From a virus: DNA of 64,000 nucleotides. Position 1 is the first letter of the stretch, and each line of letters opens with the position of its first letter. Positions 1 through 64,000 of this stretch are shown piece by piece. The position numbers and the translations under genes were made by a program. Under the pieces are notes generated by a model. The model was not told the origin of the DNA. It saw only the letters and a program-made list of their open reading frames with translations, and made no database searches. Location: positions 1 through 64,000 of IMG/VR virus record IMGVR_UViG_3300044684_000224; one strand, given 5' to 3'.

Positions 1-245
1 CGCCGGTCGAGGTTGGCCAGGATGCGCACGAGTTGACCGATCCGGCCACCCGTGAGCTTGTGACCGGCGGCGCGCAGCTCATCGGCGAGCGCGGGCCCGA
101 GATGTGGGACCGGAGCAAGTCGGTCGCGCAGAACCTCGCGGAGGACCCGGTGCTGAAGGGCGAGCCCGGCCCCGAACTGACCGACCTGCCGGAACCCCGC
201 GTCGCCACGCCGCCGCCGGCCGACGAGGTGGACTCCGATGGCTGA
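1..245 (+). CDS. 3' end of an unidentified head-tail gene (partial)
   Basis: A reading frame is open from nt 3 and stops at 245, so this is the last 80 codons of a gene entering from the left. The tail is rich in Pro, Glu and Asp (ELTDLPEPRVATPPPADEVD). It overlaps the next ATG at 238. Lying just before a gp10-like gene, it could be a head-tail connector, but nothing in the visible part identifies a family. Confidence 0.6.
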   Translation, partial: PVEVGQDAHELTDPATRELVTGGAQLIGERGPEMWDRSKSVAQNLAEDPVLKGEPGPELTDLPEPRVATPPPADEVDSDG

Positions 246-675
246 AGTCACGTTCTCTGGGCCATTCTTCGACCCCAACGGTGATCAGATCCTCTCCGAC
301 GGTGTGCTCGCGGCGCGGCACGCGGTGGCCGACCGGGGTGTCGGTTTGGTGAGGGAAGCGTTCGACGGGCACATCCGCGTCAACACCGGCCACCACACCT
401 CGACGATCACCACAACGGACGAGTCGAGGACGTACACATCGGACACCGGCCGAAAATCCTACTCGATGGGGGTGGACGTGGCCGAGGACACCACGGTGAT
501 CACCACGTCGAACGCCACCTACGGGCCGTGGCTGTCCGGCACCGGCTCGCGGAACCTGGTGACCCGGTTCAAGGGCTACCCGGCGTTCTCCGAAGCCGCC
601 GACGAGTTGGACGGGCAGGCGCAGCAGATAGCGGATGACGCGTTGGCGCCCTACATCGACAAGCTGAACGGGTGA
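238..675 (+). CDS. HK97 gp10-like tail completion / neck protein
   Basis: A 145-residue protein located between a head-tail connector candidate and the tail tube gene, the usual place of the gp10-like neck protein that joins the head connector to the tail. The central block with YGPWLSGTGSR resembles the 'YAPYVEFGTGSR' signature of that family, and the C-terminal helix (residues about 115-145) also fits. The ATG overlaps the previous stop, which implies translational coupling. Family assignment rests on this motif, length and synteny. Confidence 0.6.
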   Translation: MAEVTFSGPFFDPNGDQILSDGVLAARHAVADRGVGLVREAFDGHIRVNTGHHTSTITTTDESRTYTSDTGRKSYSMGVDVAEDTTVITTSNATYGPWLSGTGSRNLVTRFKGYPAFSEAADELDGQAQQIADDALAPYIDKLNG

Positions 676-679
676 TCGC

Positions 680-1615
680 GTGACCAAGACATCCGGCCTC
701 GGAAGCCACTTCTTCGTCGGCGGCTACGACCTGTCCGGCGACACATCCGCACTGGACCAGATCCGCGGCGGCCCGGCACTGCTGGACGTGACCAGCATCG
801 TGAAATCTGCACATGAACGCATCGGCGGCTTGCGGGACGGGTCGATGCAGTTCACCTCGTTCTTCAACAACGGTGCCGGCGCCGAGCATGTCGCGCTGTC
901 GCCGCTGCCCACCACGGACACCATCGGGTCGTTCATGGCCGGCTCGACGCTGGGCAACCCGGCGGCCTCGATCAACGCCAAGCAGGTGGGGTACGACCCG
1001 ACTCGCGACACCTCGGGCAACCTGACCGAAAAGGTCTCGCTACAGGCCAACGGGTTCGGTTTGGAGTGGGGCGTGGCGCTCACGGCCGGGCCGCGCACGG
1101 ACACCGCCGCGACGAACGGCGCGTCGGTAGACCAGGGCAACGGGTTCGCCACCCCTTCGGTGCCGGCGTCGGGGACACCGGTCACGAACACATCACCACT
1201 ACCCGCCCAGGTGGTGGTGTCCGGTGGCACGGGCACAAACGTCACGATCAACGGTGTCGCGCAGGGCACCTTCGACGGGACCTACACGGTTCCCGCAGCT
1301 GGCACCATCTCGCTCACCTACACCGTGGCGCCGACGTGGACGTGGACGCTGCAAACCTCGTTCGGCGCCCAGGCGTATCTGCACGTCACCGCGTTCACGG
1401 GCACGTCGGTGGATGTGGCGGTGCAGCACTCCGCCGACAACTCGACGTGGGCGAACCTCATCGACTTCGGTGCGCAGTCCGCGATCGGCGCGCAACGAGC
1501 CACGGTGACCGGCACGGTGAACCGCTACCTGCGGGCCATCACCGGCACCGGCACGTTCACGTCGATCACGTTCTTCGTCAACTGCAATCGCAACCCGATC
1601 GCCGTCTCGTTCTAA
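680..1615 (+). CDS. Major tail (tube) protein with Ig-like C-terminal part
   Basis: 311 residues from a GTG start five bases after the previous stop. The N-terminus (TKTSGLGSHFFVGGYDLSGD) is the typical opening of actinophage tail-tube proteins. The second half, from about residue 165, is Thr/Ser/Gly-rich beta sequence resembling an Ig-like or decorative domain. It would polymerise into the tail tube or coat it. It sits ahead of the chaperone and tape measure genes, as expected. The neighbour at 2335 also starts SGLG, so either could be the true tube subunit. Confidence 0.65.
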   Translation: MTKTSGLGSHFFVGGYDLSGDTSALDQIRGGPALLDVTSIVKSAHERIGGLRDGSMQFTSFFNNGAGAEHVALSPLPTTDTIGSFMAGSTLGNPAASINAKQVGYDPTRDTSGNLTEKVSLQANGFGLEWGVALTAGPRTDTAATNGASVDQGNGFATPSVPASGTPVTNTSPLPAQVVVSGGTGTNVTINGVAQGTFDGTYTVPAAGTISLTYTVAPTWTWTLQTSFGAQAYLHVTAFTGTSVDVAVQHSADNSTWANLIDFGAQSAIGAQRATVTGTVNRYLRAITGTGTFTSITFFVNCNRNPIAVSF

Positions 1616-1627
1616 GGAGGTGCACCG

Positions 1628-1822
1628 ATGCCAAAGATCACGTCACTGCCGTTCCTGGAAGCACTGGTCGAGGCGGGAGTCGTGTCCAACACGAACACGA
1701 TCACGCGCGTCGTCATCGACGCGAAGGTCGGCGAGCCACTCCGTGTCCACGTCGAGCACATCGGCGACAAGTCGCTACTAGACACGGTGCCCGAACTGAG
1801 GGAAGCGATGGTGCGCCCATGA
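1628..1822 (+). CDS. Small tail-region protein, unknown function
   Basis: 64 residues behind a strong ribosome site (AAGGAGGTG, 1614-1622). It has a mixed helix/strand pattern with no recognisable domain. The stop overlaps the next ATG (ATGA at 1819), so the two are probably co-translated. Confidence 0.7.
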   Translation: MPKITSLPFLEALVEAGVVSNTNTITRVVIDAKVGEPLRVHVEHIGDKSLLDTVPELREAMVRP

Positions 1823-2292
1823 CCGGCATGGTTCAGGTCCCGTTCGGGGACACGTTCGTATCACGGATCGCTCCGGCTGGACCGGCGCAGCACTACAAGA
1901 CGTACGGCGCGTCGCTGCCGCTCGCGACGCATTGGGTTTCGGCGACGTGCGAGGAGATCGACTGCGAGCCGTTCCTGAAGGGCTGGAGTATCAACGTCGC
2001 TCCGCTGTCCGAGCAGGACCGCGACGTGATCCGCAACGCTGGCTACCGGTACATCGAACTGCCGGTGCAGGAAGGCGAACTGCTGTGGGTGTTCGAGGCC
2101 GGGCAGCCGTGCTTCAAGTCCTCTACGCACCAGCGTGAGATCGGCAAGCCGCCGGTGTTCTACACGCGGGGCGGTGACTGGCGGGGTGACCCGTCCGGTG
2201 AGCGTCCATACGTCCACAAGCGTCCTGAGGACTGGGTGGACGACTTCGCGAACTACCTGGACCGCGTCCAGTCGGAAATCGAAAAAGGCTGA
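1819..2292 (+). CDS. Tail-region protein, unknown function
   Basis: 157 residues starting at an ATG that overlaps the previous stop. The sequence is rich in Trp, Tyr and acidic residues, with a conserved-looking HKRPEDWVDDFANYL C-terminus. Position between two tail proteins suggests a structural or assembly role. I recognise no domain. Confidence 0.7.
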   Translation: MTGMVQVPFGDTFVSRIAPAGPAQHYKTYGASLPLATHWVSATCEEIDCEPFLKGWSINVAPLSEQDRDVIRNAGYRYIELPVQEGELLWVFEAGQPCFKSSTHQREIGKPPVFYTRGGDWRGDPSGERPYVHKRPEDWVDDFANYLDRVQSEIEKG

Positions 2293-2334
2293 CGCTGAAA
2301 GCGTTGTCCTGCAACAACAAGGAGGGCAGTAGTC

Positions 2335-2760
2335 ATTGCGAAAAGCAGCGGCCTTGGAGCTGTAATCAAGGTGGCCGACGCCAGCAGTGTCAGCCAGACC
2401 ATCACGAACGATGTCACCGACTACAACTTCGCCACACCGCGGGCGGTTCAGGACACCACGGGTGTGGACAAGTTCGCGCACGAGCGACTGCTGCTGCTCG
2501 CGGACTTCACGGTGACGTTGAAGGGTGTCGCGAACTACGCGGCGAACATGTCGCATGCGGTGTTCTCCACGATCCCCTCGACCAGTGTGACCCGAGCGGT
2601 GGAGATCGACCCGATCGGCACCACGTCCGGCAATCCGAAGCTGCCGGTGAACTGCCTGCTGACCGACTACCAGGTGACCCGCGCGAACACCGGTGCCCAG
2701 ACCTGGCAGGTGCCGGGGTCGCTGGCGGACGGAAATACGCCCGTCTGGGGTACCAACTAG
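2335..2760 (+). CDS. Tail protein (SGLG family) with an ATT start codon
   Basis: About 141 residues. The only start with a proper ribosome site is ATT at 2335, nine bases after AAGGAGG (2319-2325). It gives the N-terminus MAKSSGLGAVIKVADAS, which fits the usual opening of this actinophage tail family. The next in-frame start, GTG 2371, has no ribosome site and would remove that conserved opening. The middle block (ATPRAVQDTTGVDKFAHERL) is characteristic of a tail tube or tail-associated protein encoded before the tape measure gene. ATT initiation is rare, and a sequence error for ATG cannot be excluded. Confidence 0.7.
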   Translation: MAKSSGLGAVIKVADASSVSQTITNDVTDYNFATPRAVQDTTGVDKFAHERLLLLADFTVTLKGVANYAANMSHAVFSTIPSTSVTRAVEIDPIGTTSGNPKLPVNCLLTDYQVTRANTGAQTWQVPGSLADGNTPVWGTN

Positions 2761-2784
2761 GTCGATCAATTAAACGATAGACTA

Positions 2785-3390
2785 ATGGGCATGGTGACCT
2801 TCACGTGCCCAGAGTGCGGCCAAGAACGAACAGGCAAACGAAAGCGGTGCTACGGGTGTCATCCGGCAGGGCGTCATCGCGGGACTGCATGGTCCGAAGA
2901 GGAACGCGCACAACGGATGGCTTCCTACACGCCACATCCGCAGACCTCGGAGACCCGCGAGAAGATCCGCCAGGCACGGAAGGGGGTGAAGCACGATGAG
3001 AAGCGCGTGGAGCACATCAGAATCGGCATTCAGCGCGCTCGCGCTGAGGGACGGTATCGCCGCGATCCAGGCTCGCACACTCGCGGCAAGCCGAGTCATC
3101 GTGCTGTACCTTCCGGAACTGAGCGGATCGTCAAGGACGGGCGCGTCATCGTCAAGTGCCCGGATGGGAAATGGCGATACCGTAGTCGGCTCATCTGGGC
3201 TGCCGCTTATGGACCGCTGTCGTCGCACAACATCATCCACCACGTCAACGAGAATCCAATGGACGACCGACTGGAGAACCTCCAGCTTGTCTCCCGTGCC
3301 GAGCATGCACGCATCCACAACACGCCGGAACTTGCACGGGCGCGTCAGGCGGCAGGCGTGGCTGCACGCAAGCGGAACGGCACCTACTAG
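2785..3390 (+). CDS. HNH homing endonuclease with NUMOD3-like motif
   Basis: 201 residues. There is an N-terminal zinc ribbon (CPECG...CYGCH, residues about 8-26) and a NUMOD3-like DNA-binding helix (SETREKIRQARKG, about 55-67). The HNH core (NIIHHVNENPMDDRLENLQL, about 150-170) should cleave DNA with a single metal ion. It is free-standing between two tail genes, a common homing site, and is not coupled to its neighbours. It likely spreads itself into phages that lack the insertion and has no role in virion assembly. Confidence 0.85.
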   Translation: MGMVTFTCPECGQERTGKRKRCYGCHPAGRHRGTAWSEEERAQRMASYTPHPQTSETREKIRQARKGVKHDEKRVEHIRIGIQRARAEGRYRRDPGSHTRGKPSHRAVPSGTERIVKDGRVIVKCPDGKWRYRSRLIWAAAYGPLSSHNIIHHVNENPMDDRLENLQLVSRAEHARIHNTPELARARQAAGVAARKRNGTY

Positions 3391-3408
3391 CCGCACCAGA
3401 GAAAGGGG

Positions 3409-3855
3409 GTGACTTCGGTGGGTTTCACTCTGCCACGAACGATCTACCGGCTCGTGTTCACCGACCCGGATTTCGAAGGTCTGGAGATCCGGGTGTACGC
3501 CGGGTCGATGGAGGACCGGTTGCGCGCGGCGTACGAACTCGACTGGGGTCCGGACGACTCGGCGGAGGAGCGCACCCGGAAGCAGAACGACCTGTTCGCG
3601 TTGTTCGTCGAGCACATCGTGGACTGGAACCTCGAGGACAAGGACAAGAACCCGGTCCCGGTGCCGACGACCGTGAAGGAACTGCGGAAGGTGGGTGAGC
3701 CGGCGCAGGTCGGCGCGATCGTGGGTGCGTGGCGGGGCGGAAGGATGGAGGTCCCCGCCCCTTTGGAACAGCCATCTCCCGGTATCGAGCTGTCGGAGAT
3801 CCCGATGACTGTCCTGCCGAGTACGCCCGAGCCCGCCTCATCGTTGGCCTCCTAG
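3409..3855 (+). CDS. Tail assembly chaperone, gpG-like
   Basis: 148 residues, the upstream partner of the frameshifted chaperone pair that precedes the tape measure gene in siphoviruses. These proteins coat the tape measure protein during tail assembly and are absent from the virion. The start is taken as GTG 3409 behind AAAGGGGGTG; GTG 3418 is also possible. A CCCTTTG slippery heptamer at 3759-3765 lets some ribosomes shift by -1 into the next frame. Confidence 0.8.
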   Translation: MTSVGFTLPRTIYRLVFTDPDFEGLEIRVYAGSMEDRLRAAYELDWGPDDSAEERTRKQNDLFALFVEHIVDWNLEDKDKNPVPVPTTVKELRKVGEPAQVGAIVGAWRGGRMEVPAPLEQPSPGIELSEIPMTVLPSTPEPASSLAS

Positions 3856-3968
3856 AACGATTTCGGGGCTACACACTGTCGACGCTGTTGGAGGAGTCCG
3901 AGGACCTGCTCTATTACGTGACTCTCGCGGATTACGGGAAGGGAGGTGAAATAGACAATGACCAATGA
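3729..3968 (+). CDS. Tail assembly chaperone, gpT-like frameshift extension
   Basis: This frame is expressed as the C-terminal part of a gpG-T fusion. About 119 residues of the upstream gene are followed by about 67 residues read from 3765 after the -1 slip (GTAISRYRAVGDPDDCPAEY...). No ribosome site precedes an independent start. The frame ends 11 bases inside the tape measure gene, which is typical of the G/T/tape-measure arrangement. The fusion normally recruits the tail tube subunit to the tape measure. Confidence 0.75.
   Translation: MAGRKDGGPRPFGTAISRYRAVGDPDDCPAEYARARLIVGLLERFRGYTLSTLLEESEDLLYYVTLADYGKGGEIDNDQ
3759..3765 (+). other. -1 programmed frameshift site (CCCTTTG)
   Basis: In the frame of the 3409 gene the codons are gCC-CCT-TTG, a canonical X XXY YYZ heptamer. 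Slipping back one base continues into the ORF that ends at 3968. It lies inside the overlap of the two chaperone frames, exactly where such a site is expected. Confidence 0.8.
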
Positions 3969-6900
3969 GGTCACGATCTCGGTCCAGATGGTCGACGACA
4001 CCGCGGCGACCAGGGCAAAAGTTAAGGCCCAGTACGAGGAGTGGGCGGCTGGGTTCGGTCCGATCGGGATCACCGCGAAGTCGCCGATTGACGAGGCGTG
4101 GCAGGCGCAGGTCGCTGCGGACGTGAGGGCCACGGACCCGGGTGAGGTCACGGTCGGGGTCACGGCGGACACGGCGGCGGTTGCCGGCGAGGTTGCCGAG
4201 GCGCGGGCACGGGTCGAGGCCGAGGTGCAGCCGGTCGTGATCCCGGTCGAGGCGGGGCAGGTCCCGGATCTGGCGGCGCAGTCACCCGGGAACCAGATGG
4301 TCGGCGCCCCGTACGACGCCGCGAAGTCGGCGTACTACGCGGATCTGGCGCAGCAGCAGGAGGCGCAGGTCCGCGCCGCGGCGGAGGCGTATTGGCAGTC
4401 CGAGGGGCCGATCCAGGTTCCCATGCGTGCTGCGGACCCGATCAACGAGGCGTGGATAGCTCAGGTCAAGTCGTCGGTGCGGGGAATCGCGAACGACGCG
4501 CTGGAGATTCCGCTGAACCCTGGCCTGGCGGGGTTCGAGGCCCAACTGGAGGCGGCTCTCGCCCAGTTGTCGGCTACGACGAAGCTGGACATCCCCGCTG
4601 ATGTTGGGGATGCGATGGCGTTCCGCGACCAGGTGCAGATGATGGTCGAGCAGGTCGAGCGGTCGGTCAAGGCCGTGATCGACGTGCAGGTGAACAACAC
4701 CGAGGCCCTGACCGAGTTGCAGCAGAAGACCGCCGCCGCGTCACAAGCCACCCTCGCCGAGGTTGAGGCGCAGCAGAAGCTGAACCAGGCGTACGCGTCC
4801 GGGGATGCCGACAAGGTCGCGAAGGCAACCCAGGATCTGGAGTCCGCGGAGAAGGGCGCGAAGGACGCCACGGAGGCGTTGACCGCTGCTCAGGCTGCTG
4901 CTGCGGAGGGGTCTGCCGGTTTGGCCGCGGCGGAGGATGTGGCCGCGGGGGCGTCGCGTGGTTTGGGTGCGGCGATGGGTCCCGTGTGGATGGCGATCAA
5001 CGTCGCGCAGATGGCGATGTTCGCGTTCGGTAACACGTCGTCGTCCACGGCGCAGCAGACCCAAGACATGTCGCAGCAGTTGAACCAGCTCGGCCAGTCG
5101 GCCGGCACCGCAGCGCAGGGTTTGGTCGGCGGTAACCAGAACCTTCAGGGCATCGCCGGTGATCTGGAGACCCTGGGGACCAACGCGACGCAGTTTCAGG
5201 CAGCGTACTCGGGCAGCCTGGACACCGCGACCCAGTACACGAACCGGTTCGTGAACGAGCAGAAACAGCTTGCCTCCACGCCCGTCAATTTCGACGAAAA
5301 CTCGACAAAGCAGATGGTCGCCGCGCTGGGCGAGGGCGCTGCGTCTGCGTTCATGATTGCGACAAACATCAAGCAACTGACGGATGCCGCGAATGCCAAC
5401 AAGGCTGGTTTCGATGCGCTTCCGGAACCTTTGCGTAAAGCGGTCGCTGAGTACAGGGCGTTGGGGCAGGTGGTTCCGCAGGCCCAGGACGACCTGAACA
5501 GCATGACAGCGGCGGCGGACGCGAGTAAGAACACTCTGGCCGGCCTTGGCTACGTCATGACGGATGGCCAGACGGTCGTGAATAACTATGGCTTGACGGT
5601 TCAGTCGAACGCGAAGGCCCTTTCGGATGCGACGGCGGGCGCCGCCTATCTGGAGAACGCGGTCGACAAGGCCAGTATCGCGGCCGGTCAGGGCGCGCAG
5701 CAGTGGGCGCAGCTACAGGCGGCGGTGGCGTCAGCCGGGCAGCAGGTGGAGAACGCCAGCCATTCGATCGTCACGGCCGAGCAGGGTGTGGAATCGGCGC
5801 GGCACAGCGAGGAGCAGGCCGCGCTGGCGGTGACGGCGGCGCAGCACGGCTACGCGAACGCGTTGTATCAGGAGGGCCAGGCGCAGCAGGCCGTGACGAG
5901 CGCTCGGCAGGCCGCGCAGGCGGCGTTGGTGTCGCTTCAGTTGCAGGCCAACGACGCCGCCACGTCGGCCCTGTCGGCGAACGTGTCCCTGTTCGACGCG
6001 CAGCAGTCCGCCGCCGCCCTGGGCGTGAATCCGGGGAATGCGCAGCAGATCGCGGCCGAGCAGGTGACCGCGGCGAACGAGGCGCAGGTGAAGGCCGCGA
6101 TCGCGTTGATTCAGGCGCAGAACCAGGTCGCCGACAGCCAGAACGCCTCTACGGACGCCCAGAACAACCTGAACACGGCGCGCCAGCAGGGAGTCGACAA
6201 CAACCCCGCTGTCCTGTCGGCTGAGCACAGCCTGGCGCAGGCACAGGACGCCGTCACCACGTCGGCGCAGGGTGTGACCAACGCGCAGTGGGCGCAGCAG
6301 CAGGCCGCGATCGCTGTCGGGAACGCCCAGTGGGGTGTCGTGCAGGCCGAGCAGGGGCTGACCACCGCGGAGCAGAACCTCACGACGGCGCAGGACGCCG
6401 CATCTCGGTCGACGGACCAGAACACGTTGGCCGGCGCCCAGAACCGGCAGATGATCGAGCAGTTGTTCGAGGCATACCGGAACGAGTACGGGAACGAGCA
6501 GATCGCAGCGGCGATGACCCAGGAAGTGGGTCAGAAAATGCACTTCACCGCTGACCAAATCGGCGGTGTCATCGCTTCAGTCAACGGCCTGAACGGGCAG
6601 GTAGCGAACTTTTCGATCGTGGGTACGCCGTCTATGGACCCTACCCAGTTGGTGCATATCGCGCAGGTTTTGGGGATGGGCAACGACTTCTCTGCGATCG
6701 AGTCCGCGCTGCCCGACCAGTCCCGCCGTGTTCACAATGCCGGGGCGCGTGCAGGCGGTGGTCCGGGTGGCGGTCTGACGTGGGTCGGTGAGCAGGGCGC
6801 GGAACTCGTCGATCTACCGCCCGGTACCGAGGTGATCACCAACGCGAACAGCATGATGATGGTCGCCAATGGGGACGTGTTGCCCCCTGGGCACGCGTCG

Positions 6901-8619
6901 GGTGGTCCCGTGGGCGCCGACGTGGTGTTGGCCGCGAACCTGCCTCTGGCCGCCCAGTGGGGCGCGGTGGACGTGATGGGCCAAGTCCTGCACGCCATGG
7001 GTGGGCCGGCGGTGAATCTGCCGCCGCCCGGTCCGATCGACTGGGGCGCGTTCGGCGGGAGGCCCGGCAGCGTGCCGGGTGGGCACGGTGCGGTGTCTGG
7101 TTTGGCTGCTGAAGCGCAGGCGTACGCGGCCAGCCAGTTGGCCCGGTACGGGTGGAGCGGCGACCAGATGCCGCCGTTGATTGACCTGTGGAACCAGGAA
7201 TCCGGGTGGAACCCGTACGCGGTCAACCCGTCGTCGGGCGCGTACGGCATCCCGCAGTGCTACACGTTGGACGCGCTGATCCTGACCCGCCGCGGATGGC
7301 TCCGCCATGACGAGGTTCAGGTTGGCGACGAGACAATCGGCTACAACCAGGCGACCGGGCGAAGTGAATGGACCACGATAGACGCGGTGCTGCATCCAGG
7401 CGTCCACCGCGTCGTTCGGTACGGCAACTCGCGAGTGCACTTCACGACAACACCCAACCACCGGTGGCTGATGCTCAACGAGCACAAGCACACCGAGTCG
7501 TTCGTGCAGATCCAAGACCGGTTGCGGCGACACACGATGCTCCTGTCCAAGGAAGCCTGTGTCGGCGCGGGTTCCCTGGACATCACCGACAACGAGGCCG
7601 CCCTGCTCGGCTGGATCGCGGGTGACGGGTGGCAGGAGAAGGCGCGCGTCAAGCCTCGGCGCACGCCGGACCGCGGCCGAAAGAACTGGCACAGGTCGAT
7701 GACGTACCGGATCGCGCAGACCAAGGAAGCGAACTGGGACTCAATAGAGAAGGCGATCGACGGCAACGGAACCATTTCCCGCACCCGTCAACGTGTGGTG
7801 CACGGTGTGGTTCGGCGTGATCGGGAATGGCGGTTGAGTGCCCCGTATGCTCGGGACCTCACCGAACGCGCCGGGAACCCGAAGGTCGAGTGTCTGTCGC
7901 TTGTGCTTCGGATGTCCGACTCGCAGCGGAAGGCATGGCTGGACGCGGTATTCGCCGCTGAGGGTTCAACCGACCCGCGCGGCCACCGGGAGATCTCGCA
8001 GTGCGAGGGCGACTTCGCCGAGGCGATCCGGCTCGCCATCTACCTAGAGGGATACCGGCCTGCGGTGTATCGCGATCGGCGGTACGTGCGCACGAACCTC
8101 CGGATCGGGTTCGTCAAGCCGACCCTAGTGATCGACAACCCCGGGTTCTTCTACGAGGACATCGGCGAGGCCGAGGTCTGGTGCGTGTCGACCAAACTGG
8201 GCAGTTTTACCGCCAAGCAGAACGGCCACGTCCACCTGACCGGCAACAGCTTGGGACACGGCCACCCGTACGACTTGGGTGACTATGTGCGCCAGGTGGA
8301 TTGGGGTCTGAACTACATCGCCGGCCGGTACGGCTCACCGATGGCTGCTGAGGCGCACGAGCGGGCCCACCACTGGTACGGCGGTGGTGGTCCGGCGTCG
8401 GGTGTCGTGGGTGTCGGTGACCGCGGACCGGAACTGGCCCGCATCCCTGGCGCGGCCAGTGCATCGGCGGCACAGCAGATCTCGGTGGACGTGAACGTCA
8501 ACTTCGTCGGCAACACCGACTCCGCCTACGCCACCGGGTTCATGCGGATGGTCCGCGAAGGACAAATCCAGTTGACCGCCCACGTCAACGGCCAGACCGG
8601 GACAGTGAAGGTGAAGTAA
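3958..8619 (+). CDS. Tape measure protein with lysozyme-like (SLT) domain, interrupted by an intein
   Basis: The 1553-residue precursor is about 1223 residues after intein removal. Long Ala/Gln-rich helical stretches (about residues 240-830) set tail length, and hydrophobic segments lie near residues 335-360. From about residue 1058 a transglycosylase-like domain appears (WNQESGWNPYAVN, then SGAYGIPQ joined after splicing to SLGHGHPYDLGDYV), probably to open host peptidoglycan on injection. The intein (7258-8247) lies inside that domain's GIPQ motif, so the lysozyme region is active only if splicing works. It starts inside the chaperone frame and overlaps the next ATG. Confidence 0.9.
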   Translation: MTNEVTISVQMVDDTAATRAKVKAQYEEWAAGFGPIGITAKSPIDEAWQAQVAADVRATDPGEVTVGVTADTAAVAGEVAEARARVEAEVQPVVIPVEAGQVPDLAAQSPGNQMVGAPYDAAKSAYYADLAQQQEAQVRAAAEAYWQSEGPIQVPMRAADPINEAWIAQVKSSVRGIANDALEIPLNPGLAGFEAQLEAALAQLSATTKLDIPADVGDAMAFRDQVQMMVEQVERSVKAVIDVQVNNTEALTELQQKTAAASQATLAEVEAQQKLNQAYASGDADKVAKATQDLESAEKGAKDATEALTAAQAAAAEGSAGLAAAEDVAAGASRGLGAAMGPVWMAINVAQMAMFAFGNTSSSTAQQTQDMSQQLNQLGQSAGTAAQGLVGGNQNLQGIAGDLETLGTNATQFQAAYSGSLDTATQYTNRFVNEQKQLASTPVNFDENSTKQMVAALGEGAASAFMIATNIKQLTDAANANKAGFDALPEPLRKAVAEYRALGQVVPQAQDDLNSMTAAADASKNTLAGLGYVMTDGQTVVNNYGLTVQSNAKALSDATAGAAYLENAVDKASIAAGQGAQQWAQLQAAVASAGQQVENASHSIVTAEQGVESARHSEEQAALAVTAAQHGYANALYQEGQAQQAVTSARQAAQAALVSLQLQANDAATSALSANVSLFDAQQSAAALGVNPGNAQQIAAEQVTAANEAQVKAAIALIQAQNQVADSQNASTDAQNNLNTARQQGVDNNPAVLSAEHSLAQAQDAVTTSAQGVTNAQWAQQQAAIAVGNAQWGVVQAEQGLTTAEQNLTTAQDAASRSTDQNTLAGAQNRQMIEQLFEAYRNEYGNEQIAAAMTQEVGQKMHFTADQIGGVIASVNGLNGQVANFSIVGTPSMDPTQLVHIAQVLGMGNDFSAIESALPDQSRRVHNAGARAGGGPGGGLTWVGEQGAELVDLPPGTEVITNANSMMMVANGDVLPPGHASGGPVGADVVLAANLPLAAQWGAVDVMGQVLHAMGGPAVNLPPPGPIDWGAFGGRPGSVPGGHGAVSGLAAEAQAYAASQLARYGWSGDQMPPLIDLWNQESGWNPYAVNPSSGAYGIPQCYTLDALILTRRGWLRHDEVQVGDETIGYNQATGRSEWTTIDAVLHPGVHRVVRYGNSRVHFTTTPNHRWLMLNEHKHTESFVQIQDRLRRHTMLLSKEACVGAGSLDITDNEAALLGWIAGDGWQEKARVKPRRTPDRGRKNWHRSMTYRIAQTKEANWDSIEKAIDGNGTISRTRQRVVHGVVRRDREWRLSAPYARDLTERAGNPKVECLSLVLRMSDSQRKAWLDAVFAAEGSTDPRGHREISQCEGDFAEAIRLAIYLEGYRPAVYRDRRYVRTNLRIGFVKPTLVIDNPGFFYEDIGEAEVWCVSTKLGSFTAKQNGHVHLTGNSLGHGHPYDLGDYVRQVDWGLNYIAGRYGSPMAAEAHERAHHWYGGGGPASGVVGVGDRGPELARIPGAASASAAQQISVDVNVNFVGNTDSAYATGFMRMVREGQIQLTAHVNGQTGTVKVK
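7258..8247 (+). mobile_element. Intein with LAGLIDADG homing endonuclease
   Basis: 330 in-frame residues starting with Cys (CYTLDALILTRRGW) and ending in HVHLTGN before a +1 Ser. Splicing landmarks are an N-terminal block A, a block B TTTPNHRW, and a C-terminal block EVWCVSTKLGSF...NGHVHLTGN. The penultimate residue is Gly rather than the usual His. Two dodecapeptide motifs (LLGWIAGDGW and WLDAVFAAEGS) mark a LAGLIDADG nuclease. Removing it rejoins GAYGIPQ with SLGHGHP, which restores a normal lysozyme-like sequence. Confidence 0.9.
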
Positions 8620-9137
8620 TGCACAGGTACAAGACGTGGAACTACGCAGCCCCCACCACCGCACCCCCGGCCCCGGTAGCGACCGGCACCGCCACCAAGA
8701 CCATGCTGCAACTGGCCCCGGCATCCGGGCGGCAGGTCGAGATCATCTCGTGGGGCTACCTGATGTCGGTGCCCTCGGCGTCCAGCGGTGGCCAAGTCGA
8801 ACTGTTGCAGACCGACGTTGCTGCCTCTGGGCTGACTGCCGCCGTGGCGGGCGGGATCTACGCCCTCCAGCCCGGCATCCCCGCATCCAACCTGCAACTG
8901 GGCGCGGCATTGACAGGGTATGCGCCGGGGACTGCGGTGACCGAGGGGACGCCCGTGACGACCCGGTCGCTGGACAACGACCTGATCGCCGCGTCCTCTG
9001 TCGCTGCCGTCATCAACTACGCCTACCAGTTCGTTCCGGACGAGCGGCCGCGGGTCGCGGCGAACACGTTCCTTCGGGTGCGGGCAACCATGAACACCAG
9101 CATGACCATGCTGTGCTGGATCGTCTGGGACGAATGA
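8619..9137 (+). CDS. Tail-associated protein, unknown function
   Basis: 172 residues, with its ATG overlapping the tape measure stop. The N-terminus is Pro/Ala-rich and the rest is beta-rich and ends WIVWDE. It lies between the tape measure and a large minor tail protein, so a structural distal-tail role is likely. I recognise no family. Confidence 0.7.
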   Translation: MHRYKTWNYAAPTTAPPAPVATGTATKTMLQLAPASGRQVEIISWGYLMSVPSASSGGQVELLQTDVAASGLTAAVAGGIYALQPGIPASNLQLGAALTGYAPGTAVTEGTPVTTRSLDNDLIAASSVAAVINYAYQFVPDERPRVAANTFLRVRATMNTSMTMLCWIVWDE

Positions 9138-9140
9138 CCC

Positions 9141-11393
9141 GTGCCCAGCAACCCGGTCGCCCCGCTGTGGCCCCCCACCCCGTTGGGTGGGGGTCGCCGC
9201 CGTGAGCACCGCTCGCTCGAACACCCGGCACCGCTGGCCGGTACGCCGATCCTGGAGCAGCAGTTCCCCGGCGACCAGTTGCGGCTGGCTTTGGAGATCG
9301 CGTGGGGTGCGCAGCCGGGAACCGACCCGGCGACGTGGCTGTGGACCGATGTTACTTCGGATGTGCAGGTCGCCGACGGCAAGAGGGTGTCGATCACGGT
9401 GGGTCGGGCGGATGAGGCGTCCGCGACCCAGCCGGCGTCGTGCACGGCCGTTTTGGACAACCGGCTGGCCAGGTACTCCAAGTCGCCGCTGTCGCCGAAC
9501 TATCCGCACGTGACGCGCAACGTGCCGGTGCGGGTCCGCGCCATCTACTTGGGTGGCTCGTACACTCGGTTTTTCGGCTACGCCACCGGGTTTCCACCAT
9601 CGTGGGATGTCACCGGGAACTACGCGGTCGTCACGTTGAAGGCCAACGGTGCGCTGCGCCGGCTGGGGCAGGGCACCGCGACGCTACGGTCCCCCCTCGA
9701 GCGGGCCGTGTCAGCATCGACCCCGGTGGCGTATTGGCCGATGGAGGACACCCAGAACTCGTCATCGCTGGCGTCCGCAGTTGCCGGTGTGGCACCCATG
9801 TCGGCCACTGGGCTGTCGCTGGCGTCGAACAGTGGTCTGCTCGGCAGTGACCCGCTGCCCATGTTCGGGAACGGCGGCACGAGCACGATCGTCGGCGAAG
9901 TGCCGGCGTGGACACCAACCCAGTACTGGGAAGTGCACTGGTACAACCAGTTGACTCAGCCGGCTGTGGACACCACGGTCATGTTCATCTCCACCACGGG
10001 AACCTACAAGACGTGGGAGGTCGCTGCGGCGGGCACCACTGACGGCCTGGGCCAGTCGTTGATCCTCAATGTCTATGATGCGCTTGGGAACAAAACCACC
10101 ATTTCCAGACCAGGCTTGGGAAACTTTTACACCAACTGGGCGTATGTCAAGTTGTTCGTTTCCGAATCGGGCGGCGTGGTGACGTGGACCTTCGAAGTGT
10201 TCCCAGCCAGCGGGGGCGGTGGTGGCTTCGTGAGCAACACGCTCGCGGCAACCGCAGGTGTTGTGACATCGATAAGTTCGCCGCCTGCTGCGGGATTGAA
10301 CGGCATGGCGCTCGGCCACGTCGCCGTATGGAATGAGCCGATCTCAACAATTAGCAATATTGACTCGGCCGGTGGCGGATACAACAACCAGGACCCTGTC
10401 ACTCGAATCACGCGGCTGTGCCGAGAGCAGGGCGAACAGATCACCGTCAACGGCAGCAGCAACTCAGCCATGGGCGTGCAGAGCGCCGACACCTACATGA
10501 ACTTGTTGCGAGCCTGTGAAAAAGTCGACCAAGGACTGCTCTATGACGGGCTCAACGCCGGCCTGACCTACACCTCCCGCGACCTGCGGGAGAACGCCAC
10601 CGCGATCCTCACCCTCAGCGCCGGCCAACAGGACCTCACACCGCCGTGGACCCCCGCCGACGACGATCAGTACACCGTCAACCAATACGTCGCCAGCCGC
10701 CAGGGCGGCTCGTCCTACACCGCGACCGACACCACCGATACGCTCGGTACCCTCAACGTCGGCACCTACTCGTCATCGGACACGTTCAACACGTTCTCCG
10801 ACGCCGACCTCCAGCAGTACGCCTGGTGGGAAGACCACCTAGGCACCGTCGACGGCTACCGCTACCCCCAGGTCGCGTTCTCGCTGCATCGACGGCCGCA
10901 GTATGTGCCCGCGTGGCTGCAAACGATGCTGCTCACCCCCATCGTCGTGGCTAACCCCGCGACCGCGCTCACCCAGATGCCACCTGAGGACATCAGCCTG
11001 GTCTTGCAGGGCTACACCGAAACGTTCGACAAGTTCACGTGGGACGTGGTCGCCAACACCACCCCCTTCGACCCGTGGCGCATCGCCGTCATCGCCCAAG
11101 AGACCGGCGACACCAGCCCGTACGCGTGGCGGCTGGAATCAGACGGCTCAACCCTCGTAACCGGCGTGGCGGCCGGGGCGACTTCGCTGACGGTCGCCAC
11201 ACCCTCCGGTCCCCTGTGGACCACCGTGGCCGACGACTTCCCCCTGGTCCTCTCCGTGGGCGGCATCGAAGTCACAGCCACCGCCATCGCCGGGGCCAGT
11301 TCACCGCAGACGTTCACGGTGAACCCAGTGCCCTACAAGCTGCCCACCAACGCAGCCGTGACGCTGTGGAAACAACCGGTCCTGGGACTGTGA
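9141..11393 (+). CDS. Large minor tail protein with LamG-like segment
   Basis: 750 residues from GTG 9141. The N-terminal block (about residues 70-140) has the pattern of actinophage minor tail proteins: WTDVTSDVQVADGKRVSI, then VGRADEASATQPASCTAVLD. Around residues 185-400 the sequence (STPVAYWPMEDTQNSSSLAS...) resembles a LamG/concanavalin fold that often binds sugars. It probably forms part of the baseplate or tip and contacts the host surface. Confidence 0.75.
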   Translation: MPSNPVAPLWPPTPLGGGRRREHRSLEHPAPLAGTPILEQQFPGDQLRLALEIAWGAQPGTDPATWLWTDVTSDVQVADGKRVSITVGRADEASATQPASCTAVLDNRLARYSKSPLSPNYPHVTRNVPVRVRAIYLGGSYTRFFGYATGFPPSWDVTGNYAVVTLKANGALRRLGQGTATLRSPLERAVSASTPVAYWPMEDTQNSSSLASAVAGVAPMSATGLSLASNSGLLGSDPLPMFGNGGTSTIVGEVPAWTPTQYWEVHWYNQLTQPAVDTTVMFISTTGTYKTWEVAAAGTTDGLGQSLILNVYDALGNKTTISRPGLGNFYTNWAYVKLFVSESGGVVTWTFEVFPASGGGGGFVSNTLAATAGVVTSISSPPAAGLNGMALGHVAVWNEPISTISNIDSAGGGYNNQDPVTRITRLCREQGEQITVNGSSNSAMGVQSADTYMNLLRACEKVDQGLLYDGLNAGLTYTSRDLRENATAILTLSAGQQDLTPPWTPADDDQYTVNQYVASRQGGSSYTATDTTDTLGTLNVGTYSSSDTFNTFSDADLQQYAWWEDHLGTVDGYRYPQVAFSLHRRPQYVPAWLQTMLLTPIVVANPATALTQMPPEDISLVLQGYTETFDKFTWDVVANTTPFDPWRIAVIAQETGDTSPYAWRLESDGSTLVTGVAAGATSLTVATPSGPLWTTVADDFPLVLSVGGIEVTATAIAGASSPQTFTVNPVPYKLPTNAAVTLWKQPVLGL

Positions 11394-11406
11394 AGGGGAA
11401 ACGCCG

Positions 11407-13071
11407 ATGAGGTCAACATTCGCCGCCGGACCGGGCCTCGTCTTCGACGTTCGCAGCCACGGCCCCAAACTCGACGCGCGTCGACTGCGCAACTGCACAG
11501 CCAGCCTCACCGGCGGCGTGACCGTGGTGGACTGCACAGCCGCCGTCCCCGCCTCACCACCCACCACCGCCGACGTCGGGAAGGTCGCGATCGTCAAAAC
11601 CGACACCGCCGCCGGCACCATCACCACCATCGCGTCCGTGTCCGCCAACACAGTCACCCTGGCCGCGAACACCGGTGTCACCGGCACCGTGTACCTGATC
11701 TGGGGCACCGACGACTCCGCCGCGATCACCTCCACCCTCAACGACGCCGCCGCCTACGCCCTCGCCGACACCTCAGTCGGACCCAACCAGCCACAATCCC
11801 TCGGCCACCCCGAAGTTGTCATCCCCCCCAGTTCCACCGGCTCCGGCTGCCTGATCGCCAGCCAGATCACCGTCCCCACCGGCGTGTCCCTGCGCTCCTA
11901 CAGCCTGCTGTTCAATGCCCTGTCCGACCGGTACGCCCCCCTGCTCATCGTGTCCCCCGGCGCGTGGCTGGCAGGCCGGCTGGAAGCCGACGCACTGTTC
12001 GGCACGGGCCTCCAAATCGGCACCGCAGCCGGAACGCAGGCGGACTGCTGGTGGGACGAGATCAAACTGTGGTCGGTCGGCAAATCCGTCGAGACGTCAG
12101 GGCTACTGCGATCCCAGGACGCCGTTGCCCTGCTCGGGTTTGGCTTCCTCGGCGGCCAAGTCTGGGCCAAGGGCGGGGCGCGGACCCTGTACATGAACGC
12201 CGGCTCCGACCTCCAGTTGGCGAAGCTGTTCTGCATTGGTGCCCACACCGGACTGTGGCTGTCCCAGTCCAACCAGGTCGCGATCGGCGTGGTGCACCTG
12301 GACTCGTGCGGCGAGGTCGGCGGCGGCTACGACGGCGTCGTGTTCGACAACGCCGTGTCGGACGTATCACTGCCCAGCGTGAAAATCTTCTGCGTCACCG
12401 GCCTGACCCGCACCCTGGACAACGCCATCAACATCGGCAAAACCAGTAGCAACAAGTGCGTAGACTGGTACATCGGCGCGAACATCCAGAAAACCGGTGG
12501 TGTTGGGGTCAACCTCAACAACGCGCAGGACTTCCGCCTGGACACGGTGCTGTCGAACACCGCATCGAACTCCTCCGGCGGCGCCAACATCACCACCGGC
12601 GTGGTGTTCGGCACCGTAGCCGGGTCGGGCCGGGTCACGGCGGAGATGAACGGCACCATCACCCCGTACTCCGGCACACCGTCGGAGCCGATGTACTACA
12701 CGCGGGGTGGTGTCGAGTACCTGGTGCAGGGCAACAGCGCGCCGACCGTGGCGGCGTTGACCGCGAACGGCACCACACCCGCTGCCGTAGCCACCGTGTC
12801 ACCGTCCAACGACGCCCGCGGCACCGTCACATTCGGCTCGGGAACCGGGCCCACATCCGGTGACCAGGTGTCGGTGACGTTCGCCTCGGGCAACGCCTAC
12901 GCCACCGCGCCGCGCGTGATCCTCCAACCGCTCAACTCGGCCACCCAAGCGCTCGGGCTGTATGTGAAGGACAGCCCGACAGTCACCGGGTTCACAGTCT
13001 CCGCCGCGTCCGCCCCGACGGCGTCGCAGTCGGCGGCAACGTACAAGGTCGGATATCAGGTGGTGGGCTGA
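11407..13071 (+). CDS. Beta-helix tail fibre/spike-like protein
   Basis: 554 residues preceded by AGGGGAAACGCCG. An N-terminal region typical of tail spike heads (FAAGPGLVFDVRSHGPKLDA) leads into a long Asn/Gly/Thr-rich stretch with repeated short strands (about 200-400), consistent with a right-handed parallel beta helix. A beta-sandwich-like tail ends the protein (TVTFGSGTGPTSGDQVSVTF). It would act as host-recognition fibre or depolymerase; catalytic residues cannot be named from sequence alone. Confidence 0.65.
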   Translation: MRSTFAAGPGLVFDVRSHGPKLDARRLRNCTASLTGGVTVVDCTAAVPASPPTTADVGKVAIVKTDTAAGTITTIASVSANTVTLAANTGVTGTVYLIWGTDDSAAITSTLNDAAAYALADTSVGPNQPQSLGHPEVVIPPSSTGSGCLIASQITVPTGVSLRSYSLLFNALSDRYAPLLIVSPGAWLAGRLEADALFGTGLQIGTAAGTQADCWWDEIKLWSVGKSVETSGLLRSQDAVALLGFGFLGGQVWAKGGARTLYMNAGSDLQLAKLFCIGAHTGLWLSQSNQVAIGVVHLDSCGEVGGGYDGVVFDNAVSDVSLPSVKIFCVTGLTRTLDNAINIGKTSSNKCVDWYIGANIQKTGGVGVNLNNAQDFRLDTVLSNTASNSSGGANITTGVVFGTVAGSGRVTAEMNGTITPYSGTPSEPMYYTRGGVEYLVQGNSAPTVAALTANGTTPAAVATVSPSNDARGTVTFGSGTGPTSGDQVSVTFASGNAYATAPRVILQPLNSATQALGLYVKDSPTVTGFTVSAASAPTASQSAATYKVGYQVVG

Positions 13072-13577
13072 TGACGACAACCTTCAGCGCCGGCCAGAAA
13101 GTTCGTGCTAGCCAACTTACCCAAGGGACGGCCATAGCGCGGACCCGACGGCTGACCAACGGGACCGCCACGACGGCCACTACCTCGGCGACTGCCCAGA
13201 AACTGTGCGAGTTGGACGCGGCGTTGTTAGCGAACCACCTGTACCACGTGAAATCGATCAACATAGGCATGTTCTCCACGGCTGCGGCGGAGTGCCAGGC
13301 CCAGATCACCTATACGACGGATGGCTCCACGCCGACGGTGACCTCAACGTTGCTGACTTCCACGCAGATCACCACGCCGGCCGGGAGTTTGGTGATCGGG
13401 GGATCCTTGCTCGCGTCCTACACGCCGGGTTCGAATTTGACTATCAAGATGCTGGTGTCGTACTTCTGCAATAGCGGCGCCACCACGGTGAACGTGTTCG
13501 GCAACACGTCGTGGCCGTTCGAGTTGACGATCGAAGACATGGGCATCGATCCCGGCGACACCGGAATACAGTTCTAA
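13071..13577 (+). CDS. Minor tail protein, unknown function
   Basis: 168 residues, with the ATG overlapping the previous stop (TGATG). Thr/Ser-rich beta sequence is compatible with a fibre tip or accessory head. The N-terminal 'FSAGQKVRASQLT' resembles openings of actinophage tail accessory proteins. No enzyme motif is visible. Confidence 0.65.
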   Translation: MTTTFSAGQKVRASQLTQGTAIARTRRLTNGTATTATTSATAQKLCELDAALLANHLYHVKSINIGMFSTAAAECQAQITYTTDGSTPTVTSTLLTSTQITTPAGSLVIGGSLLASYTPGSNLTIKMLVSYFCNSGATTVNVFGNTSWPFELTIEDMGIDPGDTGIQF

Positions 13578-13592
13578 ACAGGGAGAACTGAC

Positions 13593-14003
13593 ATGATCCT
13601 AGTCAGCAGTGGACGACATCCTCTCGCGATCTTCCTGTTGGTCGCGTGCGTTCTTACCGGTGTAGCGGGCCTGTTGTCGCCAGTGAGCACTTCACCGACC
13701 GTGGCGCATCTTCTGGCGCCATGGGAGCTGGAAGCCTGGTACAGCGGACTGATCCTGTCTGGTGGCGCGACGCTCGTCGGGGTCATGGCGACGGGCTTGT
13801 CGAGCCTACTGATCGAACGGGTCGGCCTGGTGGTGCTGGCGTCACTGTCGGGGATGTATGCGGCGGCGATAGCGATTCAGGGTCACACGCCGTTGACGTT
13901 CGCGGCGGCGTTCACGGGTGCGTTCGCGTTGGGGTGCGTGGGGCGCGTGGTGCAGATCAACGGCAGTCTGCGGAAGTTGCCAGGCAGAGGGGGCGACAGA
14001 TGA
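13593..14003 (+). CDS. Four-helix membrane protein, lysis region
   Basis: 136 residues with four predicted membrane segments (about 8-27, 49-69, 76-95, 99-120) and a basic C-terminus. It has a ribosome site AGGGAGAACTGAC. Its place between tail and lysis genes suggests a holin-like or other membrane role, but the clearer holin is at 18124. Confidence 0.65.
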   Translation: MILVSSGRHPLAIFLLVACVLTGVAGLLSPVSTSPTVAHLLAPWELEAWYSGLILSGGATLVGVMATGLSSLLIERVGLVVLASLSGMYAAAIAIQGHTPLTFAAAFTGAFALGCVGRVVQINGSLRKLPGRGGDR

Positions 14004-14344
14004 CGGGAGAAACGCTCCTGACTGCTATCGCGGCAGTCGGTGGACTCGGAGGGGCATACACGGTCTGGGACGGTATGCGGAAGCGCCGTGCGGCTAAATC
14101 TCAGGCCAAGGTGGACGGAGAGAAGGTTGTCGTGGCTTCGGCGGTCACGTTGGTGCAACCACTCAATGACCGCATCCAGGAGTTGCAGTCCGAGTGCGCC
14201 GAGTTGCGTAAGCAGGTCAAGGAACTGAGCGCCGAGGTGGAGCATCAGCGACAGGTGGTTCTTGACGTGACATCGAAGTTGGAGGCGGCCAACCGGCGCG
14301 CCGACTACTACCAGAAGGCGTTCGACGAACGCGCCGGAAAGTGA
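14000..14344 (+). CDS. Membrane-anchored coiled-coil protein
   Basis: 114 residues from an ATG overlapping the previous stop. There is one N-terminal hydrophobic segment (about 4-22), a basic patch (RKRRAAKSQAK), then a long coiled coil (about 50-105) with heptads. The shape resembles small holin-associated or spanin-like proteins, but no family is certain. Confidence 0.65.
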   Translation: MTGETLLTAIAAVGGLGGAYTVWDGMRKRRAAKSQAKVDGEKVVVASAVTLVQPLNDRIQELQSECAELRKQVKELSAEVEHQRQVVLDVTSKLEAANRRADYYQKAFDERAGK

Positions 14345-14351
14345 AGACAAC

Positions 14352-15353
14352 ATGACCACTGCTACCCGCACGCCTGGCCGCTACGGCTGGGTGAAGGACG
14401 CGCCCGACTCCCGCGACCATCCCCGCATCGTGGCACCAGAGGAACTGGCCAGTGTCCCGGTCAGTGTGGACCTGTCCACCGACCCGAACATGCCACCTGT
14501 CTACGACCAGCAGCAGATCGGCTCGTGCACTGCGAACGCGATCGCGGCGGCGTTCGAGTACGACCTGCGCCGCCAGGGCCTCACCGATTTCATGCCGTCG
14601 CGGCTGTTCATCTACTACAACGAGCGCGCCATGGAAGGCACCGTCGACTCGGACTCGGGTGCGCAGATCCGGGACGGCATCAAGTCCATCGCCCAGCAGG
14701 GTCTCGTGCCCGAGAGCGAGTGGCCCTACGACGGCGCCCCGGCGAACAGCGACGGGTCGTGGCCTGCCGGGCACCTGGCGGCGAAACGGCCGCCGGCCGC
14801 GCTGTACGCAGAGGCTGCGGGTGACGAGGCGGTGCAGTACCTGGCGGTGACGCAGCAGGCCGACCAGATCAAGGCGGTGTTGGCGGCTGGGGATCCGGTG
14901 GTGTTCGGGTTCACCGTGTACGCCAGTTTCGAGTCCGACGCGGTGGCGCAGTCCGGTGACGCTCCGATGCCGGCGCCGGGCGAGCAGGAGGTGGGTGGGC
15001 ACTGTGTGGTGTGTGTCGGCTACGACGATGCCCGTGGTGTGTGGATTTGCCGCAACTCGTGGGGCACTGGCTGGGGTAAGGGCGGCTATTTCACGCTGCC
15101 CTACGCCTATCTCACCGACGGGAATTTGGCGTCGGATTTCTGGACGGTGAAGCAGGTGACTGTGGCGCAGCCGTCGCCGTCTCCTGTCCCGCCGCAGCCC
15201 GGTCCCGCTCCGCAGCCGCCGACGCCCAGTCATGACCCGGCAGATCTCGCACTAGTGGCCACACTCGGTCCGTGGAGTCGTGAGCACCACATCGGCAAGA
15301 ACGAGGTCGCCGCACGGGCGTTCATCGCATGGCGCGAAACGAAAGGGCTCTGA
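14352..15353 (+). CDS. Papain-like (C1A) cysteine peptidase
   Basis: 333 residues. The catalytic triad of the C1A family is visible: Cys59 in QQQIGSCTANAIAAAF with the oxyanion Gln before it, His217 in EVGGHCVVCVGYDD, and Asn235 in CRNSWGTGWGKGGYF. There is no long propeptide; the mature fold begins near residue 35. After about residue 265 comes a Pro-rich linker and a short helical tail. There is no signal peptide. It could be virion-bound and digest host surface protein, or process phage proteins; a role in lysis is a further possibility from its position. Such peptidases are uncommon in tailed phages. Confidence 0.85.
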   Translation: MTTATRTPGRYGWVKDAPDSRDHPRIVAPEELASVPVSVDLSTDPNMPPVYDQQQIGSCTANAIAAAFEYDLRRQGLTDFMPSRLFIYYNERAMEGTVDSDSGAQIRDGIKSIAQQGLVPESEWPYDGAPANSDGSWPAGHLAAKRPPAALYAEAAGDEAVQYLAVTQQADQIKAVLAAGDPVVFGFTVYASFESDAVAQSGDAPMPAPGEQEVGGHCVVCVGYDDARGVWICRNSWGTGWGKGGYFTLPYAYLTDGNLASDFWTVKQVTVAQPSPSPVPPQPGPAPQPPTPSHDPADLALVATLGPWSREHHIGKNEVAARAFIAWRETKGL

Positions 15354-15355
15354 CG

Positions 15356-15589
15356 ATGGTCGACAACCAGCACATGCAGATCAAGGGATACAGGGACCTC
15401 ACGCAGGACGAGATCGACCTGATCAACGAGGTGAAGCGCATGGAGCAGGGCGTGGCCGCGCTCCTGCGGCGCATCGGCGAATCCGGCGGCACGCCCCGTG
15501 AACTGGCGATCGCTCGGCATCACAGCGAGGACCTGTTCTCCCGTGCGGTCAAGGCGGTCGCCAAGCCGGCGAATCCGTACGAGGGCTGA
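15356..15589 (+). CDS. Acb2-like anti-CBASS cyclic-nucleotide sponge
   Basis: 77 residues from ATG 15356. The pattern IKGYRDLTQDEIDLINEVKRM...LAIARHHSEDLFSRAVKAVAKP matches the small all-helical Acb2 family. That family binds and sequesters cyclic di- and trinucleotide signals of CBASS (and some type III CRISPR) defences. Tyr12 and Lys27 fall where, as I recall, reference Acb2 has ligand-binding Tyr11 and Lys26. Length and helix spacing also fit. The assignment comes from remembered family features, not a search. It heads a run of tiny genes after the tail/peptidase block, a usual place for anti-defence genes. Confidence 0.7.
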   Translation: MVDNQHMQIKGYRDLTQDEIDLINEVKRMEQGVAALLRRIGESGGTPRELAIARHHSEDLFSRAVKAVAKPANPYEG

Positions 15590-15593
15590 CGCG

Positions 15594-15878
15594 ATGGACG
15601 AGCATGACGAGGGCCACGAGTTGGTGATGCCGTTCGTCACCGTGGCCACAGTGGGCGGTCCGCACGACGACGAGGCGTACACGGCCGGCTGGGAAATGGG
15701 CTCGCTCGACGCCGAGCTCCAGCATGCCGCGCCGGCCATAGTGGAGCGCACGATCCACGAGTGCAACGCGAAACAGGCCGACCTGATCGCGATGCGGCAT
15801 GGCTACCTCGTGAACCTCTACAACCTCGGCGACGGGTGGATGTCGCTGAAGCTCACGAAGCAGTCGGAGCGTGTGTGA
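15594..15878 (+). CDS. Small acidic protein, unknown function
   Basis: 94 residues from ATG 15594, rich in His, Asp and Glu at the N-terminus and with a compact C-terminal half (GYLVNLYNLGDGWMSL). Tightly packed between the Acb2-like gene and the next ATG (TGATG). No family recognised. Confidence 0.65.
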   Translation: MDEHDEGHELVMPFVTVATVGGPHDDEAYTAGWEMGSLDAELQHAAPAIVERTIHECNAKQADLIAMRHGYLVNLYNLGDGWMSLKLTKQSERV

Positions 15879-16177
15879 TGCAGTACGGATGGAAAGGCGC
15901 CCGCGCCTACCTCGTCGTCGGTGTGCGGCTTCTCGCGCTGGGCGTGCTGCGCCACTTCGGCGTCAAGGCGTACGACTTCGACGACAACACGGCCGTACGT
16001 GCCTACGTCCTGTCCTGCGCATTCGAACCGGTGGTGACCGAGCGTGCTGAGACAGTCCAAGTCGGCTGGCAATGTCCGCACGCCTCAATGACAACCGGCG
16101 GCCTCAGTGGCATCGAGGCGTTGAGTTCGACGTGTGGCTGCCGGATGACGCCGGTCTACGACATGGCGAGGCTGTGA
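15878..16177 (+). CDS. Small Cys-containing protein, unknown function
   Basis: 99 residues starting at the ATG in GTGATG. A mildly hydrophobic N-terminal helix (AYLVVGVRLLALGVL) is followed by Cys residues near the C-terminus (C..H, C.C) that could bind zinc. The stop overlaps the next ATG. Confidence 0.6.
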   Translation: MQYGWKGARAYLVVGVRLLALGVLRHFGVKAYDFDDNTAVRAYVLSCAFEPVVTERAETVQVGWQCPHASMTTGGLSGIEALSSTCGCRMTPVYDMARL

Positions 16178-16347
16178 TGTCCCGCTGGCGCACCCCGCGC
16201 GACTGGTACCGCACCCGTCTGGCGATGCAACGCTCCCAGGCCCAGGAGCCCTGGACATGTGGGGCGTGTGGCCGCTACCTGTACGGCTACATCCGGCACT
16301 GGCACTACACGCTGAGGTGGATCTCGGGATGGAAGGAGCCAGCGTGA
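16177..16347 (+). CDS. Tiny zinc-ribbon-like protein
   Basis: 56 residues, basic and Trp/Tyr-rich, with a single CGAC pair that could form half a zinc site. It overlaps the genes on both sides. No known family. Confidence 0.55.
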   Translation: MSRWRTPRDWYRTRLAMQRSQAQEPWTCGACGRYLYGYIRHWHYTLRWISGWKEPA

Positions 16348-16562
16348 TGAACCTCAACGGCACCAACGATTCGGCCGATCGGATCGCGGCGCTGGAACGG
16401 CAGATCGCTGCGATGCAGGCCGAACTGGCTCTGCTGAAGGGTGCACGGGCCGTGCCGACAGACGGCATGTGCGCGTCGTGTCGGCTGGCGTTGCAGCGCG
16501 GCGGGTCGGCGGTGTGCAACTGCACCACGTTCGCCCCGAAGATCATGTGCGCGGTGACGTGA
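16347..16562 (+). CDS. Short coiled coil plus Cys-cluster protein
   Basis: 71 residues. An N-terminal coiled coil (RIAALERQIAAMQAELALLK) is followed by four Cys (CASC...CNC) suggesting a metal site. Start taken as ATG 16347 behind GGAAGGAG; GTG 16344 is equally in frame. Confidence 0.6.
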   Translation: MNLNGTNDSADRIAALERQIAAMQAELALLKGARAVPTDGMCASCRLALQRGGSAVCNCTTFAPKIMCAVT

Positions 16563-16888
16563 TGGTACTGACGAGCGATCCACATGATCCGCGCCTGACG
16601 CATGGCGTCGACGCCGAGCCGGTACCGCAAGCGCCGGCATATCTGGTGCTGTCCGACGAGGAACGAGCCAAGGGATTCGTGCGGCCGGTTCGCCGGTCCT
16701 ATCAGCATCAGGCGTGCGGGACGATCACGACGATGGGCCGGTCCATCGCCGAGACCTACGCCGCGCAGCCGACGTTCTACGGCGCGACATACTGCTGCGG
16801 GTGCAGGAAGCATCTGCCGGTCGGGCCGGACGGCGAGTTCGTCTGGGTGGAGAACGGCGAGCCCACCGACCTGAAGGTCGGCGCCTGA
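16562..16888 (+). CDS. Small protein with Cys pair, unknown function
   Basis: 108 residues beginning at an ATG overlapped with the previous stop. A YCCGCRKHLP segment near residue 83 follows an earlier QHQACGT. It may be a zinc-binding fold; similar small proteins are common in actinophages. No defined function. Confidence 0.6.
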   Translation: MVLTSDPHDPRLTHGVDAEPVPQAPAYLVLSDEERAKGFVRPVRRSYQHQACGTITTMGRSIAETYAAQPTFYGATYCCGCRKHLPVGPDGEFVWVENGEPTDLKVGA

Positions 16889-17079
16889 TGGCCGCGATGA
16901 TGCGTTCCCGCCAGTACGGCAACCCGTGCCGGGTCGAGGGCCACGGCTCTCGGTGCGAGGTCTCGCACGAGCGTCCCCTTGTCCACCGGGCATGGGAGAA
17001 GCGCGCGTGGCGCACAGCGGAGTTGGGACGTGGCACTACGGGCCAAGCGCGGACAGCGAACCGTTGGAGCGTGGGCTGA
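16888..17079 (+). CDS. Tiny basic protein, unknown function
   Basis: 63 residues, strongly basic with two Cys near the N-terminus. It is linked by TGATG overlaps to both neighbours, which supports real translation, but no motif is recognisable. Confidence 0.5.
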   Translation: MAAMMRSRQYGNPCRVEGHGSRCEVSHERPLVHRAWEKRAWRTAELGRGTTGQARTANRWSVG

Positions 17080-17270
17080 TGTTCCGGCCCGGAGGACACA
17101 ACCCCCACACCGTCTACTGGGACGACGAGGGGTCCGATCCGAACCGGTTCGTCGCGGTGGCCATGACACCGACGGCGGCGGTGCGGATCGCTGATGCCCT
17201 GAACCGGGCGGGCGTCGAAGGGGACTGGATTGACGCGCTGCCGCCAATTCCGAAAAGGGGGACAGCATGA
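17079..17270 (+). CDS. Tiny protein, unknown function
   Basis: 63 residues from ATG 17079, ending with an ATGA overlap onto the endolysin gene. The middle (FVAVAMTPTAAVRIADALNR) reads like a small alpha/beta domain. Function unknown. Confidence 0.6.
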   Translation: MFRPGGHNPHTVYWDDEGSDPNRFVAVAMTPTAAVRIADALNRAGVEGDWIDALPPIPKRGTA

Positions 17271-18127
17271 GGACTCTCTACGATTCGACCAACTGGTCCG
17301 CCATCCCGACCACGGCGCAGATGGTCGCCGGCTACGTCCCTCCGTCCGGATTCGCCTGGCCCCAGTCCGCATGGAACCGGTTCCCGAACAGCATCCATGT
17401 CCGGATCACCCCGCAGGTGTCCACCACTGGTGTGGGTGTGCAGGTGCTGGACGTGGAGCAGGGCGACGCCACCCCGGCACAGGCGCCCGGCTGGGTGATC
17501 ACCCAACGTCGGCTGGGCCAGGCCCCGACGGTCTACTGCTCGGCCGCACTGTGGCCCACCGTGCAACGGGCGTTCACCGCGGCCGGTGTGCCGCACCCCT
17601 GCTACTGGATCGCCGCCTACCCCGGCGGCGGCCCGACGCTGCCCACCCTGAACGGCATCACCGCCGTGGCCCACCAGTACGCCGACCCGACCACTTCGGG
17701 CGGCGACTACGACCTGTCCGTCGTGGCCGACTTCTGGCCCGGCGTCGACCAAGGAGGAAACATGACGACCCCAGTCCAGATCGACCTCAACCAGCCGCTG
17801 CCGGACCCGGCGTCCGTGGCTGGCACCGGCACCGTCGGCGAGGCACTCACCGTGATGCTCGGCGGCATCGCCGGCAAACGCAACGCCGGCGCCGGCGCGG
17901 TCGAGGAAGCCCAGATTGACGCCGACCTGCACAACGTCCTCGCCGCCGTGGCTGGCGCCGACTCCGACGTCAAGGCCGGCATCGCCCAGGTGGCCTCTGC
18001 CATCGCCGCACTCCCGGCCGGACAGCCACCGACCGATGCCCAGATGCAGGCCCTCACCGCCGCGGTCACCAAGGCACTGCCCGGCTACACCGTCAACATC
18101 ACCCCAACCGCCGGGAGCACCTCATGA
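17267..18127 (+). CDS. Endolysin, GH25-like catalytic domain plus C-terminal domain
   Basis: 286 residues. The N-terminal part (1-160) has the layout of a glycoside-hydrolase TIM barrel related to GH25: YDSTNW at the start, a likely catalytic VLDVEQGDA near residue 64, and a final HQYADP...YDLSVVADFW strand. The remaining 120 residues are an Ala-rich helical domain that may bind the wall or oligomerise. It should cut peptidoglycan glycan strands at the end of infection. It lies directly before the holin. A strong in-frame ribosome site at 17751-17761 suggests a second product from ATG 17762. Confidence 0.7.
   Translation: MRTLYDSTNWSAIPTTAQMVAGYVPPSGFAWPQSAWNRFPNSIHVRITPQVSTTGVGVQVLDVEQGDATPAQAPGWVITQRRLGQAPTVYCSAALWPTVQRAFTAAGVPHPCYWIAAYPGGGPTLPTLNGITAVAHQYADPTTSGGDYDLSVVADFWPGVDQGGNMTTPVQIDLNQPLPDPASVAGTGTVGEALTVMLGGIAGKRNAGAGAVEEAQIDADLHNVLAAVAGADSDVKAGIAQVASAIAALPAGQPPTDAQMQALTAAVTKALPGYTVNITPTAGSTS
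17762..18127 (+). CDS. Possible internal-start product: free endolysin C-terminal domain
   Basis: AAGGAGGAAAC directly precedes an in-frame ATG inside the endolysin gene, at the exact border between catalytic and C-terminal parts. Translation from here would give a 121-residue free C-terminal domain (MTTPVQIDLNQPLPDP...). Some phage endolysins are known to use such internal starts to make extra wall-binding subunits that assemble with the full enzyme. Here it is inferred from sequence only. Confidence 0.5.
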   Translation: MTTPVQIDLNQPLPDPASVAGTGTVGEALTVMLGGIAGKRNAGAGAVEEAQIDADLHNVLAAVAGADSDVKAGIAQVASAIAALPAGQPPTDAQMQALTAAVTKALPGYTVNITPTAGSTS

Positions 18128-18315
18128 GCCGCTACGCCAAGGCCATCGCCGCACTGCTCGGCGGGCTCACCCGGGCCGTGGTGATCGGCATCCTCGCCCT
18201 GGTCCACGTGCACATCGACCCGACACTGGCGGCCGGGATCTGCACCGTGCTCGCCACCCTGGCCACGATCATCGCCCCGGCGAACAAGACGGCCGCCAAG
18301 CCACCGGCTGCCTGA
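18124..18315 (+). CDS. Holin
   Basis: 63 residues with two membrane segments (about 6-28 and 33-53) separated by a short turn, and a small Lys/Ala/Pro tail. This fits a class II holin that pores the membrane so the endolysin can reach the wall. The ATG overlaps the endolysin stop (ATGA), so the pair is co-translated. A hairpin follows the gene. Confidence 0.75.
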   Translation: MSRYAKAIAALLGGLTRAVVIGILALVHVHIDPTLAAGICTVLATLATIIAPANKTAAKPPAA

Positions 18316-18325
18316 TCCCTGAACG

Positions 18326-18364
18326 CTGCCCGGCCGGTCGCCGTGGGGACGACTGGCCGGGCAG
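18326..18364 (+). terminator. Hairpin after the lysis genes
   Basis: CTGCCCGGCCGGTCG pairs with CGACTGGCCGGGCAG over 15 positions (one G-U), with a nine-base loop. No T-run follows, as is common in high-GC actinobacterial terminators. It probably ends the structural/lysis transcript. Confidence 0.7.
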
Positions 18365-18400
18365 TACCCCGAGATTCCCCACATCCCCACAGGAGAAGGC

Positions 18401-19057
18401 ATGTCCAACATCCAACTGTTCAGCAACGACGAGTTCGAGTTGTCCGTCGAGTACATCGACGACACGTTCCGCGCGTACGGTCCACATCTGGCACGCCAAC
18501 TGGCGTTTCGGGACGCGTACGACCTCGTCCGCAACCTGGAGTCTGACGAAAAGACGCAGGTCGAGACGCACCGGACTGGTCCGGTGCCTGTTGACCAGCA
18601 GATATGGTGGCTGACCGAGCCGGGATTCTTCCGCGTGATCTCGCAGCGCCAAGTGGCTCGCATCAAGGACAGCGAGACCCGCGACAGAGTGCGCCGCTTC
18701 CAGCGGTGGGTGTTCCACGAGGTGCTGCCGTCGATCCGGCGTCACGGTGCCTACGTCATCACCGAGCCGGCATCGCTCACCTGGGAGCAGACCGCGCAGC
18801 GCTTGTACCAGATGTACGGCCTGCCGCTGTGTGCCGCGCAGATTACCGGCACGCTCAAGTCCGCCGGGGTACTGCGCCAGAACGGGAACCCGTGCGTGAA
18901 GTACCGAGACTGGTTCTGGATGACCGGCACCGGAACGGTGAACGTGCTCGACTTTGTGCTGCCGAAGATCGCGGCCAAGCTGACGGAGACGCGTTCGAAG
19001 ATGCTGGAACGCCAGCAGTGGTACCAGCTCCGGCTACAACTCGATCCGTCACCCTGA
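18401..19057 (+). CDS. BRO-N family antirepressor
   Basis: 218 residues. The first 125 match the BRO N-terminal DNA-binding fold: GPHLARQLAFRDAYDLVRNL, then WWLTEPGFFRVI and FQRWVFHEVLPSIRRHGAYV. The C-terminal part (about 125-210) resembles an antirepressor KilAC-like helical domain (WEQTAQRLYQMYGLPLCAAQ). Such proteins bind or titrate a phage repressor and push toward lytic growth. Clear ribosome site CAGGAGAAGGC. It forms its own transcript between the lysis terminator and the next hairpin. Confidence 0.85.
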   Translation: MSNIQLFSNDEFELSVEYIDDTFRAYGPHLARQLAFRDAYDLVRNLESDEKTQVETHRTGPVPVDQQIWWLTEPGFFRVISQRQVARIKDSETRDRVRRFQRWVFHEVLPSIRRHGAYVITEPASLTWEQTAQRLYQMYGLPLCAAQITGTLKSAGVLRQNGNPCVKYRDWFWMTGTGTVNVLDFVLPKIAAKLTETRSKMLERQQWYQLRLQLDPSP

Positions 19058-19087
19058 GACCGGCCACGCGCCCAGAAGGAGCACCCG

Positions 19088-19312
19088 ATGATCGACCTAC
19101 CCCCCGACCAGGAGTACAACGCTCGCGTCCACCAGATCGCCGAAGTCCTCCGCACCCACCAATACGACGAAGGCACCGACGGCCGCTACTCGGGCCGGTG
19201 CTTCTGCGGCAACCAGATGGGCGACCAGGAGAACCACCAGGCCATGGCCCTGATCCAGGACGGCCTAGTCCCGCTCCACCAGCCGCCGATAGAAGCGGCG
19301 GTCAGCGCGTAG
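19088..19312 (+). CDS. Small protein, unknown function
   Basis: 74 residues, acidic, with one C-F-C pair. It follows the BRO-N gene after 30 bases with an AGAAGGAG ribosome site, and a strong terminator comes after it. Function unknown. Confidence 0.6.
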   Translation: MIDLPPDQEYNARVHQIAEVLRTHQYDEGTDGRYSGRCFCGNQMGDQENHQAMALIQDGLVPLHQPPIEAAVSA

Positions 19313-19360
19313 TTCGACCCCAGACCGGCCGGCGTCCTTCCCCCGTCGCCGGCCACGAAA

Positions 19361-19400
19361 CCCCCTCGCCACCACCGTGCCGCGGTGGCGAGGGGGCTTT
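19361..19400 (+). terminator. Strong hairpin terminator
   Basis: CCCCCTCGCCACC pairs with GGTGGCGAGGGGG, followed by CTTTCG. It ends the BRO-N operon. Confidence 0.8.
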
Positions 19401-19795
19401 CGACGTGCCTGCATGCATGCGGACCAAGAGCGGGTTTGTCGATCTTCGTTAGCGCCAATGACCTGCGATTAGGCGCAGGACCAGCGTCCTGCGCGACCGT
19501 TGGCCCGTGGCCAACGGTCAGGGCCGACGACAGGGCATGATCACGGTCGACGTGCCAGCCTTCCTGACCAGGTCATATACCGAAAGTCTAGATCAAATCG
19601 AACAGGAGCGGCATGCATCGCTAGATCGAATGACACGCGTGTAGTTCCCAAGGCGCTCACGGGATGAAGCCGTCGTTAAGCAGCGGTAGGCTACGAATCA
19701 ATGAAGCCCGGGGCCGATTGCGCCGGCCCCGGGCTCATGCTCCCGCGTAGTACCCGCTACCGGGAGCGTGGTCACCCACGAAGAGAGAAAAGAGA
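19401..19795. promoter_or_regulatory. 395-base gene-free region rich in inverted repeats
   Basis: No ORF is convincing here. I see four inverted repeats: 19473-19494 (GCGCAGGA/TCCTGCGC), 19496-19518 (ACCGTTGGCC/GGCCAACGGT), 19706-19734 (GCCCGGGGCC/GGCCCCGGGC) and 19739-19767 (GCTCCCG/CGGGAGC). An AT-richer middle (about 19567-19640) may hold a promoter. The last two hairpins lie 30-90 bases upstream of the antirepressor at 19796. They could form operators, an attenuator or a small RNA. Confidence 0.55.
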
Positions 19796-20548
19796 GTGAC
19801 AGTGCACCCTAACAGTGGCGAGGTTGCCCGCGCGGCGAACGATGGTCACGAATCCGTCTTCGACAAGATCAAGCATGTGGATGCTCGCGGAGAGTGGTGG
19901 TCCGCCCGCGAGTTGATGCCTCTGATGGGTTACAGCCGGTGGCAGGTGTTCGAGGTCCCGCTCAACCGGGCCATGAAGGCCGCCGAGAACACGGCCATGA
20001 ACGTGACCAGCCAGTTTACGCGATCCCGTAATGTGGCGCCCCGCTCTCAGGGTGGCGGCAATGCCCAGGATGATTACCAGTTGTCCCGGCAGGCCGCGTA
20101 TCTCGTGGCCATGAACGGCGATCCGAACAAGGTCGAGGTGGCCGCTGCGCAGGCGTACTTCGCGGCACGCACCCATGAGGCTGAACTTGCCCAGCAGGAG
20201 CATGACGCGCTGCCCGACTGGGCGGTCCAGCAGATCGCGACGATCCGGCGCGTCGGCCGCCTCGAAGTCGAGCAGAAGATGCAGGGCGAGCGGCTGACTG
20301 CGGTCGAGTCCCGCGTGGACGGTATCCAGGGCCGCTACGACTGGTACACCGCGCTGGGGTACGCCCGGCTGAAGGGGCTTCCGACGGCGCAGGGATACCT
20401 ACAGCGCCTCGGGAAGTTGGCCGCGAACATCTGCCGCCGCGACGGCATTGAGCCGGAGACGGCTCAGGATCGGCGGTACGGCGGTGTCGGGTCGTATCCG
20501 GTCGCCGCACTGGACGAGGCTGCGACCCACCTGTCGCACGCGGCGTAG
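19796..20548 (+). CDS. DinD/P22-type antirepressor-like protein
   Basis: 250 residues from GTG 19796. The first 130 match the BRO-N/DinD-type pattern: FDKIKHVDARGEWWSARELM, MGYSRWQVFEVPLNRA, then DDYQLSRQAAYLVAMNGDP and AQAYFAARTHEAEL. The C-terminal half is helical with a likely coiled coil. Proteins of this type act as antirepressors or damage-response factors that inactivate phage repressors. It is the second antirepressor-like gene within 2 kb, which suggests layered control of induction. Confidence 0.75.
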   Translation: MTVHPNSGEVARAANDGHESVFDKIKHVDARGEWWSARELMPLMGYSRWQVFEVPLNRAMKAAENTAMNVTSQFTRSRNVAPRSQGGGNAQDDYQLSRQAAYLVAMNGDPNKVEVAAAQAYFAARTHEAELAQQEHDALPDWAVQQIATIRRVGRLEVEQKMQGERLTAVESRVDGIQGRYDWYTALGYARLKGLPTAQGYLQRLGKLAANICRRDGIEPETAQDRRYGGVGSYPVAALDEAATHLSHAA

Positions 20549-20606
20549 TTCCCCTCGTCGGCGCGTCGACATACCATCGACACGCTGACCGTGGGAGGTG
20601 ATCTCT

Positions 20607-20813
20607 GTGGGTGTGATCTTCCGGTCGCCGGACGGCCAGCACGTGATCACGGCGGACAGTCACCACGAGGCCGAGGACCAGATCCGCCAGTCCGGTGGCA
20701 GCCCAGCCGACTGGACGGTCGAGCTCACCCAGATCACCCGACAGGTCAACCCGTGGACCGAGTACTCCACGAACCTGCCGTGGCCCGGCTGGCGGGTCAG
20801 GCTCAACCCGTAG
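20607..20813 (+). CDS. Small protein with optimal ribosome site, unknown function
   Basis: 68 residues from GTG 20607, spaced eight bases from GGAGG in an almost perfect anti-16S complement (GGAGGTGATC). This site decides the start over GTG 20598. The sequence (GVIFRSPDGQHVITADSHHE...) suggests a compact alpha/beta fold. It ends just before a convergent integrase fragment. Confidence 0.7.
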   Translation: MGVIFRSPDGQHVITADSHHEAEDQIRQSGGSPADWTVELTQITRQVNPWTEYSTNLPWPGWRVRLNP

Positions 20814-20817
20814 CGGG

Positions 20818-21036
20818 TCACAGGATGTCGCCCGGCGCGTCGCGCCACTCGTCGATCTCCCGGAAGTAACCCTCCAGGGTGGCCGAGGTGGGGGAGTGAC
20901 CGGTGATACTGGAGATGGTCTTGCGGTCATGCCGGGCCCGCCGCGCCTCGGTGGCCAGGCCGGCGCGCAGGCTGTGACCCGTGAGCCGGATCGGCACGCC
21001 CGCCAACTGCGCTTGCCGACAGGAGAGGTCACCGTC
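20818..21036 (-). pseudogene. C-terminal remnant of a tyrosine recombinase
   Basis: On the minus strand about 70 codons encode the last part of a tyrosine integrase: LTGHSLRAGLATEARRARHD (HxxR box), SSITGHS, and the nucleophile region TLEGYFREIDEWRDAPGD. The N-terminal arm and catalytic Arg-I part are missing. The fragment is open only back to the stop of the neighbour gene (21037-21039) and lacks a good start. It is unrelated in position and strand to the intact integrase at 27655, so it looks like a relic of another integrated element. Confidence 0.75.
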
Positions 21037-21207
21037 CTACTTCTTCCGCTTGTTCGTGTTACGAGGTGGAGGCTGGTCGGCGGGCATCGGGTTGTTCTTG
21101 TTGCCCTTGCCGGCTTCCCCGTCGTTCCACCAGCCGCTACCGCCGCACTGGGTGCAACCCCGGAGCGGACCACGAGGACCGGCGCACACCTGGCAAGGCC
21201 GTCGCAT
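21037..21207 (-). CDS. Small zinc-ribbon protein
   Basis: 56 residues from ATG 21207. Two CxxC pairs (CQVCAGP and CTQCGGS) form a likely zinc site and resemble a DnaJ-type Cys repeat, followed by a charged Asn/Lys/Pro tail. It is the last gene of a minus-strand operon before the recombinase relic. Confidence 0.6.
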   Translation of the reverse strand: MRRPCQVCAGPRGPLRGCTQCGGSGWWNDGEAGKGNKNNPMPADQPPPRNTNKRKK

Positions 21208-21211
21208 CGCG

Positions 21212-21472
21212 TCAGACGCGCCACGGCGAGTCGCCCGTCCGGTCGGCCAGTTCGGTGCCCTGCTCCAGCGCGAGCACCAGTTCGCAGGCTTGACAGCGGC
21301 CGAACTCGTCCTCCGGGTCGGTGAGCGTGGCCGGGTCGGCGACGATCCCGGCCGGACACCGGGACTTCCACCGGCCACCCTCGACCACCTCGTGCCACGC
21401 GTGGTCCAGGCCGTCGCGTGGGTCGGTCAGCCACACGCCCCGGATGCCGCCGGGCTCGGTGTGCGCGGTCAT
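21212..21472 (-). CDS. Small conserved-looking protein with Cys pair
   Basis: 86 residues from ATG 21472, overlapped (ATGA) with the upstream 50-residue gene. Contains RWKSRCPAG and GRCQACELV, consistent with a zinc-binding fold. A longer reading to 21676 is open but has poorer coding character. Function unknown. Confidence 0.65.
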   Translation of the reverse strand: MTAHTEPGGIRGVWLTDPRDGLDHAWHEVVEGGRWKSRCPAGIVADPATLTDPEDEFGRCQACELVLALEQGTELADRTGDSPWRV

Positions 21473-21621
21473 CGGCGGGTCTCCTGCGGCTTCGGGTCGG
21501 CGGGGCGCGGCTCGGGCGCGTTCGGCGGGTTGCAGGCGCACTCCGGGCCTGCGTGGCACTGGCTGGACAGCCACCGCGGACACGCGGCGCGGCGCTGCGC
21601 CTGGGGAGTCGCTGCGCTCAT
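21469..21621 (-). CDS. Tiny Cys/Pro-rich protein
   Basis: 50 residues (MSAATPQAQRRAACPRWLSS...) with five Cys. It is joined by ATGA overlaps to both neighbours, which supports translation. Function unknown. Confidence 0.5.
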   Translation of the reverse strand: MSAATPQAQRRAACPRWLSSQCHAGPECACNPPNAPEPRPADPKPQETRR

Positions 21622-21710
21622 GGCCGGCTCCGATCGGGACCGGTGGGCGCGACCGTCTCGGGGTGAACAGCCGCACCCACCGGAGTAGGGGAAAGTCGAG
21701 GACTAGGCAT
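21618..21710 (-). CDS. Possible 30-residue peptide
   Basis: ATG 21710 starts two bases after the previous stop, and its TGA overlaps the next ATG. The peptide is Pro-rich (MPSPRLSPTPVGAAVHPETV...). Only the coupling pattern supports it. Confidence 0.35.
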   Translation of the reverse strand: MPSPRLSPTPVGAAVHPETVAPTGPDRSRP

Positions 21711-21712
21711 GG

Positions 21713-22024
21713 TCAGCACCGCCCGGATTGGGCGATCACCGACATGACGGCGTCCGCTTGCGCTTCGGTGCCGCCGTAGCGCTGCGCCAACCCGACCGGG
21801 TTGGCCAAGTAGGGGCACGCCCGCGCCAGGATTGCTTGTACCTCGCCGGGGGTGACGGTGACACCGGTGCCGACCGCTTGCGCGGTCAACGCGGCGGCGA
21901 GACGCGCGTCGCTCCACGGCGCCGGCCGCGGACGGGGATGGTCGGGGGCGGCCAGCAGGGACACGACGACCACGAGGGTGAGCGCGGCCAGGATGACCCC
22001 GACGATGCGGGCCGCGCGCATCAC
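21713..22024 (-). CDS. Membrane-anchored or secreted small protein
   Basis: 103 residues with an N-terminal hydrophobic segment (about 7-26, VGVILAALTLVVVVSLLAA) acting as signal or anchor. The outer domain has two Cys (C near 69 and the last residue) that may form a disulfide, resembling actinobacterial DUF732-type exported proteins. The ATG overlaps the upstream stop. A host-surface role such as lysogenic conversion is conceivable. Confidence 0.6.
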   Translation of the reverse strand: MMRAARIVGVILAALTLVVVVSLLAAPDHPRPRPAPWSDARLAAALTAQAVGTGVTVTPGEVQAILARACPYLANPVGLAQRYGGTEAQADAVMSVIAQSGRC

Positions 22025-22437
22025 GCGACACCCCCCGGGTGGTGCGCCGTGACCCCAGAAGCGGGCGCGCGTCCTGGGGCCACGGCGAGCTGGGGCACGG
22101 CAGGGACAGCGTCTAGGAAGGCTGCCCCTGCCGTGCGGTGCGCAGCGGAGCAGGAAACAGAGGTGTGCTCCGCTGCGCGGGACGCGGCGACGGGGGAGGA
22201 CCCCACCCCGCGTGGAGTGGGTGGGATGGTCGCCGCGCAGCCGCCGGGATCACCGACGGCGGTTCGAGAAGCTGTAGCGAGTAGGTGGACCAGGGCACGG
22301 GCTGATTCCGGATCCAACGTGGCCGACCCGACCGCAGGCCACCCCAACACCACGCCAGCGGCGTCCGGGCACACGGCCAGGTACCGGACACGACCCGCGA
22401 AGTCCCGACAGGGCAGGCGCCAGCCGTGGGAGGTCAT
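22021..22437 (-). CDS. Small protein, unknown function
   Basis: 138 residues from ATG 22437, overlapped with the upstream stop. The first half (CRDFAGRVRYLAVCPDAAGVVLGWPAVGS...) looks folded, with a pattern seen in small actinobacterial proteins. The second half is Ala/Pro-rich and low complexity. No family recognised. Confidence 0.6.
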   Translation of the reverse strand: MTSHGWRLPCRDFAGRVRYLAVCPDAAGVVLGWPAVGSATLDPESARALVHLLATASRTAVGDPGGCAATIPPTPRGVGSSPVAASRAAEHTSVSCSAAHRTAGAAFLDAVPAVPQLAVAPGRAPASGVTAHHPGGVA

Positions 22438-22619
22438 GTCAACTCGCTCTGGGCGATACCGATCGCGGCACCCAGTTTGATGCGAACCTCCTGGACGCGG
22501 TCCTCCGTGCCGTGCCAGGACTTGCCGGCCGGCTCCATGTGAATCGACACAGGGCCGCCGGGTTCGGTGATGATGACCAGGACAGTGCCGGCGTTGTCGG
22601 TCGTGGTCCACCTGGCCAT
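22434..22619 (-). CDS. Small protein, first gene of the minus-strand operon
   Basis: 61 residues, beta then helix (TVLVIITEPGGPVSIHMEP...). It is first in the leftward operon that runs to 20818 and faces the operator region at 22657-22688, so it is probably under the same regulator as the XRE gene on the other side. Confidence 0.65.
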   Translation of the reverse strand: MARWTTTDNAGTVLVIITEPGGPVSIHMEPAGKSWHGTEDRVQEVRIKLGAAIGIAQSELT

Positions 22620-22656
22620 GTCGTTGCCCCGTCCCGGTAGGCTGGAATAATCGACC

Positions 22657-22688
22657 TGTTACGTAAACAGAGTGCGTGTTACGTAACA
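22657..22688. promoter_or_regulatory. Two TGTTACGTAA operators in a divergent promoter
   Basis: TGTTACGTAACA (22677-22688) is a perfect 12-base palindrome. TGTTACGTAAACA (22657-22669) repeats it almost exactly 20 bases away, two helical turns. They sit between the divergent genes 22434 (minus) and 22751 (plus), so both directions could be controlled by one dimeric repressor, most simply the XRE protein next door. Confidence 0.7.
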
Positions 22689-22750
22689 ACATAGCAATAC
22701 CCTAACCGGGGGACATCAGGGCGACTGTGACCGGGTCGTACGCTTGCTAC

Positions 22751-23596
22751 ATGGCTGGAAACAGGGGCACCGCACACGAACTCGGCGCTGCCCTGCGTGC
22801 ACTCAGGAGTCGCGCCGGGCTGACCACGCGCGCACTCGGCGACAAGATCGACGCTAGTGCTACGAACGTCTCCCACTGGGAACGCGGCGAGCGGCTCATT
22901 GCCGAACGACGGCTCGTGCGCTTCCTCGACGCCGTAGATGCCACCCCTGACGAGAGGGAAGAGTTGCTCGGCCTCCGTCGCCACGCGGACGGCCCCGGCC
23001 AACTCGTAGCCGGCACGCCGAGCATCGGCGCCCAGTTGGCCCAACTGATCGAATACGAGCAGGTCGCGCGCAGGATCACCGCCGTCGCGCCGCTACTCGT
23101 TCCAGGTCTCCTTCAAACGGGCGACTACGCTCGCGCGACCCTGAAGCATCACCGTGACATCGACACGCGTGTGGCGCTACGCCTCGGGCGCCGCGACATC
23201 TTGACGCGCACCAGGGAGCCTGCCGAGTTGGTCGCACTGATCGACTCCGAGGTGCTGGTGCGGCCAGTCGTGCGCGGACAGCCGTCCGTCATGGCTGAGC
23301 AACTACGCCATCTGCTCACGATGAGCGCCCGGAACAACATCACGATTCAGATCGTGCAGAGCGCGACGGTTGGTTGGACACCAATCCTGGCCGGACCGTT
23401 CATCCTGCTCGAATTCGCCACCGCGACACCAGTCGTGCACTTGGAGCACCACAGTGCAAGTGCGTTCCTATGGGAGGAGGAGGACGTCCAGCGCTTCACG
23501 GCTGCGGCCGAGGAGATCCGTAACGCGGCGATGACCCTGGAGGATTCATCCAGGGTCATCGCCGAGATCGTCAATGGGATGGAGACGACAACATGA
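22751..23596 (+). CDS. XRE-family regulator with DUF5753 (Scr1-like)
   Basis: 281 residues from ATG 22751. An N-terminal helix-turn-helix (residues about 8-60: LGAALRALRSRAGLTTRALG...TNVSHWERGERLI) is followed by the DUF5753 domain (about 90-270: ARRITAVAPLLVPGLLQTGDYAR...LIDSEVLVRPV). This is the actinobacterial WhiJ/AbaA-type regulator architecture, always seen beside small DUF397 proteins as here. The upstream palindromes suggest self-control. In a phage it may manage lysogeny or host development. Confidence 0.85.
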   Translation: MAGNRGTAHELGAALRALRSRAGLTTRALGDKIDASATNVSHWERGERLIAERRLVRFLDAVDATPDEREELLGLRRHADGPGQLVAGTPSIGAQLAQLIEYEQVARRITAVAPLLVPGLLQTGDYARATLKHHRDIDTRVALRLGRRDILTRTREPAELVALIDSEVLVRPVVRGQPSVMAEQLRHLLTMSARNNITIQIVQSATVGWTPILAGPFILLEFATATPVVHLEHHSASAFLWEEEDVQRFTAAAEEIRNAAMTLEDSSRVIAEIVNGMETTT

Positions 23597-23778
23597 CGGT
23601 ACCAACCAGAGCGTCGAGGTGGCGGAAATCGAGCCGCAGCGACGGACATGACACCTGCGTCGAGGTCCATCACGACCTGACCGCAGTCCGCGACAGCAAG
23701 AACACGGCCGGTCCGACCCTGCGCGGTGACGTGACCGCGCTCGTCGCGGCCATCAGGGCCGGCAAGATCGGCCGATAG
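23593..23778 (+). CDS. DUF397 protein
   Basis: 61 residues with the DUF397 signature WRKSSRSDGHDTCVEV and AVRDSKNTAGPTL. Partner of the DUF5753 regulator, with which it overlaps by ATGA. Such pairs may act as regulator and antagonist in Streptomyces and relatives. A bidirectional terminator follows. Confidence 0.85.
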   Translation: MTVPTRASRWRKSSRSDGHDTCVEVHHDLTAVRDSKNTAGPTLRGDVTALVAAIRAGKIGR

Positions 23779-23788
23779 TCTGGTCAGG

Positions 23789-23819
23789 CGCCCCCGACAC
23801 TGTCATGGTGTCGGGGGCG
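23789..23819. terminator. Bidirectional hairpin terminator
   Basis: CGCCCCCGACAC pairs perfectly with GTGTCGGGGGCG around a seven-base loop, between the convergent genes 23593 and 23823. Confidence 0.8.
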
Positions 23820-23822
23820 TCA

Positions 23823-24347
23823 CTAGTTACTACCGATGGTCAAGCCGATACCAGCATGCGCCACGTCAGGCGTGAACACCTGCGTACCACGGTGCGATAC
23901 CGTCACCGAATAGGACGCCTCGTTCAACGGGATGTCGGACACAGAGAACGGCAGTACACAACTGGGCAGGACAGTCCCCATATCCGGTACGCCCTCACCG
24001 AGTGCGCCAGTTCCCAGAACCTGACCCTGTGGCCCGGTCACGACAACCGCAGTGCCCGGCACAAGATCCGAATACGGGCCTTCGCCCTGGCAGTTCGTGC
24101 TCGTCATCACCAAATCCGCAAGCCCGATAGTAGGCACCACTGTTAGCGAACCACGGAGCGTGAACGTCGCGGGCGCGCTCGGTGCAGGTTTCGACGTGAA
24201 CGCACCGGACAGGGCAAGTGTCCCTATGATGATGACTGCGGCTAACGCTGCGCTGAGTACGCCGATTGCGATCCAGAGCGGGCGTCTCCTTGAGGGGAAA
24301 CTCTGCGGCAGCGGCGACTGGGGTGGCGGTTCGAGCGGCATGGACAT
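23823..24347 (-). CDS. Membrane-anchored extracytoplasmic protein
   Basis: 174 residues from ATG 24347 behind GAGAGGG. A Pro-rich cytoplasmic start, one membrane segment (about 24-47, WIAIGVLSAALAAVIIIGTLALSG), then an outer beta-rich domain with Cys pairs. The architecture is common among actinobacterial secreted proteins of unknown role. Being near the lysogeny genes, it may be a conversion protein expressed by the prophage. Lower GC than neighbours. Confidence 0.7.
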   Translation of the reverse strand: MSMPLEPPPQSPLPQSFPSRRRPLWIAIGVLSAALAAVIIIGTLALSGAFTSKPAPSAPATFTLRGSLTVVPTIGLADLVMTSTNCQGEGPYSDLVPGTAVVVTGPQGQVLGTGALGEGVPDMGTVLPSCVLPFSVSDIPLNEASYSVTVSHRGTQVFTPDVAHAGIGLTIGSN

Positions 24348-24460
24348 AGCGGCCCTCTCGGGTGGCGTGTTCGACCGTCCGGGTATCGGCCCGGTCGCCG
24401 TGGGCGTTACGCGGGTCGCGATGACTCGATCTGCGTAACAGTATCGGGTGCGTCGCCTTT

Positions 24461-24784
24461 TCAAACGTCCTGACGAAGGTCCGGATTCGCGGCACGGATA
24501 GCCGCGACGAGTTCGTGTGCCTGACGTGCTTGTTTCCGGGGTATCTCTTCCACCAGGTACTGGTCGCCGTTGCGGATCGTCAGGTGCAGCACGCCTTTGT
24601 CCTTTTTCGCCGCCAGGGCGAATACCCCGAGGACAGCCACCCTGGTCAGGGTCGCGTGCCGATCGGGGCCTGTGTCGCTGAGCGTGGCCACCGCGCCGGC
24701 AAGCGGGATCCGCACCGGCAGGAAGCCGCCTTTGGGGGGTGGCCCGACGATCTCGTGTCGACGCTTATTGATGTAGATCTTCAC
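24461..24784 (-). CDS. Small protein, PH-like fold possible
   Basis: 107 residues from GTG 24784 (an upstream GTG 24802 is also open). Starts VKIYINKRRHEIVGPPP and continues with alternating strands and a C-terminal helix, compatible with a small beta-barrel/PH-like fold. Function unknown. It follows the lipoprotein gene in a leftward operon. Confidence 0.6.
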   Translation of the reverse strand: MKIYINKRRHEIVGPPPKGGFLPVRIPLAGAVATLSDTGPDRHATLTRVAVLGVFALAAKKDKGVLHLTIRNGDQYLVEEIPRKQARQAHELVAAIRAANPDLRQDV

Positions 24785-24806
24785 CGATGTCCCCTTCTCC
24801 ACAGGT

Positions 24807-25220
24807 TCAGCGGCAATCTTGGGGCGCCCGTTTCGCGAGGACGCTCACGTCACCGTCCCACACGTCTTGCGGCGGGAGGGGGTACGCCTCGTCTCCGTTC
24901 AGCGCCCAGATCTGGTCGGTGTACTGGCTGGCCTCGCTGGTGGTGTCGGTGACGTGGAACAGCGCCTTGCTCGGGTGGTTGGGGTCGCAGTAGACGACCC
25001 CGCCGGCGATGCCGTCGAAAGGCCAGTCCGCGCCAACATCGGCCTGGCTGACGCGGACGGATGTGATGTCCGCCTGGGTCGCGGTGGGTGTGCCGGCCGT
25101 CCCCGACGGGGACTGCCCACACCCAGCGGTGATCACTCCCACTGTGAGCACGGTGGCGATACCGGAGATCCACCCGCCGCCGCGCGGCTTTATCGAGGAC
25201 ACGACACAGGTCCGGACCAT
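24807..25220 (-). CDS. Lipoprotein, DUF2511-like
   Basis: 137 residues from ATG 25220. Basic N-region, hydrophobic stretch and lipobox ITAGC (Cys near residue 34) direct lipid attachment. The mature part (ADWPFDGIAGGVVYCDP...LFHVTDTTS...YTDQIWALNGDEAYPLP) resembles DUF2511 proteins of actinobacteria. It is probably displayed on the lysogen surface; superinfection exclusion is possible but unproven. Confidence 0.65.
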   Translation of the reverse strand: MVRTCVVSSIKPRGGGWISGIATVLTVGVITAGCGQSPSGTAGTPTATQADITSVRVSQADVGADWPFDGIAGGVVYCDPNHPSKALFHVTDTTSEASQYTDQIWALNGDEAYPLPPQDVWDGDVSVLAKRAPQDCR

Positions 25221-25348
25221 CAGGCACTCCAGGGCTGGGGGGGCATGCTGCACCGGTATCGCGGCGGCTGGTTCGCCGGTTACTCCTGGCCTGGAATTGT
25301 CACGGATCTGTCCATGCCGTGCTGCACGTGATCCCGCTGGCCCTAGGA

Positions 25349-25438
25349 CTACATACCACTGGCAGGGTCATGCGCGTACGACGTGGTGCCGCGGTCGCTC
25401 GTGCGGGTGGTGATCCGGCGGATGGTCGTGGTGGTCAT
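25349..25438 (-). CDS. Possible 29-residue peptide
   Basis: ATG 25438 has a GAGAGGA ribosome site 8 bases upstream and follows the next gene's stop closely. The peptide starts MTTTTIRRITTR, echoing the MTTTTAHIT start of that gene. The rest of the 25221-25456 gap shows no ORF I would support. Confidence 0.35.
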   Translation of the reverse strand: MTTTTIRRITTRTSDRGTTSYAHDPASGM

Positions 25439-25456
25439 CGGGTGGTCCTCTCGGGG

Positions 25457-25894
25457 TTAGGCGGCCGTGGTGAACGCGGCGAACGGGTCGACCGGCCGGG
25501 CCAACTCGACGGGCTCGACGTGCCTTCTCGGCGCTGGAGCGGTGTAGCCACTCAGGGCCTCGGCACTGGCCAGGTGGTAGCAACGGCGCCCGTATTGGCC
25601 GGCTTTGCAGGTGCAGGTCGCGGCGACCGGGTTGACCTCGTACAGCACCGTCCCGTCGCTGGACACGGCCAGGTAGGTGCAGCCGATCACCGGGACGATG
25701 CCGCCGTCCTCGATCAGCTCCAGCGCCTTCTCGGACACCTCGACCGGATCACCCTTCGCCGCGACGGCCTGTTCAACCTTCGCGGCACAACCCCGGCCGT
25801 AGCCACCGTTGCGCTGGGCCTCGGCGATCGACCGGGCCGAGGTGAGGGAGCGACCGCACTTCCGGCACGTGATGTGGGCGGTGGTGGTGGTCAT
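25457..25894 (-). CDS. DUF6011 plus SWIM-type zinc finger protein
   Basis: 145 residues. An N-terminal Cys module (CRKCGRSLTSARS...GYGRGCAAKV, DUF6011-like) is followed by a SWIM-like finger (CTCKAGQYGRRCYHLA, CxCxnCxH). Both suggest nucleic-acid or protein binding through zinc. It is transcribed leftward away from the RHH gene across a shared operator region. Confidence 0.75.
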   Translation of the reverse strand: MTTTTAHITCRKCGRSLTSARSIAEAQRNGGYGRGCAAKVEQAVAAKGDPVEVSEKALELIEDGGIVPVIGCTYLAVSSDGTVLYEVNPVAATCTCKAGQYGRRCYHLASAEALSGYTAPAPRRHVEPVELARPVDPFAAFTTAA

Positions 25895-25919
25895 GATTAC
25901 CGCTCCCTTGCTGCTCAGC

Positions 25920-25990
25920 GCTAGTTTCTATCCATATAGAAACTAGCATCGGCACCGGCGGACCGCAAGGGGTTTCTATCCATAGAGATA
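25920..25990. promoter_or_regulatory. Operator: 28-base inverted repeat and a second copy
   Basis: GCTAGTTTCTA and TAGAAACTAGC form an inverted repeat at 25920-25947. The 13-mer GTTTCTATCCATA occurs at 25924 and again at 25972, 48 bases apart. The region lies between a leftward zinc-finger gene and the rightward ribbon-helix-helix gene, which is the natural candidate to bind it. Confidence 0.7.
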
Positions 25991-26008
25991 AGCCGATACG
26001 CTTCCCTC

Positions 26009-26269
26009 ATGAGCGAGGAGGGCCAAGAGCCGAAACGGAAGCCGGGACGACCTCCGACCGGCCGCACGCCCGTCCGAAGCGTGCTCATGTCGAAAGCCCG
26101 TTGGGATCACCTCGGCACGGCCAGCGCGTCGGCTGGCAGCAACCGCAGCCAGGTACTGAATGACCTGGCCGCTTGGTATCTCCGCGAGCCGCACGCCAAG
26201 CTGCCCAAACGCCCGGACGCCCCGCCCGCCGAGCAGGCCGAGGACGACGCGCCGGCCAGCGACGAGTAG
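26009..26269 (+). CDS. Ribbon-helix-helix DNA-binding protein
   Basis: 86 residues. A basic GRPPTGRTP stretch leads to a short strand (VRSVLMS) and two helices (ARWDHLGTASASA, NRSQVLNDLAAWYLREP), the MetJ/Arc-type layout. The tail is acidic. It probably represses its own promoter and the divergent 25457 gene through the repeats upstream. Confidence 0.7.
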   Translation: MSEEGQEPKRKPGRPPTGRTPVRSVLMSKARWDHLGTASASAGSNRSQVLNDLAAWYLREPHAKLPKRPDAPPAEQAEDDAPASDE

Positions 26270-26280
26270 CCGCACGAGCA

Positions 26281-26787
26281 TCACGACGTCAATGGCCTGT
26301 TGGTCGGCGGCGCGACCTGCGGTGATTCAGAGCGACCAGCGGTTTTGCCGGTAGCTCGGACGGCGGCGCACTCCGGTCCAATGCCGCGCATCTTCGAGTC
26401 GGGGTCAGTCAGCGCCTTGCCGCAGCAGCCGCAGCGCCCGGTGAGTTTGCCGAACTGGATGCGGTGCTCGTCGAGGTCTTCGCCGATCTCAACGATGTCG
26501 GTGGCGCGCTGGAACTGCCGCCCGACCAGGGCAATGGCTGCGTCGTACTCCTCGAACGTGATGCCGTTGCCGAGGAGGATCGACTGCCGCCACGCATCCC
26601 GGCCAACCGTGCGGCCGTTCTTGTACGTGCGAGGTGTCTTCCGCTCGTACAACGTCCATCCGAGCAGGCGGTACGGGTCGTCGTCCTCGTAGACGGCCAC
26701 CGCGTAGTAGCCGCGGGGAATGGTGTGCCAGTCGGCGGCGGCTAGCTTCGCCTGCCGCTCTGCGAGCCAATCTCGGCTGTCCGTCAT
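26281..26787 (-). CDS. DUF6011 C-terminal zinc protein
   Basis: 168 residues. A first domain of about 110 residues (PRGYYAVAVYEDDDPYRLLG...) is followed by the DUF6011-like finger GRCGCCGKALTDPDSKMRGIGPECA. Function unknown; several actinophages encode similar proteins. It is the last gene of a leftward four-gene operon. Confidence 0.75.
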   Translation of the reverse strand: MTDSRDWLAERQAKLAAADWHTIPRGYYAVAVYEDDDPYRLLGWTLYERKTPRTYKNGRTVGRDAWRQSILLGNGITFEEYDAAIALVGRQFQRATDIVEIGEDLDEHRIQFGKLTGRCGCCGKALTDPDSKMRGIGPECAAVRATGKTAGRSESPQVAPPTNRPLTS

Positions 26788-27071
26788 GACGTCACCCGCC
26801 CGACGTTGCGTCCGACGATCAGCGCGTCCACCCGGGCCGCGGTCGCGTCGTCGCTGGCGCGGATCTCGCCCAGCAGCCGCGCCCGCACCAGGTGCAGGTC
26901 CCGCACGGCCGAGTCGATGGCGGACACCGCGTCATTCGCCGCGCGCCGCACGGCCGGCTGCGCCTTGGTGTCGTCCCGCATCGCCCACAGGGCCGCGGCG
27001 GCGGACAGGTCCTCGACGCGCTCACGGATGTCAGTGACCACGTCCACGGTGCGGCGGGTGGTGTCCGTCAT
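26784..27071 (-). CDS. Small helical protein, unknown function
   Basis: 95 residues from ATG 27071, almost entirely helical (VTDIRERVEDLSAAAALWAM...). Overlaps neighbours on both sides. It may form a coiled-coil oligomer. Confidence 0.6.
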   Translation of the reverse strand: MTDTTRRTVDVVTDIRERVEDLSAAAALWAMRDDTKAQPAVRRAANDAVSAIDSAVRDLHLVRARLLGEIRASDDATAARVDALIVGRNVGRVTS

Positions 27072-27184
27072 CGTGTCTTCCTCCGCAGCCAGCGTCGTAG
27101 CGCGGTGCGGATGCGGCGGCCGCGGGTGATCCTGGCATGCCGGCTGGCGCCTTGGCGGTTGAGCCACTGCTGGAGGTCACTCAC
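27068..27184 (-). CDS. Tiny basic peptide
   Basis: 38 residues from GTG 27184, overlapped by GTGA with the membrane protein gene. Highly basic (LNRQGASRHARITRGRR...). Possibly nucleic-acid binding, but only coupling supports it. Confidence 0.45.
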   Translation of the reverse strand: MSDLQQWLNRQGASRHARITRGRRIRTALRRWLRRKTR

Positions 27185-27405
27185 CGCGCACCCCGACGGC
27201 CGAGGGCGGTGACGATGAGGTGGGCAGCCTCGAACGCGACCCAGCCGATCAAACTGAAGGTGCCGACGTAGAGCAGGAGCCACAGGCCTGCGGGGGCGGC
27301 GGCGAGGATGCCCATGATCGTGGCGAGAAGGACGGCGGCTGGGATGAGGATCCCGGCGGCGCGCTGGTTGGTGCGGCGCACGGTGGACGAGCGGCTGGTA
27401 GGCAT
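27181..27405 (-). CDS. Two-helix membrane protein
   Basis: 74 residues with two membrane segments (about 17-36 and 40-63). First gene of a leftward operon. Unknown function. Confidence 0.65.
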   Translation of the reverse strand: MPTSRSSTVRRTNQRAAGILIPAAVLLATIMGILAAAPAGLWLLLYVGTFSLIGWVAFEAAHLIVTALGRRGAR

Positions 27406-27654
27406 GGACGGCTCCTAAGGTCGAAGGTCGTCCAACGAGATCAACAAGTGCCCACAACTCGCCTGATAACCTGGCGTGTAGCGTCCTGACCTGGGCTGCA
27501 ATAACCCTGGTCGGCGTAGCGGTTAACCCGGTGACACCCCCAAGATGCCTGGCGAACCCATGCGCGTCCAACCGAGCCGGGCCCGGCATATGACCAGTGA
27601 AGACACCCGTTGATGTAGTTGGCTGCCGGCTAGCGTAGCGCACACTCACCGGAT
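27406..27654. other. Gap before integrase, possible attP/arm-site region
   Basis: No gene seen. Short repeats stand out: GTGTAGCG (27476), GCGTAGCGG (27514) and GCGTAGCG (27633), with TAACCTGG, TAACCCTGG and TTAACCCGG between. This could hold integrase arm sites or attP, but no tRNA-like core was identified. Confidence 0.35.
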
Positions 27655-28587
27655 ATGGTGAAAATCGTGTCCGACGAACTCTCTGACCTTCTGCGCAGCT
27701 TCCAGATCCACGTCCGTGCCGAGGGCCGCGCGCCGCGCACGGTGACCATCTACAGCCAGGCGGTCCAGTTCTTCGCCGCGTGGCTGACCGACCAGGGGCG
27801 CCCCGCCACGACAGACGAACTGACCAAGGACAACATCCGGCGGTGGCTGGCCGAGTTGGGCGACACCAAGAAGCCCGGCACCGTACTCACCCGCCACATC
27901 GGCCTGCACAGGTTCGGCCGGTGGCTGGTGGCCGAGGAGATCCTGACCAAGCATCCGATGGACGGCCTGGAGCAGCCGCAGGTGCCCGCGTCGCCGGTGC
28001 CGGTGCTGTCGGATGAGCAACTCGCCGCGTTGCTCAAGGCGTGTGCTGGGGCACGGTTCTACGACCGGCGCGACGAGGCGGTGATCCGGCTGCTGCTGGA
28101 CTCCGGGCTGCGGGTGTCGGAGCTGTGCGGGCTGCCCCGGTGGAAGCCGGGCGAGGGGGGTGCCGCGGTGGGGATCGACGTGGCCGACCAGATGGGCATC
28201 GTGCTGGGTAAGGGCAGTAAGGCGCGGGCGTTCTACTTCGGTGCCCGCACGGCGCGGGCGCTGGATCGGTACCTGCGGGCGCGGGCCAAGCACCGGCACG
28301 CCGACAGTCACGCGCTGTTTCTGGGTGAGCGGGGTGCGCTGACCCCGGACGGTGTGCGGGAGATTCTGCGGGTGCGGGCAGAAACGGCCGGCATCGGGCA
28401 TGTGCACCCGCATCAGCTCCGGCACACTCACGCCCATGACTTCCTGCTGCACGGAGGCCAGGAGCGCGACTTGAAGCGGCTGATGGGCTGGTCGTCGGAC
28501 ACGATGCTGGAGATCTACGGGGCGTCGGCCGCCGACGTGCGGGCGGCGTCGGCGGCGCGCCGGATGCGACGTGGCGATCGGGTGTGA
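27655..28587 (+). CDS. int: Tyrosine integrase
   Basis: 310 residues. The core-binding domain spans about 8-100 and the catalytic domain about 115-300. The catalytic set is visible: Arg153 (DSGLRVSELCGL), a Lys in the beta-hairpin region (LGKGSKARAF), His253/Arg256 (HQLRHTHAHDF), Trp279 (MGWSS) and nucleophile Tyr288 (MLEIYGAS). It resembles XerC/D-like phage integrases and should insert the phage at a host attachment site. ATG 27655 was chosen; GTG 27667 is possible. Confidence 0.9.
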   Translation: MVKIVSDELSDLLRSFQIHVRAEGRAPRTVTIYSQAVQFFAAWLTDQGRPATTDELTKDNIRRWLAELGDTKKPGTVLTRHIGLHRFGRWLVAEEILTKHPMDGLEQPQVPASPVPVLSDEQLAALLKACAGARFYDRRDEAVIRLLLDSGLRVSELCGLPRWKPGEGGAAVGIDVADQMGIVLGKGSKARAFYFGARTARALDRYLRARAKHRHADSHALFLGERGALTPDGVREILRVRAETAGIGHVHPHQLRHTHAHDFLLHGGQERDLKRLMGWSSDTMLEIYGASAADVRAASAARRMRRGDRV

Positions 28588-28761
28588 CCATTCGTGGAGG
28601 GTCATTTTGCCGACGCTTGACCTCGCGGTTTGGCACTCTGTAACCGGTCTTCACCCAATCGGGTGAAGATTAGATTAATCTGTAGCGAACGGGTGGTGCC
28701 AAGAGAAACAACGCATGGAGGACCCCCCCCCCCCCGTCGATATGGATCAAGGACGGTCTCC
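28588..28761. other. Gap after integrase with inverted repeats and a 13-C run
   Basis: Contains TCTTCACCC/GGGTGAAGA (28648-28669), the palindrome AGATTAATCT (28672-28681) and an uninterrupted run of 13 C (28723-28735). The hairpin can end the integrase transcript. The AT-rich palindrome could belong to attP. No ORF is supported. Confidence 0.5.
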
Positions 28762-29007
28762 ATGTGTACACGGCCGCTGGCCATCGCTGCTGGCATGAGC
28801 GCTGCTCTTATGCTGTGGTTTATTTACCTGACAGATCATGGTCACACTTCGCCGACCGTGTGGACCAGTGCGGGCACGGGGGCGTGTGTTGTCGCGTGGT
28901 GGTACTGCTTGGCGGATTGGCGGCTGGCGAGAGGGTCGAAAGAGGGCCGCAGCCCGAAGAATGATGGGGACGCGGACTCGACAGTGCGGCGACTCGGCTC
29001 GCGGTGA
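28762..29007 (+). CDS. Small membrane protein
   Basis: 81 residues from ATG 28762 with two membrane segments (about 5-24 and 36-53) and a charged tail. The poly-C run lies 27 bases upstream; one more C would put ATG 28715 in the same frame and extend the protein. Convergent with the next gene, stop to stop. Function unknown. Confidence 0.5.
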   Translation: MCTRPLAIAAGMSAALMLWFIYLTDHGHTSPTVWTSAGTGACVVAWWYCLADWRLARGSKEGRSPKNDGDADSTVRRLGSR

Positions 29008-29397
29008 TCACATTGGTGTTGCGTCCCTTTTGATCTCGCACAGTTTCGCAACGATGGACTGCGCCTCGGACGGTGCCACGAGCACCGTCCGAGGCTTATT
29101 GGTTTCCTTCGGGCCGACGATGCCGTGTTCTTCGAGTTCGTTCATCAACAGGTTGGCCATGCCGTAGCCACCGCGGAGCTTCCTTGCCAGCATGGCATGT
29201 GAACCGTACTGGGATGTTATGACTAGCTCGGCTGCGAGTGCGATGAGAGGGGCTTCTGGTGGCGCGATCGTGGGCGTCCACCGTGCCCAGGGGTCGGCCT
29301 GCTGCCTGGATCGTCGTGGCGGTGGGGGCACGGTGGGCCGCTCGGCGATGCGGATGAGGGACGAGATGAGCGCGAGGATCGCTCTGGCCAGTTCCAT
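29008..29397 (-). CDS. FtsK-gamma-like winged-helix protein
   Basis: 129 residues. A Pro/Arg-rich first half leads into a winged helix (about 63-100) whose SQYGSHAMLARKLRGGYGMANLLMNELEEHGIVGP closely follows the FtsK gamma domain pattern. That domain recognises 8-base chromosome-orienting motifs. Stand-alone versions are common on actinobacterial mobile elements and probably act as DNA-binding regulators. It precedes nothing but a convergent gene and lies in the lysogeny operon. Confidence 0.7.
   Translation of the reverse strand: MELARAILALISSLIRIAERPTVPPPPRRSRQQADPWARWTPTIAPPEAPLIALAAELVITSQYGSHAMLARKLRGGYGMANLLMNELEEHGIVGPKETNKPRTVLVAPSEAQSIVAKLCEIKRDATPM
29063..29101 (+). terminator. Perfect 14-bp hairpin with T-rich tail inside a convergent gene
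   Basis: GCCTCGGACGGTGC pairs with GCACCGTCCGAGGC around a five-base loop, then CTTATT-like tail. It suits termination of the rightward 28762 gene but lies within the coding part of the leftward 29008 gene. Confidence 0.65.
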
Positions 29398-29405
29398 TGT
29401 GGCTC

Positions 29406-29810
29406 CTATCCGGTTCGCCGGCGCCGGAACGCGCGCTGTTCGTTGATCCAGTCCACGGCGTCGTTGAGGCGTTTCAGGGCCTCGTTCCGGCCGTGTTTGT
29501 CTTCCCAGAACTTGTAGACATCCATCAGTTCCCGCTGTTCCTCTGTGAGCGGCGGGGGCTGTTCTCGTTCCAGTGGCAGTGGGTCGCCGCCGGCAAGGAC
29601 AGACTCGAACGAGCCGGGCCCTAGGCCGATCACCGGCTCCATCTGCGCGGCCTTGTGCGCCTGCGGCAGTCGTGTGCCGTCTTCGACGCCGGTCCAGGTG
29701 CCGCGGTCGACGCCCGCCTGCGCGGCCGCCGACCGGATGCTTAGTCCTCGCCGTGTGCGTTCTCGGCGCACTATCTCGGCGAGCCGTGCCCTGTGTCCCC
29801 CGACTGGCAT
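29406..29810 (-). CDS. XRE-family repressor candidate
   Basis: 134 residues. A helix-turn-helix spans about 8-62 (LAEIVRRERTRRGLSIRSAAAQAGVDRGTWTGVEDG), followed by a helical C-terminal region (LTEEQRELMDVYKFWEDKHG). It is transcribed leftward from the divergent switch with the Cro-like gene on the other side, the expected place for the lysogeny repressor. The FtsK-gamma-like gene follows in the same operon. Confidence 0.75.
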   Translation of the reverse strand: MPVGGHRARLAEIVRRERTRRGLSIRSAAAQAGVDRGTWTGVEDGTRLPQAHKAAQMEPVIGLGPGSFESVLAGGDPLPLEREQPPPLTEEQRELMDVYKFWEDKHGRNEALKRLNDAVDWINEQRAFRRRRTG

Positions 29811-29833
29811 GGTGGCTCCCTATTGCCCGGTTT

Positions 29834-29932
29834 GGTTGTGGACTCTAGTGGAACTTGGCCGCACTGTGTAACCCCTTCGCCACATGTTGACGTGTGTGGT
29901 CGAGGATGGTTGTGGAATCTGGTGGTACTTGG
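29834..29932. promoter_or_regulatory. Switch region: two copies of a 25-base operator-like repeat
   Basis: 29834-29858 and 29908-29932 share 22 of 25 bases, opening GGTTGTGG and ending ACTTGG. They are direct repeats 74 bases apart between the divergent repressor and Cro-like genes. One copy lies near each gene start, as expected for paired operators or promoters of a lysis-lysogeny switch. Confidence 0.65.
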
Positions 29933-29946
29933 TAGCGTCCGGTGGC

Positions 29947-30189
29947 ATGGGACCGAATCCGCCGAATGTCGCCATCGACGGTGACGAGCTGCGGACGAGA
30001 CGCAAGTTCGCGGGCTACTCGCAGATCGAACTGGCCGAGCAGGCGGAGATCACCAACCGCTACGTCAGTGAGATCGAGCGCGGCAACCGAAAGTTCGTGA
30101 GCCCCGCCGTGTTCGTCCGTCTCTGTGACGCCCTCGACATCCGACCCGACCAGCGGTGGAAGCTCGTCCGTTCGGCGGTGGCGTCGTGA
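29947..30189 (+). CDS. Cro-like XRE helix-turn-helix protein
   Basis: 80 residues from ATG 29947. The helix-turn-helix is clear: LRTRRKFAGYSQIELAEQAEITNRYVSEIERGNRKFVSP. Its position opposite the repressor suggests Cro or an early regulator. It is the first gene of a tightly overlapping operon that continues into the Cas12m-like effector. Confidence 0.75.
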   Translation: MGPNPPNVAIDGDELRTRRKFAGYSQIELAEQAEITNRYVSEIERGNRKFVSPAVFVRLCDALDIRPDQRWKLVRSAVAS

Positions 30190-30458
30190 GCACCACACCC
30201 GCGCAACGCTCCGCCAACGCCTCCATCGCCGCGCACAGCATGTGGGCACGTTGCCCGGACCGGGCCAGACGTCTGCGCAACGCGCACGCCGCCCTGGAGG
30301 CCCGCATCGCCCGTGACTTCGGCATCCCGGCCGACCTGCCGCCGGCCGAGTACGCGACGCGGATCGAGTCGGCGAAGCGGGCCTACTTCGGGCGGCTGGC
30401 GCAGCGGTCGGCGAAGGCGCGGGCGGCGAAGCGGTTACGAGCGGGTGAGGCGGCATGA
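30186..30458 (+). CDS. Small basic helical protein upstream of cas12m-like gene
   Basis: 90 residues from GTG 30186, overlapped by GTGA with the Cro-like gene. Helical, Arg/Ala-rich (ARRLRNAHAALEARIARDFG...). Function unknown. Confidence 0.6.
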   Translation: MSTTPAQRSANASIAAHSMWARCPDRARRLRNAHAALEARIARDFGIPADLPPAEYATRIESAKRAYFGRLAQRSAKARAAKRLRAGEAA

Positions 30459-30604
30459 ACGCCCGCACCACCCCGCCCGGCATGGTCGACATCCGGCGCC
30501 GCCCCGACGAGAGCGCCGAGCAGGCCCTGACCGGTGACCCGGACGACAAGAAGTCGAAGCCGGTGGAGCAGTCGAAGCCGGCCGGGAAGGACGGACCGAA
30601 GTGA
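30455..30604 (+). CDS. Tiny charged protein
   Basis: 49 residues (MNARTTPPGMVDIRRRPDES...) ending in a Lys/Pro/Ser tail. Linked by ATGA and GTGA overlaps. Unknown function. Confidence 0.5.
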   Translation: MNARTTPPGMVDIRRRPDESAEQALTGDPDDKKSKPVEQSKPAGKDGPK

Positions 30605-30735
30605 CCTCGCAGCCCAGTGACGACGAGATCTTGGACGGTCTGGCCCGGAACCTCAACCAGGGTGCTGAGCGGGCCGCTGAGGACCGGGCCACGCAGCGTG
30701 CTGCTGATGCGGTGAAGAAAGGGGGAAAGTCGTGA
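30601..30735 (+). CDS. Tiny helical protein coupled to cas12m-like gene
   Basis: 44 residues (MTSQPSDDEILDGLARNLNQ...) with a single helix. Its TGA overlaps the GTG start of the effector, and AAAGGGGGAAAG inside it is the effector's ribosome site. May exist mainly to couple translation. Confidence 0.5.
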   Translation: MTSQPSDDEILDGLARNLNQGAERAAEDRATQRAADAVKKGGKS

Positions 30736-32408
30736 GCGATTTCGATCTCAACCAGGCGGTCGCCGACGTGCCCCATTCGACCCCCCTGGCCGACTACGCA
30801 ACAGTCGTCTATCAGTACGGATGCCCGCACTGGGCGGACTTTGACGACATCGCGATGGAGCAACTGCGGTTGGCTCACAACCTCCGTAACCGTCTTGTCG
30901 AGATCGAACTGGCACACGAGGCGGCGCTGGCCGCTGCTCTCGCCGAGGACCCTTCCGTTAGTGCCGCGCAGGCCGCGCTGGCGGATGCCGACCAGGCAGT
31001 GAAGGACCTGGAGGAGCGTCTGCTGCGGGAGCGGGTGACGGATCGGTCTCGCGTGGCCCGAGTTGAGACGAAGGGGGCCATCAAGGCTGCGCGTGCCGCG
31101 CGGTCGGCTGCCAAGGTGGCGCTGAAGGCTGCGAAGGCGGCTGCGCGGGCGACACAGCGGGAACGTCGTGGAGAACTCCGGGACGCCCACATGGCCGCGC
31201 TGACCCAGGCGCGTGCCGCTGCGGTTGCTGACGGGCTGTTCTGGTCGACCGCGACCGATGTGTTGGACCACCATCGGGTCGCGGCGAAGGCAGTGATCCG
31301 TAAGCGTGTCGCTGGCCAGCCGGCCCGGTTGCGGTTTCACCGCTGGGATGGGTCGGGGACCTTGACCACGCAGGTGCAGTGGCAGACGGGAGGCCCGCTG
31401 CCGTCGCCCGCCGCGCTCGCCGCCGGGTGGGGTGGGTTGGCGACGTTGTCGCCGTGCGGCGACCCAGCGGTGCGTCCCCGGGGCGCCGAGCGGTTCGGCG
31501 AGCTGGCAATGCGGGTGCGCAGCGCCGACCATGGCGGGGATCACCGGCTGGTCGTCCCTGTGATCTTGCACCGGTGGATGCCGGCGAATGCGGAGATCAA
31601 GCGTATTCAGGTGAGTCGCCGTGCGGTCGCGGGCCAGCACCGGCTGTTCGTGTCGGTGACCTGCCGTGTGCCGGCGCCGGTGCCGTCCCGGTCGAGGACG
31701 GCTGTCGCGGTTGATGTGCAGTGGCGCGGTGTCGGTGACGGCAATGTGCTGGTGGCTCGGGTGGGTGTGTCTGGCGGTCCGGTTCCTGCGCCGCCGGATG
31801 CGGTGCGCGAGTTGTGTGTGTCGCGTCCGGGTGGTGTGGACATGCACGCCAGTGCCGAGTGGCGGGCGGTCCTGGCCCGTGGTGAGCGTATCCAGTCGGT
31901 GCGTGACGAGATGCTGGACGACCTGCGGCCCCGGCTGGTGGAGGCGCTGGCCGACGCGGCTGTTGCCGACGCGGTGGGTGTCACGGGTGCCGTGGTGGCG
32001 CGGTGGCGGTCACCGGGTCGGTTTGCGCGGTTGGCGCGCGTGTGGCCGCAGGATCATGCGCTGGCGGTGCCGCTGGAGTTGTGGCGCGCGCGGGATCGGC
32101 ACCTGTGGGAGTTCCAGTCGCATGAGCGCGCCCAGATTCTGGGTCGGCGTCGCGAGGTGTACCGCTGTTTCGCGGCGTGGCTGGCGGGGCACGCGTCCGT
32201 GATCGTGGTGTCCGATGTGGATATCGCTGAGGCGCGGCGGCGGCCGGATGTGTGCCAGGACGATCCGCATGGTGCGCGTGGCGCGCGGCGTCTGGTGCAG
32301 TTCGCGGCGCCGGGGGAGTTGCGGGCGGCGATCGTGGCCGCTGCGGCTCGTCGGGGTGTTGAGGTGTTGTTCGCGTCCCAGTCAGCGACGACTGAGGTGG
32401 CGGCATGA
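30732..32408 (+). CDS. cas12m: Cas12m-like (type V-M/V-U) CRISPR effector, C-terminally short
   Basis: 558 residues from GTG 30732. The N-terminal part has the Cas12m features LRLAHNLRNRLVEIELAHEAAL (44-65) and a long charged helical arm (75-165). WSTATDVLDHHRVAAKAV and ARLRFHRWDGSGTLTTQVQ follow (171-216), then LHRWMPANAEIK (279-290). A RuvC-I strand TAVAVDVQW carries Asp328. A RuvC-II-like IVVSDVDIAEARR carries Asp495 and Glu500. The usual C-terminal CxxC...CxxC zinc ribbon and RuvC-III Asp are absent, and no frame after the stop encodes them. Known Cas12m binds DNA under crRNA guidance without cutting; this protein is even less likely to cut. No cas1, cas2 or cas4 is nearby. Recognition is from memory of Cas12m sequence, not a search. 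Confidence 0.85.
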   Translation: MSDFDLNQAVADVPHSTPLADYATVVYQYGCPHWADFDDIAMEQLRLAHNLRNRLVEIELAHEAALAAALAEDPSVSAAQAALADADQAVKDLEERLLRERVTDRSRVARVETKGAIKAARAARSAAKVALKAAKAAARATQRERRGELRDAHMAALTQARAAAVADGLFWSTATDVLDHHRVAAKAVIRKRVAGQPARLRFHRWDGSGTLTTQVQWQTGGPLPSPAALAAGWGGLATLSPCGDPAVRPRGAERFGELAMRVRSADHGGDHRLVVPVILHRWMPANAEIKRIQVSRRAVAGQHRLFVSVTCRVPAPVPSRSRTAVAVDVQWRGVGDGNVLVARVGVSGGPVPAPPDAVRELCVSRPGGVDMHASAEWRAVLARGERIQSVRDEMLDDLRPRLVEALADAAVADAVGVTGAVVARWRSPGRFARLARVWPQDHALAVPLELWRARDRHLWEFQSHERAQILGRRREVYRCFAAWLAGHASVIVVSDVDIAEARRRPDVCQDDPHGARGARRLVQFAAPGELRAAIVAAAARRGVEVLFASQSATTEVAA

Positions 32409-32522
32409 ACACATATGCCAGCGCGAAGGCTTCGTATTCGCGACAGCGACCAACTGGTCAGCTGGACGGCGATTTCGGTGAGCGTGGTGGAAATGCCAGC
32501 GCGAAGGCCTCGTATTTGCGAC
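32409..32522 (+). CRISPR. Two-repeat CRISPR cluster abutting the effector stop
   Basis: Repeats of 36 bases lie at 32409-32444 and 32487-32522 with a 42-base spacer. The first is divergent in its first six bases and starts at the base after the cas12m-like TGA. Both keep ATGCCAGCGC and GGC(T/C)TCGTATT. Repeat 1 has CGCGAA...TTCGCG where the main array has CGCAAA...TTTGCG, a compensated change in the stem. Confidence 0.85.
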
Positions 32523-32556
32523 CCGTCCATGAACTGACCCACAAGCAGGAGGCGAC

Positions 32557-33060
32557 ATGAGCGTGACAGTGACAGTGCCGGACGACCCGATCTCGCACCA
32601 ACTGACCGAGTTGATCCGCAAGGGCGCCACCCCGGAGGACGCGGCCACGGCCGTGCTGGAGCCCTACCAGCCGACGCCTCTCGCAGGCGAGGCGTGGCGG
32701 GTGGTGCGGGATGCGGCGTTGAAGATTTCACGGCTGGCGGCCAGGGCTGCGGAGGACCGCGCGTTCCAGCCGGCGGGGGAGCGCACCGCGCGGGAGGCAC
32801 GGTTGGCGATTCCCCGGGTCCGGTTCCGGGTGGGCGATGGCACCGAGGTGGAGTGGGGTCGGGCGACTGTGACGCAGCATCAGGCACGGATCGCGTGGCA
32901 GCGCACCCAGATGGATGCGATCGCCGTGGATATCGACCGGCACACGGGGGCGGTCGATTTGATCGAACAGCACGGGGTTTCCTGCCTGGACGACATTCCC
33001 AACTGGCCGGATTTGCTTCCTGGCGTGTTGGACGGTGCGAGCGGCTCGGTGGCGGCCTAG
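32557..33060 (+). CDS. Unknown protein encoded between the two CRISPR clusters
   Basis: 167 residues with ribosome site AGGAGGCGAC. Helical N-terminal half (ISHQLTELIRKGATPEDAATAVLE), then a strand-rich block (RVRFRVGDGTEVEWGRATVT) and HQARIAWQRTQMD. No nuclease, HTH or Cas1/2 motif is visible. Its site between repeat clusters could be chance or could mark an accessory or anti-defence factor. Similar proteins may occur in actinophages without CRISPR, so linkage is uncertain. Confidence 0.7.
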   Translation: MSVTVTVPDDPISHQLTELIRKGATPEDAATAVLEPYQPTPLAGEAWRVVRDAALKISRLAARAAEDRAFQPAGERTAREARLAIPRVRFRVGDGTEVEWGRATVTQHQARIAWQRTQMDAIAVDIDRHTGAVDLIEQHGVSCLDDIPNWPDLLPGVLDGASGSVAA

Positions 33061-33217
33061 GTACTGGGGACCGCTCGCATAGGTGGGTTGATCTGGAGGT
33101 TTAAGCGCGGTGGAGATCATGGTGACACGGGATGCGGTGCTTGCCGAGGGGTGCTCCGGGGGACCGCTCGCGTTGATCTCCGCTGCCGCAGGTCAGGGTT
33201 GCCAGAAACAGGTAGCC
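33061..33217 (+). promoter_or_regulatory. Candidate leader before the main CRISPR array
   Basis: 157 bases with no supported gene. It is GC-rich with a TTGATCTGG-like stretch that might serve as a promoter. An open frame runs on through the array but only because 36-base repeats lack stops. No clear -10 is seen. Confidence 0.4.
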
Positions 33218-33624
33218 GTGGAAATGCCAGCGCAAAGGCTTCGTATTTGCGACAACGTCATCCGCGCGCCCTTGACGCGGGTGTCCGCCACGGTGGAAAT
33301 GCCAGCGCAAAGGCTTCGTATTTGCGACTTGAACCCCGCCTCCATCATCTCGACTTGGACCTGCGCGTCGTGGAAATGCCAGCGCAAAGGCTTCGTATTT
33401 GCGACGGGTACGGAGTGGAACAACTTGGCGAGTTCGTCGACCGGGTGGAAATGCCAGCGCAAAGGCTTCGTATTTGCGACGACCGGTTGGTGGCCGCAGT
33501 CATCAAAGGCTGGAGTGGAAATGCCAGCGCAAAGGCTTCGTATTTGCGACTCGTCGGTCACCGGTCGCCCTCCTGTCGCAAGTCGCCGGTGGAAACGCCT
33601 GCGCAAAGGCTTCGTATTTGCGAC
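33218..33624 (+). CRISPR. Main CRISPR array, six repeats and five spacers
   Basis: 36-base repeats start at 33218, 33293, 33370, 33445, 33515 and 33589. The first five are identical (GTGGAAATGCCAGCGC...TATTTGCGAC); the last has two changes, as at a degenerate array end. Spacers are 39, 41, 39, 34 and 38 bases. The repeat's 3' half can fold as CGCAAA-ggcttcgta-TTTGCG, a short stem like Cas12 crRNA handles. All five spacers are open in at least one reading frame and look coding. None gave an evident long match in this window. Confidence 0.95.
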
Positions 33625-33670
33625 GGGACCTGTGGCGCGAGGCCAAGCGGATACACGACGAAATAGACGA

Positions 33671-33760
33671 ATGACCAAGCGCGGCCCGCTCGCTCTGGCA
33701 GGAGCTCACGGGCCGCTAACCCTAGGAGACGAGACCTCCCATGGCTGGAGAAGACGGTAG
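33671..33760 (+). CDS. Doubtful 29-residue peptide after the array
   Basis: ATG 33671 lies 47 bases after the last repeat. The peptide starts MTKRGPLALAGAHGPLTLGD. It overlaps the next tiny frame. There is no clear ribosome site. Confidence 0.25.
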   Translation: MTKRGPLALAGAHGPLTLGDETSHGWRRR

Positions 33761-33824
33761 ACCCCATGGCCCTGATCACCAAACCGCGCCGATTGACGGC
33801 TCACCGCTGGGTGGTGGTCGGTGA
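33741..33824 (+). CDS. Possible 27-residue peptide
   Basis: ATG 33741 to TGA 33824 (MAGEDGRPHGPDHQTAPIDG...). The TGA overlaps the next ATG, which hints at coupling. Confidence 0.3.
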   Translation: MAGEDGRPHGPDHQTAPIDGSPLGGGR

Positions 33825-33973
33825 TGGGCAAGAAGAAGGACAACGGCGGCTATCGGTACACGGCGAACGACCGGGATCTGCGGCGCTCGTGCCCGCTGAC
33901 GCTGGTCCTGCTGGCGGGATGGCCGGCGTTCGGCGTGCTGGCCGCGGTCAGCGCCGTGAAGGGATGGCTATGA
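33824..33973 (+). CDS. Tiny membrane protein
   Basis: 49 residues with a charged start (MGKKKDNGGYRYTAND) and one membrane segment (about 26-45). Coupled by overlaps to both sides. Confidence 0.5.
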   Translation: MGKKKDNGGYRYTANDRDLRRSCPLTLVLLAGWPAFGVLAAVSAVKGWL

Positions 33974-34083
33974 GCAACAACCGCAAGGACTACGGGCCGT
34001 CCGGGTGTGCGAAGTCGATTCGCCGGTCAGCGTTCCTGCTCGGTCTGATCGTGGCGCTGCTGTTGCGTCGGAGGTCTCGGTGA
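33970..34083 (+). CDS. Tiny membrane protein
   Basis: 37 residues: polar start, one membrane segment (SAFLLGLIVALLL) and a basic RRRSR end. ATGA overlap with the previous gene. Confidence 0.5.
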   Translation: MSNNRKDYGPSGCAKSIRRSAFLLGLIVALLLRRRSR

Positions 34084-34214
34084 CCGAGGAGATGCTGGCG
34101 GTGTACCGCGACGCGGTGGACTGGACGACCACCCGATTCGAGCCGCGGTCCTCGCATGACTGGGGTGTGCTGGCCCGGTTGGCGGAGGCCCTTGTGGAGG
34201 ACGAGACCCCTTAG
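34080..34214 (+). CDS. Tiny acidic protein
   Basis: 44 residues from GTG 34080, two helices, unknown function. Followed by a hairpin. Confidence 0.5.
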   Translation: MTEEMLAVYRDAVDWTTTRFEPRSSHDWGVLARLAEALVEDETP

Positions 34215-34221
34215 ATACAGC

Positions 34222-34249
34222 GCGGTCCGGGATTGCCGTCCCGGACCGC
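34222..34249 (+). terminator. Hairpin terminator or attenuator
   Basis: GCGGTCCGGGA pairs with TCCCGGACCGC around six bases, with no T-run. It separates the CRISPR-side genes from the next operon. Confidence 0.7.
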
Positions 34250-34275
34250 ATCACCAGACTTGAAAGGACTTCCCA

Positions 34276-34716
34276 ATGTCTGATTCTACCGCACCCATGG
34301 AGTGGCTCGCGTCGCTTCGTCGTCACCTGATCAAGCACTCCCTAGACGACGTGGTCACCGCCATCAAATTGCCCGCGTATGGGGCGACCGGCATGGTCCA
34401 CGTGTATCCGTCGCGCGGCACGGATCTGTCGATCCTGGCCGAGTTTCTGTGCAGTCTGCGCGGCACCACGGTGTTGGCCGCCGACTTTCCGACGGATCGT
34501 GACCGCGTGGTGCATCTGCATGCGATAGGCGGGATGGGTGATGGGTCGCCGTTGAAGGTCATAGTGATCGTGGAGCACGAGGAGTTCGACCTGCTAATGG
34601 CGAACGCGTCGTTGATCCCGGGTGCCGATGTGTCGGTCGATCTGTTGCTGCGGTTGGTGGACGCGTCCACTGCTGAGCGCCGCCCGGTCGTTGCCGGATC
34701 GGCGGTGTCGTCATGA
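34276..34716 (+). CDS. Unknown alpha/beta protein
   Basis: 146 residues behind GAAAGGAC. Alternating strands and helices (GMVHVYPSRGTDLSILAEFL, LKVIVIVEHEEFDLLM). First gene of the next operon. No family recognised. Confidence 0.65.
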   Translation: MSDSTAPMEWLASLRRHLIKHSLDDVVTAIKLPAYGATGMVHVYPSRGTDLSILAEFLCSLRGTTVLAADFPTDRDRVVHLHAIGGMGDGSPLKVIVIVEHEEFDLLMANASLIPGADVSVDLLLRLVDASTAERRPVVAGSAVSS

Positions 34717-34823
34717 CCCCGGCACAGGTGGCGAACGCTGATCAGTTCGAACGGTCCACTCCTGCCCTCGCGGGTTTGGCTGCCATGCTGCTAATCCGTG
34801 CGGCCGAAGCGGGTGCGGCATGA
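34713..34823 (+). CDS. Tiny helical protein
   Basis: 36 residues (MTPAQVANADQFERSTPALA...), Ala-rich single helix. Coupled at both ends by ATGA. Confidence 0.45.
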   Translation: MTPAQVANADQFERSTPALAGLAAMLLIRAAEAGAA

Positions 34824-35185
34824 GCGCTCTGGTGTCGGTATCTCAATCCGCAGTGGACGGATGGCTGTGGCTCACCGCATGGCTGGTGCTGGGCGTCTAT
34901 GTGGCGGCGCGTATTGCGCGGTGTCTGATCGACCGTGCGGACGGGGCCGTGTCGCGGTGGGTGTACGGGCACCGGGAGCGGGACGAGGATGCCGCGTACG
35001 AGCAGGGGTATCGGGATGGCCAGGAGTCCGGAGGTGTCGAGGACGTGGCCAAGGCGGCTCGCGAGCCAACCGGGCGTCATTCCGCCGAGAGTGCAGCCGA
35101 GGTGACCGGTGCGTTGTCGGTCGTGGCTGGGGAGATCCAGGACCCGGTCGGTGTCGCGTTCGGACAGGACGGTGGGGCGCCGTGA
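34820..35185 (+). CDS. Membrane protein with acidic tail
   Basis: 121 residues with one strong membrane segment (about 13-32), then a charged cytoplasmic region (YEQGYRDGQESGGVEDVAKA). Unknown function. Confidence 0.6.
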   Translation: MSALVSVSQSAVDGWLWLTAWLVLGVYVAARIARCLIDRADGAVSRWVYGHRERDEDAAYEQGYRDGQESGGVEDVAKAAREPTGRHSAESAAEVTGALSVVAGEIQDPVGVAFGQDGGAP

Positions 35186-35376
35186 GCGGCAACGGATTCC
35201 GCATCACGTGCGAAGACTTGGCGACGGGCGAGAGTTCGACCGTGGAGATCGTCAGCGGCGACTTCATGCTCATCCCGACCGGCACGTGCTACCTCCACAA
35301 GGTCGCGAAGTACACCAACGGAACTGTCGTGCTCACACTGAAGGGCTACGCGCCGCTGCGAGGTGAGACCTCGTGA
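35182..35376 (+). CDS. Small beta-rich protein
   Basis: 64 residues from GTG 35182, mostly strands (FRITCEDLATGESSTVEIVS). Overlaps both neighbours. Unknown. Confidence 0.55.
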   Translation: MSGNGFRITCEDLATGESSTVEIVSGDFMLIPTGTCYLHKVAKYTNGTVVLTLKGYAPLRGETS

Positions 35377-35630
35377 GCTACGAAAGCAGGGCCTACGACA
35401 AGCCCAACACGGACGGCTTCCCGCCGGACCCGGTCGTCGTGCTCGTCGTCACCGGCACGCATGACGTGTCCCGCTTCGTGCACCTGCTGTCCGGCGGTCA
35501 GCCCGTCATCGAGCAACTGATCGTCGGCAGGCGTGTCCGTGAGCAGGTGCGGCGCCACAACGGCGGCCTGGCCGCGCTGAAGCTTCTGGCTCAGCACGGT
35601 GGTCCGGACTTCACGCAGGAGGCGCCATGA
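35373..35630 (+). CDS. Small protein, unknown function
   Basis: 85 residues from GTG 35373. A VVVLVVTGTHDVSRFVHLL strand-helix then a basic helix. ATGA overlap with the DUF3850-like gene. Confidence 0.6.
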   Translation: MSYESRAYDKPNTDGFPPDPVVVLVVTGTHDVSRFVHLLSGGQPVIEQLIVGRRVREQVRRHNGGLAALKLLAQHGGPDFTQEAP

Positions 35631-35923
35631 AGCACGAGCTGAAGACGCTGCCGGCCTACTTCGATCGACTCGAGGATGGCAGCAAAACGTTCGAAGTACG
35701 TCGTGATGACCGCGGCTTCCAGATGGGCGATGAGTTGTGGCTGCGTGAGTACGACCCTGATCGCTGTGTCGCGCACAACATCCGCCATACCAGATGTGCG
35801 GCATACACGGGCCGTGAACTGGAATTCAAGGTGGGATTTGTCTTCAAGGCTGGCGTCGGCGTGGACCTCGGCGGGTACGTGATCCTGTCGCTGCTGCCGA
35901 TGGATGGCGGTGATCCGTCGTGA
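35627..35923 (+). CDS. DUF3850 (ASCH/PUA-like) protein
   Basis: 98 residues matching the DUF3850 pattern throughout: HELKTLPAYFDRLEDGSKTFEVRRDDRGFQ, GDELWLREYDP, YTGRELEFKVGFVFK and GYVILSLLP. The fold is a small beta-barrel related to ASCH/PUA RNA-binding domains. It is common in phages, with unknown targets; RNA or modified nucleotide binding is a guess from the fold. Confidence 0.85.
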   Translation: MKHELKTLPAYFDRLEDGSKTFEVRRDDRGFQMGDELWLREYDPDRCVAHNIRHTRCAAYTGRELEFKVGFVFKAGVGVDLGGYVILSLLPMDGGDPS

Positions 35924-36006
35924 GCGTGCATGCCGTCCAAGTGACGCGCGTGGTGGTCGTCGGCGGCATGGGGTGCGCCCTGTTTCTGGTGATGGTGACG
36001 CGGTGA
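35920..36006 (+). CDS. Tiny single-span membrane peptide
   Basis: 28 residues from GTG 35920, nearly all hydrophobic (VTRVVVVGGMGCALFLVMV). Coupled by GTGA overlaps. Confidence 0.45.
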   Translation: MSVHAVQVTRVVVVGGMGCALFLVMVTR

Positions 36007-36299
36007 GCGCGCCGGCCGAGTGGCCGCCTCCCGGCTACACCTTTGCGTGGACACCCACCACTGTGGCTGAGCCGGGCACGAACTGGGAAGCGTTGCCGCC
36101 TAACGCCACGCCTCGGTCCTGTCGGTATCGCACGTCGCCAACGGGTGTGTGCGAGGGCGATGCAGTGGCGCGAATGCGTCTGGTCGCCAACGGGCACGTG
36201 CAGTGGCGGTACTTCTGTGAGGCCCACCTGTACGGCCGGCGCCTGCGTGACGGAGTGCTGGTGACCGCGGTGCTGGTCCCGATTGGAGGTGTGGCGTGA
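36003..36299 (+). CDS. Small protein with Cys pairs
   Basis: 98 residues. A Pro/Trp-rich start and C...C, C..H spacing (RSCRYRTSPTGVCEGDAVAR, WRYFCEAH) suggest a small zinc-binding domain of the kind found in many actinophages. Confidence 0.6.
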   Translation: MSAPAEWPPPGYTFAWTPTTVAEPGTNWEALPPNATPRSCRYRTSPTGVCEGDAVARMRLVANGHVQWRYFCEAHLYGRRLRDGVLVTAVLVPIGGVA

Positions 36300-36487
36300 A
36301 CCGCTTCATTGTTGACGTGGTCGTCGCGGCGATTGCTACGCCCATCCTGCATGCGTACTCCCAGCCGCTGTTCCACGCGGCTATCTCGTGGCCGGTGTCG
36401 GTCGTGGGTGGTCTCGTCTTGGGTTTCGGCGGCTGGTGTGCCTGGTTCTGGTTCGTCGATGGCGTTGAGGACGGTGACTGGTGGTGA
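36296..36487 (+). CDS. Small membrane protein
   Basis: 63 residues with two hydrophobic segments (about 4-20 and 31-53). GTG start, overlapped both sides. Confidence 0.6.
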   Translation: MNRFIVDVVVAAIATPILHAYSQPLFHAAISWPVSVVGGLVLGFGGWCAWFWFVDGVEDGDWW

Positions 36488-36900
36488 GCCTCGACTTCGA
36501 CGACGCCTACGCGCGCTCCACTGAGGAGCACACCTTCAGCAACTCGACCATGTGGGAGATCTGGTCCGGTAACTGGTGTGCACGCTGCAAGCGTGAGGCA
36601 CCGCTGCGCGCTGGCCTGAAGGGCCAGATTGGCTGCCCGTTGGTCGCGGTCGCTCTGTTGGGCCGGAAGCCAGCGGAATGGCTGCGGCAACCTGACTCGG
36701 AGATCGAGACCGAGAACGGCTACGACGTGGCGAATATCTTTCACTGTATCGAATTTCGTGGGCCGGACGGCGGCGGTGGCAGCGAGCCGGGCCCGAAGCC
36801 GGACCCGCGGGGGATGGACGGCTTGTTCCCGCGCCCTGAGCGTCGGGCGCGGATGTTTGTGCAGCCGCAACCGGAGCACGTCTTGGCAGGTGCGCCGTGA
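36484..36900 (+). CDS. Small Cys-containing protein
   Basis: 138 residues from GTG 36484. TMWEIWSGNWCARCKREAPLR and GCPLVAVALLG suggest a zinc-supported fold; the last third is Gly/Pro-rich and disordered. Similar small proteins occur in actinophages. Confidence 0.6.
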   Translation: MSLDFDDAYARSTEEHTFSNSTMWEIWSGNWCARCKREAPLRAGLKGQIGCPLVAVALLGRKPAEWLRQPDSEIETENGYDVANIFHCIEFRGPDGGGGSEPGPKPDPRGMDGLFPRPERRARMFVQPQPEHVLAGAP

Positions 36901-37022
36901 CCTCTCATGTGCACCGTCGTCATCCGATCCTGGCGCTGCGCCGACAGTCCTGGTGCCTGCCGGCCGCGTTCGCTGCGGTTTGTGCGCTGGCTGCTATCTG
37001 GTGGGTGGTGGCGACAGCATGA
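36897..37022 (+). CDS. Tiny membrane protein
   Basis: 41 residues with a basic N-terminus and one membrane segment (about 20-40). Overlaps both neighbours. Confidence 0.5.
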   Translation: MTSHVHRRHPILALRRQSWCLPAAFAAVCALAAIWWVVATA

Positions 37023-37240
37023 CGATTTCCCACTGCCCGCGCTGCGCGGCTGACCTCCGTGAGGAGTGGGTCAGCGGAGACGGCTCTCGTGTCATCGGCG
37101 TCAAGATCCGTGGCGTCTACGACGGAGTCCTGTTCTACCTCTGCCCGGCCTGCGACGACACATGGAACCGATGGTCAGAGGACCATCCGCTCTTCGCCGT
37201 TGCTGAGCGCCATATGGCAGAGAGGAAGGCCGCTCGATGA
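37019..37240 (+). CDS. Small zinc-ribbon protein
   Basis: 73 residues with CPRC near the start and CPAC near residue 49, a clear four-Cys ribbon. Unknown role. Confidence 0.65.
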   Translation: MTISHCPRCAADLREEWVSGDGSRVIGVKIRGVYDGVLFYLCPACDDTWNRWSEDHPLFAVAERHMAERKAAR

Positions 37241-37524
37241 GCGTCGCGCCCATGTGGATTGTCATTGCTGGCGCTGGTTTCGTCGCCCTCCTGGCTGCAT
37301 TCCTTCTAGGTCGGTGGCGCTGGCTGGAGGACCACCCGCAGCCGGAAACCGAGCCCGAACCGGCGCTCGTCGAAGCGAGACACCGCGCCGAGGACAAGGC
37401 GGAGGGCTTGCCGCCAGAAGTCCAGTTCTTCCGTGGTCTTGCCGACACGGTGCCGAATATTCGGCTGGCCGCGCTCGCCGAGCAGGCCGCGGTAGCCAAC
37501 GTGGAACTCGGGGGTGAGCGGTGA
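37237..37524 (+). CDS. Membrane-anchored acidic protein
   Basis: 95 residues with one N-terminal membrane segment (about 7-26) and a Glu-rich cytoplasmic helix. Unknown. Confidence 0.6.
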   Translation: MSVAPMWIVIAGAGFVALLAAFLLGRWRWLEDHPQPETEPEPALVEARHRAEDKAEGLPPEVQFFRGLADTVPNIRLAALAEQAAVANVELGGER

Positions 37525-38099
37525 GCATCTATAGCACCGAATGGGACATTGACTCCAGCGATCACCGCGACGACTGCGCCCGGTGGCGGGACTGCGCTTG
37601 CGACGATCCGTTTTCGCATGGCCGGTGGATGGGCACGGGGCAGCATCATTTGGCTTACGACCGCAGTCGGGCATGCACGTGTCTGTGCGGTCCGATCGCC
37701 TACCGAGGCAGCCACATCGTGCCGTCCGAGCAGGACGAGCGCGGCGGTTCGCTGACGATGGCCACGATTGCCGGGTTCATCACGCGGGACGGCCGGGACG
37801 ATGGCCCGGAGGACGAGGACGCGGTCTGGCCTTTTTTGCGCGTCTCGCTGACGCCAGCGTTGGGTCCGAACCCGGCCGCGCGTCCGCGTCCGTGGCTGGA
37901 TCGCCTGATCCGTCTGTTGCCGCTGCGGTGGCGGTGGCGGATCTCGGACACGCTGCGCGGCAGGTACTGCGAGGACGTGGTGCTCGACCGCGAGCAGATT
38001 GTTTCGCTGCGGGACTATCTGACCGAGGTGCTGGACCGGATACCGCCGGCCGATGGTGCGGCGCCGGCCGATGGCGTGTCCCCGCTGGCGGTGGGGTGA
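37521..38099 (+). CDS. Unknown protein with Cys/His-rich N-terminus
   Basis: 192 residues. The first 70 hold many Cys and His (DHRDDCARWRDCACDDP...ACTCLCG), a likely metal site. The rest is mixed alpha/beta with a basic middle (RLIRLLPLRWRWRI). An ATG at 37759 could mark a shorter product. No family recognised. Confidence 0.6.
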   Translation: MSIYSTEWDIDSSDHRDDCARWRDCACDDPFSHGRWMGTGQHHLAYDRSRACTCLCGPIAYRGSHIVPSEQDERGGSLTMATIAGFITRDGRDDGPEDEDAVWPFLRVSLTPALGPNPAARPRPWLDRLIRLLPLRWRWRISDTLRGRYCEDVVLDREQIVSLRDYLTEVLDRIPPADGAAPADGVSPLAVG

Positions 38100-38404
38100 T
38101 GGCGGACGAGGAACAGGAGCCCCGGCCCGGCGAAGTCTGCGGTACGTACGCGATGTACCAGAAGCACTACAAGCGCGGCGATAAGCCGTGTCAGGACTGC
38201 GCCCACGCTCACGCGGTCTACATGAACCGCTGGCGTCGCCGCAATGGACGGACCAAGACGGCCGCAGTGCCTTACGCAGTGCTCGGTGAACTGCTGCTGG
38301 CGTTGCCGACGGACATGGAGGAGTGGGCGGAGAAGCAGCTCGGCGACGCGGTCGTGACGAACGCGATCGAGGCGGCCGAGGAAGCGCGGGGGTGTGCCTC
38401 GTGA
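38099..38404 (+). CDS. Small Cys-cluster protein
   Basis: 101 residues. CGTYAMYQKHYKRGDKPC..C is a pattern common in actinophage zinc-finger-like small proteins, followed by a basic stretch (RWRRRNGRTK) and helices. May bind nucleic acid. Ends the rightward operon before convergent genes. Confidence 0.65.
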   Translation: MADEEQEPRPGEVCGTYAMYQKHYKRGDKPCQDCAHAHAVYMNRWRRRNGRTKTAAVPYAVLGELLLALPTDMEEWAEKQLGDAVVTNAIEAAEEARGCAS

Positions 38405-38415
38405 CCGCGGCCGCC

Positions 38416-38625
38416 CTAGTCGCCGTCCACCGGCACGTCGGGACGCGGGCAGGCGCACGCGCGCCGAATGGCCTCCACGGTGTCGTCGGCTACACGGGCC
38501 AGTACGCGGGTGCCGTGGTGGATGAGGTCATGCGGGAGGACCACATCCTCCGGGAGGTCATCGATCTCCTTGCGGGACTCGCAGAAGTATCCGTCTCCGT
38601 ACTCGATGCGCACGATGATCCGCAT
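38416..38625 (-). CDS. Small protein, unknown function
   Basis: 69 residues, beta then helix (IVRIEYGDGYFCESRKEIDD). Last gene of the leftward pair. The 72 bases before it hold no supported ORF. Confidence 0.6.
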   Translation of the reverse strand: MRIIVRIEYGDGYFCESRKEIDDLPEDVVLPHDLIHHGTRVLARVADDTVEAIRRACACPRPDVPVDGD

Positions 38626-38697
38626 GGGTCACGCCTTCTTCCGGGGCTTGATGGAACAGCGCCCGACGTGGTGTCCGGGCGCCGTGGGGGAAGAGGG

Positions 38698-39162
38698 TCA
38701 GTTCTCGGTTGGCGGCAGCCTCAGGTCGAGCACGCGACCGAGATAGGGATACGTGGCCATCTCCGCGTCTTGGTTGGTCCACTCGGCCGGCCGTCCGTCC
38801 GTCCAAAACAGCCACCACTCACCCGCGTACACGGCGACGCCGCTGCCCGCCGGCCAGTCGAATGCGCGCACATCGCCAACGGTATGGACCTTGAGCACGA
38901 CGCCGTCATCCTCATCGGCCAGAACCGCGCCGTTCCATTCATACGCGCGGAGCCCTCGCTCCGCCGCGATCTTCCCTGCCAGGAGGCAGGCGGCGTGCTC
39001 GGTCGGCTCACCGTCGACCTCGATGATCTCGTCTACGGTCGGGTCACCGAGCGTGTAGATCTCGACGCGGTAGGCGTCGTCGTCGACGCTGTAGCCAACG
39101 GTGACGTACTGGGTGGTCGTCGGGTTGGTGACGGGCGTGAAGGTGCGGGTGCGTCCGGGCAT
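38698..39162 (-). CDS. Acidic protein, unknown function
   Basis: 154 residues from ATG 39162 with a GGAGGACACC ribosome site. Beta-rich (QYVTVGYSVDDDAYRVEIYT). It has its own promoter, -35 TTGCAC and -10 TACACT separated by 18 bases, overlapped by a repeat shared with the 39475 region. Confidence 0.65.
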   Translation of the reverse strand: MPGRTRTFTPVTNPTTTQYVTVGYSVDDDAYRVEIYTLGDPTVDEIIEVDGEPTEHAACLLAGKIAAERGLRAYEWNGAVLADEDDGVVLKVHTVGDVRAFDWPAGSGVAVYAGEWWLFWTDGRPAEWTNQDAEMATYPYLGRVLDLRLPPTEN

Positions 39163-39190
39163 GGTGTCCTCCGTGTCTCTCGGTATGGCT

Positions 39191-39222
39191 CCAGTGTACC
39201 TACACCGGCATGTGTAGTGCAA
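39191..39222 (-). promoter_or_regulatory. Promoter with operator-like 25-base element (leftward)
   Basis: Read on the minus strand, 39215-39191 begins ACACATG, continues GTAGG and ends ACACTGG, as does 39475-39499 on the plus strand. TTGCAC (39222-39217) and TACACT (39198-39193) make a good -35/-10 pair for gene 38698. Confidence 0.65.
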
Positions 39223-39230
39223 CCGGGTAG

Positions 39231-39440
39231 CTACGACCGGCTGTCCTCGCGCTCGGCCGCAGCGATGATCGAGTCCACTGTTGGGCCACCGACACCCAAC
39301 ACCTTCGCGATCCGGTACTTGCTCCACTTCGCCTCGCGCGCTGCCATCACGGCAGCCTGTCGCCGCAGGCGGGCCGCGTCCGCCGCACGCATCGCGTCCT
39401 GCGCTTCCGTGAGCTCTCGTTCGATCTCAGCGTCATCCAT
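39231..39440 (-). CDS. Small helix-turn-helix protein
   Basis: 69 residues from ATG 39440. A helical arm with many Ala/Arg leads to KWSKYRIAKVLGVGGPTVDSII, a likely helix-turn-helix. It lies between two copies of the ACACATG...ACACTGG element and is the natural candidate to bind them. Confidence 0.65.
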   Translation of the reverse strand: MDDAEIERELTEAQDAMRAADAARLRRQAAVMAAREAKWSKYRIAKVLGVGGPTVDSIIAAAEREDSRS

Positions 39441-39474
39441 GGGTGGAGGGTACCGCACATCACCAAGCGTGCGC

Positions 39475-39511
39475 ACACATGTTGACGTAGGCACACTGGT
39501 ATGTGTAAGGT
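39475..39511 (+). promoter_or_regulatory. Promoter with operator-like 25-base element (rightward)
   Basis: TTGACG (39482-39487) and TAAGGT (39506-39511), 18 bases apart, precede gene 39547. The overlapping element 39475-39499 matches the leftward copy at 39191-39215 in 19 of 25 positions. Confidence 0.65.
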
Positions 39512-39546
39512 CGAGCTATCAGCAAGACCAGCAAGGAGCAGCCGAG

Positions 39547-39798
39547 ATGACCACCGGCGACCTGATCCCCTACATGGCGACCCAGCACCTCAACCTGGAC
39601 GGCCCGACCGGTGCGAACGCCGCCCGCGACGCGCTTCAGGCGCTCGGCGACCGCGACTTCGAAAAGGCCCACTCCATCGAAGACGCCTTCGTGTGGGCCG
39701 TCATCCAGGCGATCGCGGACGGCCACCCGGACCCGGTCGGCCTGGCCAAGTCCGCACTGGTTGTCCACGAAGCCGACTTCGCTCGCTACACCGCCTGA
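39547..39798 (+). CDS. Small protein, first gene of the rightward early operon
   Basis: 83 residues behind AAGGAGCAGCCGAG. All helical (ANAARDALQALGDRDFEKAH). Unknown function. Confidence 0.65.
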   Translation: MTTGDLIPYMATQHLNLDGPTGANAARDALQALGDRDFEKAHSIEDAFVWAVIQAIADGHPDPVGLAKSALVVHEADFARYTA

Positions 39799-39809
39799 AG
39801 GAGGCCGAA

Positions 39810-40136
39810 ATGACCACCGAGACCACCGCCAGTGACGAGTACCTCTGCGCCTGCGGGCACTCGAAGTTTGAGCACGCCGGTCGCACCCACCGTGGCATCT
39901 GCTACCCGTGCAACGGCAACGGCGGTTCTGCGGGTGCGCCGGGGACCTACTGCTCTCGGTACCGCAAGCCAGTCACCACCGAGCAGGGCCAGTCCGTCTC
40001 CGAGGTCCCCGGCAAGCCGGGCCGTGTCATCACCGGACGACCCCAGAACGTCGAGATCCACAACCCGACGACGGCCGATCCGTTTGCCTTGGTCCCCGGT
40101 GCATATGGATACGACTGGGAGGTGGAGGACCGTTGA
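39810..40136 (+). CDS. Small zinc-binding protein
   Basis: 108 residues behind AGGAGG. CACGHSKFEH and GICYPCNGNGG...YCSRY make a four-Cys/His zinc module. The last third (DPFALVPGAYGYDWEVEDR) is acidic. The stop overlaps the TTG start of the HNH frame. Confidence 0.65.
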   Translation: MTTETTASDEYLCACGHSKFEHAGRTHRGICYPCNGNGGSAGAPGTYCSRYRKPVTTEQGQSVSEVPGKPGRVITGRPQNVEIHNPTTADPFALVPGAYGYDWEVEDR

Positions 40137-41317
40137 CGCTTACAGACCTACCCGAGACTTGGCTCACCATTCCTGGATTTGATGGCCGTTACGACGCGTC
40201 CTCGCTCGGTCGCATCCGGAGCAACGCGAGGACGCGCCACCCTAATAGGATCATGAAGTCTCATATGATCGAGAAAGGGAACGGGCTCAGGTATCGTCGC
40301 GTAGCGCTTAGCCCTAAGGGTGGACCCAATGTCGCGAGGCCAGTCCACGTCTTCGTGGCTAGCGCGTTCCACGGCGAGCGTCCGACGGGGCAGCACGTCC
40401 GCCATCTCGATGGCGACTCGCTCAACAACTGCGCGTCAAATCTGGCGTGGGGTTCCGTTTCTGAGAACACACTAGATCGGGTGCGACACGGAACCCACAA
40501 CGAAACTAGGAAGACCCACTGTCCTCACGGGCACGAGTACACGCCGGATAATACCTACCGTACACGCAAGGGTCACCGTATCTGCGTAACTTGCAAACTG
40601 GCCGATAACCGCCGTCGCAAGCGTCAACGAAGTCTCCTTCGGCGCGCCCAAAGGAACAGCGCGCTCGCCGCGCCGGCCGAACCCGTCACGAAGCCCAATC
40701 AGCAAATGACCATCAACGACAGAAAGAGGCAGCGAAACATGCGGTTCAAGAAGGCAGCGCTCGCGGCGACCGGCGTGGTGGTGCTCATCGCGGCGACGGC
40801 GTGCACGTCGTCGAGTTCGGACAACGCGCAGATGCAGTCGCAGGCGGTCACCGAGAAGTACCAGGAGGCCAGTCAGAAGCAGGTGCCCTACAGGCAGCCC
40901 ACGAACTGGCTGGAGCGCACCGAACTGAACAAGCACCTGGCCCGGCAGGACGACCCGAACGCGATCCGCTACGTGGTGCTGATGACCCAGCAGGGTCAGG
41001 TGATCGCGCAGTACGTCATCAAGGGCATGGTGTTCGACCCGAACAGCCAGCTGACCAACGACCAGCAGATCGTGTCCGGCTGGTCGGGCGGCTCGTCGTC
41101 CACCTACTACAGCCAGGTCGTGAACGCACCGGGCGACAACGGCACGTGGGGACCGGAGGCCGGCTCGGCGGCGTTCTTCACGCAGCAGGACGTGGAGGTG
41201 CAGATCCCGCCGGGCGTGTGGTGGGTCGAGTCGGACGCGCCGCAGAACTTCACGTCCACGCCGCTGCTGACGATCGCGGCCGACGCGACGCCCTCGACAC
41301 ACGCGGGCGGCAAGTGA
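40133..41317 (+). CDS. HNH homing endonuclease frame (NUMOD4) running in frame into a lipoprotein
   Basis: From TTG 40133 the frame has a NUMOD4-like start (TWLTIPGFDGRYDASSLGRIRSN), an HNH core (RHLDGDSLNNCASNLAWGSVSENTLDRV) and a zinc tail (CPHGHEYTPDNTYRTRKGHRICVTC). There is no stop before the lipoprotein signal at 40739, so the two form one 394-codon frame. A natural fusion, or separate translation from ATG 40739, are both possible. The HNH part has clearly inserted just ahead of the lipoprotein. Confidence 0.65.
   Translation: MTLTDLPETWLTIPGFDGRYDASSLGRIRSNARTRHPNRIMKSHMIEKGNGLRYRRVALSPKGGPNVARPVHVFVASAFHGERPTGQHVRHLDGDSLNNCASNLAWGSVSENTLDRVRHGTHNETRKTHCPHGHEYTPDNTYRTRKGHRICVTCKLADNRRRKRQRSLLRRAQRNSALAAPAEPVTKPNQQMTINDRKRQRNMRFKKAALAATGVVVLIAATACTSSSSDNAQMQSQAVTEKYQEASQKQVPYRQPTNWLERTELNKHLARQDDPNAIRYVVLMTQQGQVIAQYVIKGMVFDPNSQLTNDQQIVSGWSGGSSSTYYSQVVNAPGDNGTWGPEAGSAAFFTQQDVEVQIPPGVWWVESDAPQNFTSTPLLTIAADATPSTHAGGK
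40739..41317 (+). CDS. Lipoprotein, possible superinfection-exclusion protein
   Basis: 192 residues from ATG 40739 behind AAAGAGG. Signal peptide MRFKKAALAATGVVVLIAA with lipobox ATAC (Cys near 22). The mature part (QEASQKQVPYRQPTNWLERTELNKHLARQDDP...) matches a lipoprotein often seen in actinophages next to a membrane protein like the next gene. Surface exposure suggests receptor masking or exclusion, though this is inference. Confidence 0.8.
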   Translation: MRFKKAALAATGVVVLIAATACTSSSSDNAQMQSQAVTEKYQEASQKQVPYRQPTNWLERTELNKHLARQDDPNAIRYVVLMTQQGQVIAQYVIKGMVFDPNSQLTNDQQIVSGWSGGSSSTYYSQVVNAPGDNGTWGPEAGSAAFFTQQDVEVQIPPGVWWVESDAPQNFTSTPLLTIAADATPSTHAGGK

Positions 41318-41817
41318 TGGGACTGTGGCGTTCGGCCGACGGGTGGGCCAGCGATTTCCAGCGCAAGCCGGGGATCACCGTGTTCAAGGCGGTGTTCTGG
41401 ATCGTCCTGCTGGGCGTGTTCGTCGTGGTGGTCCTGTGGACGACCGGCGTGGTGACCGCCCCGTGGAAGGGCAAGGGCGACGCCTACATCCAGAAGAACT
41501 CGGCTGACAACTGGGTCGCGGCGCAGCGCACGTTCCACCAGGAGAACAACGACTACACGGCGGACCTGGTGAAGATCCGGGACGCCAAGACGGCACTGAC
41601 CCAGTTCGAGGCTGGCGCGAAGCCGCACCCGAACTCGATCGCCGCGTTCCAGTGGCAGCAGCAGGACACCAACCTGCGCACGACGCTGACCGGTCTGGAG
41701 CAGGGCTGCGAGCAAGTGGCCGCGAATTACGCGACCGACGCCCAGTCCTACCTGACGGAGTCGTTCCGGGACGCTGGCCTGCCGGCGACGCTCGACGCGG
41801 CTGCGTGTAGCCGATGA
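41317..41817 (+). CDS. Membrane protein, lipoprotein partner
   Basis: 166 residues from an ATG overlapping the lipoprotein stop. One strong membrane segment (about 26-46), then a helical outer or inner domain (DNWVAAQRTFHQENNDYTAD). Probably acts with the lipoprotein. A long hairpin follows the gene. Confidence 0.7.
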   Translation: MGLWRSADGWASDFQRKPGITVFKAVFWIVLLGVFVVVVLWTTGVVTAPWKGKGDAYIQKNSADNWVAAQRTFHQENNDYTADLVKIRDAKTALTQFEAGAKPHPNSIAAFQWQQQDTNLRTTLTGLEQGCEQVAANYATDAQSYLTESFRDAGLPATLDAAACSR

Positions 41818-41822
41818 CCGGC

Positions 41823-41859
41823 GACGGCACGGGCCATTCCGAAGTTGGTCCGTGCCGTC
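41823..41859 (+). terminator. Hairpin after lipoprotein/membrane pair
   Basis: GACGGCACGGGCCA pairs with TGGTCCGTGCCGTC (one G-U) around a nine-base loop. No T-run. Confidence 0.7.
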
Positions 41860-41920
41860 ACGCCCATTGTCCTTCCGCTGCCCCGTGTACCGCCTGAGAC
41901 CACCGAGGAGACGACAAGCA

Positions 41921-42049
41921 ATGGCCGACGAGGACGACGACTGGGAGAACGGCGACGCCTACAACTCGGCGGGGCCGTGGAAGTGCGGCATCACCGGTCG
42001 CGATTGTCCGGCTGACCCGGAGCAGACCAAGAACTGCCCCAAGTGCTGA
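41921..42049 (+). CDS. Tiny acidic Cys protein
   Basis: 42 residues with CGITGRDC and CPKC forming a possible zinc site. The leader repeats the phrase ACCGCCTGAGACC seen again before the next gene. Confidence 0.55.
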   Translation: MADEDDDWENGDAYNSAGPWKCGITGRDCPADPEQTKNCPKC

Positions 42050-42079
42050 GCGCGTACCGCCTGAGACCGAGGAGCCGAA

Positions 42080-42403
42080 ATGAACGAGAACAACGAGACC
42101 GCCGTACCGCTCGACCGCGAAGCATTGAAGGCACACGCCCGCGCCAAGGCGTTCGACACCGGCCGGGACTGCGAGCACTGCGACGGCGAGGGCAAGGTCT
42201 ACCCAGGACGCCGTGTCATCCACACGCGCCTGGGGGGCTCCGGTGCCGACTGGGACGAGGACGCAATCTGCCGCGCGATCGACGAGGCGGCGGACCTCCA
42301 GTGGGGGCGTGGCCTGTTCGGTCCGTTCCTGGCGGTCACGAACACCGACGGTAAGACGCTCCTCGTGGAGATCCCGCCGATGGACAACGAGGTTCCGGCA
42401 TGA
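42080..42403 (+). CDS. Small protein with CxxC knuckle
   Basis: 107 residues. CEHCDGEGKVYPGRR is a DnaJ-type zinc knuckle; the rest (WDEDAICRAIDEAADLQWGR) is alpha/beta. Unknown role. Confidence 0.65.
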   Translation: MNENNETAVPLDREALKAHARAKAFDTGRDCEHCDGEGKVYPGRRVIHTRLGGSGADWDEDAICRAIDEAADLQWGRGLFGPFLAVTNTDGKTLLVEIPPMDNEVPA

Positions 42404-42534
42404 CCACCTCCACTGCTCCCTCTCTGCTGCTGTCTGTGGTGGACGAGGACGAGGACTTCGACCCGAACTGTCTATGCCCGGACGGGATGCCGTGCTGCTG
42501 CATGGCCGAGTCCCGCGATCCGATGGAGTGGTGA
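42400..42534 (+). CDS. Tiny Cys-rich protein
   Basis: 44 residues with five Cys (NCLCPDGMPCCC). Coupled by ATGA and TGATG. Unknown. Confidence 0.5.
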   Translation: MTTSTAPSLLLSVVDEDEDFDPNCLCPDGMPCCCMAESRDPMEW

Positions 42535-42833
42535 TGAAACCGATCAACATCCGCGTGGCCAGTGACGTGCCGGCGGAAGACCTGGCGCAGCACATCGCCG
42601 ACGCGCTCGACTTCGACGACCTGATCGAGTTCGTCCGTGTGCTCGACGAGCGTGTGTCGGATTGGGACTTCTCGCGCAAGGTCTGGGAGTTCGGCGAGGA
42701 ACTGCGTGCCGCGAAGGCGAAGGAAGACCAGCTCGACCAGGAGGCCGGCACTGTCGCGAACGCCGGATGGGGCGAGCAAGTTCCCGCTGTGGCTGCGGCG
42801 GGACTGGAAGACGAGCGGGGGATGGAGAGATGA
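42534..42833 (+). CDS. Small acidic protein
   Basis: 99 residues, mostly helical (AQHIADALDFDDLIEFVRVL). Unknown function. Confidence 0.6.
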   Translation: MKPINIRVASDVPAEDLAQHIADALDFDDLIEFVRVLDERVSDWDFSRKVWEFGEELRAAKAKEDQLDQEAGTVANAGWGEQVPAVAAAGLEDERGMER

Positions 42834-43168
42834 GCGACGGGGCCAGTGTCTACGTCCACGATGGCGACGAGCGCGGTGTCTACCTCTACACCTACTGGTA
42901 CGGGCCGGAGCTGCCCGACATGGTGTGGAAAGCGCTGGCGCGCAGGCAGCGCTGGAACGACGACGCATACCTCGCCCGGATCATTTTCAACACGATGACG
43001 AAGGGCCGCGAGGACGCGGAGATCGGCTTCGGGATCTCCGCCTACGAGATCGGCGCGAACTACGTCATCGACGTGGATACCGCCGCACAGCAGGTGACGG
43101 TCGGCGACGAACCGGTGCAGTCCTTCCGCGACTTCATCCACGCCGCCCGGACCGGCGGTGCGCGATGA
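42830..43168 (+). CDS. Small alpha/beta protein
   Basis: 112 residues (ERGVYLYTYWYGPELPDMVW...) with a compact fold that recurs in actinophages. No catalytic motif seen. Confidence 0.65.
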   Translation: MSDGASVYVHDGDERGVYLYTYWYGPELPDMVWKALARRQRWNDDAYLARIIFNTMTKGREDAEIGFGISAYEIGANYVIDVDTAAQQVTVGDEPVQSFRDFIHAARTGGAR

Positions 43169-43323
43169 CCCGCCTTCTCCGCCGCTCCTGGTTGCGCCTC
43201 TGCCGTTTCGTGTTGTGGCCGTGGCGATACATGCGGTCGGTGACGTGCCGAGCCGCATGGACTGAGGCCGATGACCTCGATGTTGAGTTGGAGTGTGCCG
43301 AGTACCGATGGGGGCCGATGTGA
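43165..43323 (+). CDS. Tiny basic protein
   Basis: 52 residues: Arg/Trp-rich amphipathic first half, acidic second half. Coupled to both neighbours. Confidence 0.5.
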   Translation: MTRLLRRSWLRLCRFVLWPWRYMRSVTCRAAWTEADDLDVELECAEYRWGPM

Positions 43324-43871
43324 CTGACGAGCGACACGTGGTCATCGTGGACGTCGAGACCTCCGGGTTGCTTCCGGATCACGACGTGGCCGTGGAGGTC
43401 GCCTGGTGGGACCTCGCCACCGGGGAACGCGGATGCTTCGTGCCGGTCCATGACGTGGCGTGGGTGCTGGAGCACGGCAACCCGCAAGCGTTGGAGATCA
43501 ACGGCTACCGGCGACGGCTGGCAACGGCGAAGCAGGACGAAGGTTACCTGCTTCAGCGACAACTGAAGGGCACACTGCGCGGGAACACGATCGCCGGCTC
43601 AAACCCGGGCTTCGATGTGGATTTCCTGCGCAAGCTGATCCCGTCCACGCCGTGGCATCACCGCAAGCTGGATCTGGCCACGTATGCGGCTGCGGTGCTC
43701 GGGATTCCGCCGTGGCAGTTGCCGGGCTTGTCGTCGGTGTGCGAGCGGCTGAGCATCCTGAACTCCGCGCCGCACACGGCCGAGGGCGACGTGGACGCGA
43801 CGGGCCACTGCTTCTTGGCGTTGTTCGAACTCGCCGGTGTTTCGGCTGCTGCTGAGGGGAGGCAGCAGTGA
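43320..43871 (+). CDS. DnaQ-like 3'-5' exonuclease
   Basis: 183 residues from GTG 43320. DEDDh motifs: VDVETSGL (Asp11, Glu13), AGSNPGFDVDFL (Exo II Asp) and HTAEGDVDAT (Exo III His and Asp). It should proofread or trim DNA, probably with the phage replication or recombination proteins. It opens the block that leads to the RecA-like ATPase. Confidence 0.85.
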   Translation: MTDERHVVIVDVETSGLLPDHDVAVEVAWWDLATGERGCFVPVHDVAWVLEHGNPQALEINGYRRRLATAKQDEGYLLQRQLKGTLRGNTIAGSNPGFDVDFLRKLIPSTPWHHRKLDLATYAAAVLGIPPWQLPGLSSVCERLSILNSAPHTAEGDVDATGHCFLALFELAGVSAAAEGRQQ

Positions 43872-44101
43872 TGGCCCGCTACGTGCTGATCCGCATCGAA
43901 AGCGACGTGGAAGCCGACCGGCTGATCGAGGACGCCCGCGACTACCCGGACAACCCGATCCTCACGCCCTCCCAGGAAAACGACGTGCACGCCACGGTGG
44001 TGAACCACTGGAGCGCGGACGCGGACTGTCCTCCTGGCTGTACCAAGCCGTGCTGTCAGCCCACAGCGGCGCAGTTCCCAGGTGAAGCAGGCGAATTCTG
44101 A
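43871..44101 (+). CDS. Small protein, unknown function
   Basis: 76 residues; ferredoxin-like start (YVLIRIESDVEADRLIED) and a C-terminal Cys cluster (CPPGCTKPCC). Overlapped by TGATG at its start. Confidence 0.6.
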   Translation: MARYVLIRIESDVEADRLIEDARDYPDNPILTPSQENDVHATVVNHWSADADCPPGCTKPCCQPTAAQFPGEAGEF

Positions 44102-44724
44102 TGGGCGCAGAGATCGCACCCCTGACCGGCATCGATCAGGTACTGCTGCGCCTGACCTACCTGAAGGTGATGGCTGCGGCAGTGGCCGAGGCCGACAAGG
44201 ATGCTCGGACAGCAGCGGCGAAGTTGCTGCGCAAGGGTGACACGCTGGCCTGCTGGTCTCCGCTCGACCCCGACGCGCTGATGTCCCGAGTTTCCATGTC
44301 CAAGCCGAAACCGGTCGCGAAGGTCACCGATGCGGCTGCACTGGACCAATGGATCCGGGAGAACTACCCGGACAAGGTGCGCACCGAGGAGAGCATCGTC
44401 GGTACCGATGCCGAGGTGATCGCTGTCCTGCGCGAACACGCGCCGCACCTGCTTGCCAAGACCAGCACGGTACCGGGCTGGGCCGTGAACGAACTGCTCA
44501 CCCGATCCAAGGGTGCCGGCGAGCCGGCCGGTTTCGGCGGCGAACTGGGTGAGCACGCACCGCCCGGCATCGAAGTCTCCAATCCGCACGGCGTCCTGTC
44601 CGTCACCGTCGACCCGAAGACCGGACCTGCCGCGATCCGTGAACTGTGGGACGCGCGCTGGTTCGGGATGGACGGCACCGTCATCGCACTACCAGGAGGT
44701 GAATCCCATGACACTGAAGGTTAG
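44101..44724 (+). CDS. Recombination-associated protein, unknown family
   Basis: 207 residues, helical N-terminal half (LLRLTYLKVMAAAVAEADKD), then a mixed region. Genes of this size often precede the Sak4-like ATPase in actinophages, as here, and may be annealing or nuclease partners. It overlaps the ATPase gene by 17 bases. Confidence 0.65.
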   Translation: MGAEIAPLTGIDQVLLRLTYLKVMAAAVAEADKDARTAAAKLLRKGDTLACWSPLDPDALMSRVSMSKPKPVAKVTDAAALDQWIRENYPDKVRTEESIVGTDAEVIAVLREHAPHLLAKTSTVPGWAVNELLTRSKGAGEPAGFGGELGEHAPPGIEVSNPHGVLSVTVDPKTGPAAIRELWDARWFGMDGTVIALPGGESHDTEG

Positions 44725-45724
44725 GAAGCCCAGCGGGGTAGTGCCATGGCCGCTGGTGCTGATCGAAGGCCCGGAGAAGTCGGGCAAGTCGTGGGCGTGC
44801 GCGGAGTTCTCCGCCTCGGAGCGTGTCGGCCAGACCTACTGGCTGGATCTGGGCGAGGGTGCGGCGGACGAGTACGGCGCGGTGCCGGGTGCCCGGTATC
44901 TGGTGGTGGACCACGACGGGACGTGGCGAGACATCATCGGCCAGGTCGAGGAGGTCAAGGCCGAAGCGGAACGCGCCGCGAAGGCCGGGGAACCGCCCGT
45001 GGTGCTCGTAGTCGACTCTATGACCGCCGAGTGGGCGATGCTGTCGGACTGGGCGAACCAGCGGGCCAAGAAGACCGAGTCGAACCGGAAGAAGCTTCAG
45101 GCCAACCCGGACGCCGACATCACGGTGTCGATGAACTTCTGGAACGACTCCACCGCCCGCCACCGCAAGCTGATGACGATGCTGTTGACCTTCCCCGGCA
45201 TCGTGGTGATCACCGCGCGGGGCAAGGACACCGCCGAGGTCGGTGACGACGGGAAGCCGACCGGGTCGAAGACCTACAAGGTCGAGGGACACAAGACGCT
45301 GGCCTACGACGCATCGGTGTGGGTGCGCATGTCGCGGGAGTCCGCGCCGATCGTGGTCGGCTGCCGCTCGGTGCACCACGGTGTTCGCCCTGGTAAGGAC
45401 GACCCGGTCCCGGTGCCGAACTTCCGGGTGGAGTGGCTGGTGTTCGAACTGCTCGGCTGCGACCCGCAGACTGCCGAGTCGCGGGACGTGAAAGCGCTGG
45501 ACGGCGGTGAGGCAACACCGGAGGAGATGGGCATGTCGCCGCTCGATGCGCTGAAGACGGAGATCTGGGCCGAAGCTGGCCGGCACGGGTTGCAGGACAA
45601 GGGCAAGCTCGCCGACGACTACGCGGGCTGGTCGGAAGGCGCGGAACTGGCGAAGGCCGGGATGGCCGAACTGACCGAATACCTCGGTCACCTGCGCAAG
45701 CAGTCGGCGGGTGACTCGAAGTGA
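44708..45724 (+). CDS. Sak4/RecA-like recombination ATPase
   Basis: 338 residues from ATG 44708. Walker A IEGPEKSGKSWA (residues 19-30), Walker B VVLVVDSMT (about 97-105), and a sensor-like GIVVITARGKD. This is the AAA_24/Sak4 layout of phage single-strand annealing or exchange proteins. The C-terminal 90 residues are helical and may bind a partner. It would promote recombination-dependent replication. Confidence 0.8.
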   Translation: MTLKVRKPSGVVPWPLVLIEGPEKSGKSWACAEFSASERVGQTYWLDLGEGAADEYGAVPGARYLVVDHDGTWRDIIGQVEEVKAEAERAAKAGEPPVVLVVDSMTAEWAMLSDWANQRAKKTESNRKKLQANPDADITVSMNFWNDSTARHRKLMTMLLTFPGIVVITARGKDTAEVGDDGKPTGSKTYKVEGHKTLAYDASVWVRMSRESAPIVVGCRSVHHGVRPGKDDPVPVPNFRVEWLVFELLGCDPQTAESRDVKALDGGEATPEEMGMSPLDALKTEIWAEAGRHGLQDKGKLADDYAGWSEGAELAKAGMAELTEYLGHLRKQSAGDSK

Positions 45725-46098
45725 GCTACGAGCCGTTGTCACCGATCGACGTGGAGCAGCGTCTCCGTCAGTCCGTGTCGGACATGACGAAGGCCGAGCA
45801 GGCGCTACGGGCAGCCCGGGACAGCGAGACGGACGCGGAGATCGCCTACAAGCGGGTGTATCGGCGCGCGATGCTCTCCCCGAAGTGCCCGAAGGTGACA
45901 CGCGGCGGGTTCACGGTGACCGAGCGGGACGCATGGGTCGATGAGGAGTGCGCCGCCGAGTGGGAGCGGTACCGGCTGGCGCAGACGGCATGTCAGGCAG
46001 CGCAGGACCATGTGCGGTCCGTCCGTGATATCGCCGTCGCGGTCCAAAGCATCGGTGCCCTGGTGAGGACCGGCTACTCCGTGGCAGGTGCGTCGTGA
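45721..46098 (+). CDS. Small helical protein after the ATPase
   Basis: 125 residues from GTG 45721, mainly helical (RLRQSVSDMTKAEQALRAAR), with SPKCPKVTRGGFTVTERDAW in the middle. It may assist recombination. Unknown family. Confidence 0.6.
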   Translation: MSYEPLSPIDVEQRLRQSVSDMTKAEQALRAARDSETDAEIAYKRVYRRAMLSPKCPKVTRGGFTVTERDAWVDEECAAEWERYRLAQTACQAAQDHVRSVRDIAVAVQSIGALVRTGYSVAGAS

Positions 46099-46271
46099 TC
46101 TGCCTTCCGCTTGCCGTAACGCTTCGGTCGCTACCGCAGGTGTGCGAGGTTTGCCGTGGTCGTGAGCGTGTGCTGATCGCGAGCCCGAAAGCCACGCACT
46201 CGGCTGTCGTCCCGTGCCTTCACTGCCGCTGGGGGCTTCCTATTGTGCAGATGCCGGGAGGTGGGCGATGA
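46095..46271 (+). CDS. Tiny zinc-ribbon protein
   Basis: 58 residues with CEVCRGRE and CLHCRWG. Four Cys make a zinc ribbon. ATGA overlap with the SLOG gene. Confidence 0.55.
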   Translation: MICLPLAVTLRSLPQVCEVCRGRERVLIASPKATHSAVVPCLHCRWGLPIVQMPGGGR

Positions 46272-46723
46272 AGCGCCTCTTGGTCACCGGTTCGCGGTCC
46301 TGGACTGACCGCGCCAAGATCCTGGCCGAGTTGGACATCGCCCGCGCAGAACTGGGCGACGACACCGTCCTCGTCCACGGTGACGCCCGAGGTGTGGACC
46401 GGATCGCTGCGCACCTGTGGCACTGCGAATGGGGCCTGCCGGTCGAGGATCATCCGGCGGACTGGTGTGGCCCGTGCCGACCAGAGTGCAAGCCGAACCA
46501 CCGCCGCGCCAAGGCGTCCGGCCTGCCGAAGGTGTGTCCTGCGGCGGGGATGTACCGCAACGCCGACATGGTCGCGTTGGGTGCGGATCTCCTCCTGGCG
46601 TTCATTCTCGACGAGTCGCGTGGGGCTACCGGGTGTGTGCGGCTGGCCCGTAAGGCTGGGATTCCGGTGCGGATCTTCCGTGCGTCGTCTGCCCTGTCTG
46701 TGCCGATCGGAGGCGAGCGGTGA
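46268..46723 (+). CDS. DUF2493/YspA-type SLOG protein
   Basis: 151 residues. RLLVTGSRSWTDRAKI and VLVHGDARGVDRIAAHLW are the nucleotide-binding motifs, followed by HPADW and a MYRNADMVALGADLLLAF block. SLOG proteins bind nucleotides or NAD-like ligands and are frequent in phages and in nucleotide-signalling defence. An anti-defence role is possible but unproven here. Confidence 0.85.
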   Translation: MKRLLVTGSRSWTDRAKILAELDIARAELGDDTVLVHGDARGVDRIAAHLWHCEWGLPVEDHPADWCGPCRPECKPNHRRAKASGLPKVCPAAGMYRNADMVALGADLLLAFILDESRGATGCVRLARKAGIPVRIFRASSALSVPIGGER

Positions 46724-47034
46724 GCGAGAGCCTGGTTCACATCTACTGGAAGTCCAACCGCTTCCTGCGCAAGCGCTATGTCCGCTGCCCGACTGATGAG
46801 TGCATCACTGAGTTCGTCGTTCGCTTCGAGGCGTACCACGGCGACACCTGGATGTGCTGCAAGTGCGGCGACTCGTGGTCCGATGAGGGACTGAACTACC
46901 GGCCGTTTGAACGCGACTGGCGCAAGAAGGCAGCGTCTTACCATCGGCGTCTGTGGGATCTGGCCACGCACGGTCCGTCGCCTACCTATGACGACTTGTA
47001 TGCGGAGCCGGCCAGGGTGGGTGGTGCGTCGTGA
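46720..47034 (+). CDS. Small zinc-binding protein
   Basis: 104 residues. CPTDECITE and MCCKCGDSW suggest a zinc site; a basic helix follows. Unknown. Confidence 0.6.
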   Translation: MSESLVHIYWKSNRFLRKRYVRCPTDECITEFVVRFEAYHGDTWMCCKCGDSWSDEGLNYRPFERDWRKKAASYHRRLWDLATHGPSPTYDDLYAEPARVGGAS

Positions 47035-47561
47035 AGAAGTCGCGCCTGAACCGCACCACGGGGTTGCGCCGCACGCCGATGCCGCCCCGCAAGACCCCGC
47101 TGGAGGGCAAGCGCCTGTCCTCCAGCGGCCTGGACTCGGTGGACCGGACTGGCTTCCCCGCGGCCCGGTCCGCCGAGCCGATGCGCCCACCAGTCAAGCA
47201 GCGACGCCGCGACACCGGACCGCGCAAGTCCGTGGCGGACCTGGCGCGGGAACGCTTCGGTGACCTCTGTGCCCGATGCGGCTTGCCGGGCCACACCATC
47301 CAACACCGGCGGCCGCGCCAGATCGGCGGTAGCCGCGATCCGCGCATCAACGCGCTGCCGAACCTCGTCCTGCTATGCGGTGACGGGACAACGCTGTGCC
47401 ACGGCACCGTGGAGTCGCACCGGACTCAGGCCCAGGCCGATGGCTACCTCGTGCGCTGGCCGACCGATCCGCGTGACGTGCCGATGCTGCTGTGGGACGG
47501 CCGGCGCGTGCTGCTCACCGACGATGGGCTGTGGACCGAGGTCGAGGCTGGTGCGGCATGA
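47031..47561 (+). CDS. HNH nuclease
   Basis: 176 residues. Basic disordered N-terminus (1-70), then an HNH fold: CARCGLPGHTIQHRRPRQIGG, NALPNLVLLCGDGTTLCHG, VESH. Tightly coupled to neighbours, so probably a resident recombination or packaging nuclease rather than a homing element. Confidence 0.8.
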   Translation: MKKSRLNRTTGLRRTPMPPRKTPLEGKRLSSSGLDSVDRTGFPAARSAEPMRPPVKQRRRDTGPRKSVADLARERFGDLCARCGLPGHTIQHRRPRQIGGSRDPRINALPNLVLLCGDGTTLCHGTVESHRTQAQADGYLVRWPTDPRDVPMLLWDGRRVLLTDDGLWTEVEAGAA

Positions 47562-47821
47562 GGTGCCTCGGGAAGGTCCGGTATCCGACGCAGGACGAAG
47601 CCGAAACTGCGCTTCGTGAGGTACGTGCGTGGCGCCGCGCACGCCAGTGGCACGGGAAACACGAGCAGAACACGTACGAGTGCGGCACGTGCGGGTCCTG
47701 GCATCTCACATCCATGTCGGAGCGTGAGCGGGAACGTAAGGCGCAGTTGATGGCGGGCATTGCCGAGTTGGCTGAAGTTTCGGACGTGGCCGCTGTGGCG
47801 GCAGGGGAGGAAGCAGAGTGA
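47558..47821 (+). CDS. Small zinc protein
   Basis: 87 residues with TYECGTCGSWHLTS, a CxxCxxxH finger preceded by a helical region (YPTQDEAETALREVRAW). Common small phage protein type. Confidence 0.65.
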   Translation: MRCLGKVRYPTQDEAETALREVRAWRRARQWHGKHEQNTYECGTCGSWHLTSMSERERERKAQLMAGIAELAEVSDVAAVAAGEEAE

Positions 47822-48273
47822 TCGACAAGTCGACGGAGCTCGCCGAGCGCGTGATCGACAAGTGGGCCGAACAAGGAATCGTGACTCTGGCCGATCCCGA
47901 CGGCACTCTCCAGTGCGACACCTTCGGCCGTGAGTCGGATGTGGTTTACCGCGCCGCGCTCGCCGCCGCCGGCCTGCTCGCGCTGCCACAGCCACTACCG
48001 CCGTGCAAGGACTGTGGCGGCAAGCTGGGCGACCCGAGCGGCGAGAATCTGGTGTGCACGTCCTGCGGCACTGCATGGGCACGCGAGGCCGTCACGTCGG
48101 CATTCCCGGACGACGAGGCCGCGATCGAGCGCATGGCGCTCGCAATCGGGGATCAGTTCTTCGGTTCGCCGAAGTGGACAGGCGAGATCGAGGTTAAGGC
48201 GGACAGCGAATGCAGCCTGTGGCGTGACCTGGCTCTCGTTGCTCTCGCTGCACTGAGGGGAGAGCAGGCATGA
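47818..48273 (+). CDS. Unknown protein with zinc ribbon
   Basis: 151 residues from GTG 47818. Helical start, then CKDCGG...CTSCG ribbon (about 62-83), then helices. Unknown. Confidence 0.6.
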   Translation: MIDKSTELAERVIDKWAEQGIVTLADPDGTLQCDTFGRESDVVYRAALAAAGLLALPQPLPPCKDCGGKLGDPSGENLVCTSCGTAWAREAVTSAFPDDEAAIERMALAIGDQFFGSPKWTGEIEVKADSECSLWRDLALVALAALRGEQA

Positions 48274-48470
48274 CCAACACGCGACTTGCCGGCCACACGC
48301 TCGACTCCGAGGGCGCGGCATTCGACGGTCGTGGACGCCGCGTCCGCGACAGCCGTCTCGGGTACGGCGTCTGCTCCTGCGGTGACATGTCCGAGTTGCT
48401 CACGTCCAACAATGCCCGGAAGCGCTGGCACCGCGACCACAAGGCTGAGATCCGCGGGGAGGCGTCATGA
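48270..48470 (+). CDS. Small protein, unknown function
   Basis: 66 residues with a C.C pair (GVCSCGDMSELLTSNNARKR) and a basic C-terminal helix. Unknown. Confidence 0.55.
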   Translation: MTNTRLAGHTLDSEGAAFDGRGRRVRDSRLGYGVCSCGDMSELLTSNNARKRWHRDHKAEIRGEAS

Positions 48471-50113
48471 CCGAAAACCTTGCTCGGGACCTCGCCGAGG
48501 CGCTGGCCTTGAAGTTCACCAGCGACGTCGGCGCACGCAACTCGAACTGGGACATCGACGGCCCGGACGACGCGTCGAACCCCTATCACCTGACGGTGCC
48601 GATGGAGCAGCGCATCGAGCGCGACCTAATGGTTACTTTCAAGGCTGGCGACGGGCATCTGTCGCTGCGGCCAGCGACGATCCCGGAAGTCGTGAACGTC
48701 GCGCTGCCTGTCGTCCAGGCCGCTATCTCTGCCGCTGTCCAGCAGGAGCGGGCACTGTGCACGGAGGAGGTCGAGAAAGCCACACTGGCCCTGACGGATG
48801 CCATGGCTCAGCGCTGGCGGCTGCGGCAGGCGTGGCAGTCGGCACGGCGTGGCCGTGAACGCGCCCGCATTGAACTGCACGAACTGATCGATGTTCTGCC
48901 GTGCGACCACTGCCATGACACCGGCATCGAACCAGCTGAGTTTTCCGGGCACGACGAGACCGGCGCCTTCCTGGTGGACGAGGACCGTCCTTGCCCGAAG
49001 GGTTGCGAGGTGCGGCGGGACATCGCGGAGGTCATGGCCGAACGGGACGAGGCACGCCTCGACATGGCGGGGTTAGAGGCGAACCTCCATTACGTCCACA
49101 CCACACTGATCGAGCAGTTGGACCTCCCGAGCGACATGTCACTGCCGGACGCGTTGTCCGCAGTCGGCACGAAACTGGACGAGGCGTACCGGCATGCCAA
49201 CGCGGTCGCACTCGATGCCCGTAAGCGCATCGACGAGCTGAGCGGCGAGTTGCGCGACCGCACCGAACTGATGGTCATGGCCGGTGTGGACGCTGACGAC
49301 GCTGCGGAAGAAGTCGAGGACTTGCGCGAGTCTCGTCTTCAGTGGGCTGCTGAGGCGATCGACGCTGAGGCGAAACTGGATTACGTGCTGTGGCTGCACG
49401 CCGAAGCGGTGTGGCAACAGGAGCAGCAGACGGACAGGCTGAGGCAGCAAGTTGCCGAACTGATGACCCAGCGGGATTCCTGGCAGAGGTTGGCCACAGA
49501 TGCGTGCGAACGCGGCCTGGCTGCGCAACAAGACTTGGCCGAGTTGCGTGCGGCTGCTGCGGACGCTGTAGCCCCCGCAACGACCGCCACTTCCGAGCAG
49601 CGGGAGGAGGGACCAGATCACGGGGAAGAAACCGCCGCCAAGACGCAGGGTCGGGAGCTGACCGGTTCGGCCGTGCTGGAGCCGGGCGCCGTAACGGCTA
49701 CACCCGCTCGTCCCTCCTCCCGCGCCGATGTGCTGTATCCGCCGAACGCAGACGAGTGGTGCAACTGCCAAGCCATCCCCGGCACCCCGAACTATCCGGG
49801 ACCGTGGCATCCGGTCGGCGACTCGGGCGCGGACTGCAAGCGAACGCCCGATTCCCTGAATGCCGGCACCGACGATTCAGGGAAGCCTGAGCAGTGGGAC
49901 CTCAGCGACGAGTGCGAGGTACTGACCGGCGGCGTCTGGACTCGGGGCGTCGTTGAGGGCGTGCGCTACGGGGGTGGCGAAGTGACGTACGACGTTGGCC
50001 TGGATGACGACTACGAGGTCAACGTCTATCCGCACCAGATGCGCCGTCCTGTCGAAACTGTCGAGCTTCCGGCTGTCCCACTGCAAGGAGAGGAGAGCGC
50101 CGATGAGCGCTGA
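48467..50113 (+). CDS. Large coiled-coil protein with zinc knuckle and Tudor-like end
   Basis: 548 residues. Coiled-coil arms span about 95-145 and 185-370. A CDHCHDTGIEP...CPKGC knuckle (about 145-180) resembles DnaJ zinc repeats. After a disordered stretch (380-430), the end (CEVLTGGVWTRGVVEGVRYGGGEVTYDVGLDDDYEVNVYPHQMRRP, given here only to mark the region in parts of a small barrel) resembles a Tudor/chromo barrel. It may be a scaffold in the replication region. No known family. Confidence 0.6.
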   Translation: MTENLARDLAEALALKFTSDVGARNSNWDIDGPDDASNPYHLTVPMEQRIERDLMVTFKAGDGHLSLRPATIPEVVNVALPVVQAAISAAVQQERALCTEEVEKATLALTDAMAQRWRLRQAWQSARRGRERARIELHELIDVLPCDHCHDTGIEPAEFSGHDETGAFLVDEDRPCPKGCEVRRDIAEVMAERDEARLDMAGLEANLHYVHTTLIEQLDLPSDMSLPDALSAVGTKLDEAYRHANAVALDARKRIDELSGELRDRTELMVMAGVDADDAAEEVEDLRESRLQWAAEAIDAEAKLDYVLWLHAEAVWQQEQQTDRLRQQVAELMTQRDSWQRLATDACERGLAAQQDLAELRAAAADAVAPATTATSEQREEGPDHGEETAAKTQGRELTGSAVLEPGAVTATPARPSSRADVLYPPNADEWCNCQAIPGTPNYPGPWHPVGDSGADCKRTPDSLNAGTDDSGKPEQWDLSDECEVLTGGVWTRGVVEGVRYGGGEVTYDVGLDDDYEVNVYPHQMRRPVETVELPAVPLQGEESADER

Positions 50114-50378
50114 CGATCTGATCGAAGCGGTGTTCGTCAACATGTGCCCGGCCGAGGACCGGAAGTACTACTCCGATTCCGAAGTCGAGGGCTGGCGCAA
50201 GGATGCCCGTGCCGCTGTCGAGATCGTGCTGCGGGGACTCGTCGAAGCCCACTTCGGCCCGCTCGACTCGGATGAGGATGTCGACTACCACTATGCCTGC
50301 GAGGGGCTGGCGCAGGACGCGTGCGACATGTTGCGGGAACTGGTTGAGCGTGGTGCTTCCGAGGCGGTACAGCCATGA
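50103..50378 (+). CDS. Small acidic protein
   Basis: 91 residues, helical (VEGWRKDARAAVEIVLRGLV) with many Asp/Glu. Unknown function. Confidence 0.6.
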   Translation: MSADDLIEAVFVNMCPAEDRKYYSDSEVEGWRKDARAAVEIVLRGLVEAHFGPLDSDEDVDYHYACEGLAQDACDMLRELVERGASEAVQP

Positions 50379-50839
50379 CCATCCACTTCGACATCTGCTC
50401 CGGCCAGGACTTCCCGGACCTGGGCCTGTACTGCTGCTACGGCGTCACCATCAACGGGCCGTCCGGCTGCACCTGCTGGGAAACCGTCTACGGCCACGAG
50501 CAGGCACCCCCTGTGACGGGGCAGCAGCCGACGACGCGGCGGCTCATGTGCGAGGACTGTGCGTATCGGCCCGGCAGTCCGGAGAAGCGCGACGACCCGA
50601 TGTACCGGGGCGACGCCAACGACTTGGAGATGGCCGCCGAGACGGGCCAGTTCTACTGCCACCAGGGCTTGCGTCGCATCCTGGGGTGGCGGCATCCGTC
50701 TGGGGCGTGGCATCCCGCACCGCCGGGCGGTTATGACCCGCCGGTCGTGGACAACATTCCGTACCGTGTCGATGGGTCGCCGGAGGAGTTGTGCGCCGGC
50801 TGGGACGCGCGGCGTCGAGCACTGGAGGCCCAGTCGTGA
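50375..50839 (+). CDS. Cys-rich protein, unknown function
   Basis: 154 residues. Several Cys motifs (LYCCYGVTI, CTCWET, LMCEDCAYRPGSPE, YCHQG) suggest zinc or Fe-S binding. Proteins with the CEDCAYRPGSPEK phrase are frequent in actinophages. Role unknown. Confidence 0.7.
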   Translation: MTIHFDICSGQDFPDLGLYCCYGVTINGPSGCTCWETVYGHEQAPPVTGQQPTTRRLMCEDCAYRPGSPEKRDDPMYRGDANDLEMAAETGQFYCHQGLRRILGWRHPSGAWHPAPPGGYDPPVVDNIPYRVDGSPEELCAGWDARRRALEAQS

Positions 50840-51123
50840 CGAACTCCAGCGAAATCGCGCGCCTCGCACTCAAGCGCATGGACAGCCACGAAGCAGAGTC
50901 GTACGAGGGCGGTGGTTCGGAGACCTTCGACGACCCGGACGGCGCCCTGCTGCGCTACAGCCGCGCCCTGCGCCGCGTCATGGCGCTGTGCGACACATGG
51001 GAGATGGCGCGGACCGCCTGGGACCCGAGACCTACCGAGGCCGGCTTCCGTGACCGCATCCGCCAGGCCATCGGCTACGAGATGGGTGTCACCCAAGCGC
51101 CACCGGAAGGGAGCGGACCGTGA
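50836..51123 (+). CDS. Small protein, unknown function
   Basis: 95 residues from GTG 50836, helical (LLRYSRALRRVMALCDTWEM). Unknown. Confidence 0.6.
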   Translation: MTNSSEIARLALKRMDSHEAESYEGGGSETFDDPDGALLRYSRALRRVMALCDTWEMARTAWDPRPTEAGFRDRIRQAIGYEMGVTQAPPEGSGP

Positions 51124-51317
51124 GCAACCTGGACGCGGCACTACGTGCACGCCTAGCGGCTGACGTTGATCGCGACTTGCATGAGTGCGGCGCTGCCTAC
51201 CACGACGCCCTGACAAAGGTCGTGGACCTGTGCGACCGGACGATCTGGATTCTCTCCGCGAACGACGTGCGCGCTGCCATCGCTGAGGCTCTGGGTGTGC
51301 CGGACGGCCAGCCATGA
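51120..51317 (+). CDS. Small helical protein
   Basis: 65 residues from GTG 51120. Overlaps both neighbours. Unknown. Confidence 0.55.
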   Translation: MSNLDAALRARLAADVDRDLHECGAAYHDALTKVVDLCDRTIWILSANDVRAAIAEALGVPDGQP

Positions 51318-51661
51318 CGCGCCGCATGTCCGAAGCCGAATGGCAGACGCGCGTCATCGACACCGCACGCCTGAAGGGCTGGCGTGTTGCGCACTTCCGG
51401 CCGGCACGCCGCCAGTCCGGCGGCTACAGCACGCCCATGACAGGCGACCGCGGTTTCCCGGACCTCGTCCTCGGCCGTGGCGGGCGGGTGCTGTGCGTGG
51501 AGTTGAAGACGGATGTGGGCCGGTTGGGTCCGGGCCAGGAGGACTGGTTGCTCGCGCTCGGCGACCACGGCCGGCTGTGGCGGCCGGTGGACTGGCCGCA
51601 CGTTCTGGCTGAACTTTCCGCGCCAGCCGGCTGTCACATCACCATCCAGGAGGCGACATGA
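51314..51661 (+). CDS. VRR-NUC nuclease
   Basis: 115 residues. PD-(D/E)XK-type VRR-NUC motifs: SEAEWQTRVIDTARLKGW, GDRGFPDLVLGRGGRVLCVELK and GQEDWLLALGDHG. Likely a structure-selective nuclease (Holliday junction or flap) used in phage replication or recombination. Confidence 0.85.
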   Translation: MTRRMSEAEWQTRVIDTARLKGWRVAHFRPARRQSGGYSTPMTGDRGFPDLVLGRGGRVLCVELKTDVGRLGPGQEDWLLALGDHGRLWRPVDWPHVLAELSAPAGCHITIQEAT

Positions 51662-51900
51662 AGCCCAGTAAGCCGCGACGCTGCGGATGTGGTCGGCCAG
51701 CGACCCATCGCCTGAAGGGTGGCGTGTGCACGATGTTCAAGCGCTGGACACCGCAGGGTGAATTCCCGCTGCGGTTCCCGCGCGACTATCCGGCAGTGTG
51801 CCGCCGCTGCGCCTGGCACTGGCATCGGTTCTACGGCGGCCGGATCTACCGCTGGCGCACCGTTCCGGGTGGCGTGCCCGACTACCGGGACACGCCGTGA
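51658..51900 (+). CDS. Small Cys protein
   Basis: 80 residues with CGCGRPATH, VCTMFK and CRRCAWHWH. Probably a zinc-finger protein. Overlaps both sides. Confidence 0.6.
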   Translation: MKPSKPRRCGCGRPATHRLKGGVCTMFKRWTPQGEFPLRFPRDYPAVCRRCAWHWHRFYGGRIYRWRTVPGGVPDYRDTP

Positions 51901-52304
51901 GCTCGCGCGGGCTTTCGCAGCGGAAGCACTCCAGCGGCCAGTGGAAGCTTTGCGTCCACTGCGGGGCCAAGTTCGTGCGCCGCGCCAACCTCTCCACGCC
52001 GGAATGGGGTAGGCGCCGCTACTGCTCGAAGTCCTGCTCGGCGCGGGCCACCATCGCACGACCCGCCGACCGGCAGGACGAGCTCGCCGCTCTCGGTCAG
52101 GACGTCCGGGAACGCGGCGCCTGCCGGGGAAGCACGGCGAACTTCGTGCCTGATTCCAAGATGGAAGCGGCTGACGCGCTGCGTGAGTGCCGGGCTGCTG
52201 ACTGTCCAGTCCGGGCCGCATGCCGAGCCTTCGCTGTCGGTACCCACGCTTACGGGGTGTGGGGCGGCGAGTACTTCACGTACGGGGAGGTGAAAGCGGC
52301 GTGA
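51897..52304 (+). CDS. WhiB-like Fe-S regulator with N-terminal zinc finger
   Basis: 135 residues from GTG 51897. A zinc finger (Cys19, 22, 43, 47; CVHCGAKFVRR...RRYCSKSC) precedes the WhiB domain. The four cluster ligands are Cys76, 98, 103 and 109 (GACRG, RECRAADCPVRAAC), with the GVWGG turn at 120-124. WhiB proteins bind host sigma factors through a [4Fe-4S] cluster to redirect transcription. The extra finger is unusual. A candidate origin lies just after it. Confidence 0.85.
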   Translation: MSSRGLSQRKHSSGQWKLCVHCGAKFVRRANLSTPEWGRRRYCSKSCSARATIARPADRQDELAALGQDVRERGACRGSTANFVPDSKMEAADALRECRAADCPVRAACRAFAVGTHAYGVWGGEYFTYGEVKAA

Positions 52305-52537
52305 GTGTCCTCATGGAATTGTCCACAGGAATTGTCCACACCTGTGGATGTGAAACAGTGCGTGAAACATTCCTTGTGGACAACACGCTGGTAGACGTGG
52401 GTGTTGGACACGTGATCGGCGATCCGGTTGAATTGCTGGTGACACCACTTCTTCCCGCCGCGAAGTGTTCCGGCGGTTGCTATTGCGTGAAAGACCGGTT
52501 CGCGTGGCGATGCGTCGTCTGCCACTGCTTGTGTTGA
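52301..52537 (+). CDS. Possible small Cys-rich protein overlapping DnaA boxes
   Basis: 78 residues from GTG 52301 (or ATG 52313), ending in KCSGGCYCVKDRFAWRCVVC. The frame overlaps the DnaA-box cluster. GTGA coupling and the Cys pattern favour a gene, but the DNA may serve mainly as an origin. Confidence 0.5.
   Translation: MSVLMELSTGIVHTCGCETVRETFLVDNTLVDVGVGHVIGDPVELLVTPLLPAAKCSGGCYCVKDRFAWRCVVCHCLC
52319..52383. other. DnaA-box cluster, candidate replication origin
   Basis: TTGTCCACA occurs exactly at 52319-52327 and 52332-52340, and inverted (TGTGGACAA) at 52375-52383. A weaker inverted copy is CTGTGGATG at 52342. TTGTCCACA is the common high-GC DnaA box. Three perfect copies in 65 bases just ahead of the initiator and helicase genes suggest an origin using host DnaA. 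Confidence 0.65.
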
Positions 52538-52552
52538 TGGGAGTCGACCTAC

Positions 52553-52786
52553 ATGGATATGGGCCTGGTGGACACCCTGCACGCCGAGATGATGGCGGCC
52601 TACGAGACCGCCCGTCTGTCGATGCTGGCATGCCAGGAGACCGGTTCCAGCCAGGACCTTGAGCGACATCAGGAAGACCTCCGTGCCGCGATGGCGCTGT
52701 CCGTCGCGTACCACGACGAGGCCGAGCGGGTGTGGTTCGCGCAACTGTCCGAAGGCGAGGTGTCGGGATGTCATGGCCAGCCATGA
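52553..52786 (+). CDS. Small helical protein
   Basis: 77 residues from ATG 52553 (MDMGLVDTLHAEMMAAYETA). Precedes and overlaps the initiator gene. Unknown. Confidence 0.55.
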   Translation: MDMGLVDTLHAEMMAAYETARLSMLACQETGSSQDLERHQEDLRAAMALSVAYHDEAERVWFAQLSEGEVSGCHGQP

Positions 52787-53853
52787 AGTGGGCGGTCGAA
52801 CAAGCGCCGATCCTCACCAGCGACGCCGGCCGGCGTAACTCGTCCGCAGCGCACGTGTTGCAGATCCTCGCCTACCACGCGGACACCGACGGTGTCGCGT
52901 GGCCATCTCCAGAGCGCTTGGAGCAGGAGACCGGCCTGGGTACGTCCGCAGTGCGCGACGCGTTGACCGCGCTGGAGGACGGTGGCCTCGTCGAGCGCGA
53001 GGTGGTGGACGGGGTGACGCGGTGGCGGTTGCAGATGGACCGTCAGCGCGATGTGCCGATCCAGCAGGAGATCCGGGAGAAGATTGAACGGCGCCAGGAG
53101 CAGGCTCGGCTGCGTCAGGCGAAGCGACGCGGGCTGCGGTCCGCCGCGTCGTCTGTCACGCCGGAATCCAACGTGACTGTCACGCTGAACGGCGGCGTGA
53201 CAGACGACGATGTCACGCTGAACGGCAACGTGATGTCACGCTGGAATCCGGAGAATGTCACGCTGGAAACCAACGTGACCCATATAAGGAATGAACAGTC
53301 AGTTGAACAACCACTAGAACCTCCAGCGCCGCGGACGCGGCGCAGACGAACGCCGGACCCTGCGGAGACGATCAACGGCTTCGCCGACTTCTGGGCCGCC
53401 TACCCCAAGCGCGGCGGCCGGAACATGGCCAAGGACGACGCCCGGAAGGCGTGGGGCTCCACGCTCAAGGCGATCAGGAAGCCTGACGACGACGGGAAAA
53501 CCTGGACGGTCGAGCAGATCGTCGCTGGTGCTCGCCGGTACGCCGTGGAGTGCGAGAGCCTACGCGACCGGCAGTTCGTGAGCATGCCCGCATCCTGGCT
53601 TCGTGCCGGCCGGTGGAAGTACGACGACAACGACCTGAGCCCGGTGGGCCGCGACCCGCGTGAGTTCCTGCGCGACTGCTGGCGCAAGTCCAGCGTGCGG
53701 GAGATTCACCGGTTCTTCACCAGCGGATACGTCCAACCGCCTGCCGGTGACGGCGACTACGTGACGACCGTGCTGGAGCCCTACAACCGCCGCTGGATCG
53801 AAGAACACGAGACCGAAATCCTCGCCCGACTAGCCGCTTCGGAGGCATCGTGA
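52768..53853 (+). CDS. Replication initiator / helicase loader with winged helix
   Basis: 361 residues from ATG 52768. N-terminal winged helix (about 25-90: SAAHVLQILAYHADTDGVAW...TSAVRDALTALEDGGLVERE), a low-complexity Asn/Thr/Val-rich linker (135-185), and a C-terminal DnaD-like domain (INGFADFWAAYPKRGGRNMAKDDARKAW...). This is the usual phage initiator/loader sitting before DnaB. The nearby DnaA boxes fit an origin recognised here. Confidence 0.8.
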   Translation: MSWPAMKWAVEQAPILTSDAGRRNSSAAHVLQILAYHADTDGVAWPSPERLEQETGLGTSAVRDALTALEDGGLVEREVVDGVTRWRLQMDRQRDVPIQQEIREKIERRQEQARLRQAKRRGLRSAASSVTPESNVTVTLNGGVTDDDVTLNGNVMSRWNPENVTLETNVTHIRNEQSVEQPLEPPAPRTRRRRTPDPAETINGFADFWAAYPKRGGRNMAKDDARKAWGSTLKAIRKPDDDGKTWTVEQIVAGARRYAVECESLRDRQFVSMPASWLRAGRWKYDDNDLSPVGRDPREFLRDCWRKSSVREIHRFFTSGYVQPPAGDGDYVTTVLEPYNRRWIEEHETEILARLAASEAS

Positions 53854-55178
53854 CCGACGACCCGACCATTGCCCTGGCCCGCGAGGACGAGGAGCGCTAC
53901 CTGCTGGGCCTGCTGCTGCCCGTCACGCTGCACACGCTGCGCGAGCGGGCACTGGACCAGGTCTCGCCCGAGCACTTCGGCTCCGGCCACTACGGCGGCA
54001 TCTGGGCGGCCGCCCAGCGGCTGCGGGCCAACGACCGGCCGATCAACCGCCGCAACCTGGTTGCCGAGTGCGGCACCGAGGCGGGCGGGTCGCGGGTGCC
54101 GCAACTGCTGGACCAGTTGGTCGGCTACATCCCGCCGCAGCACGAGTTCGCCCGGGTCGTGCGGGACGTGGTCACCGCGGGGAAGTTGCGCATGCTCGTC
54201 GGGGCGTGCGTGCGGGCGATGCAGCGGGCGATGACGGCGGAGGATTTCGGGCAGGCGTACAGCGTGGCGCTGGAGGAGTTGGAGCGGTTGGCCGAGCAGG
54301 ACGAGGGCGACGACCTGGTGCCGATCGGGCGCATCGTCGCCGAGTTGGGTGAGCGGTTCAAGGCAGGGCCGGGGAACCGGGCGATCCCGTCGCCGTGGCC
54401 GGACTTCAACGAGCGCGGCGCCGGCGGCTTCCACCGCGGCCGGCTCTACGTCATCGGCGCCAGGCCGGGGGACGGGAAGTCCATCGCGGCGCACCAGGCG
54501 GCGGCGCACGCGGCCGAGTGTGGCCAGCATGCCGTGATCTTCTCGATGGAGATGGGTCGCCACGAGGTGGGCGACCGGCTGCTGGCCAACGGCAGCCGGG
54601 AGCTGGACGAGCGCGGCAAGCTCGGCCCAGGGATCGACCTGGGCGAGATCACGGCGATGCGGCTGTCGGCGGACTCGTGGCGCCGCTACGGCGAGTTCGC
54701 CGACAGGACGCAGGGCTGGCCGCTGTGGGTGGTGGACCGCGGCGGGCAGACGGTCGAGTCCATCAAGTCGACCTGCCGGATGATGAAACGTCGCCGCGGG
54801 CTGGACATGGTGTGCGTGGACTACCTCCAACTGCTGTCGATCGAGAGCATCAAGTCCCGCGAGCAGCAGGTGTCGGAGATAGCCCGCCAGTTCAAGAACT
54901 TGTCGCGGGAACTGGAGTGCGCGGTGCTGTTGCCCAGTCAGCTCAACCGCAACAGTGTGCACCGCGGTAAGCCGTCGCTGGCCGACCTGCGCGAGTCTGG
55001 CGGTATCGAGGCGCACGCCGATGTGGTGGTGCTGTTGTCCCGTGGCGTGTTTCCCGACGACCACGGGCAGGCGGGCCTGTATGACGGCACGATCGACCTG
55101 GATGTGGCGAAGAACCGGTTCGGGCCTGTCGGCTCGATCAACCTGCCGTGGCGAGGTTGCTATGCGTCCATCGGATGA
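53850..55178 (+). CDS. dnaB: Replicative DNA helicase, DnaB type
   Basis: 442 residues. DnaB N-terminal domain (about 10-130), then the RecA-like motor: Walker A IGARPGDGKSIA (about 202-213), VIFSMEMGRHEVGDRL, Walker B VCVDYLQLL, sensor LPSQLNR and LRESGGIEAHADVVVLL, and an end KNRFGPVGSI. It unwinds DNA at the phage fork. Its GTG/ATG overlap with the loader shows coupling. Confidence 0.95.
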   Translation: MTDDPTIALAREDEERYLLGLLLPVTLHTLRERALDQVSPEHFGSGHYGGIWAAAQRLRANDRPINRRNLVAECGTEAGGSRVPQLLDQLVGYIPPQHEFARVVRDVVTAGKLRMLVGACVRAMQRAMTAEDFGQAYSVALEELERLAEQDEGDDLVPIGRIVAELGERFKAGPGNRAIPSPWPDFNERGAGGFHRGRLYVIGARPGDGKSIAAHQAAAHAAECGQHAVIFSMEMGRHEVGDRLLANGSRELDERGKLGPGIDLGEITAMRLSADSWRRYGEFADRTQGWPLWVVDRGGQTVESIKSTCRMMKRRRGLDMVCVDYLQLLSIESIKSREQQVSEIARQFKNLSRELECAVLLPSQLNRNSVHRGKPSLADLRESGGIEAHADVVVLLSRGVFPDDHGQAGLYDGTIDLDVAKNRFGPVGSINLPWRGCYASIG

Positions 55179-55416
55179 CGGCCGGCTACCGCAGCATTTG
55201 GACCCGGCACGGGCGACCGCGCTGGACCGTCTGCGGTATCCGTGGGTGCACGACCCGCAGTGGCAGTCACCGCACCAGAAGGCGCACGGCCACGACTACA
55301 TGGGCGGCCCGGTGGACGCGAAGACCGGCGCGTGCCGGCTCTGTCCAGATGCGCCGGACTACCTACGTAAGAGCATCGAGACTGATCCTGCGACGTGCGA
55401 GGGGGAACGGCTGTGA
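55162..55416 (+). CDS. Small protein with CxxC, unknown function
   Basis: 84 residues from ATG 55162, overlapping the helicase end by 17 bases. ACRLCPDAPDY and His-rich middle. Unknown. Confidence 0.6.
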   Translation: MRPSDDGRLPQHLDPARATALDRLRYPWVHDPQWQSPHQKAHGHDYMGGPVDAKTGACRLCPDAPDYLRKSIETDPATCEGERL

Positions 55417-56396
55417 CACTGAACGTAAGACCTGTTGACATGGTCGAACTACGCGCCGAGTTGATGCAGGACGTATCCAATCGGGGTGCGGAAAGGTACC
55501 GGCGCATCATCATCGCAAACGGAGGGCACCCGCTGGTCTCTACGAAGGACCCAGCGAAGGCTGGGCTCGCTATGGCGGACGCGGAATATCAACGTCTCAG
55601 TATGTCCGAGCTTTACCATGTCAGTGCAGACATGGTCGATCTTGCGGTTATCGCGGAGCGGTCCCTTCCTGGGTTCAGGTTCGTACCGGAGGATCTGCCG
55701 TCACATTTCGGGTTCTTGTATTTTGATAAGCCAATTGAGTGGGATATTGACTCAAGTTCGGAGGCTGTAGTACGGAGAAGCTCCGTCGTCGCAGTATCGT
55801 GGGGGATATTGGGGAAAGCACCGCAAGTCGACGTACATCCGGGCGCCGATGTCTGGATCAGTTGGTACGCCGACGCTCACGAATTCTTCTATCGTGAATT
55901 CAACGCTGGTCGGTTTCCTGGGGTATCCGCGAGAGAGGCAGAGTTGGCACGGCTAGGCCCACGTCTCGAGTTGGCCCATGAAACTACTATGTGGTTCGGC
56001 GATACAATAGAGGCCGAAGAATACGAACAGGTACGCAGTAATAGTACGACTATCGAACTATTAGGAATACTGAAGACGGTCTGGTTGTTGATGGGCCAGT
56101 CGCTGGCATCGGCGGAACAGGCCAAGTACGACCGCCCATCTCTGCGACGACTGAAACGCGCCAGCCGTGAGCCGGCACCAGTGCGAGTCATAACCCTGCG
56201 GCGTCAGCCAGCGGACACAGGAAGCCATGACAGCGACCGCGAGTACCACCACCAGTGGGTGGTCCGCGGCCACTGGCGCAAGCAGTGGTACCCGAGCGTG
56301 AATGACCACAGGCCAGTGTGGATAGCGCCGCACATCAAAGGCCCGGAAGGCGCTCCGCTGCTCGGTGGCGAACGCGTCTACTCGCTCAAGAGATGA
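55413..56396 (+). CDS. Actinobacterial protein of unknown function, lower GC
   Basis: 327 residues from GTG 55413. No clear domain; the end (EYHHQWVVRGHWRKQWYPSV, then VWIAPHIKGPEGAPLLGG) recurs in actinobacterial hypothetical proteins. Codon use is visibly more AT-rich (55420-56100) than neighbours, suggesting recent transfer. Confidence 0.7.
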   Translation: MTLNVRPVDMVELRAELMQDVSNRGAERYRRIIIANGGHPLVSTKDPAKAGLAMADAEYQRLSMSELYHVSADMVDLAVIAERSLPGFRFVPEDLPSHFGFLYFDKPIEWDIDSSSEAVVRRSSVVAVSWGILGKAPQVDVHPGADVWISWYADAHEFFYREFNAGRFPGVSAREAELARLGPRLELAHETTMWFGDTIEAEEYEQVRSNSTTIELLGILKTVWLLMGQSLASAEQAKYDRPSLRRLKRASREPAPVRVITLRRQPADTGSHDSDREYHHQWVVRGHWRKQWYPSVNDHRPVWIAPHIKGPEGAPLLGGERVYSLKR

Positions 56397-56432
56397 GCCT
56401 GTCCGCCCACGAACCCACCCAGGAGCCCCAGG

Positions 56433-56846
56433 ATGCCTGAACGGATACAGCGCAGACGTACCAAGGGCTGGCGCATGCCCGAAGGCGCGATCTATGTCGG
56501 CCGGCCGACGCCATGGGGAAGCCCGTTCTACATCGGCCAGTACGGCGACGCACGGAACTGGCTCGGCTGGTACGCCACCACGCAATCCGACACCGAGCAC
56601 TTCCACACCAAGGACGAAGCGCTCGCCCGCACGGTCGAGGTCTACCGCGAATGGACCGCAGGGGCCGACGGGTTTCCCACCTCCTACGTGATCGACGGAC
56701 ACACCTACTCGCGACGCTGGGTGCTGGCCAACCTCGACCAGTTGCGCGGAAAGGACCTGGCCTGCTGGTGCCGGGTCGGCCAGCCTTGTCACGCCGACCG
56801 CCTACTTGAGCTCGCCAACCCGCCATTGGAGCCCAGTGATGCCTGA
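56433..56846 (+). CDS. DUF4326 protein
   Basis: 137 residues with the DUF4326 pattern: RIQRRRTKGWRMPEGAIYVG, RPTPWGSPF and LRGKDLACWCRVGQPCHADRLL. The C-terminal Cys-Trp-Cys block is the family mark. Function unknown in phages. Confidence 0.85.
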   Translation: MPERIQRRRTKGWRMPEGAIYVGRPTPWGSPFYIGQYGDARNWLGWYATTQSDTEHFHTKDEALARTVEVYREWTAGADGFPTSYVIDGHTYSRRWVLANLDQLRGKDLACWCRVGQPCHADRLLELANPPLEPSDA

Positions 56847-57171
56847 CTACGCCATCGGAGCCGTTGAGTCCAGCACGCCGAAGGCTGTCCGCGAGGCGCT
56901 GTGCGCCGCTCAGTCCGCGCTTACCGAACGCGCGGAACGCGGCGTCGATGTGGACCGCGTTCCGGTGTGGATCGGCCACCTCCAGAGGTTGATCGACGCC
57001 ATCGACACGGCCGTCGAGTGGGGTGTCCGGCAGGAACCCGGAGTCACCCAGTTCGACGACCAGGAAACGGCGACCATCATGGCCATCCCGATGCGGTACC
57101 CGTTCTCGACCGAGGTCGTCTGGCGGATTGTGACGCCGTGGCTGGCGCTGCCCGCTGACGAGCAGCCATGA
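56839..57171 (+). CDS. Small protein, unknown function
   Basis: 110 residues from ATG 56839, helical first half (ALCAAQSALTERAERGVDVD). Unknown. Confidence 0.6.
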   Translation: MPDYAIGAVESSTPKAVREALCAAQSALTERAERGVDVDRVPVWIGHLQRLIDAIDTAVEWGVRQEPGVTQFDDQETATIMAIPMRYPFSTEVVWRIVTPWLALPADEQP

Positions 57172-57263
57172 CCCGTATCCCCGCGCATCTGGACCACCTG
57201 CCGACGTGGCGCGGCCTGCCGGTGCCGTACCAGTCCCATGCACTCAGCGGAGAGAGACTTTGA
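57168..57263 (+). pseudogene. Truncated gene start left by the HNH insertion
   Basis: 31 codons, MTRIPAHLDHLPTWRGLPVPY..., resembling the start of gene 57718 (MNIPEHLKGRPTERRGLVIPY). It stops at the HNH start (TGATG). It looks like the severed N-terminus of the same gene. Confidence 0.5.
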
Positions 57264-57721
57264 TGACCAAACCGAGCCCGTCGCTGCTGGAGCGCCTGAT
57301 GCTGCGATCAATCCAGCAAGGTGGCTGCCTGGTCTGGACGGCCGCCACCAACGCCAACGGTTATGGAGTCATATCCATTGGTGGCCGCGCCCACTTAGTG
57401 CACCGCGTGGCCTGGGTCGAACGGCACGGGCCGATTGCTGACGGTATATGCGTTCTGCACCACTGCGACAACCCGCCATGTTTTTCCGATTCTTGCCTGT
57501 TTCTCGGCACGCGCACTGATAACAACGCAGACAAGGTAGCGAAGGGGCGTGCCCGTGGCGGTCGGTGGCACGCTGAGTTGACGCATTGCCCGGCGGGGCA
57601 CGGGTACACGGAAGAGAATACGTATCGGGATGCGAAGGGCTGGCGCAAGTGTAAGACCTGTGTTCTCGCGCAACAGCGTAGATACCGCCTCAGGCGCCTC
57701 CGTGAGAGAACTGCCTCATGA
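57263..57721 (+). CDS. HNH homing endonuclease
   Basis: 152 residues from ATG 57263. HNH core: HRVAWVERHGPIADGICVLHH, CDNPPCFSDSCLFLGTRTDN. The zinc tail CPAGHGYTEENTYRDAKGWR..C.TC closely resembles that of the HNH at 40133. Inserted between two copies of a gene start, the mark of homing. Confidence 0.85.
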   Translation: MTKPSPSLLERLMLRSIQQGGCLVWTAATNANGYGVISIGGRAHLVHRVAWVERHGPIADGICVLHHCDNPPCFSDSCLFLGTRTDNNADKVAKGRARGGRWHAELTHCPAGHGYTEENTYRDAKGWRKCKTCVLAQQRRYRLRRLRERTAS

Positions 57722-58290
57722 ATATCCCCGAGCATCTCAAGGGGCGACCCACGGAGCGGCGCGGTCTCGTGATTCCCTACATCAACCGCCGCGGCACGGG
57801 TGAGCGCGAGGACGACTGGTCCATCCGGTTCGACCGGACACTGGGCCGGGTCGCGGCGTTCATGGCCGACGAGCCGGACGCGCCGCCGGACTTCACGCAC
57901 CAGTGCATCCAACGCCAGCGGGAGTGCGTGCTGCGCGGGCTGTGCCAGGTGTGCGAGCGGCCGCTGGACTGGTCGGACCGCCGACTCGTGGTTTCCTCGG
58001 TGTCGATCGAGACGGTGGAAGTCGAGGGACGTCGGGTGCCGGTGCTGACGGAGCCGTGGCTGTGCCCGGGATGCGCGCGGTTCGCCGTGCAGACGTGCCC
58101 GGCGCTGATTCGTCGTAGCCGGGACGAGGGCCTGTGTGTCGTGGCCGTCTCGAAGCCGGCGGACTGTCGGATCGTGTTGTCCTCCGGCTGGCTGGAGGGC
58201 CGCTACGAGGCGGCGACGAAGGCGCATCCGGTGGCGATGTGGGCGAAGATCCTCGTTCTCAACGGGACGGTGGTGGACAACGATGGGTGA
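57718..58290 (+). CDS. Unknown phage protein with Cys clusters
   Basis: 190 residues. MNIPEHLKGRPTERRGLVIPY then a CQVCERP and CPGCARFAVQTC zinc-like pair. Similar proteins are common in actinophages next to replication genes. The N-terminus is mirrored by the truncated frame at 57168. Confidence 0.7.
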   Translation: MNIPEHLKGRPTERRGLVIPYINRRGTGEREDDWSIRFDRTLGRVAAFMADEPDAPPDFTHQCIQRQRECVLRGLCQVCERPLDWSDRRLVVSSVSIETVEVEGRRVPVLTEPWLCPGCARFAVQTCPALIRRSRDEGLCVVAVSKPADCRIVLSSGWLEGRYEAATKAHPVAMWAKILVLNGTVVDNDG

Positions 58291-58993
58291 GCCGTACTAC
58301 CGCGACGACCACGCGACCCTCTACCTCGGTGATTGCCGGGACGTGCTGCCGGACCTCGCTCCCGTGGACCTCGTGCTGACCGACCCGCCCTACGGGGTCA
58401 CCTACGAGAGCAACCACGCCATCGGGCGAACGGCGAACACCAACAACCGGATCAGCAACGACGGAACACGTTTGTCCCTGGCGCTGTACCGGTCGGTGCT
58501 GCCGTTGCTCCGGGCGAATCACGTGCTGTGGGCGACCCGCTGGGACGCATGGCCGGACGTGTGGGCTCTCCTGGGTCAGTACTGGCCGCTGCGGGGGCTT
58601 CTCGTGTGGGACAAGGGCAGCCCGGGGATGGGGGACCTGAACCACTGGGGGCCGTCCTACGAGCTGTACGCGTCGGCCGGGTATGGCAAGACGGTCGGTA
58701 GCCGGGACCAGAGCGTGCTGCGGTTCCCCAAGGTCAGTTCGACGCGGCGGCACCACCCGACCGAGAAGCCGCTGCCGCTGCTGACTTACCTGATCGGCAA
58801 ACTCGATCCGTCGTCGCTGCTGGACCCGTTCGCCGGCTCGGGCACGGCGCTGGTGGCGGCGAAGAACCTGAAGGTCCCGGCCATCGGCGTCGAGTTGGAT
58901 GAGCGGTACTGCGAGGTGGCGGCGAAGCGGTTGGCCGGCGTCGACCCGCGCGCCGATGAATCCAGCCCGGACCTTTTCGAGGTGATCACATGA
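58283..58993 (+). CDS. DNA methyltransferase (beta class, DPPY)
   Basis: 236 residues from ATG 58283. Catalytic DPPYG at 34-38 and the AdoMet-binding DPFAGSGTALVAAKNL near residue 187. It adds a methyl group to adenine or cytosine amino groups in DNA, probably to evade host restriction. No restriction partner is seen. Confidence 0.9.
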   Translation: MGEPYYRDDHATLYLGDCRDVLPDLAPVDLVLTDPPYGVTYESNHAIGRTANTNNRISNDGTRLSLALYRSVLPLLRANHVLWATRWDAWPDVWALLGQYWPLRGLLVWDKGSPGMGDLNHWGPSYELYASAGYGKTVGSRDQSVLRFPKVSSTRRHHPTEKPLPLLTYLIGKLDPSSLLDPFAGSGTALVAAKNLKVPAIGVELDERYCEVAAKRLAGVDPRADESSPDLFEVIT

Positions 58994-59217
58994 CCGGCTC
59001 GATGGTCCTGCCGAACCCGGACTGCCCGAACAGCGCGGCGCATGAGTTGCGACCCAAGGGCTACCTGGCGCATTCGGCGTGGGCTGACGAGATGGCCGAG
59101 ACCCACGAGCAGCAGCAGTGCCCGGAGTGCAGCCTGTGGGTCATCTGGGTGCCGAAACAACCCGACGCAGCGCCAACTGTCGGCGCTGCCCACGAACCCA
59201 AGGAGACGAACGAATGA
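58990..59217 (+). CDS. Small zinc-ribbon protein
   Basis: 75 residues with NPDCPNSAAHELRPKGYLAH and CPECSLWVIWVP. Unknown. Confidence 0.6.
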   Translation: MTGSMVLPNPDCPNSAAHELRPKGYLAHSAWADEMAETHEQQQCPECSLWVIWVPKQPDAAPTVGAAHEPKETNE

Positions 59218-59669
59218 ACGACCGACCGAGCCTCGACGACCAGATGGCGGACGCGGTCCGCAACCAACGCGAGCACGTCCGCGCGTCGATGGCCGTGGAC
59301 CGGCGCGGCTGGACGCGGCAGCAGTGGATCGACGACGCACGCCGCCTGATGCACGACCTCGACGGCAGTGTCCTGGCACTGGTGAACGGTCACGTGATGG
59401 CGTTGCTCGACGAGGTCGGCGACCGCACGCCCCGTAGCGTCGCAACGCAGCCTGCGAAGCGGTACGCGCTGGTTCAGGACGACGACTGCCACTGGTACGT
59501 GGTCGAAGCCGACCGGGTCGACGAGTGGTACGAGCTGGACGACGACCAGATCAACGCCGGGCAGCCATGGATGCGGCAGGTCGGCGGAGCACCGAACCAG
59601 GTGACGTTCACCGACCCGCTGATCTTCGGGAAGCCCTTCGTGCAGGACGAGCCCGGGGAGACGGAATGA
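59214..59669 (+). CDS. Unknown protein, helical then barrel-like
   Basis: 151 residues; helical half (MADAVRNQREHVRASMAVDR) then a strand-rich end (RYALVQDDDCHWYVVEADRV). Unknown. Confidence 0.6.
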   Translation: MNDRPSLDDQMADAVRNQREHVRASMAVDRRGWTRQQWIDDARRLMHDLDGSVLALVNGHVMALLDEVGDRTPRSVATQPAKRYALVQDDDCHWYVVEADRVDEWYELDDDQINAGQPWMRQVGGAPNQVTFTDPLIFGKPFVQDEPGETE

Positions 59670-60001
59670 GCTACGACAACGGCCGAGGACTCGGCACATG
59701 GCATGGATCGGAAACGGCACCCGATGTGCGCGTCGGTCAGATCTGGGCCGACAACGACTGGCGCAGCAAGGGCCGCACGCTGCGTGTCGACGAGGTCAAG
59801 CACAGCTCGCGGATGGGCAAGCAGGTCGCGGTGTGCACGATCCTCACCAACGCCGATCGGGTGCAGGCCGAGGTCGATCGAGGCAGTCCGTGGGTGAAGG
59901 ATCGTCGAGGCAAGACCACGGAGGTCGGCGTGGAGCGCATGAAGCCAACGTCCACCGGCTACCGCCTCGTTCAGGATGTGCACGAGGAGGCAAAGGCGTG
60001 A
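59666..60001 (+). CDS. Small barrel protein, DUF6354-like
   Basis: 111 residues. VRVGQIWADNDWRSKGRTLRV and QVAVCTILTN recall a small SH3-like barrel family found in actinobacteria and their phages. Confidence 0.6.
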   Translation: MSYDNGRGLGTWHGSETAPDVRVGQIWADNDWRSKGRTLRVDEVKHSSRMGKQVAVCTILTNADRVQAEVDRGSPWVKDRRGKTTEVGVERMKPTSTGYRLVQDVHEEAKA

Positions 60002-60231
60002 GCGCCGACGAGATCGAACAGCGCCGAGTGAGACGTCCGGCCCGTGGTGTCTACGCGGCCGGTCTGCTGCTGAGTTTGCTCACCTGTCTGGGCATCATCG
60101 GCTGGCTCGTCGGGGTCGCTGTCCACGACAGTCACAACGACGCGACGTGGCTCATCTTCCCGGCGCTGTTCGCGGCGATCGGCTGTGTCCGGCGCCTGGG
60201 CTGGCTGGCCGGCATCCACGAGGACGACTGA
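59998..60231 (+). CDS. Small membrane protein
   Basis: 77 residues from GTG 59998 with two membrane segments (about 18-40 and 49-68). Unknown. Confidence 0.6.
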   Translation: MSADEIEQRRVRRPARGVYAAGLLLSLLTCLGIIGWLVGVAVHDSHNDATWLIFPALFAAIGCVRRLGWLAGIHEDD

Positions 60232-60497
60232 TGACCGCTGAGATCGCCGTAGAGCCTCCGAAGCTCACCGCCGCGGACCTACGTCGGGCAGACCGCGAAC
60301 GCGAAGCGGCAGCCAAGCGAGCCGTCGCTGTGGCTGCCCCGGAGCGTGGTGGTCTGCACCCGGACCCGCTGAGGACCACGTTCGCCCAGCCGCCGTTGGT
60401 CGACTGTCTCGACTGCGACCGCCGCAAGATCGCCGCGTGGCTGTTGGGTGGACGGTTCGACTCGACCCGGTGCACACACGGAGGGACGACGACATGA
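60231..60497 (+). CDS. Small Cys-pair protein
   Basis: 88 residues; Ala/Arg helix then DCLDCDRRKIAAWLLG...C.H zinc-like motif. Overlapped by TGATG. Confidence 0.6.
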   Translation: MTAEIAVEPPKLTAADLRRADREREAAAKRAVAVAAPERGGLHPDPLRTTFAQPPLVDCLDCDRRKIAAWLLGGRFDSTRCTHGGTTT

Positions 60498-61357
60498 GCA
60501 CCCGGTGGCATCCGCTTGGCGCGAAGATGAGCTTCGAGCGCCCCGAGGTCGGCGCGCTGATCGCGTACGACCACGCCGCGTATCGGGTGATCGAGGTCAA
60601 CGAGCCACCTGAGGATCTGTGGTCGGACGAAGAACGCATCGCGGTGGCGGCGGGCAGTCGTAGCCGCCCCTACGTGGCCGTGGTGCGCCCGGTGTCCATC
60701 GGGGGCGACGACCCGCGTGCGCGTGATCACGATCTCCACCTGGGCGCGCGGCGTGCCCTGACCCAGTGGTGGATCTACCCGACCGAGCACTACCCGGTGT
60801 GCGCGACCTGTCATGAGCCGTTGCCCTGTCGCGAGGTCAGCGCGACGGAGCAAGCCCGGCAGGCCATCGAGCACATGGGCCGGTTCGAGTCCCCGAACGT
60901 CTGCCCGGCATGCGAAGGGCTGATTACAATCGGACAGCGCCGGCAGACGTTCAACATCAACCTGGAGATCCCCGGCGGCCCGCCGGTGACCTTCCATCTT
61001 CGACAGAAGTGCTTCCCCTCGGCGTACCGATACGAGATGCGGCTACGGAAGGCATTCCCAGAGGCCGAGCCGCTGCTGTGCGGGGGCCTGTGGCGCGACA
61101 CCGCGTGCGACCACGGGCCGGCCGGATGCACCAGTGACGACTGTCCAGGTTCGGGCGCGGTGCACGGGGAGCGCGGCTGCCACTACTGCCCGAAGCCCCA
61201 GCGTCGGCGGCGCGCGACGAGCGGCCAGTGTCGCCATTGCAGCCGTCCGGTGCGCCGGGACGACACCCGCAGTGGCCTGTGGGTCCATGTCGGCACTGAT
61301 CTGCCGCGGTGCGCAGGCGCGGATGCGGTGGCCATGCCGAGAGGAATCCAGCCGTGA
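60494..61357 (+). CDS. Cys-rich protein, unknown function
   Basis: 287 residues with several CxxC pairs (CATCHEPLPC, CPACEGL, CHYCPKP, CRHCSRPV), suggesting multiple zinc ribbons, and a beta-rich N-terminal domain (GALIAYDHAAYRVIEVNEPP). Conserved type in actinophages. No enzyme motif. Confidence 0.65.
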   Translation: MSTRWHPLGAKMSFERPEVGALIAYDHAAYRVIEVNEPPEDLWSDEERIAVAAGSRSRPYVAVVRPVSIGGDDPRARDHDLHLGARRALTQWWIYPTEHYPVCATCHEPLPCREVSATEQARQAIEHMGRFESPNVCPACEGLITIGQRRQTFNINLEIPGGPPVTFHLRQKCFPSAYRYEMRLRKAFPEAEPLLCGGLWRDTACDHGPAGCTSDDCPGSGAVHGERGCHYCPKPQRRRRATSGQCRHCSRPVRRDDTRSGLWVHVGTDLPRCAGADAVAMPRGIQP

Positions 61358-61599
61358 CCGCCCCGCTGCCTCCGAATGTCCGTCCCGGCTACCGATGGGT
61401 GCGGCGTACCGAGGACAAGCCGCACCGGTGTCCTGAATGCCATGCCGTGGCGACATGGGACCGCAAGCACGCCGGTCCACGGACGCGCCTACGGTGCCCG
61501 CGCTCGTGCGGCGTCCAGTGGCGTTACGGGGCGCGCATTGAGCGTCGCGGGCGGTGGATGAAGGAGTTCTTCCGGACGTATGGAGGTTCCGATGCCTGA
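61354..61599 (+). CDS. Small zinc-ribbon protein
   Basis: 81 residues from GTG 61354. RCPECHAVATWDRKH and LRCPRSCGVQWRYG form a ribbon. Basic C-terminus. Confidence 0.6.
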   Translation: MTAPLPPNVRPGYRWVRRTEDKPHRCPECHAVATWDRKHAGPRTRLRCPRSCGVQWRYGARIERRGRWMKEFFRTYGGSDA

Positions 61600-61873
61600 C
61601 CTGTCACCGCTGCCGGGTGTCCGTCCCGGCCAGATCTGGGACGAGGTCCAGCCGAAACGCCGAGCCAAGGCGCACCGCTGGACGGTGTTCGCCGTGGATC
61701 ACATGTTTGTCGTGCTGAGGAGGGGAACGGTGCCGGACGTGGTGGCCCGACAGACGTTCCGCGATGGCTTTGAGCAGCGCTACCGGCTGGTGTCCGAGCC
61801 CGCTCCGATGGATGTGGGTTACCTGAGCCTGCCGGCCGAGGTGCAGCAGGAGACCGAGAGGGGAGAGCAATGA
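61592..61873 (+). CDS. Small barrel-like protein
   Basis: 93 residues from ATG 61592 behind ATGGAGG. VRPGQIWDEVQPKRRAKAHR resembles the barrel of gene 59666. Unknown. Confidence 0.6.
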   Translation: MPDLSPLPGVRPGQIWDEVQPKRRAKAHRWTVFAVDHMFVVLRRGTVPDVVARQTFRDGFEQRYRLVSEPAPMDVGYLSLPAEVQQETERGEQ

Positions 61874-62187
61874 CCGACCACCTGAACGGCACGCAAACGG
61901 ATCGCGGCTTTACGCGCTATCCGCCGTTGCCAAATGTGTACGGCGGCCATGTCCGCGTGTACGAGTCCTCATCGGCCAGTGGTCCGCACGTGTGGTTGCA
62001 AGCCACCGCGCCGCAGAACGCGAATAATCCAACGGGCGTGCTGATGGACGACGTAGCTGTTCTGCTGACTGCCGAGGATGCGTGGCGGCTATCGGAGCAG
62101 ATTCAGGTGCTCGTCCGTAACCACTATCAAGGCGACGCTCGGCCGCCGTGGGCCATCGGTAGCGACGAGGCGAACGCCGATGACTGA
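61870..62187 (+). CDS. Small protein, unknown function
   Basis: 105 residues (YPPLPNVYGGHVRVYESSSA, TAEDAWRLSEQIQVLVRNHY) with a phage-typical pattern. Unknown. Confidence 0.65.
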   Translation: MTDHLNGTQTDRGFTRYPPLPNVYGGHVRVYESSSASGPHVWLQATAPQNANNPTGVLMDDVAVLLTAEDAWRLSEQIQVLVRNHYQGDARPPWAIGSDEANADD

Positions 62188-62356
62188 GTCGCCATTGCTG
62201 ACCGTGTGGCACATCTGCCCGTCCGGCATCCGTTCGTCGTGGGTGCCGGACTACAGCGCCGACAAGCCCGACCGCTGCCCGTGCTGCGGCGCTGAGTTCG
62301 TCTACACGACGGACGGCTGGGTCCAACTCGACGAGAGGACAGGAGGGCAGGAGTGA
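62180..62356 (+). CDS. Tiny zinc protein
   Basis: 58 residues with HICPSGIR and CPCCGAEF. Unknown. Confidence 0.6.
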   Translation: MTESPLLTVWHICPSGIRSSWVPDYSADKPDRCPCCGAEFVYTTDGWVQLDERTGGQE

Positions 62357-62679
62357 CCGAACAAGCCGCCGAGCGCTCCGACCGGGACATGCGCCGGGAG
62401 ATCGTGCTGCGCGAGATCAACCAAGGCGCCCTGGCCGGCATGCAGTCCCAGATCACCGAGGAAGCAGCGGACCTGGTGCTCGACGCCCTGGACCGCTACG
62501 ACCGGTGGAAGGCGCTGCGGGACGAGATGCTGGCCGCACGTGCGGAGGTGCTGGCCGACCATCCCGAGGTTGAGACAGCAGCCGAACTGGCCGCGTTCCT
62601 GCCCGCACATTTCCAGTCTGCGTACTGGGACTGGCAACTGGGCAACTACTTCGCCGCCGAGGAGGCGTTCGATGCCTGA
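62353..62679 (+). CDS. Small helical protein
   Basis: 108 residues from GTG 62353, all helical (EEAADLVLDALDRYDRWKAL). Unknown. Confidence 0.6.
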   Translation: MTEQAAERSDRDMRREIVLREINQGALAGMQSQITEEAADLVLDALDRYDRWKALRDEMLAARAEVLADHPEVETAAELAAFLPAHFQSAYWDWQLGNYFAAEEAFDA

Positions 62680-62842
62680 GTCCGTCACTGAGTGGGCTCT
62701 GCGCTGGCCCGCTGGTTTCGTGAAGCCCTGCGCCAACGAGCAGGAGGCCCGGGACGCTCTGGCGTTGATGCGGGACAACCCGGTCCTGGTGCGGCGCACG
62801 GTGACCAGCACGGAATGGGAGGAGGTGGCCGGTGATGGGTGA
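62672..62842 (+). CDS. Small protein, tandem paralogue A
   Basis: 56 residues. VTEWALRWPAGFVKP...VLVRRTVTSTEWEEV parallels gene 62835, so the pair arose by duplication. Fold unknown. Confidence 0.65.
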   Translation: MPESVTEWALRWPAGFVKPCANEQEARDALALMRDNPVLVRRTVTSTEWEEVAGDG

Positions 62843-63170
62843 GTCGTTCACCGAGTGGGGTGTCCGCTGGGATGGCGGCTTCTGGTCGCCTTCCACGCAG
62901 CCCCTCTTTGGCGGCGTGGTTGACCACGAGGAAGCGGTCCGCGAGTTCGCGAAGGGAATTCCTGCCGACCGGCACCCCGTTGTGGTCTGTCGCACTGTCA
63001 CGCGCGCGGAGTGGCGGGAGGTGGCGCGCAGCGAGGACGAATCGCCGGCCCAGTACGACCGCAGGCTGTGTCGTTCGTGCCAGCAGCCGGAATGGCCGAC
63101 GCACGTAGCCGACGCGCCAGGCGGCACCGTCAAGCACCCATACGTCGCCCCAGTGGGCACCGATGGCTGA
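62835..63170 (+). CDS. Small protein, tandem paralogue B with zinc tail
   Basis: 111 residues. FTEWGVRWDGGFWSP...VVVCRTVTRAEWREV matches paralogue A, with an added tail carrying CRSCQQPEWPTH. Confidence 0.65.
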   Translation: MGESFTEWGVRWDGGFWSPSTQPLFGGVVDHEEAVREFAKGIPADRHPVVVCRTVTRAEWREVARSEDESPAQYDRRLCRSCQQPEWPTHVADAPGGTVKHPYVAPVGTDG

Positions 63171-63366
63171 CCCAATCCCCGATATCCCGGTGTACGGCGT
63201 GGACTTCGGTTCCCGCTGCCCACTCAGGCCACCGTGCGAGATGTGCACCCGTCCCGGGCGTCCCTGCGGCCAGTGGGAAGGGCTCGACACCGACGAGCCT
63301 GACCGCTTCTGCCCGTGCTGCGGGTGGCAGCGCCGCTACCACTCGGAGGTGGACGTCGATGGGTGA
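63163..63366 (+). CDS. Small Cys-rich protein
   Basis: 67 residues with RCPLRPPCEMCTRPGRPC and CPCCGWQRRYH. Probably binds zinc. Confidence 0.6.
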   Translation: MADPIPDIPVYGVDFGSRCPLRPPCEMCTRPGRPCGQWEGLDTDEPDRFCPCCGWQRRYHSEVDVDG

Positions 63367-63655
63367 GCAAGCATCCGACCGAGTCGGCGACGAAACCGCA
63401 GGTCGCGAAGAATCACCGCAGACCAACGACCCGACCAGCCTGTCCCCCTCCCCGGCTTCCGTGCTGTTGTCGGTCAACATCGGCACCGACACGCAGACTG
63501 CGCTCGCGGACTTTATAGCCCTCTACGGCGTCTCGCTGACGGAGGCGCTGCGGCGCCTGGTGGCCTACGGGGACTTCGTGGCCAGGGAGATCCATGCCGG
63601 GCACCAGGTGCTCGTGAGGGACGGCGACGAGGTGCGGGAGGTGACCCTGCTGTGA
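63359..63655 (+). CDS. Ribbon-helix-helix-like protein
   Basis: 98 residues from ATG 63359. Disordered N-terminus, then SVLLSVNIGTDTQTALADFI...LTEALRRLVAYGDFVAREI, a strand followed by two helices typical of RHH regulators. Confidence 0.6.
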   Translation: MGEQASDRVGDETAGREESPQTNDPTSLSPSPASVLLSVNIGTDTQTALADFIALYGVSLTEALRRLVAYGDFVAREIHAGHQVLVRDGDEVREVTLL

Positions 63656-63762
63656 CGCCACCTGAAACCTCTGCGTGCCGCAGCCGCGACGCGGTGGCGA
63701 ACTCGGAGCCCGGTTCGATGTGCAACCACTTTCGCTCGCACGATCCTGGAGGACTGACACTG

Positions 63763-63927
63763 ATGGGTTGGATCAAGAATAATCTCGGCAAACCCAAGGC
63801 TGATGAGCGGCCGAAAGGATCCGATCACACGTATACCTGGTCGGCATGGGGTGACTCGGATCTTGCCTGGCAGGAGGAGCGCACCTGTGCGTGCGGTAAC
63901 AAACAAACCCGAAACAAGCGCACTTGA
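63763..63927 (+). CDS. Small Cys-pair protein
   Basis: 54 residues from ATG 63763 with GGAGGACTGAC upstream; this site decides against the longer open frame from GTG 63652. Ends RTCACGNKQTRNKRT. Unknown. Confidence 0.55.
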   Translation: MGWIKNNLGKPKADERPKGSDHTYTWSAWGDSDLAWQEERTCACGNKQTRNKRT

Positions 63928-63984
63928 ATCCACTGAAAATCAGTGTTGAACTGCGATAATGATACCAAGAGACGGGGGAAGTAG

Positions 63985-64000
63985 ATGGGCTGCGACATAC
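63985..64000 (+). CDS. Start of the next gene (partial)
   Basis: ATG 63985 behind GACGGGGGAAGTAG reads MGCDI and runs off the window. Nothing more can be said. Confidence 0.5.

Follow-up and report, generated by a model that had tools for sequence, protein, structure and literature searches.

Acb2 is a phage protein known to take up the alarm molecules by which bacteria set off an antiviral suicide. Many small genes of actinophages are anonymous, and the one at 15356–15589 raises the question whether it encodes an Acb2 sponge of the signals used by CBASS, as a preliminary description had considered likely from the letters of the sequence, and whether the run of small genes that it heads, described there as ten tiny genes before the endolysin, might be an anti-defence cluster. 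The window, which is the whole stretch of DNA that was analysed, comprises bases 1–64000 of a virus record of 93,360 bases. The features at the locus are:

14352–15353, plus strand: papain-like (papain-family) cysteine peptidase in the tail-lysis interval, directly upstream of acb2 (PF00112, E 4.6e-16)
15356–15589, plus strand: acb2 homologue, 77 aa, helical hairpin and predicted cyclic-oligonucleotide sponge (PF24729, PDB, AF2, Foldseek)
15594–15878, plus strand: small gene, 94 aa (phrog_21481, E 4e-18)
15878–16177, 16177–16347, 16347–16562, 16562–16888, 16888–17079 and 17079–17270, plus strand: six small overlapping genes, no family above cutoff
17267–18127, plus strand: endolysin-like gene (phrog_291, E 3e-4)
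18124–18315, plus strand: holin-like gene (phrog_3428, E 0.08)

The reading frame at 15356–15589 on the plus strand exists as it had been described, with an ATG start, a TGA stop and Tyr12 and Lys27 at the residue positions given for them, and it encodes a protein of 77 amino acids that begins MVDNQHMQIKGYRDLTQDEIDLINEVK. Its homologues start with M(V)DNQH, which is the same start as the MVDNQH chosen here, and the sequence AAAGGG about nine bases 5' of the ATG at 15356 is a plausible ribosome site. As both agree with the ATG at 15356, we rejected the alternative upstream start at 15329, which would give a protein of 86 aa. The gene begins two bases past the stop of the peptidase gene, and the ATG of the following gene (15594) stands four bases past its own stop. 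Scans for sigma-70 promoters and for terminators gave no signal above chance. Judged from its sequence, the frame is a real gene and its product a member of the Acb2/Vs.4 family.

A profile search had been proposed as a check of this assignment, and using the Pfam model PF24729 (‘Acb2_Tad1_hairpin’) we obtained a match of 47.7 bits over model positions 1–58 of 58, compared to a curated gathering cutoff of 27 bits; none of 14 control genomes contained a match to the model. In a phmmer search of the PDB the crystallised Acb2 p26 (8h2j, 8ixz) came first with an E-value of 2.8e-8. A profile compiled from five sequences, the protein and four homologues, found p26 with E 9e-24 and Vs.4 (7uq2) with E 4.2e-6 in the same database, and beyond these two no chain fell below E 1. 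A family HMM built without the 77-aa protein gave it 80.6 bits (E 1e-23), and no other of the 930 stop-to-stop frames in the window appeared among the matches listed for this HMM. When genome contigs were searched, the 77-aa sequence alone as query gave no matches, and with a profile the named matches were all from Pseudomonadota.

Structure prediction, also proposed in the preliminary description, led for the monomer to the same family. The AlphaFold2 model, built on an alignment of 52 rows, consists of two long antiparallel helices (H17–42 and H47–69, pLDDT 88.4) that form a hairpin, preceded by residues 1–16 as a coil of low confidence (pLDDT 56 for residues 1–10), in the region where family members have a short N-terminal helix. 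Searching the PDB with this model using Foldseek, we found that ranks 1–8 were all Acb2 or T4 Vs.4 with a probability of 1.00 and a TMq of 0.56–0.70, and that the matches beyond rank 8 were unrelated helical bundles with E >1, rank 9 having an E-value of 1.4. The Acb2/Vs.4 matches have modest E-values (4e-3), which is not surprising for a protein this small and helical.

Among the closest known relatives is Acb2 as described from Pseudomonas phages (p26; PaMx41 gp24 and relatives; PDB 8h2j, 8h2x, 8ixz), which has in common with our protein the N-terminal motif DNQHxxIxGYRDLTQxEID, the pocket Tyr, Lys and Arg, the two-helix hairpin and PF24729. The two differ in their source, an actinophage here and Pseudomonas phages there, in the loop between the helices, which is about 17 residues shorter in the 77-aa protein, and in Lys66 for Arg, Leu60 for Gly, Ser62 for Met and Tyr75 for the terminal Phe. 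T4 Vs.4 (7uq2) shows the same fold with Tyr8 and Lys23 as equivalents of Tyr12 and Lys27, and its helix cap Thr12 is aligned with Thr16, but its sequence similarity is much lower than that of the p26 type and, as in p26-type Acb2, Vs.4 His11 and Phe82 have no equivalent (Leu15 and Ala69 stand in their places).

For the residues we counted conservation across 56 distinct family members and took their roles from a review and from papers on Vs.4, on Panoptes and on mini-Cas10. G11, Y12, R13, L15 and K27 are invariant in the 56 homologues, and D14, R48, A69 and P71 are kept in about 95–98% of them. Three of these positions are:

15389–15391, plus strand: codon of Tyr12, corresponding to Vs.4 Tyr8 by profile alignment; Tyr in 56/56
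15434–15436, plus strand: codon of Lys27, corresponding to Vs.4 Lys23 by profile alignment; Lys in 56/56
15497–15499, plus strand: codon of Arg48, aligned with p26 Arg67; conserved in 53/56

The p26 residue Arg67, with which Arg48 is paired in the alignment, presumably has a role in binding cyclic trinucleotides. In the crystal structure of Vs.4 both Y8 and K23 contact cGAMP (PMC10097602), and Tyr8 stacks on the ligand and forms hydrogen bonds with it; dinucleotide binding is disrupted in the Y8A variant (PMC10097602, PMC12657218). Profile, sequence, fold and pocket residues thus bear out the original reading of an Acb2 in an actinophage.

With high confidence we consider the protein a likely sponge of six subunits that takes up cyclic di- and trinucleotides and thereby weakens CBASS, where we infer the binding, the hexamer and the phage phenotype. 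Its sequence and the AF2 prediction give a hairpin of two helices whose N-terminal loop contains GYRDL, and this hairpin would assemble as a homohexamer that, in the manner of the family, would bind cyclic oligonucleotides tightly and leave them uncleaved. Cyclic dinucleotides would then be held in pockets between the protomers via Tyr12, Lys27, Lys66 and the C-terminal aromatic residue Tyr75, and cyclic trinucleotides probably at the trimer ends. Sequestering these signals would keep the CBASS effectors (phospholipases, nucleases and others) switched off while the actinophage completes its cycle. The protein is probably made late, as acb2 lies in the late region between tail and lysis, within a single series of genes that overlap or almost do.

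At several positions the protein departs from its family. Lys66 is found in place of the Arg of 54 of the 56 members, a conservative change at the position aligned with R79 of Vs.4, which contacts cGAMP (PMC10097602). Leu60 occurs where 55 of the 56 have Gly or Ala and is aligned with A73 at the hexamer interface of Vs.4, and His55 replaces the Thr present in 50/56, which is aligned with Vs.4 T68, a residue whose exchange in T68M lowers the affinity (PMC12657230). Ser62 stands where 52/56 members have Met. The protein also forms the longest branch of the family tree (1.74), and its ligand range may therefore be shifted. The alignment marks it as a diverged family member whose unusual residues include one at the hexamer interface (L60) and two close to the pocket (H55, K66), and L60, H55, S62 and K66 together offer a natural means of testing which positions govern ligand range and hexamer assembly in this family.

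These residues allow two further readings. It might be that the protein is a compact, diverged p26-type Acb2 tuned to actinobacterial signalling, in which L60, H55, S62 and K66 alter oligomer or pocket and make it prefer a cyclic nucleotide outside the usual 3',3'-cGAMP set, one that CBASS or a related system of actinobacteria employs; we consider this unlikely. A homologue with lost or shifted activity, in which the same four residues alter hexamer or pocket and leave a protein that is decayed or directed to another ligand, we consider quite unlikely. The length of its branch and its deviations at residues of importance in Vs.4 would fit such a loss, but the reading frame is intact, its start and its ribosome site are normal, the core residues Y12, K27 and R48 and the C-terminal aromatic residue are retained, and the homologue from Pseudomonas phage MKPT02 (L010), which the tree places near our protein with weak support, is also without the usual Gly60/Met62 pair.

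Very unlikely is a sponge of the Tad1 type, whose main ligand would be gcADPR of Thoeris and not the CBASS nucleotides. Tad1 (anti-Thoeris 1) does share the sponge principle and the helical hairpin, which is spanned by the same Pfam model in both families, but it has an additional N-terminal beta-sheet domain (PMC12043709). Our protein has only 77 aa with no strand in the AF2 model, and the PDB matches are Acb2 and Vs.4 with no Tad1 among them; because this beta domain is absent we rejected a Tad1 identity. Short helical proteins readily give weak structural matches, but the idea that a small helical phage protein without relation to Acb2 had come to look like it through chance or convergence is effectively refuted by the PF24729 match, by the PDB profile matches, by similarity to many homologues over the whole length of the protein and by a shuffle control, in which the best of 2000 self-shuffles reached 11.2 bits against the family HMM compared to 80.6 bits for the protein itself.

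The sponge reading places the gene among a few that have been described from actinophages. Homologues of Acb2 have been reported for the Mycobacterium cluster E phages Xandras (gp101) and BigBubba (gp102) (PMC11953737) and for the Microbacterium phage Statler (gp57) along with other EG phages (PMC13348362), and since these are already published we regard acb2 in our virus as a known kind of gene and not as a new mechanism. We could confirm Xandras gp101 (L076:20262–20456) as a match to PF24729 with 59.1 bits. It belongs to the same Pfam family and also comes from an actinophage, but it is without the GYRDL loop, and as the hairpin is kept its pocket must differ from that of the p26 type. A BLASTP comparison of Xandras gp101 with the 77-aa protein gave no alignment, and a search of phage records with the 77-aa protein gave no actinophage with a significant match among the matches listed. 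The 77-aa protein thus differs from Xandras gp101 and stands closer to the p26-type Acb2 that is found in phages of proteobacteria. One small actinophage gene among many anonymous ones thereby receives a firm functional name, and a host group with only few annotations gains a classic Acb2 of the p26 type; the understanding of phage counter-defence is left unchanged.

For the neighbours of acb2 we found no sign of a comparable role. A run of small genes before the endolysin is indeed present, but it comprises seven genes and not ten (94, 99, 56, 71, 108, 63 and 63 aa), which mostly overlap in ATGA style. Scanning all seven with PADLOC, Pfam, NCBIfam and PHROGs revealed no convincing defence or counter-defence family, and in the first three collections no convincing match of any kind. 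In the fetched flanks acb2 was found beside none of the 48 relatives of gene 16562, none of the 32 of the peptidase and none of the three of gene 15594. With these family scans and the linkage check we dropped the proposed anti-defence cluster as unsupported; the idea has no comparative support in these data. In a GC-rich phage contig (L012) an acb2 with 57–60% identity is likewise situated between tail-type genes and a lysis module, and this module contains an Rv2525c-like glycoside hydrolase and a gene at the holin position that is 61% identical to the holin described here. The other small genes between acb2 and lysis differ in this contig; the position of acb2 between tail and lysis therefore looks conserved and filled with changing companions.

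Some of these neighbours deserve a comment of their own. The protein encoded at 16562–16888 is small and cysteine-containing and has 48 relatives in viral contigs with up to 75% identity, as well as distant relatives in Synechococcus phages and haloarchaeal tailed viruses. Compared to Pfam and PHROG it showed no convincing family, and its relatives are a candidate for a new one. Contig L061 carries both acb2 (6004–6312) and a relative of this gene (1322–1645, 47% identity) about 4.5 kb apart and is the sole reverse case. For the peptidase at 14352–15353 relatives occur in 9 of 50,697 phage records (Lak phages, Burkholderia FLC9, an Alicyclobacillus phage endolysin and an uncultured phage), and 32 viral contigs carry one. 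The relative of gene 15594–15878 in phage Argie, gp4, sits between terminase and portal, whereas the gene follows acb2 in our virus.

The virus itself is in all probability temperate and infects an actinobacterium, a bacterium of the soil type. This follows from the relatives of two genes, from a tyrosine integrase at 27655–28587 on the plus strand and from a DnaB helicase at 53850–55178. The relatives of the tail-region protein at 9141–11393 are confined to Streptomyces phages (32 records) and one Thermobifida phage, and among named records gene 15594–15878 has relatives only in Mycobacterium phages, which agrees with the actinophage source that had been suggested. Beside the integrase, a 62-aa reading frame at 20818–21006 on the minus strand resembles by eye the C-terminus of a tyrosine recombinase and may be left over from an integration module that was present earlier. 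Two genes on the plus strand shortly behind the lysis genes (18401–19057 and 19796–20548) encode antirepressor-like BRO N-terminal domains (PF02498). The gene at 22727–23778, also on the plus strand, encodes a regulator with HTH_31 and DUF5753, a type that is common in actinobacterial chromosomes, and it is followed by a 61-aa reading frame that by eye is DUF397-like.
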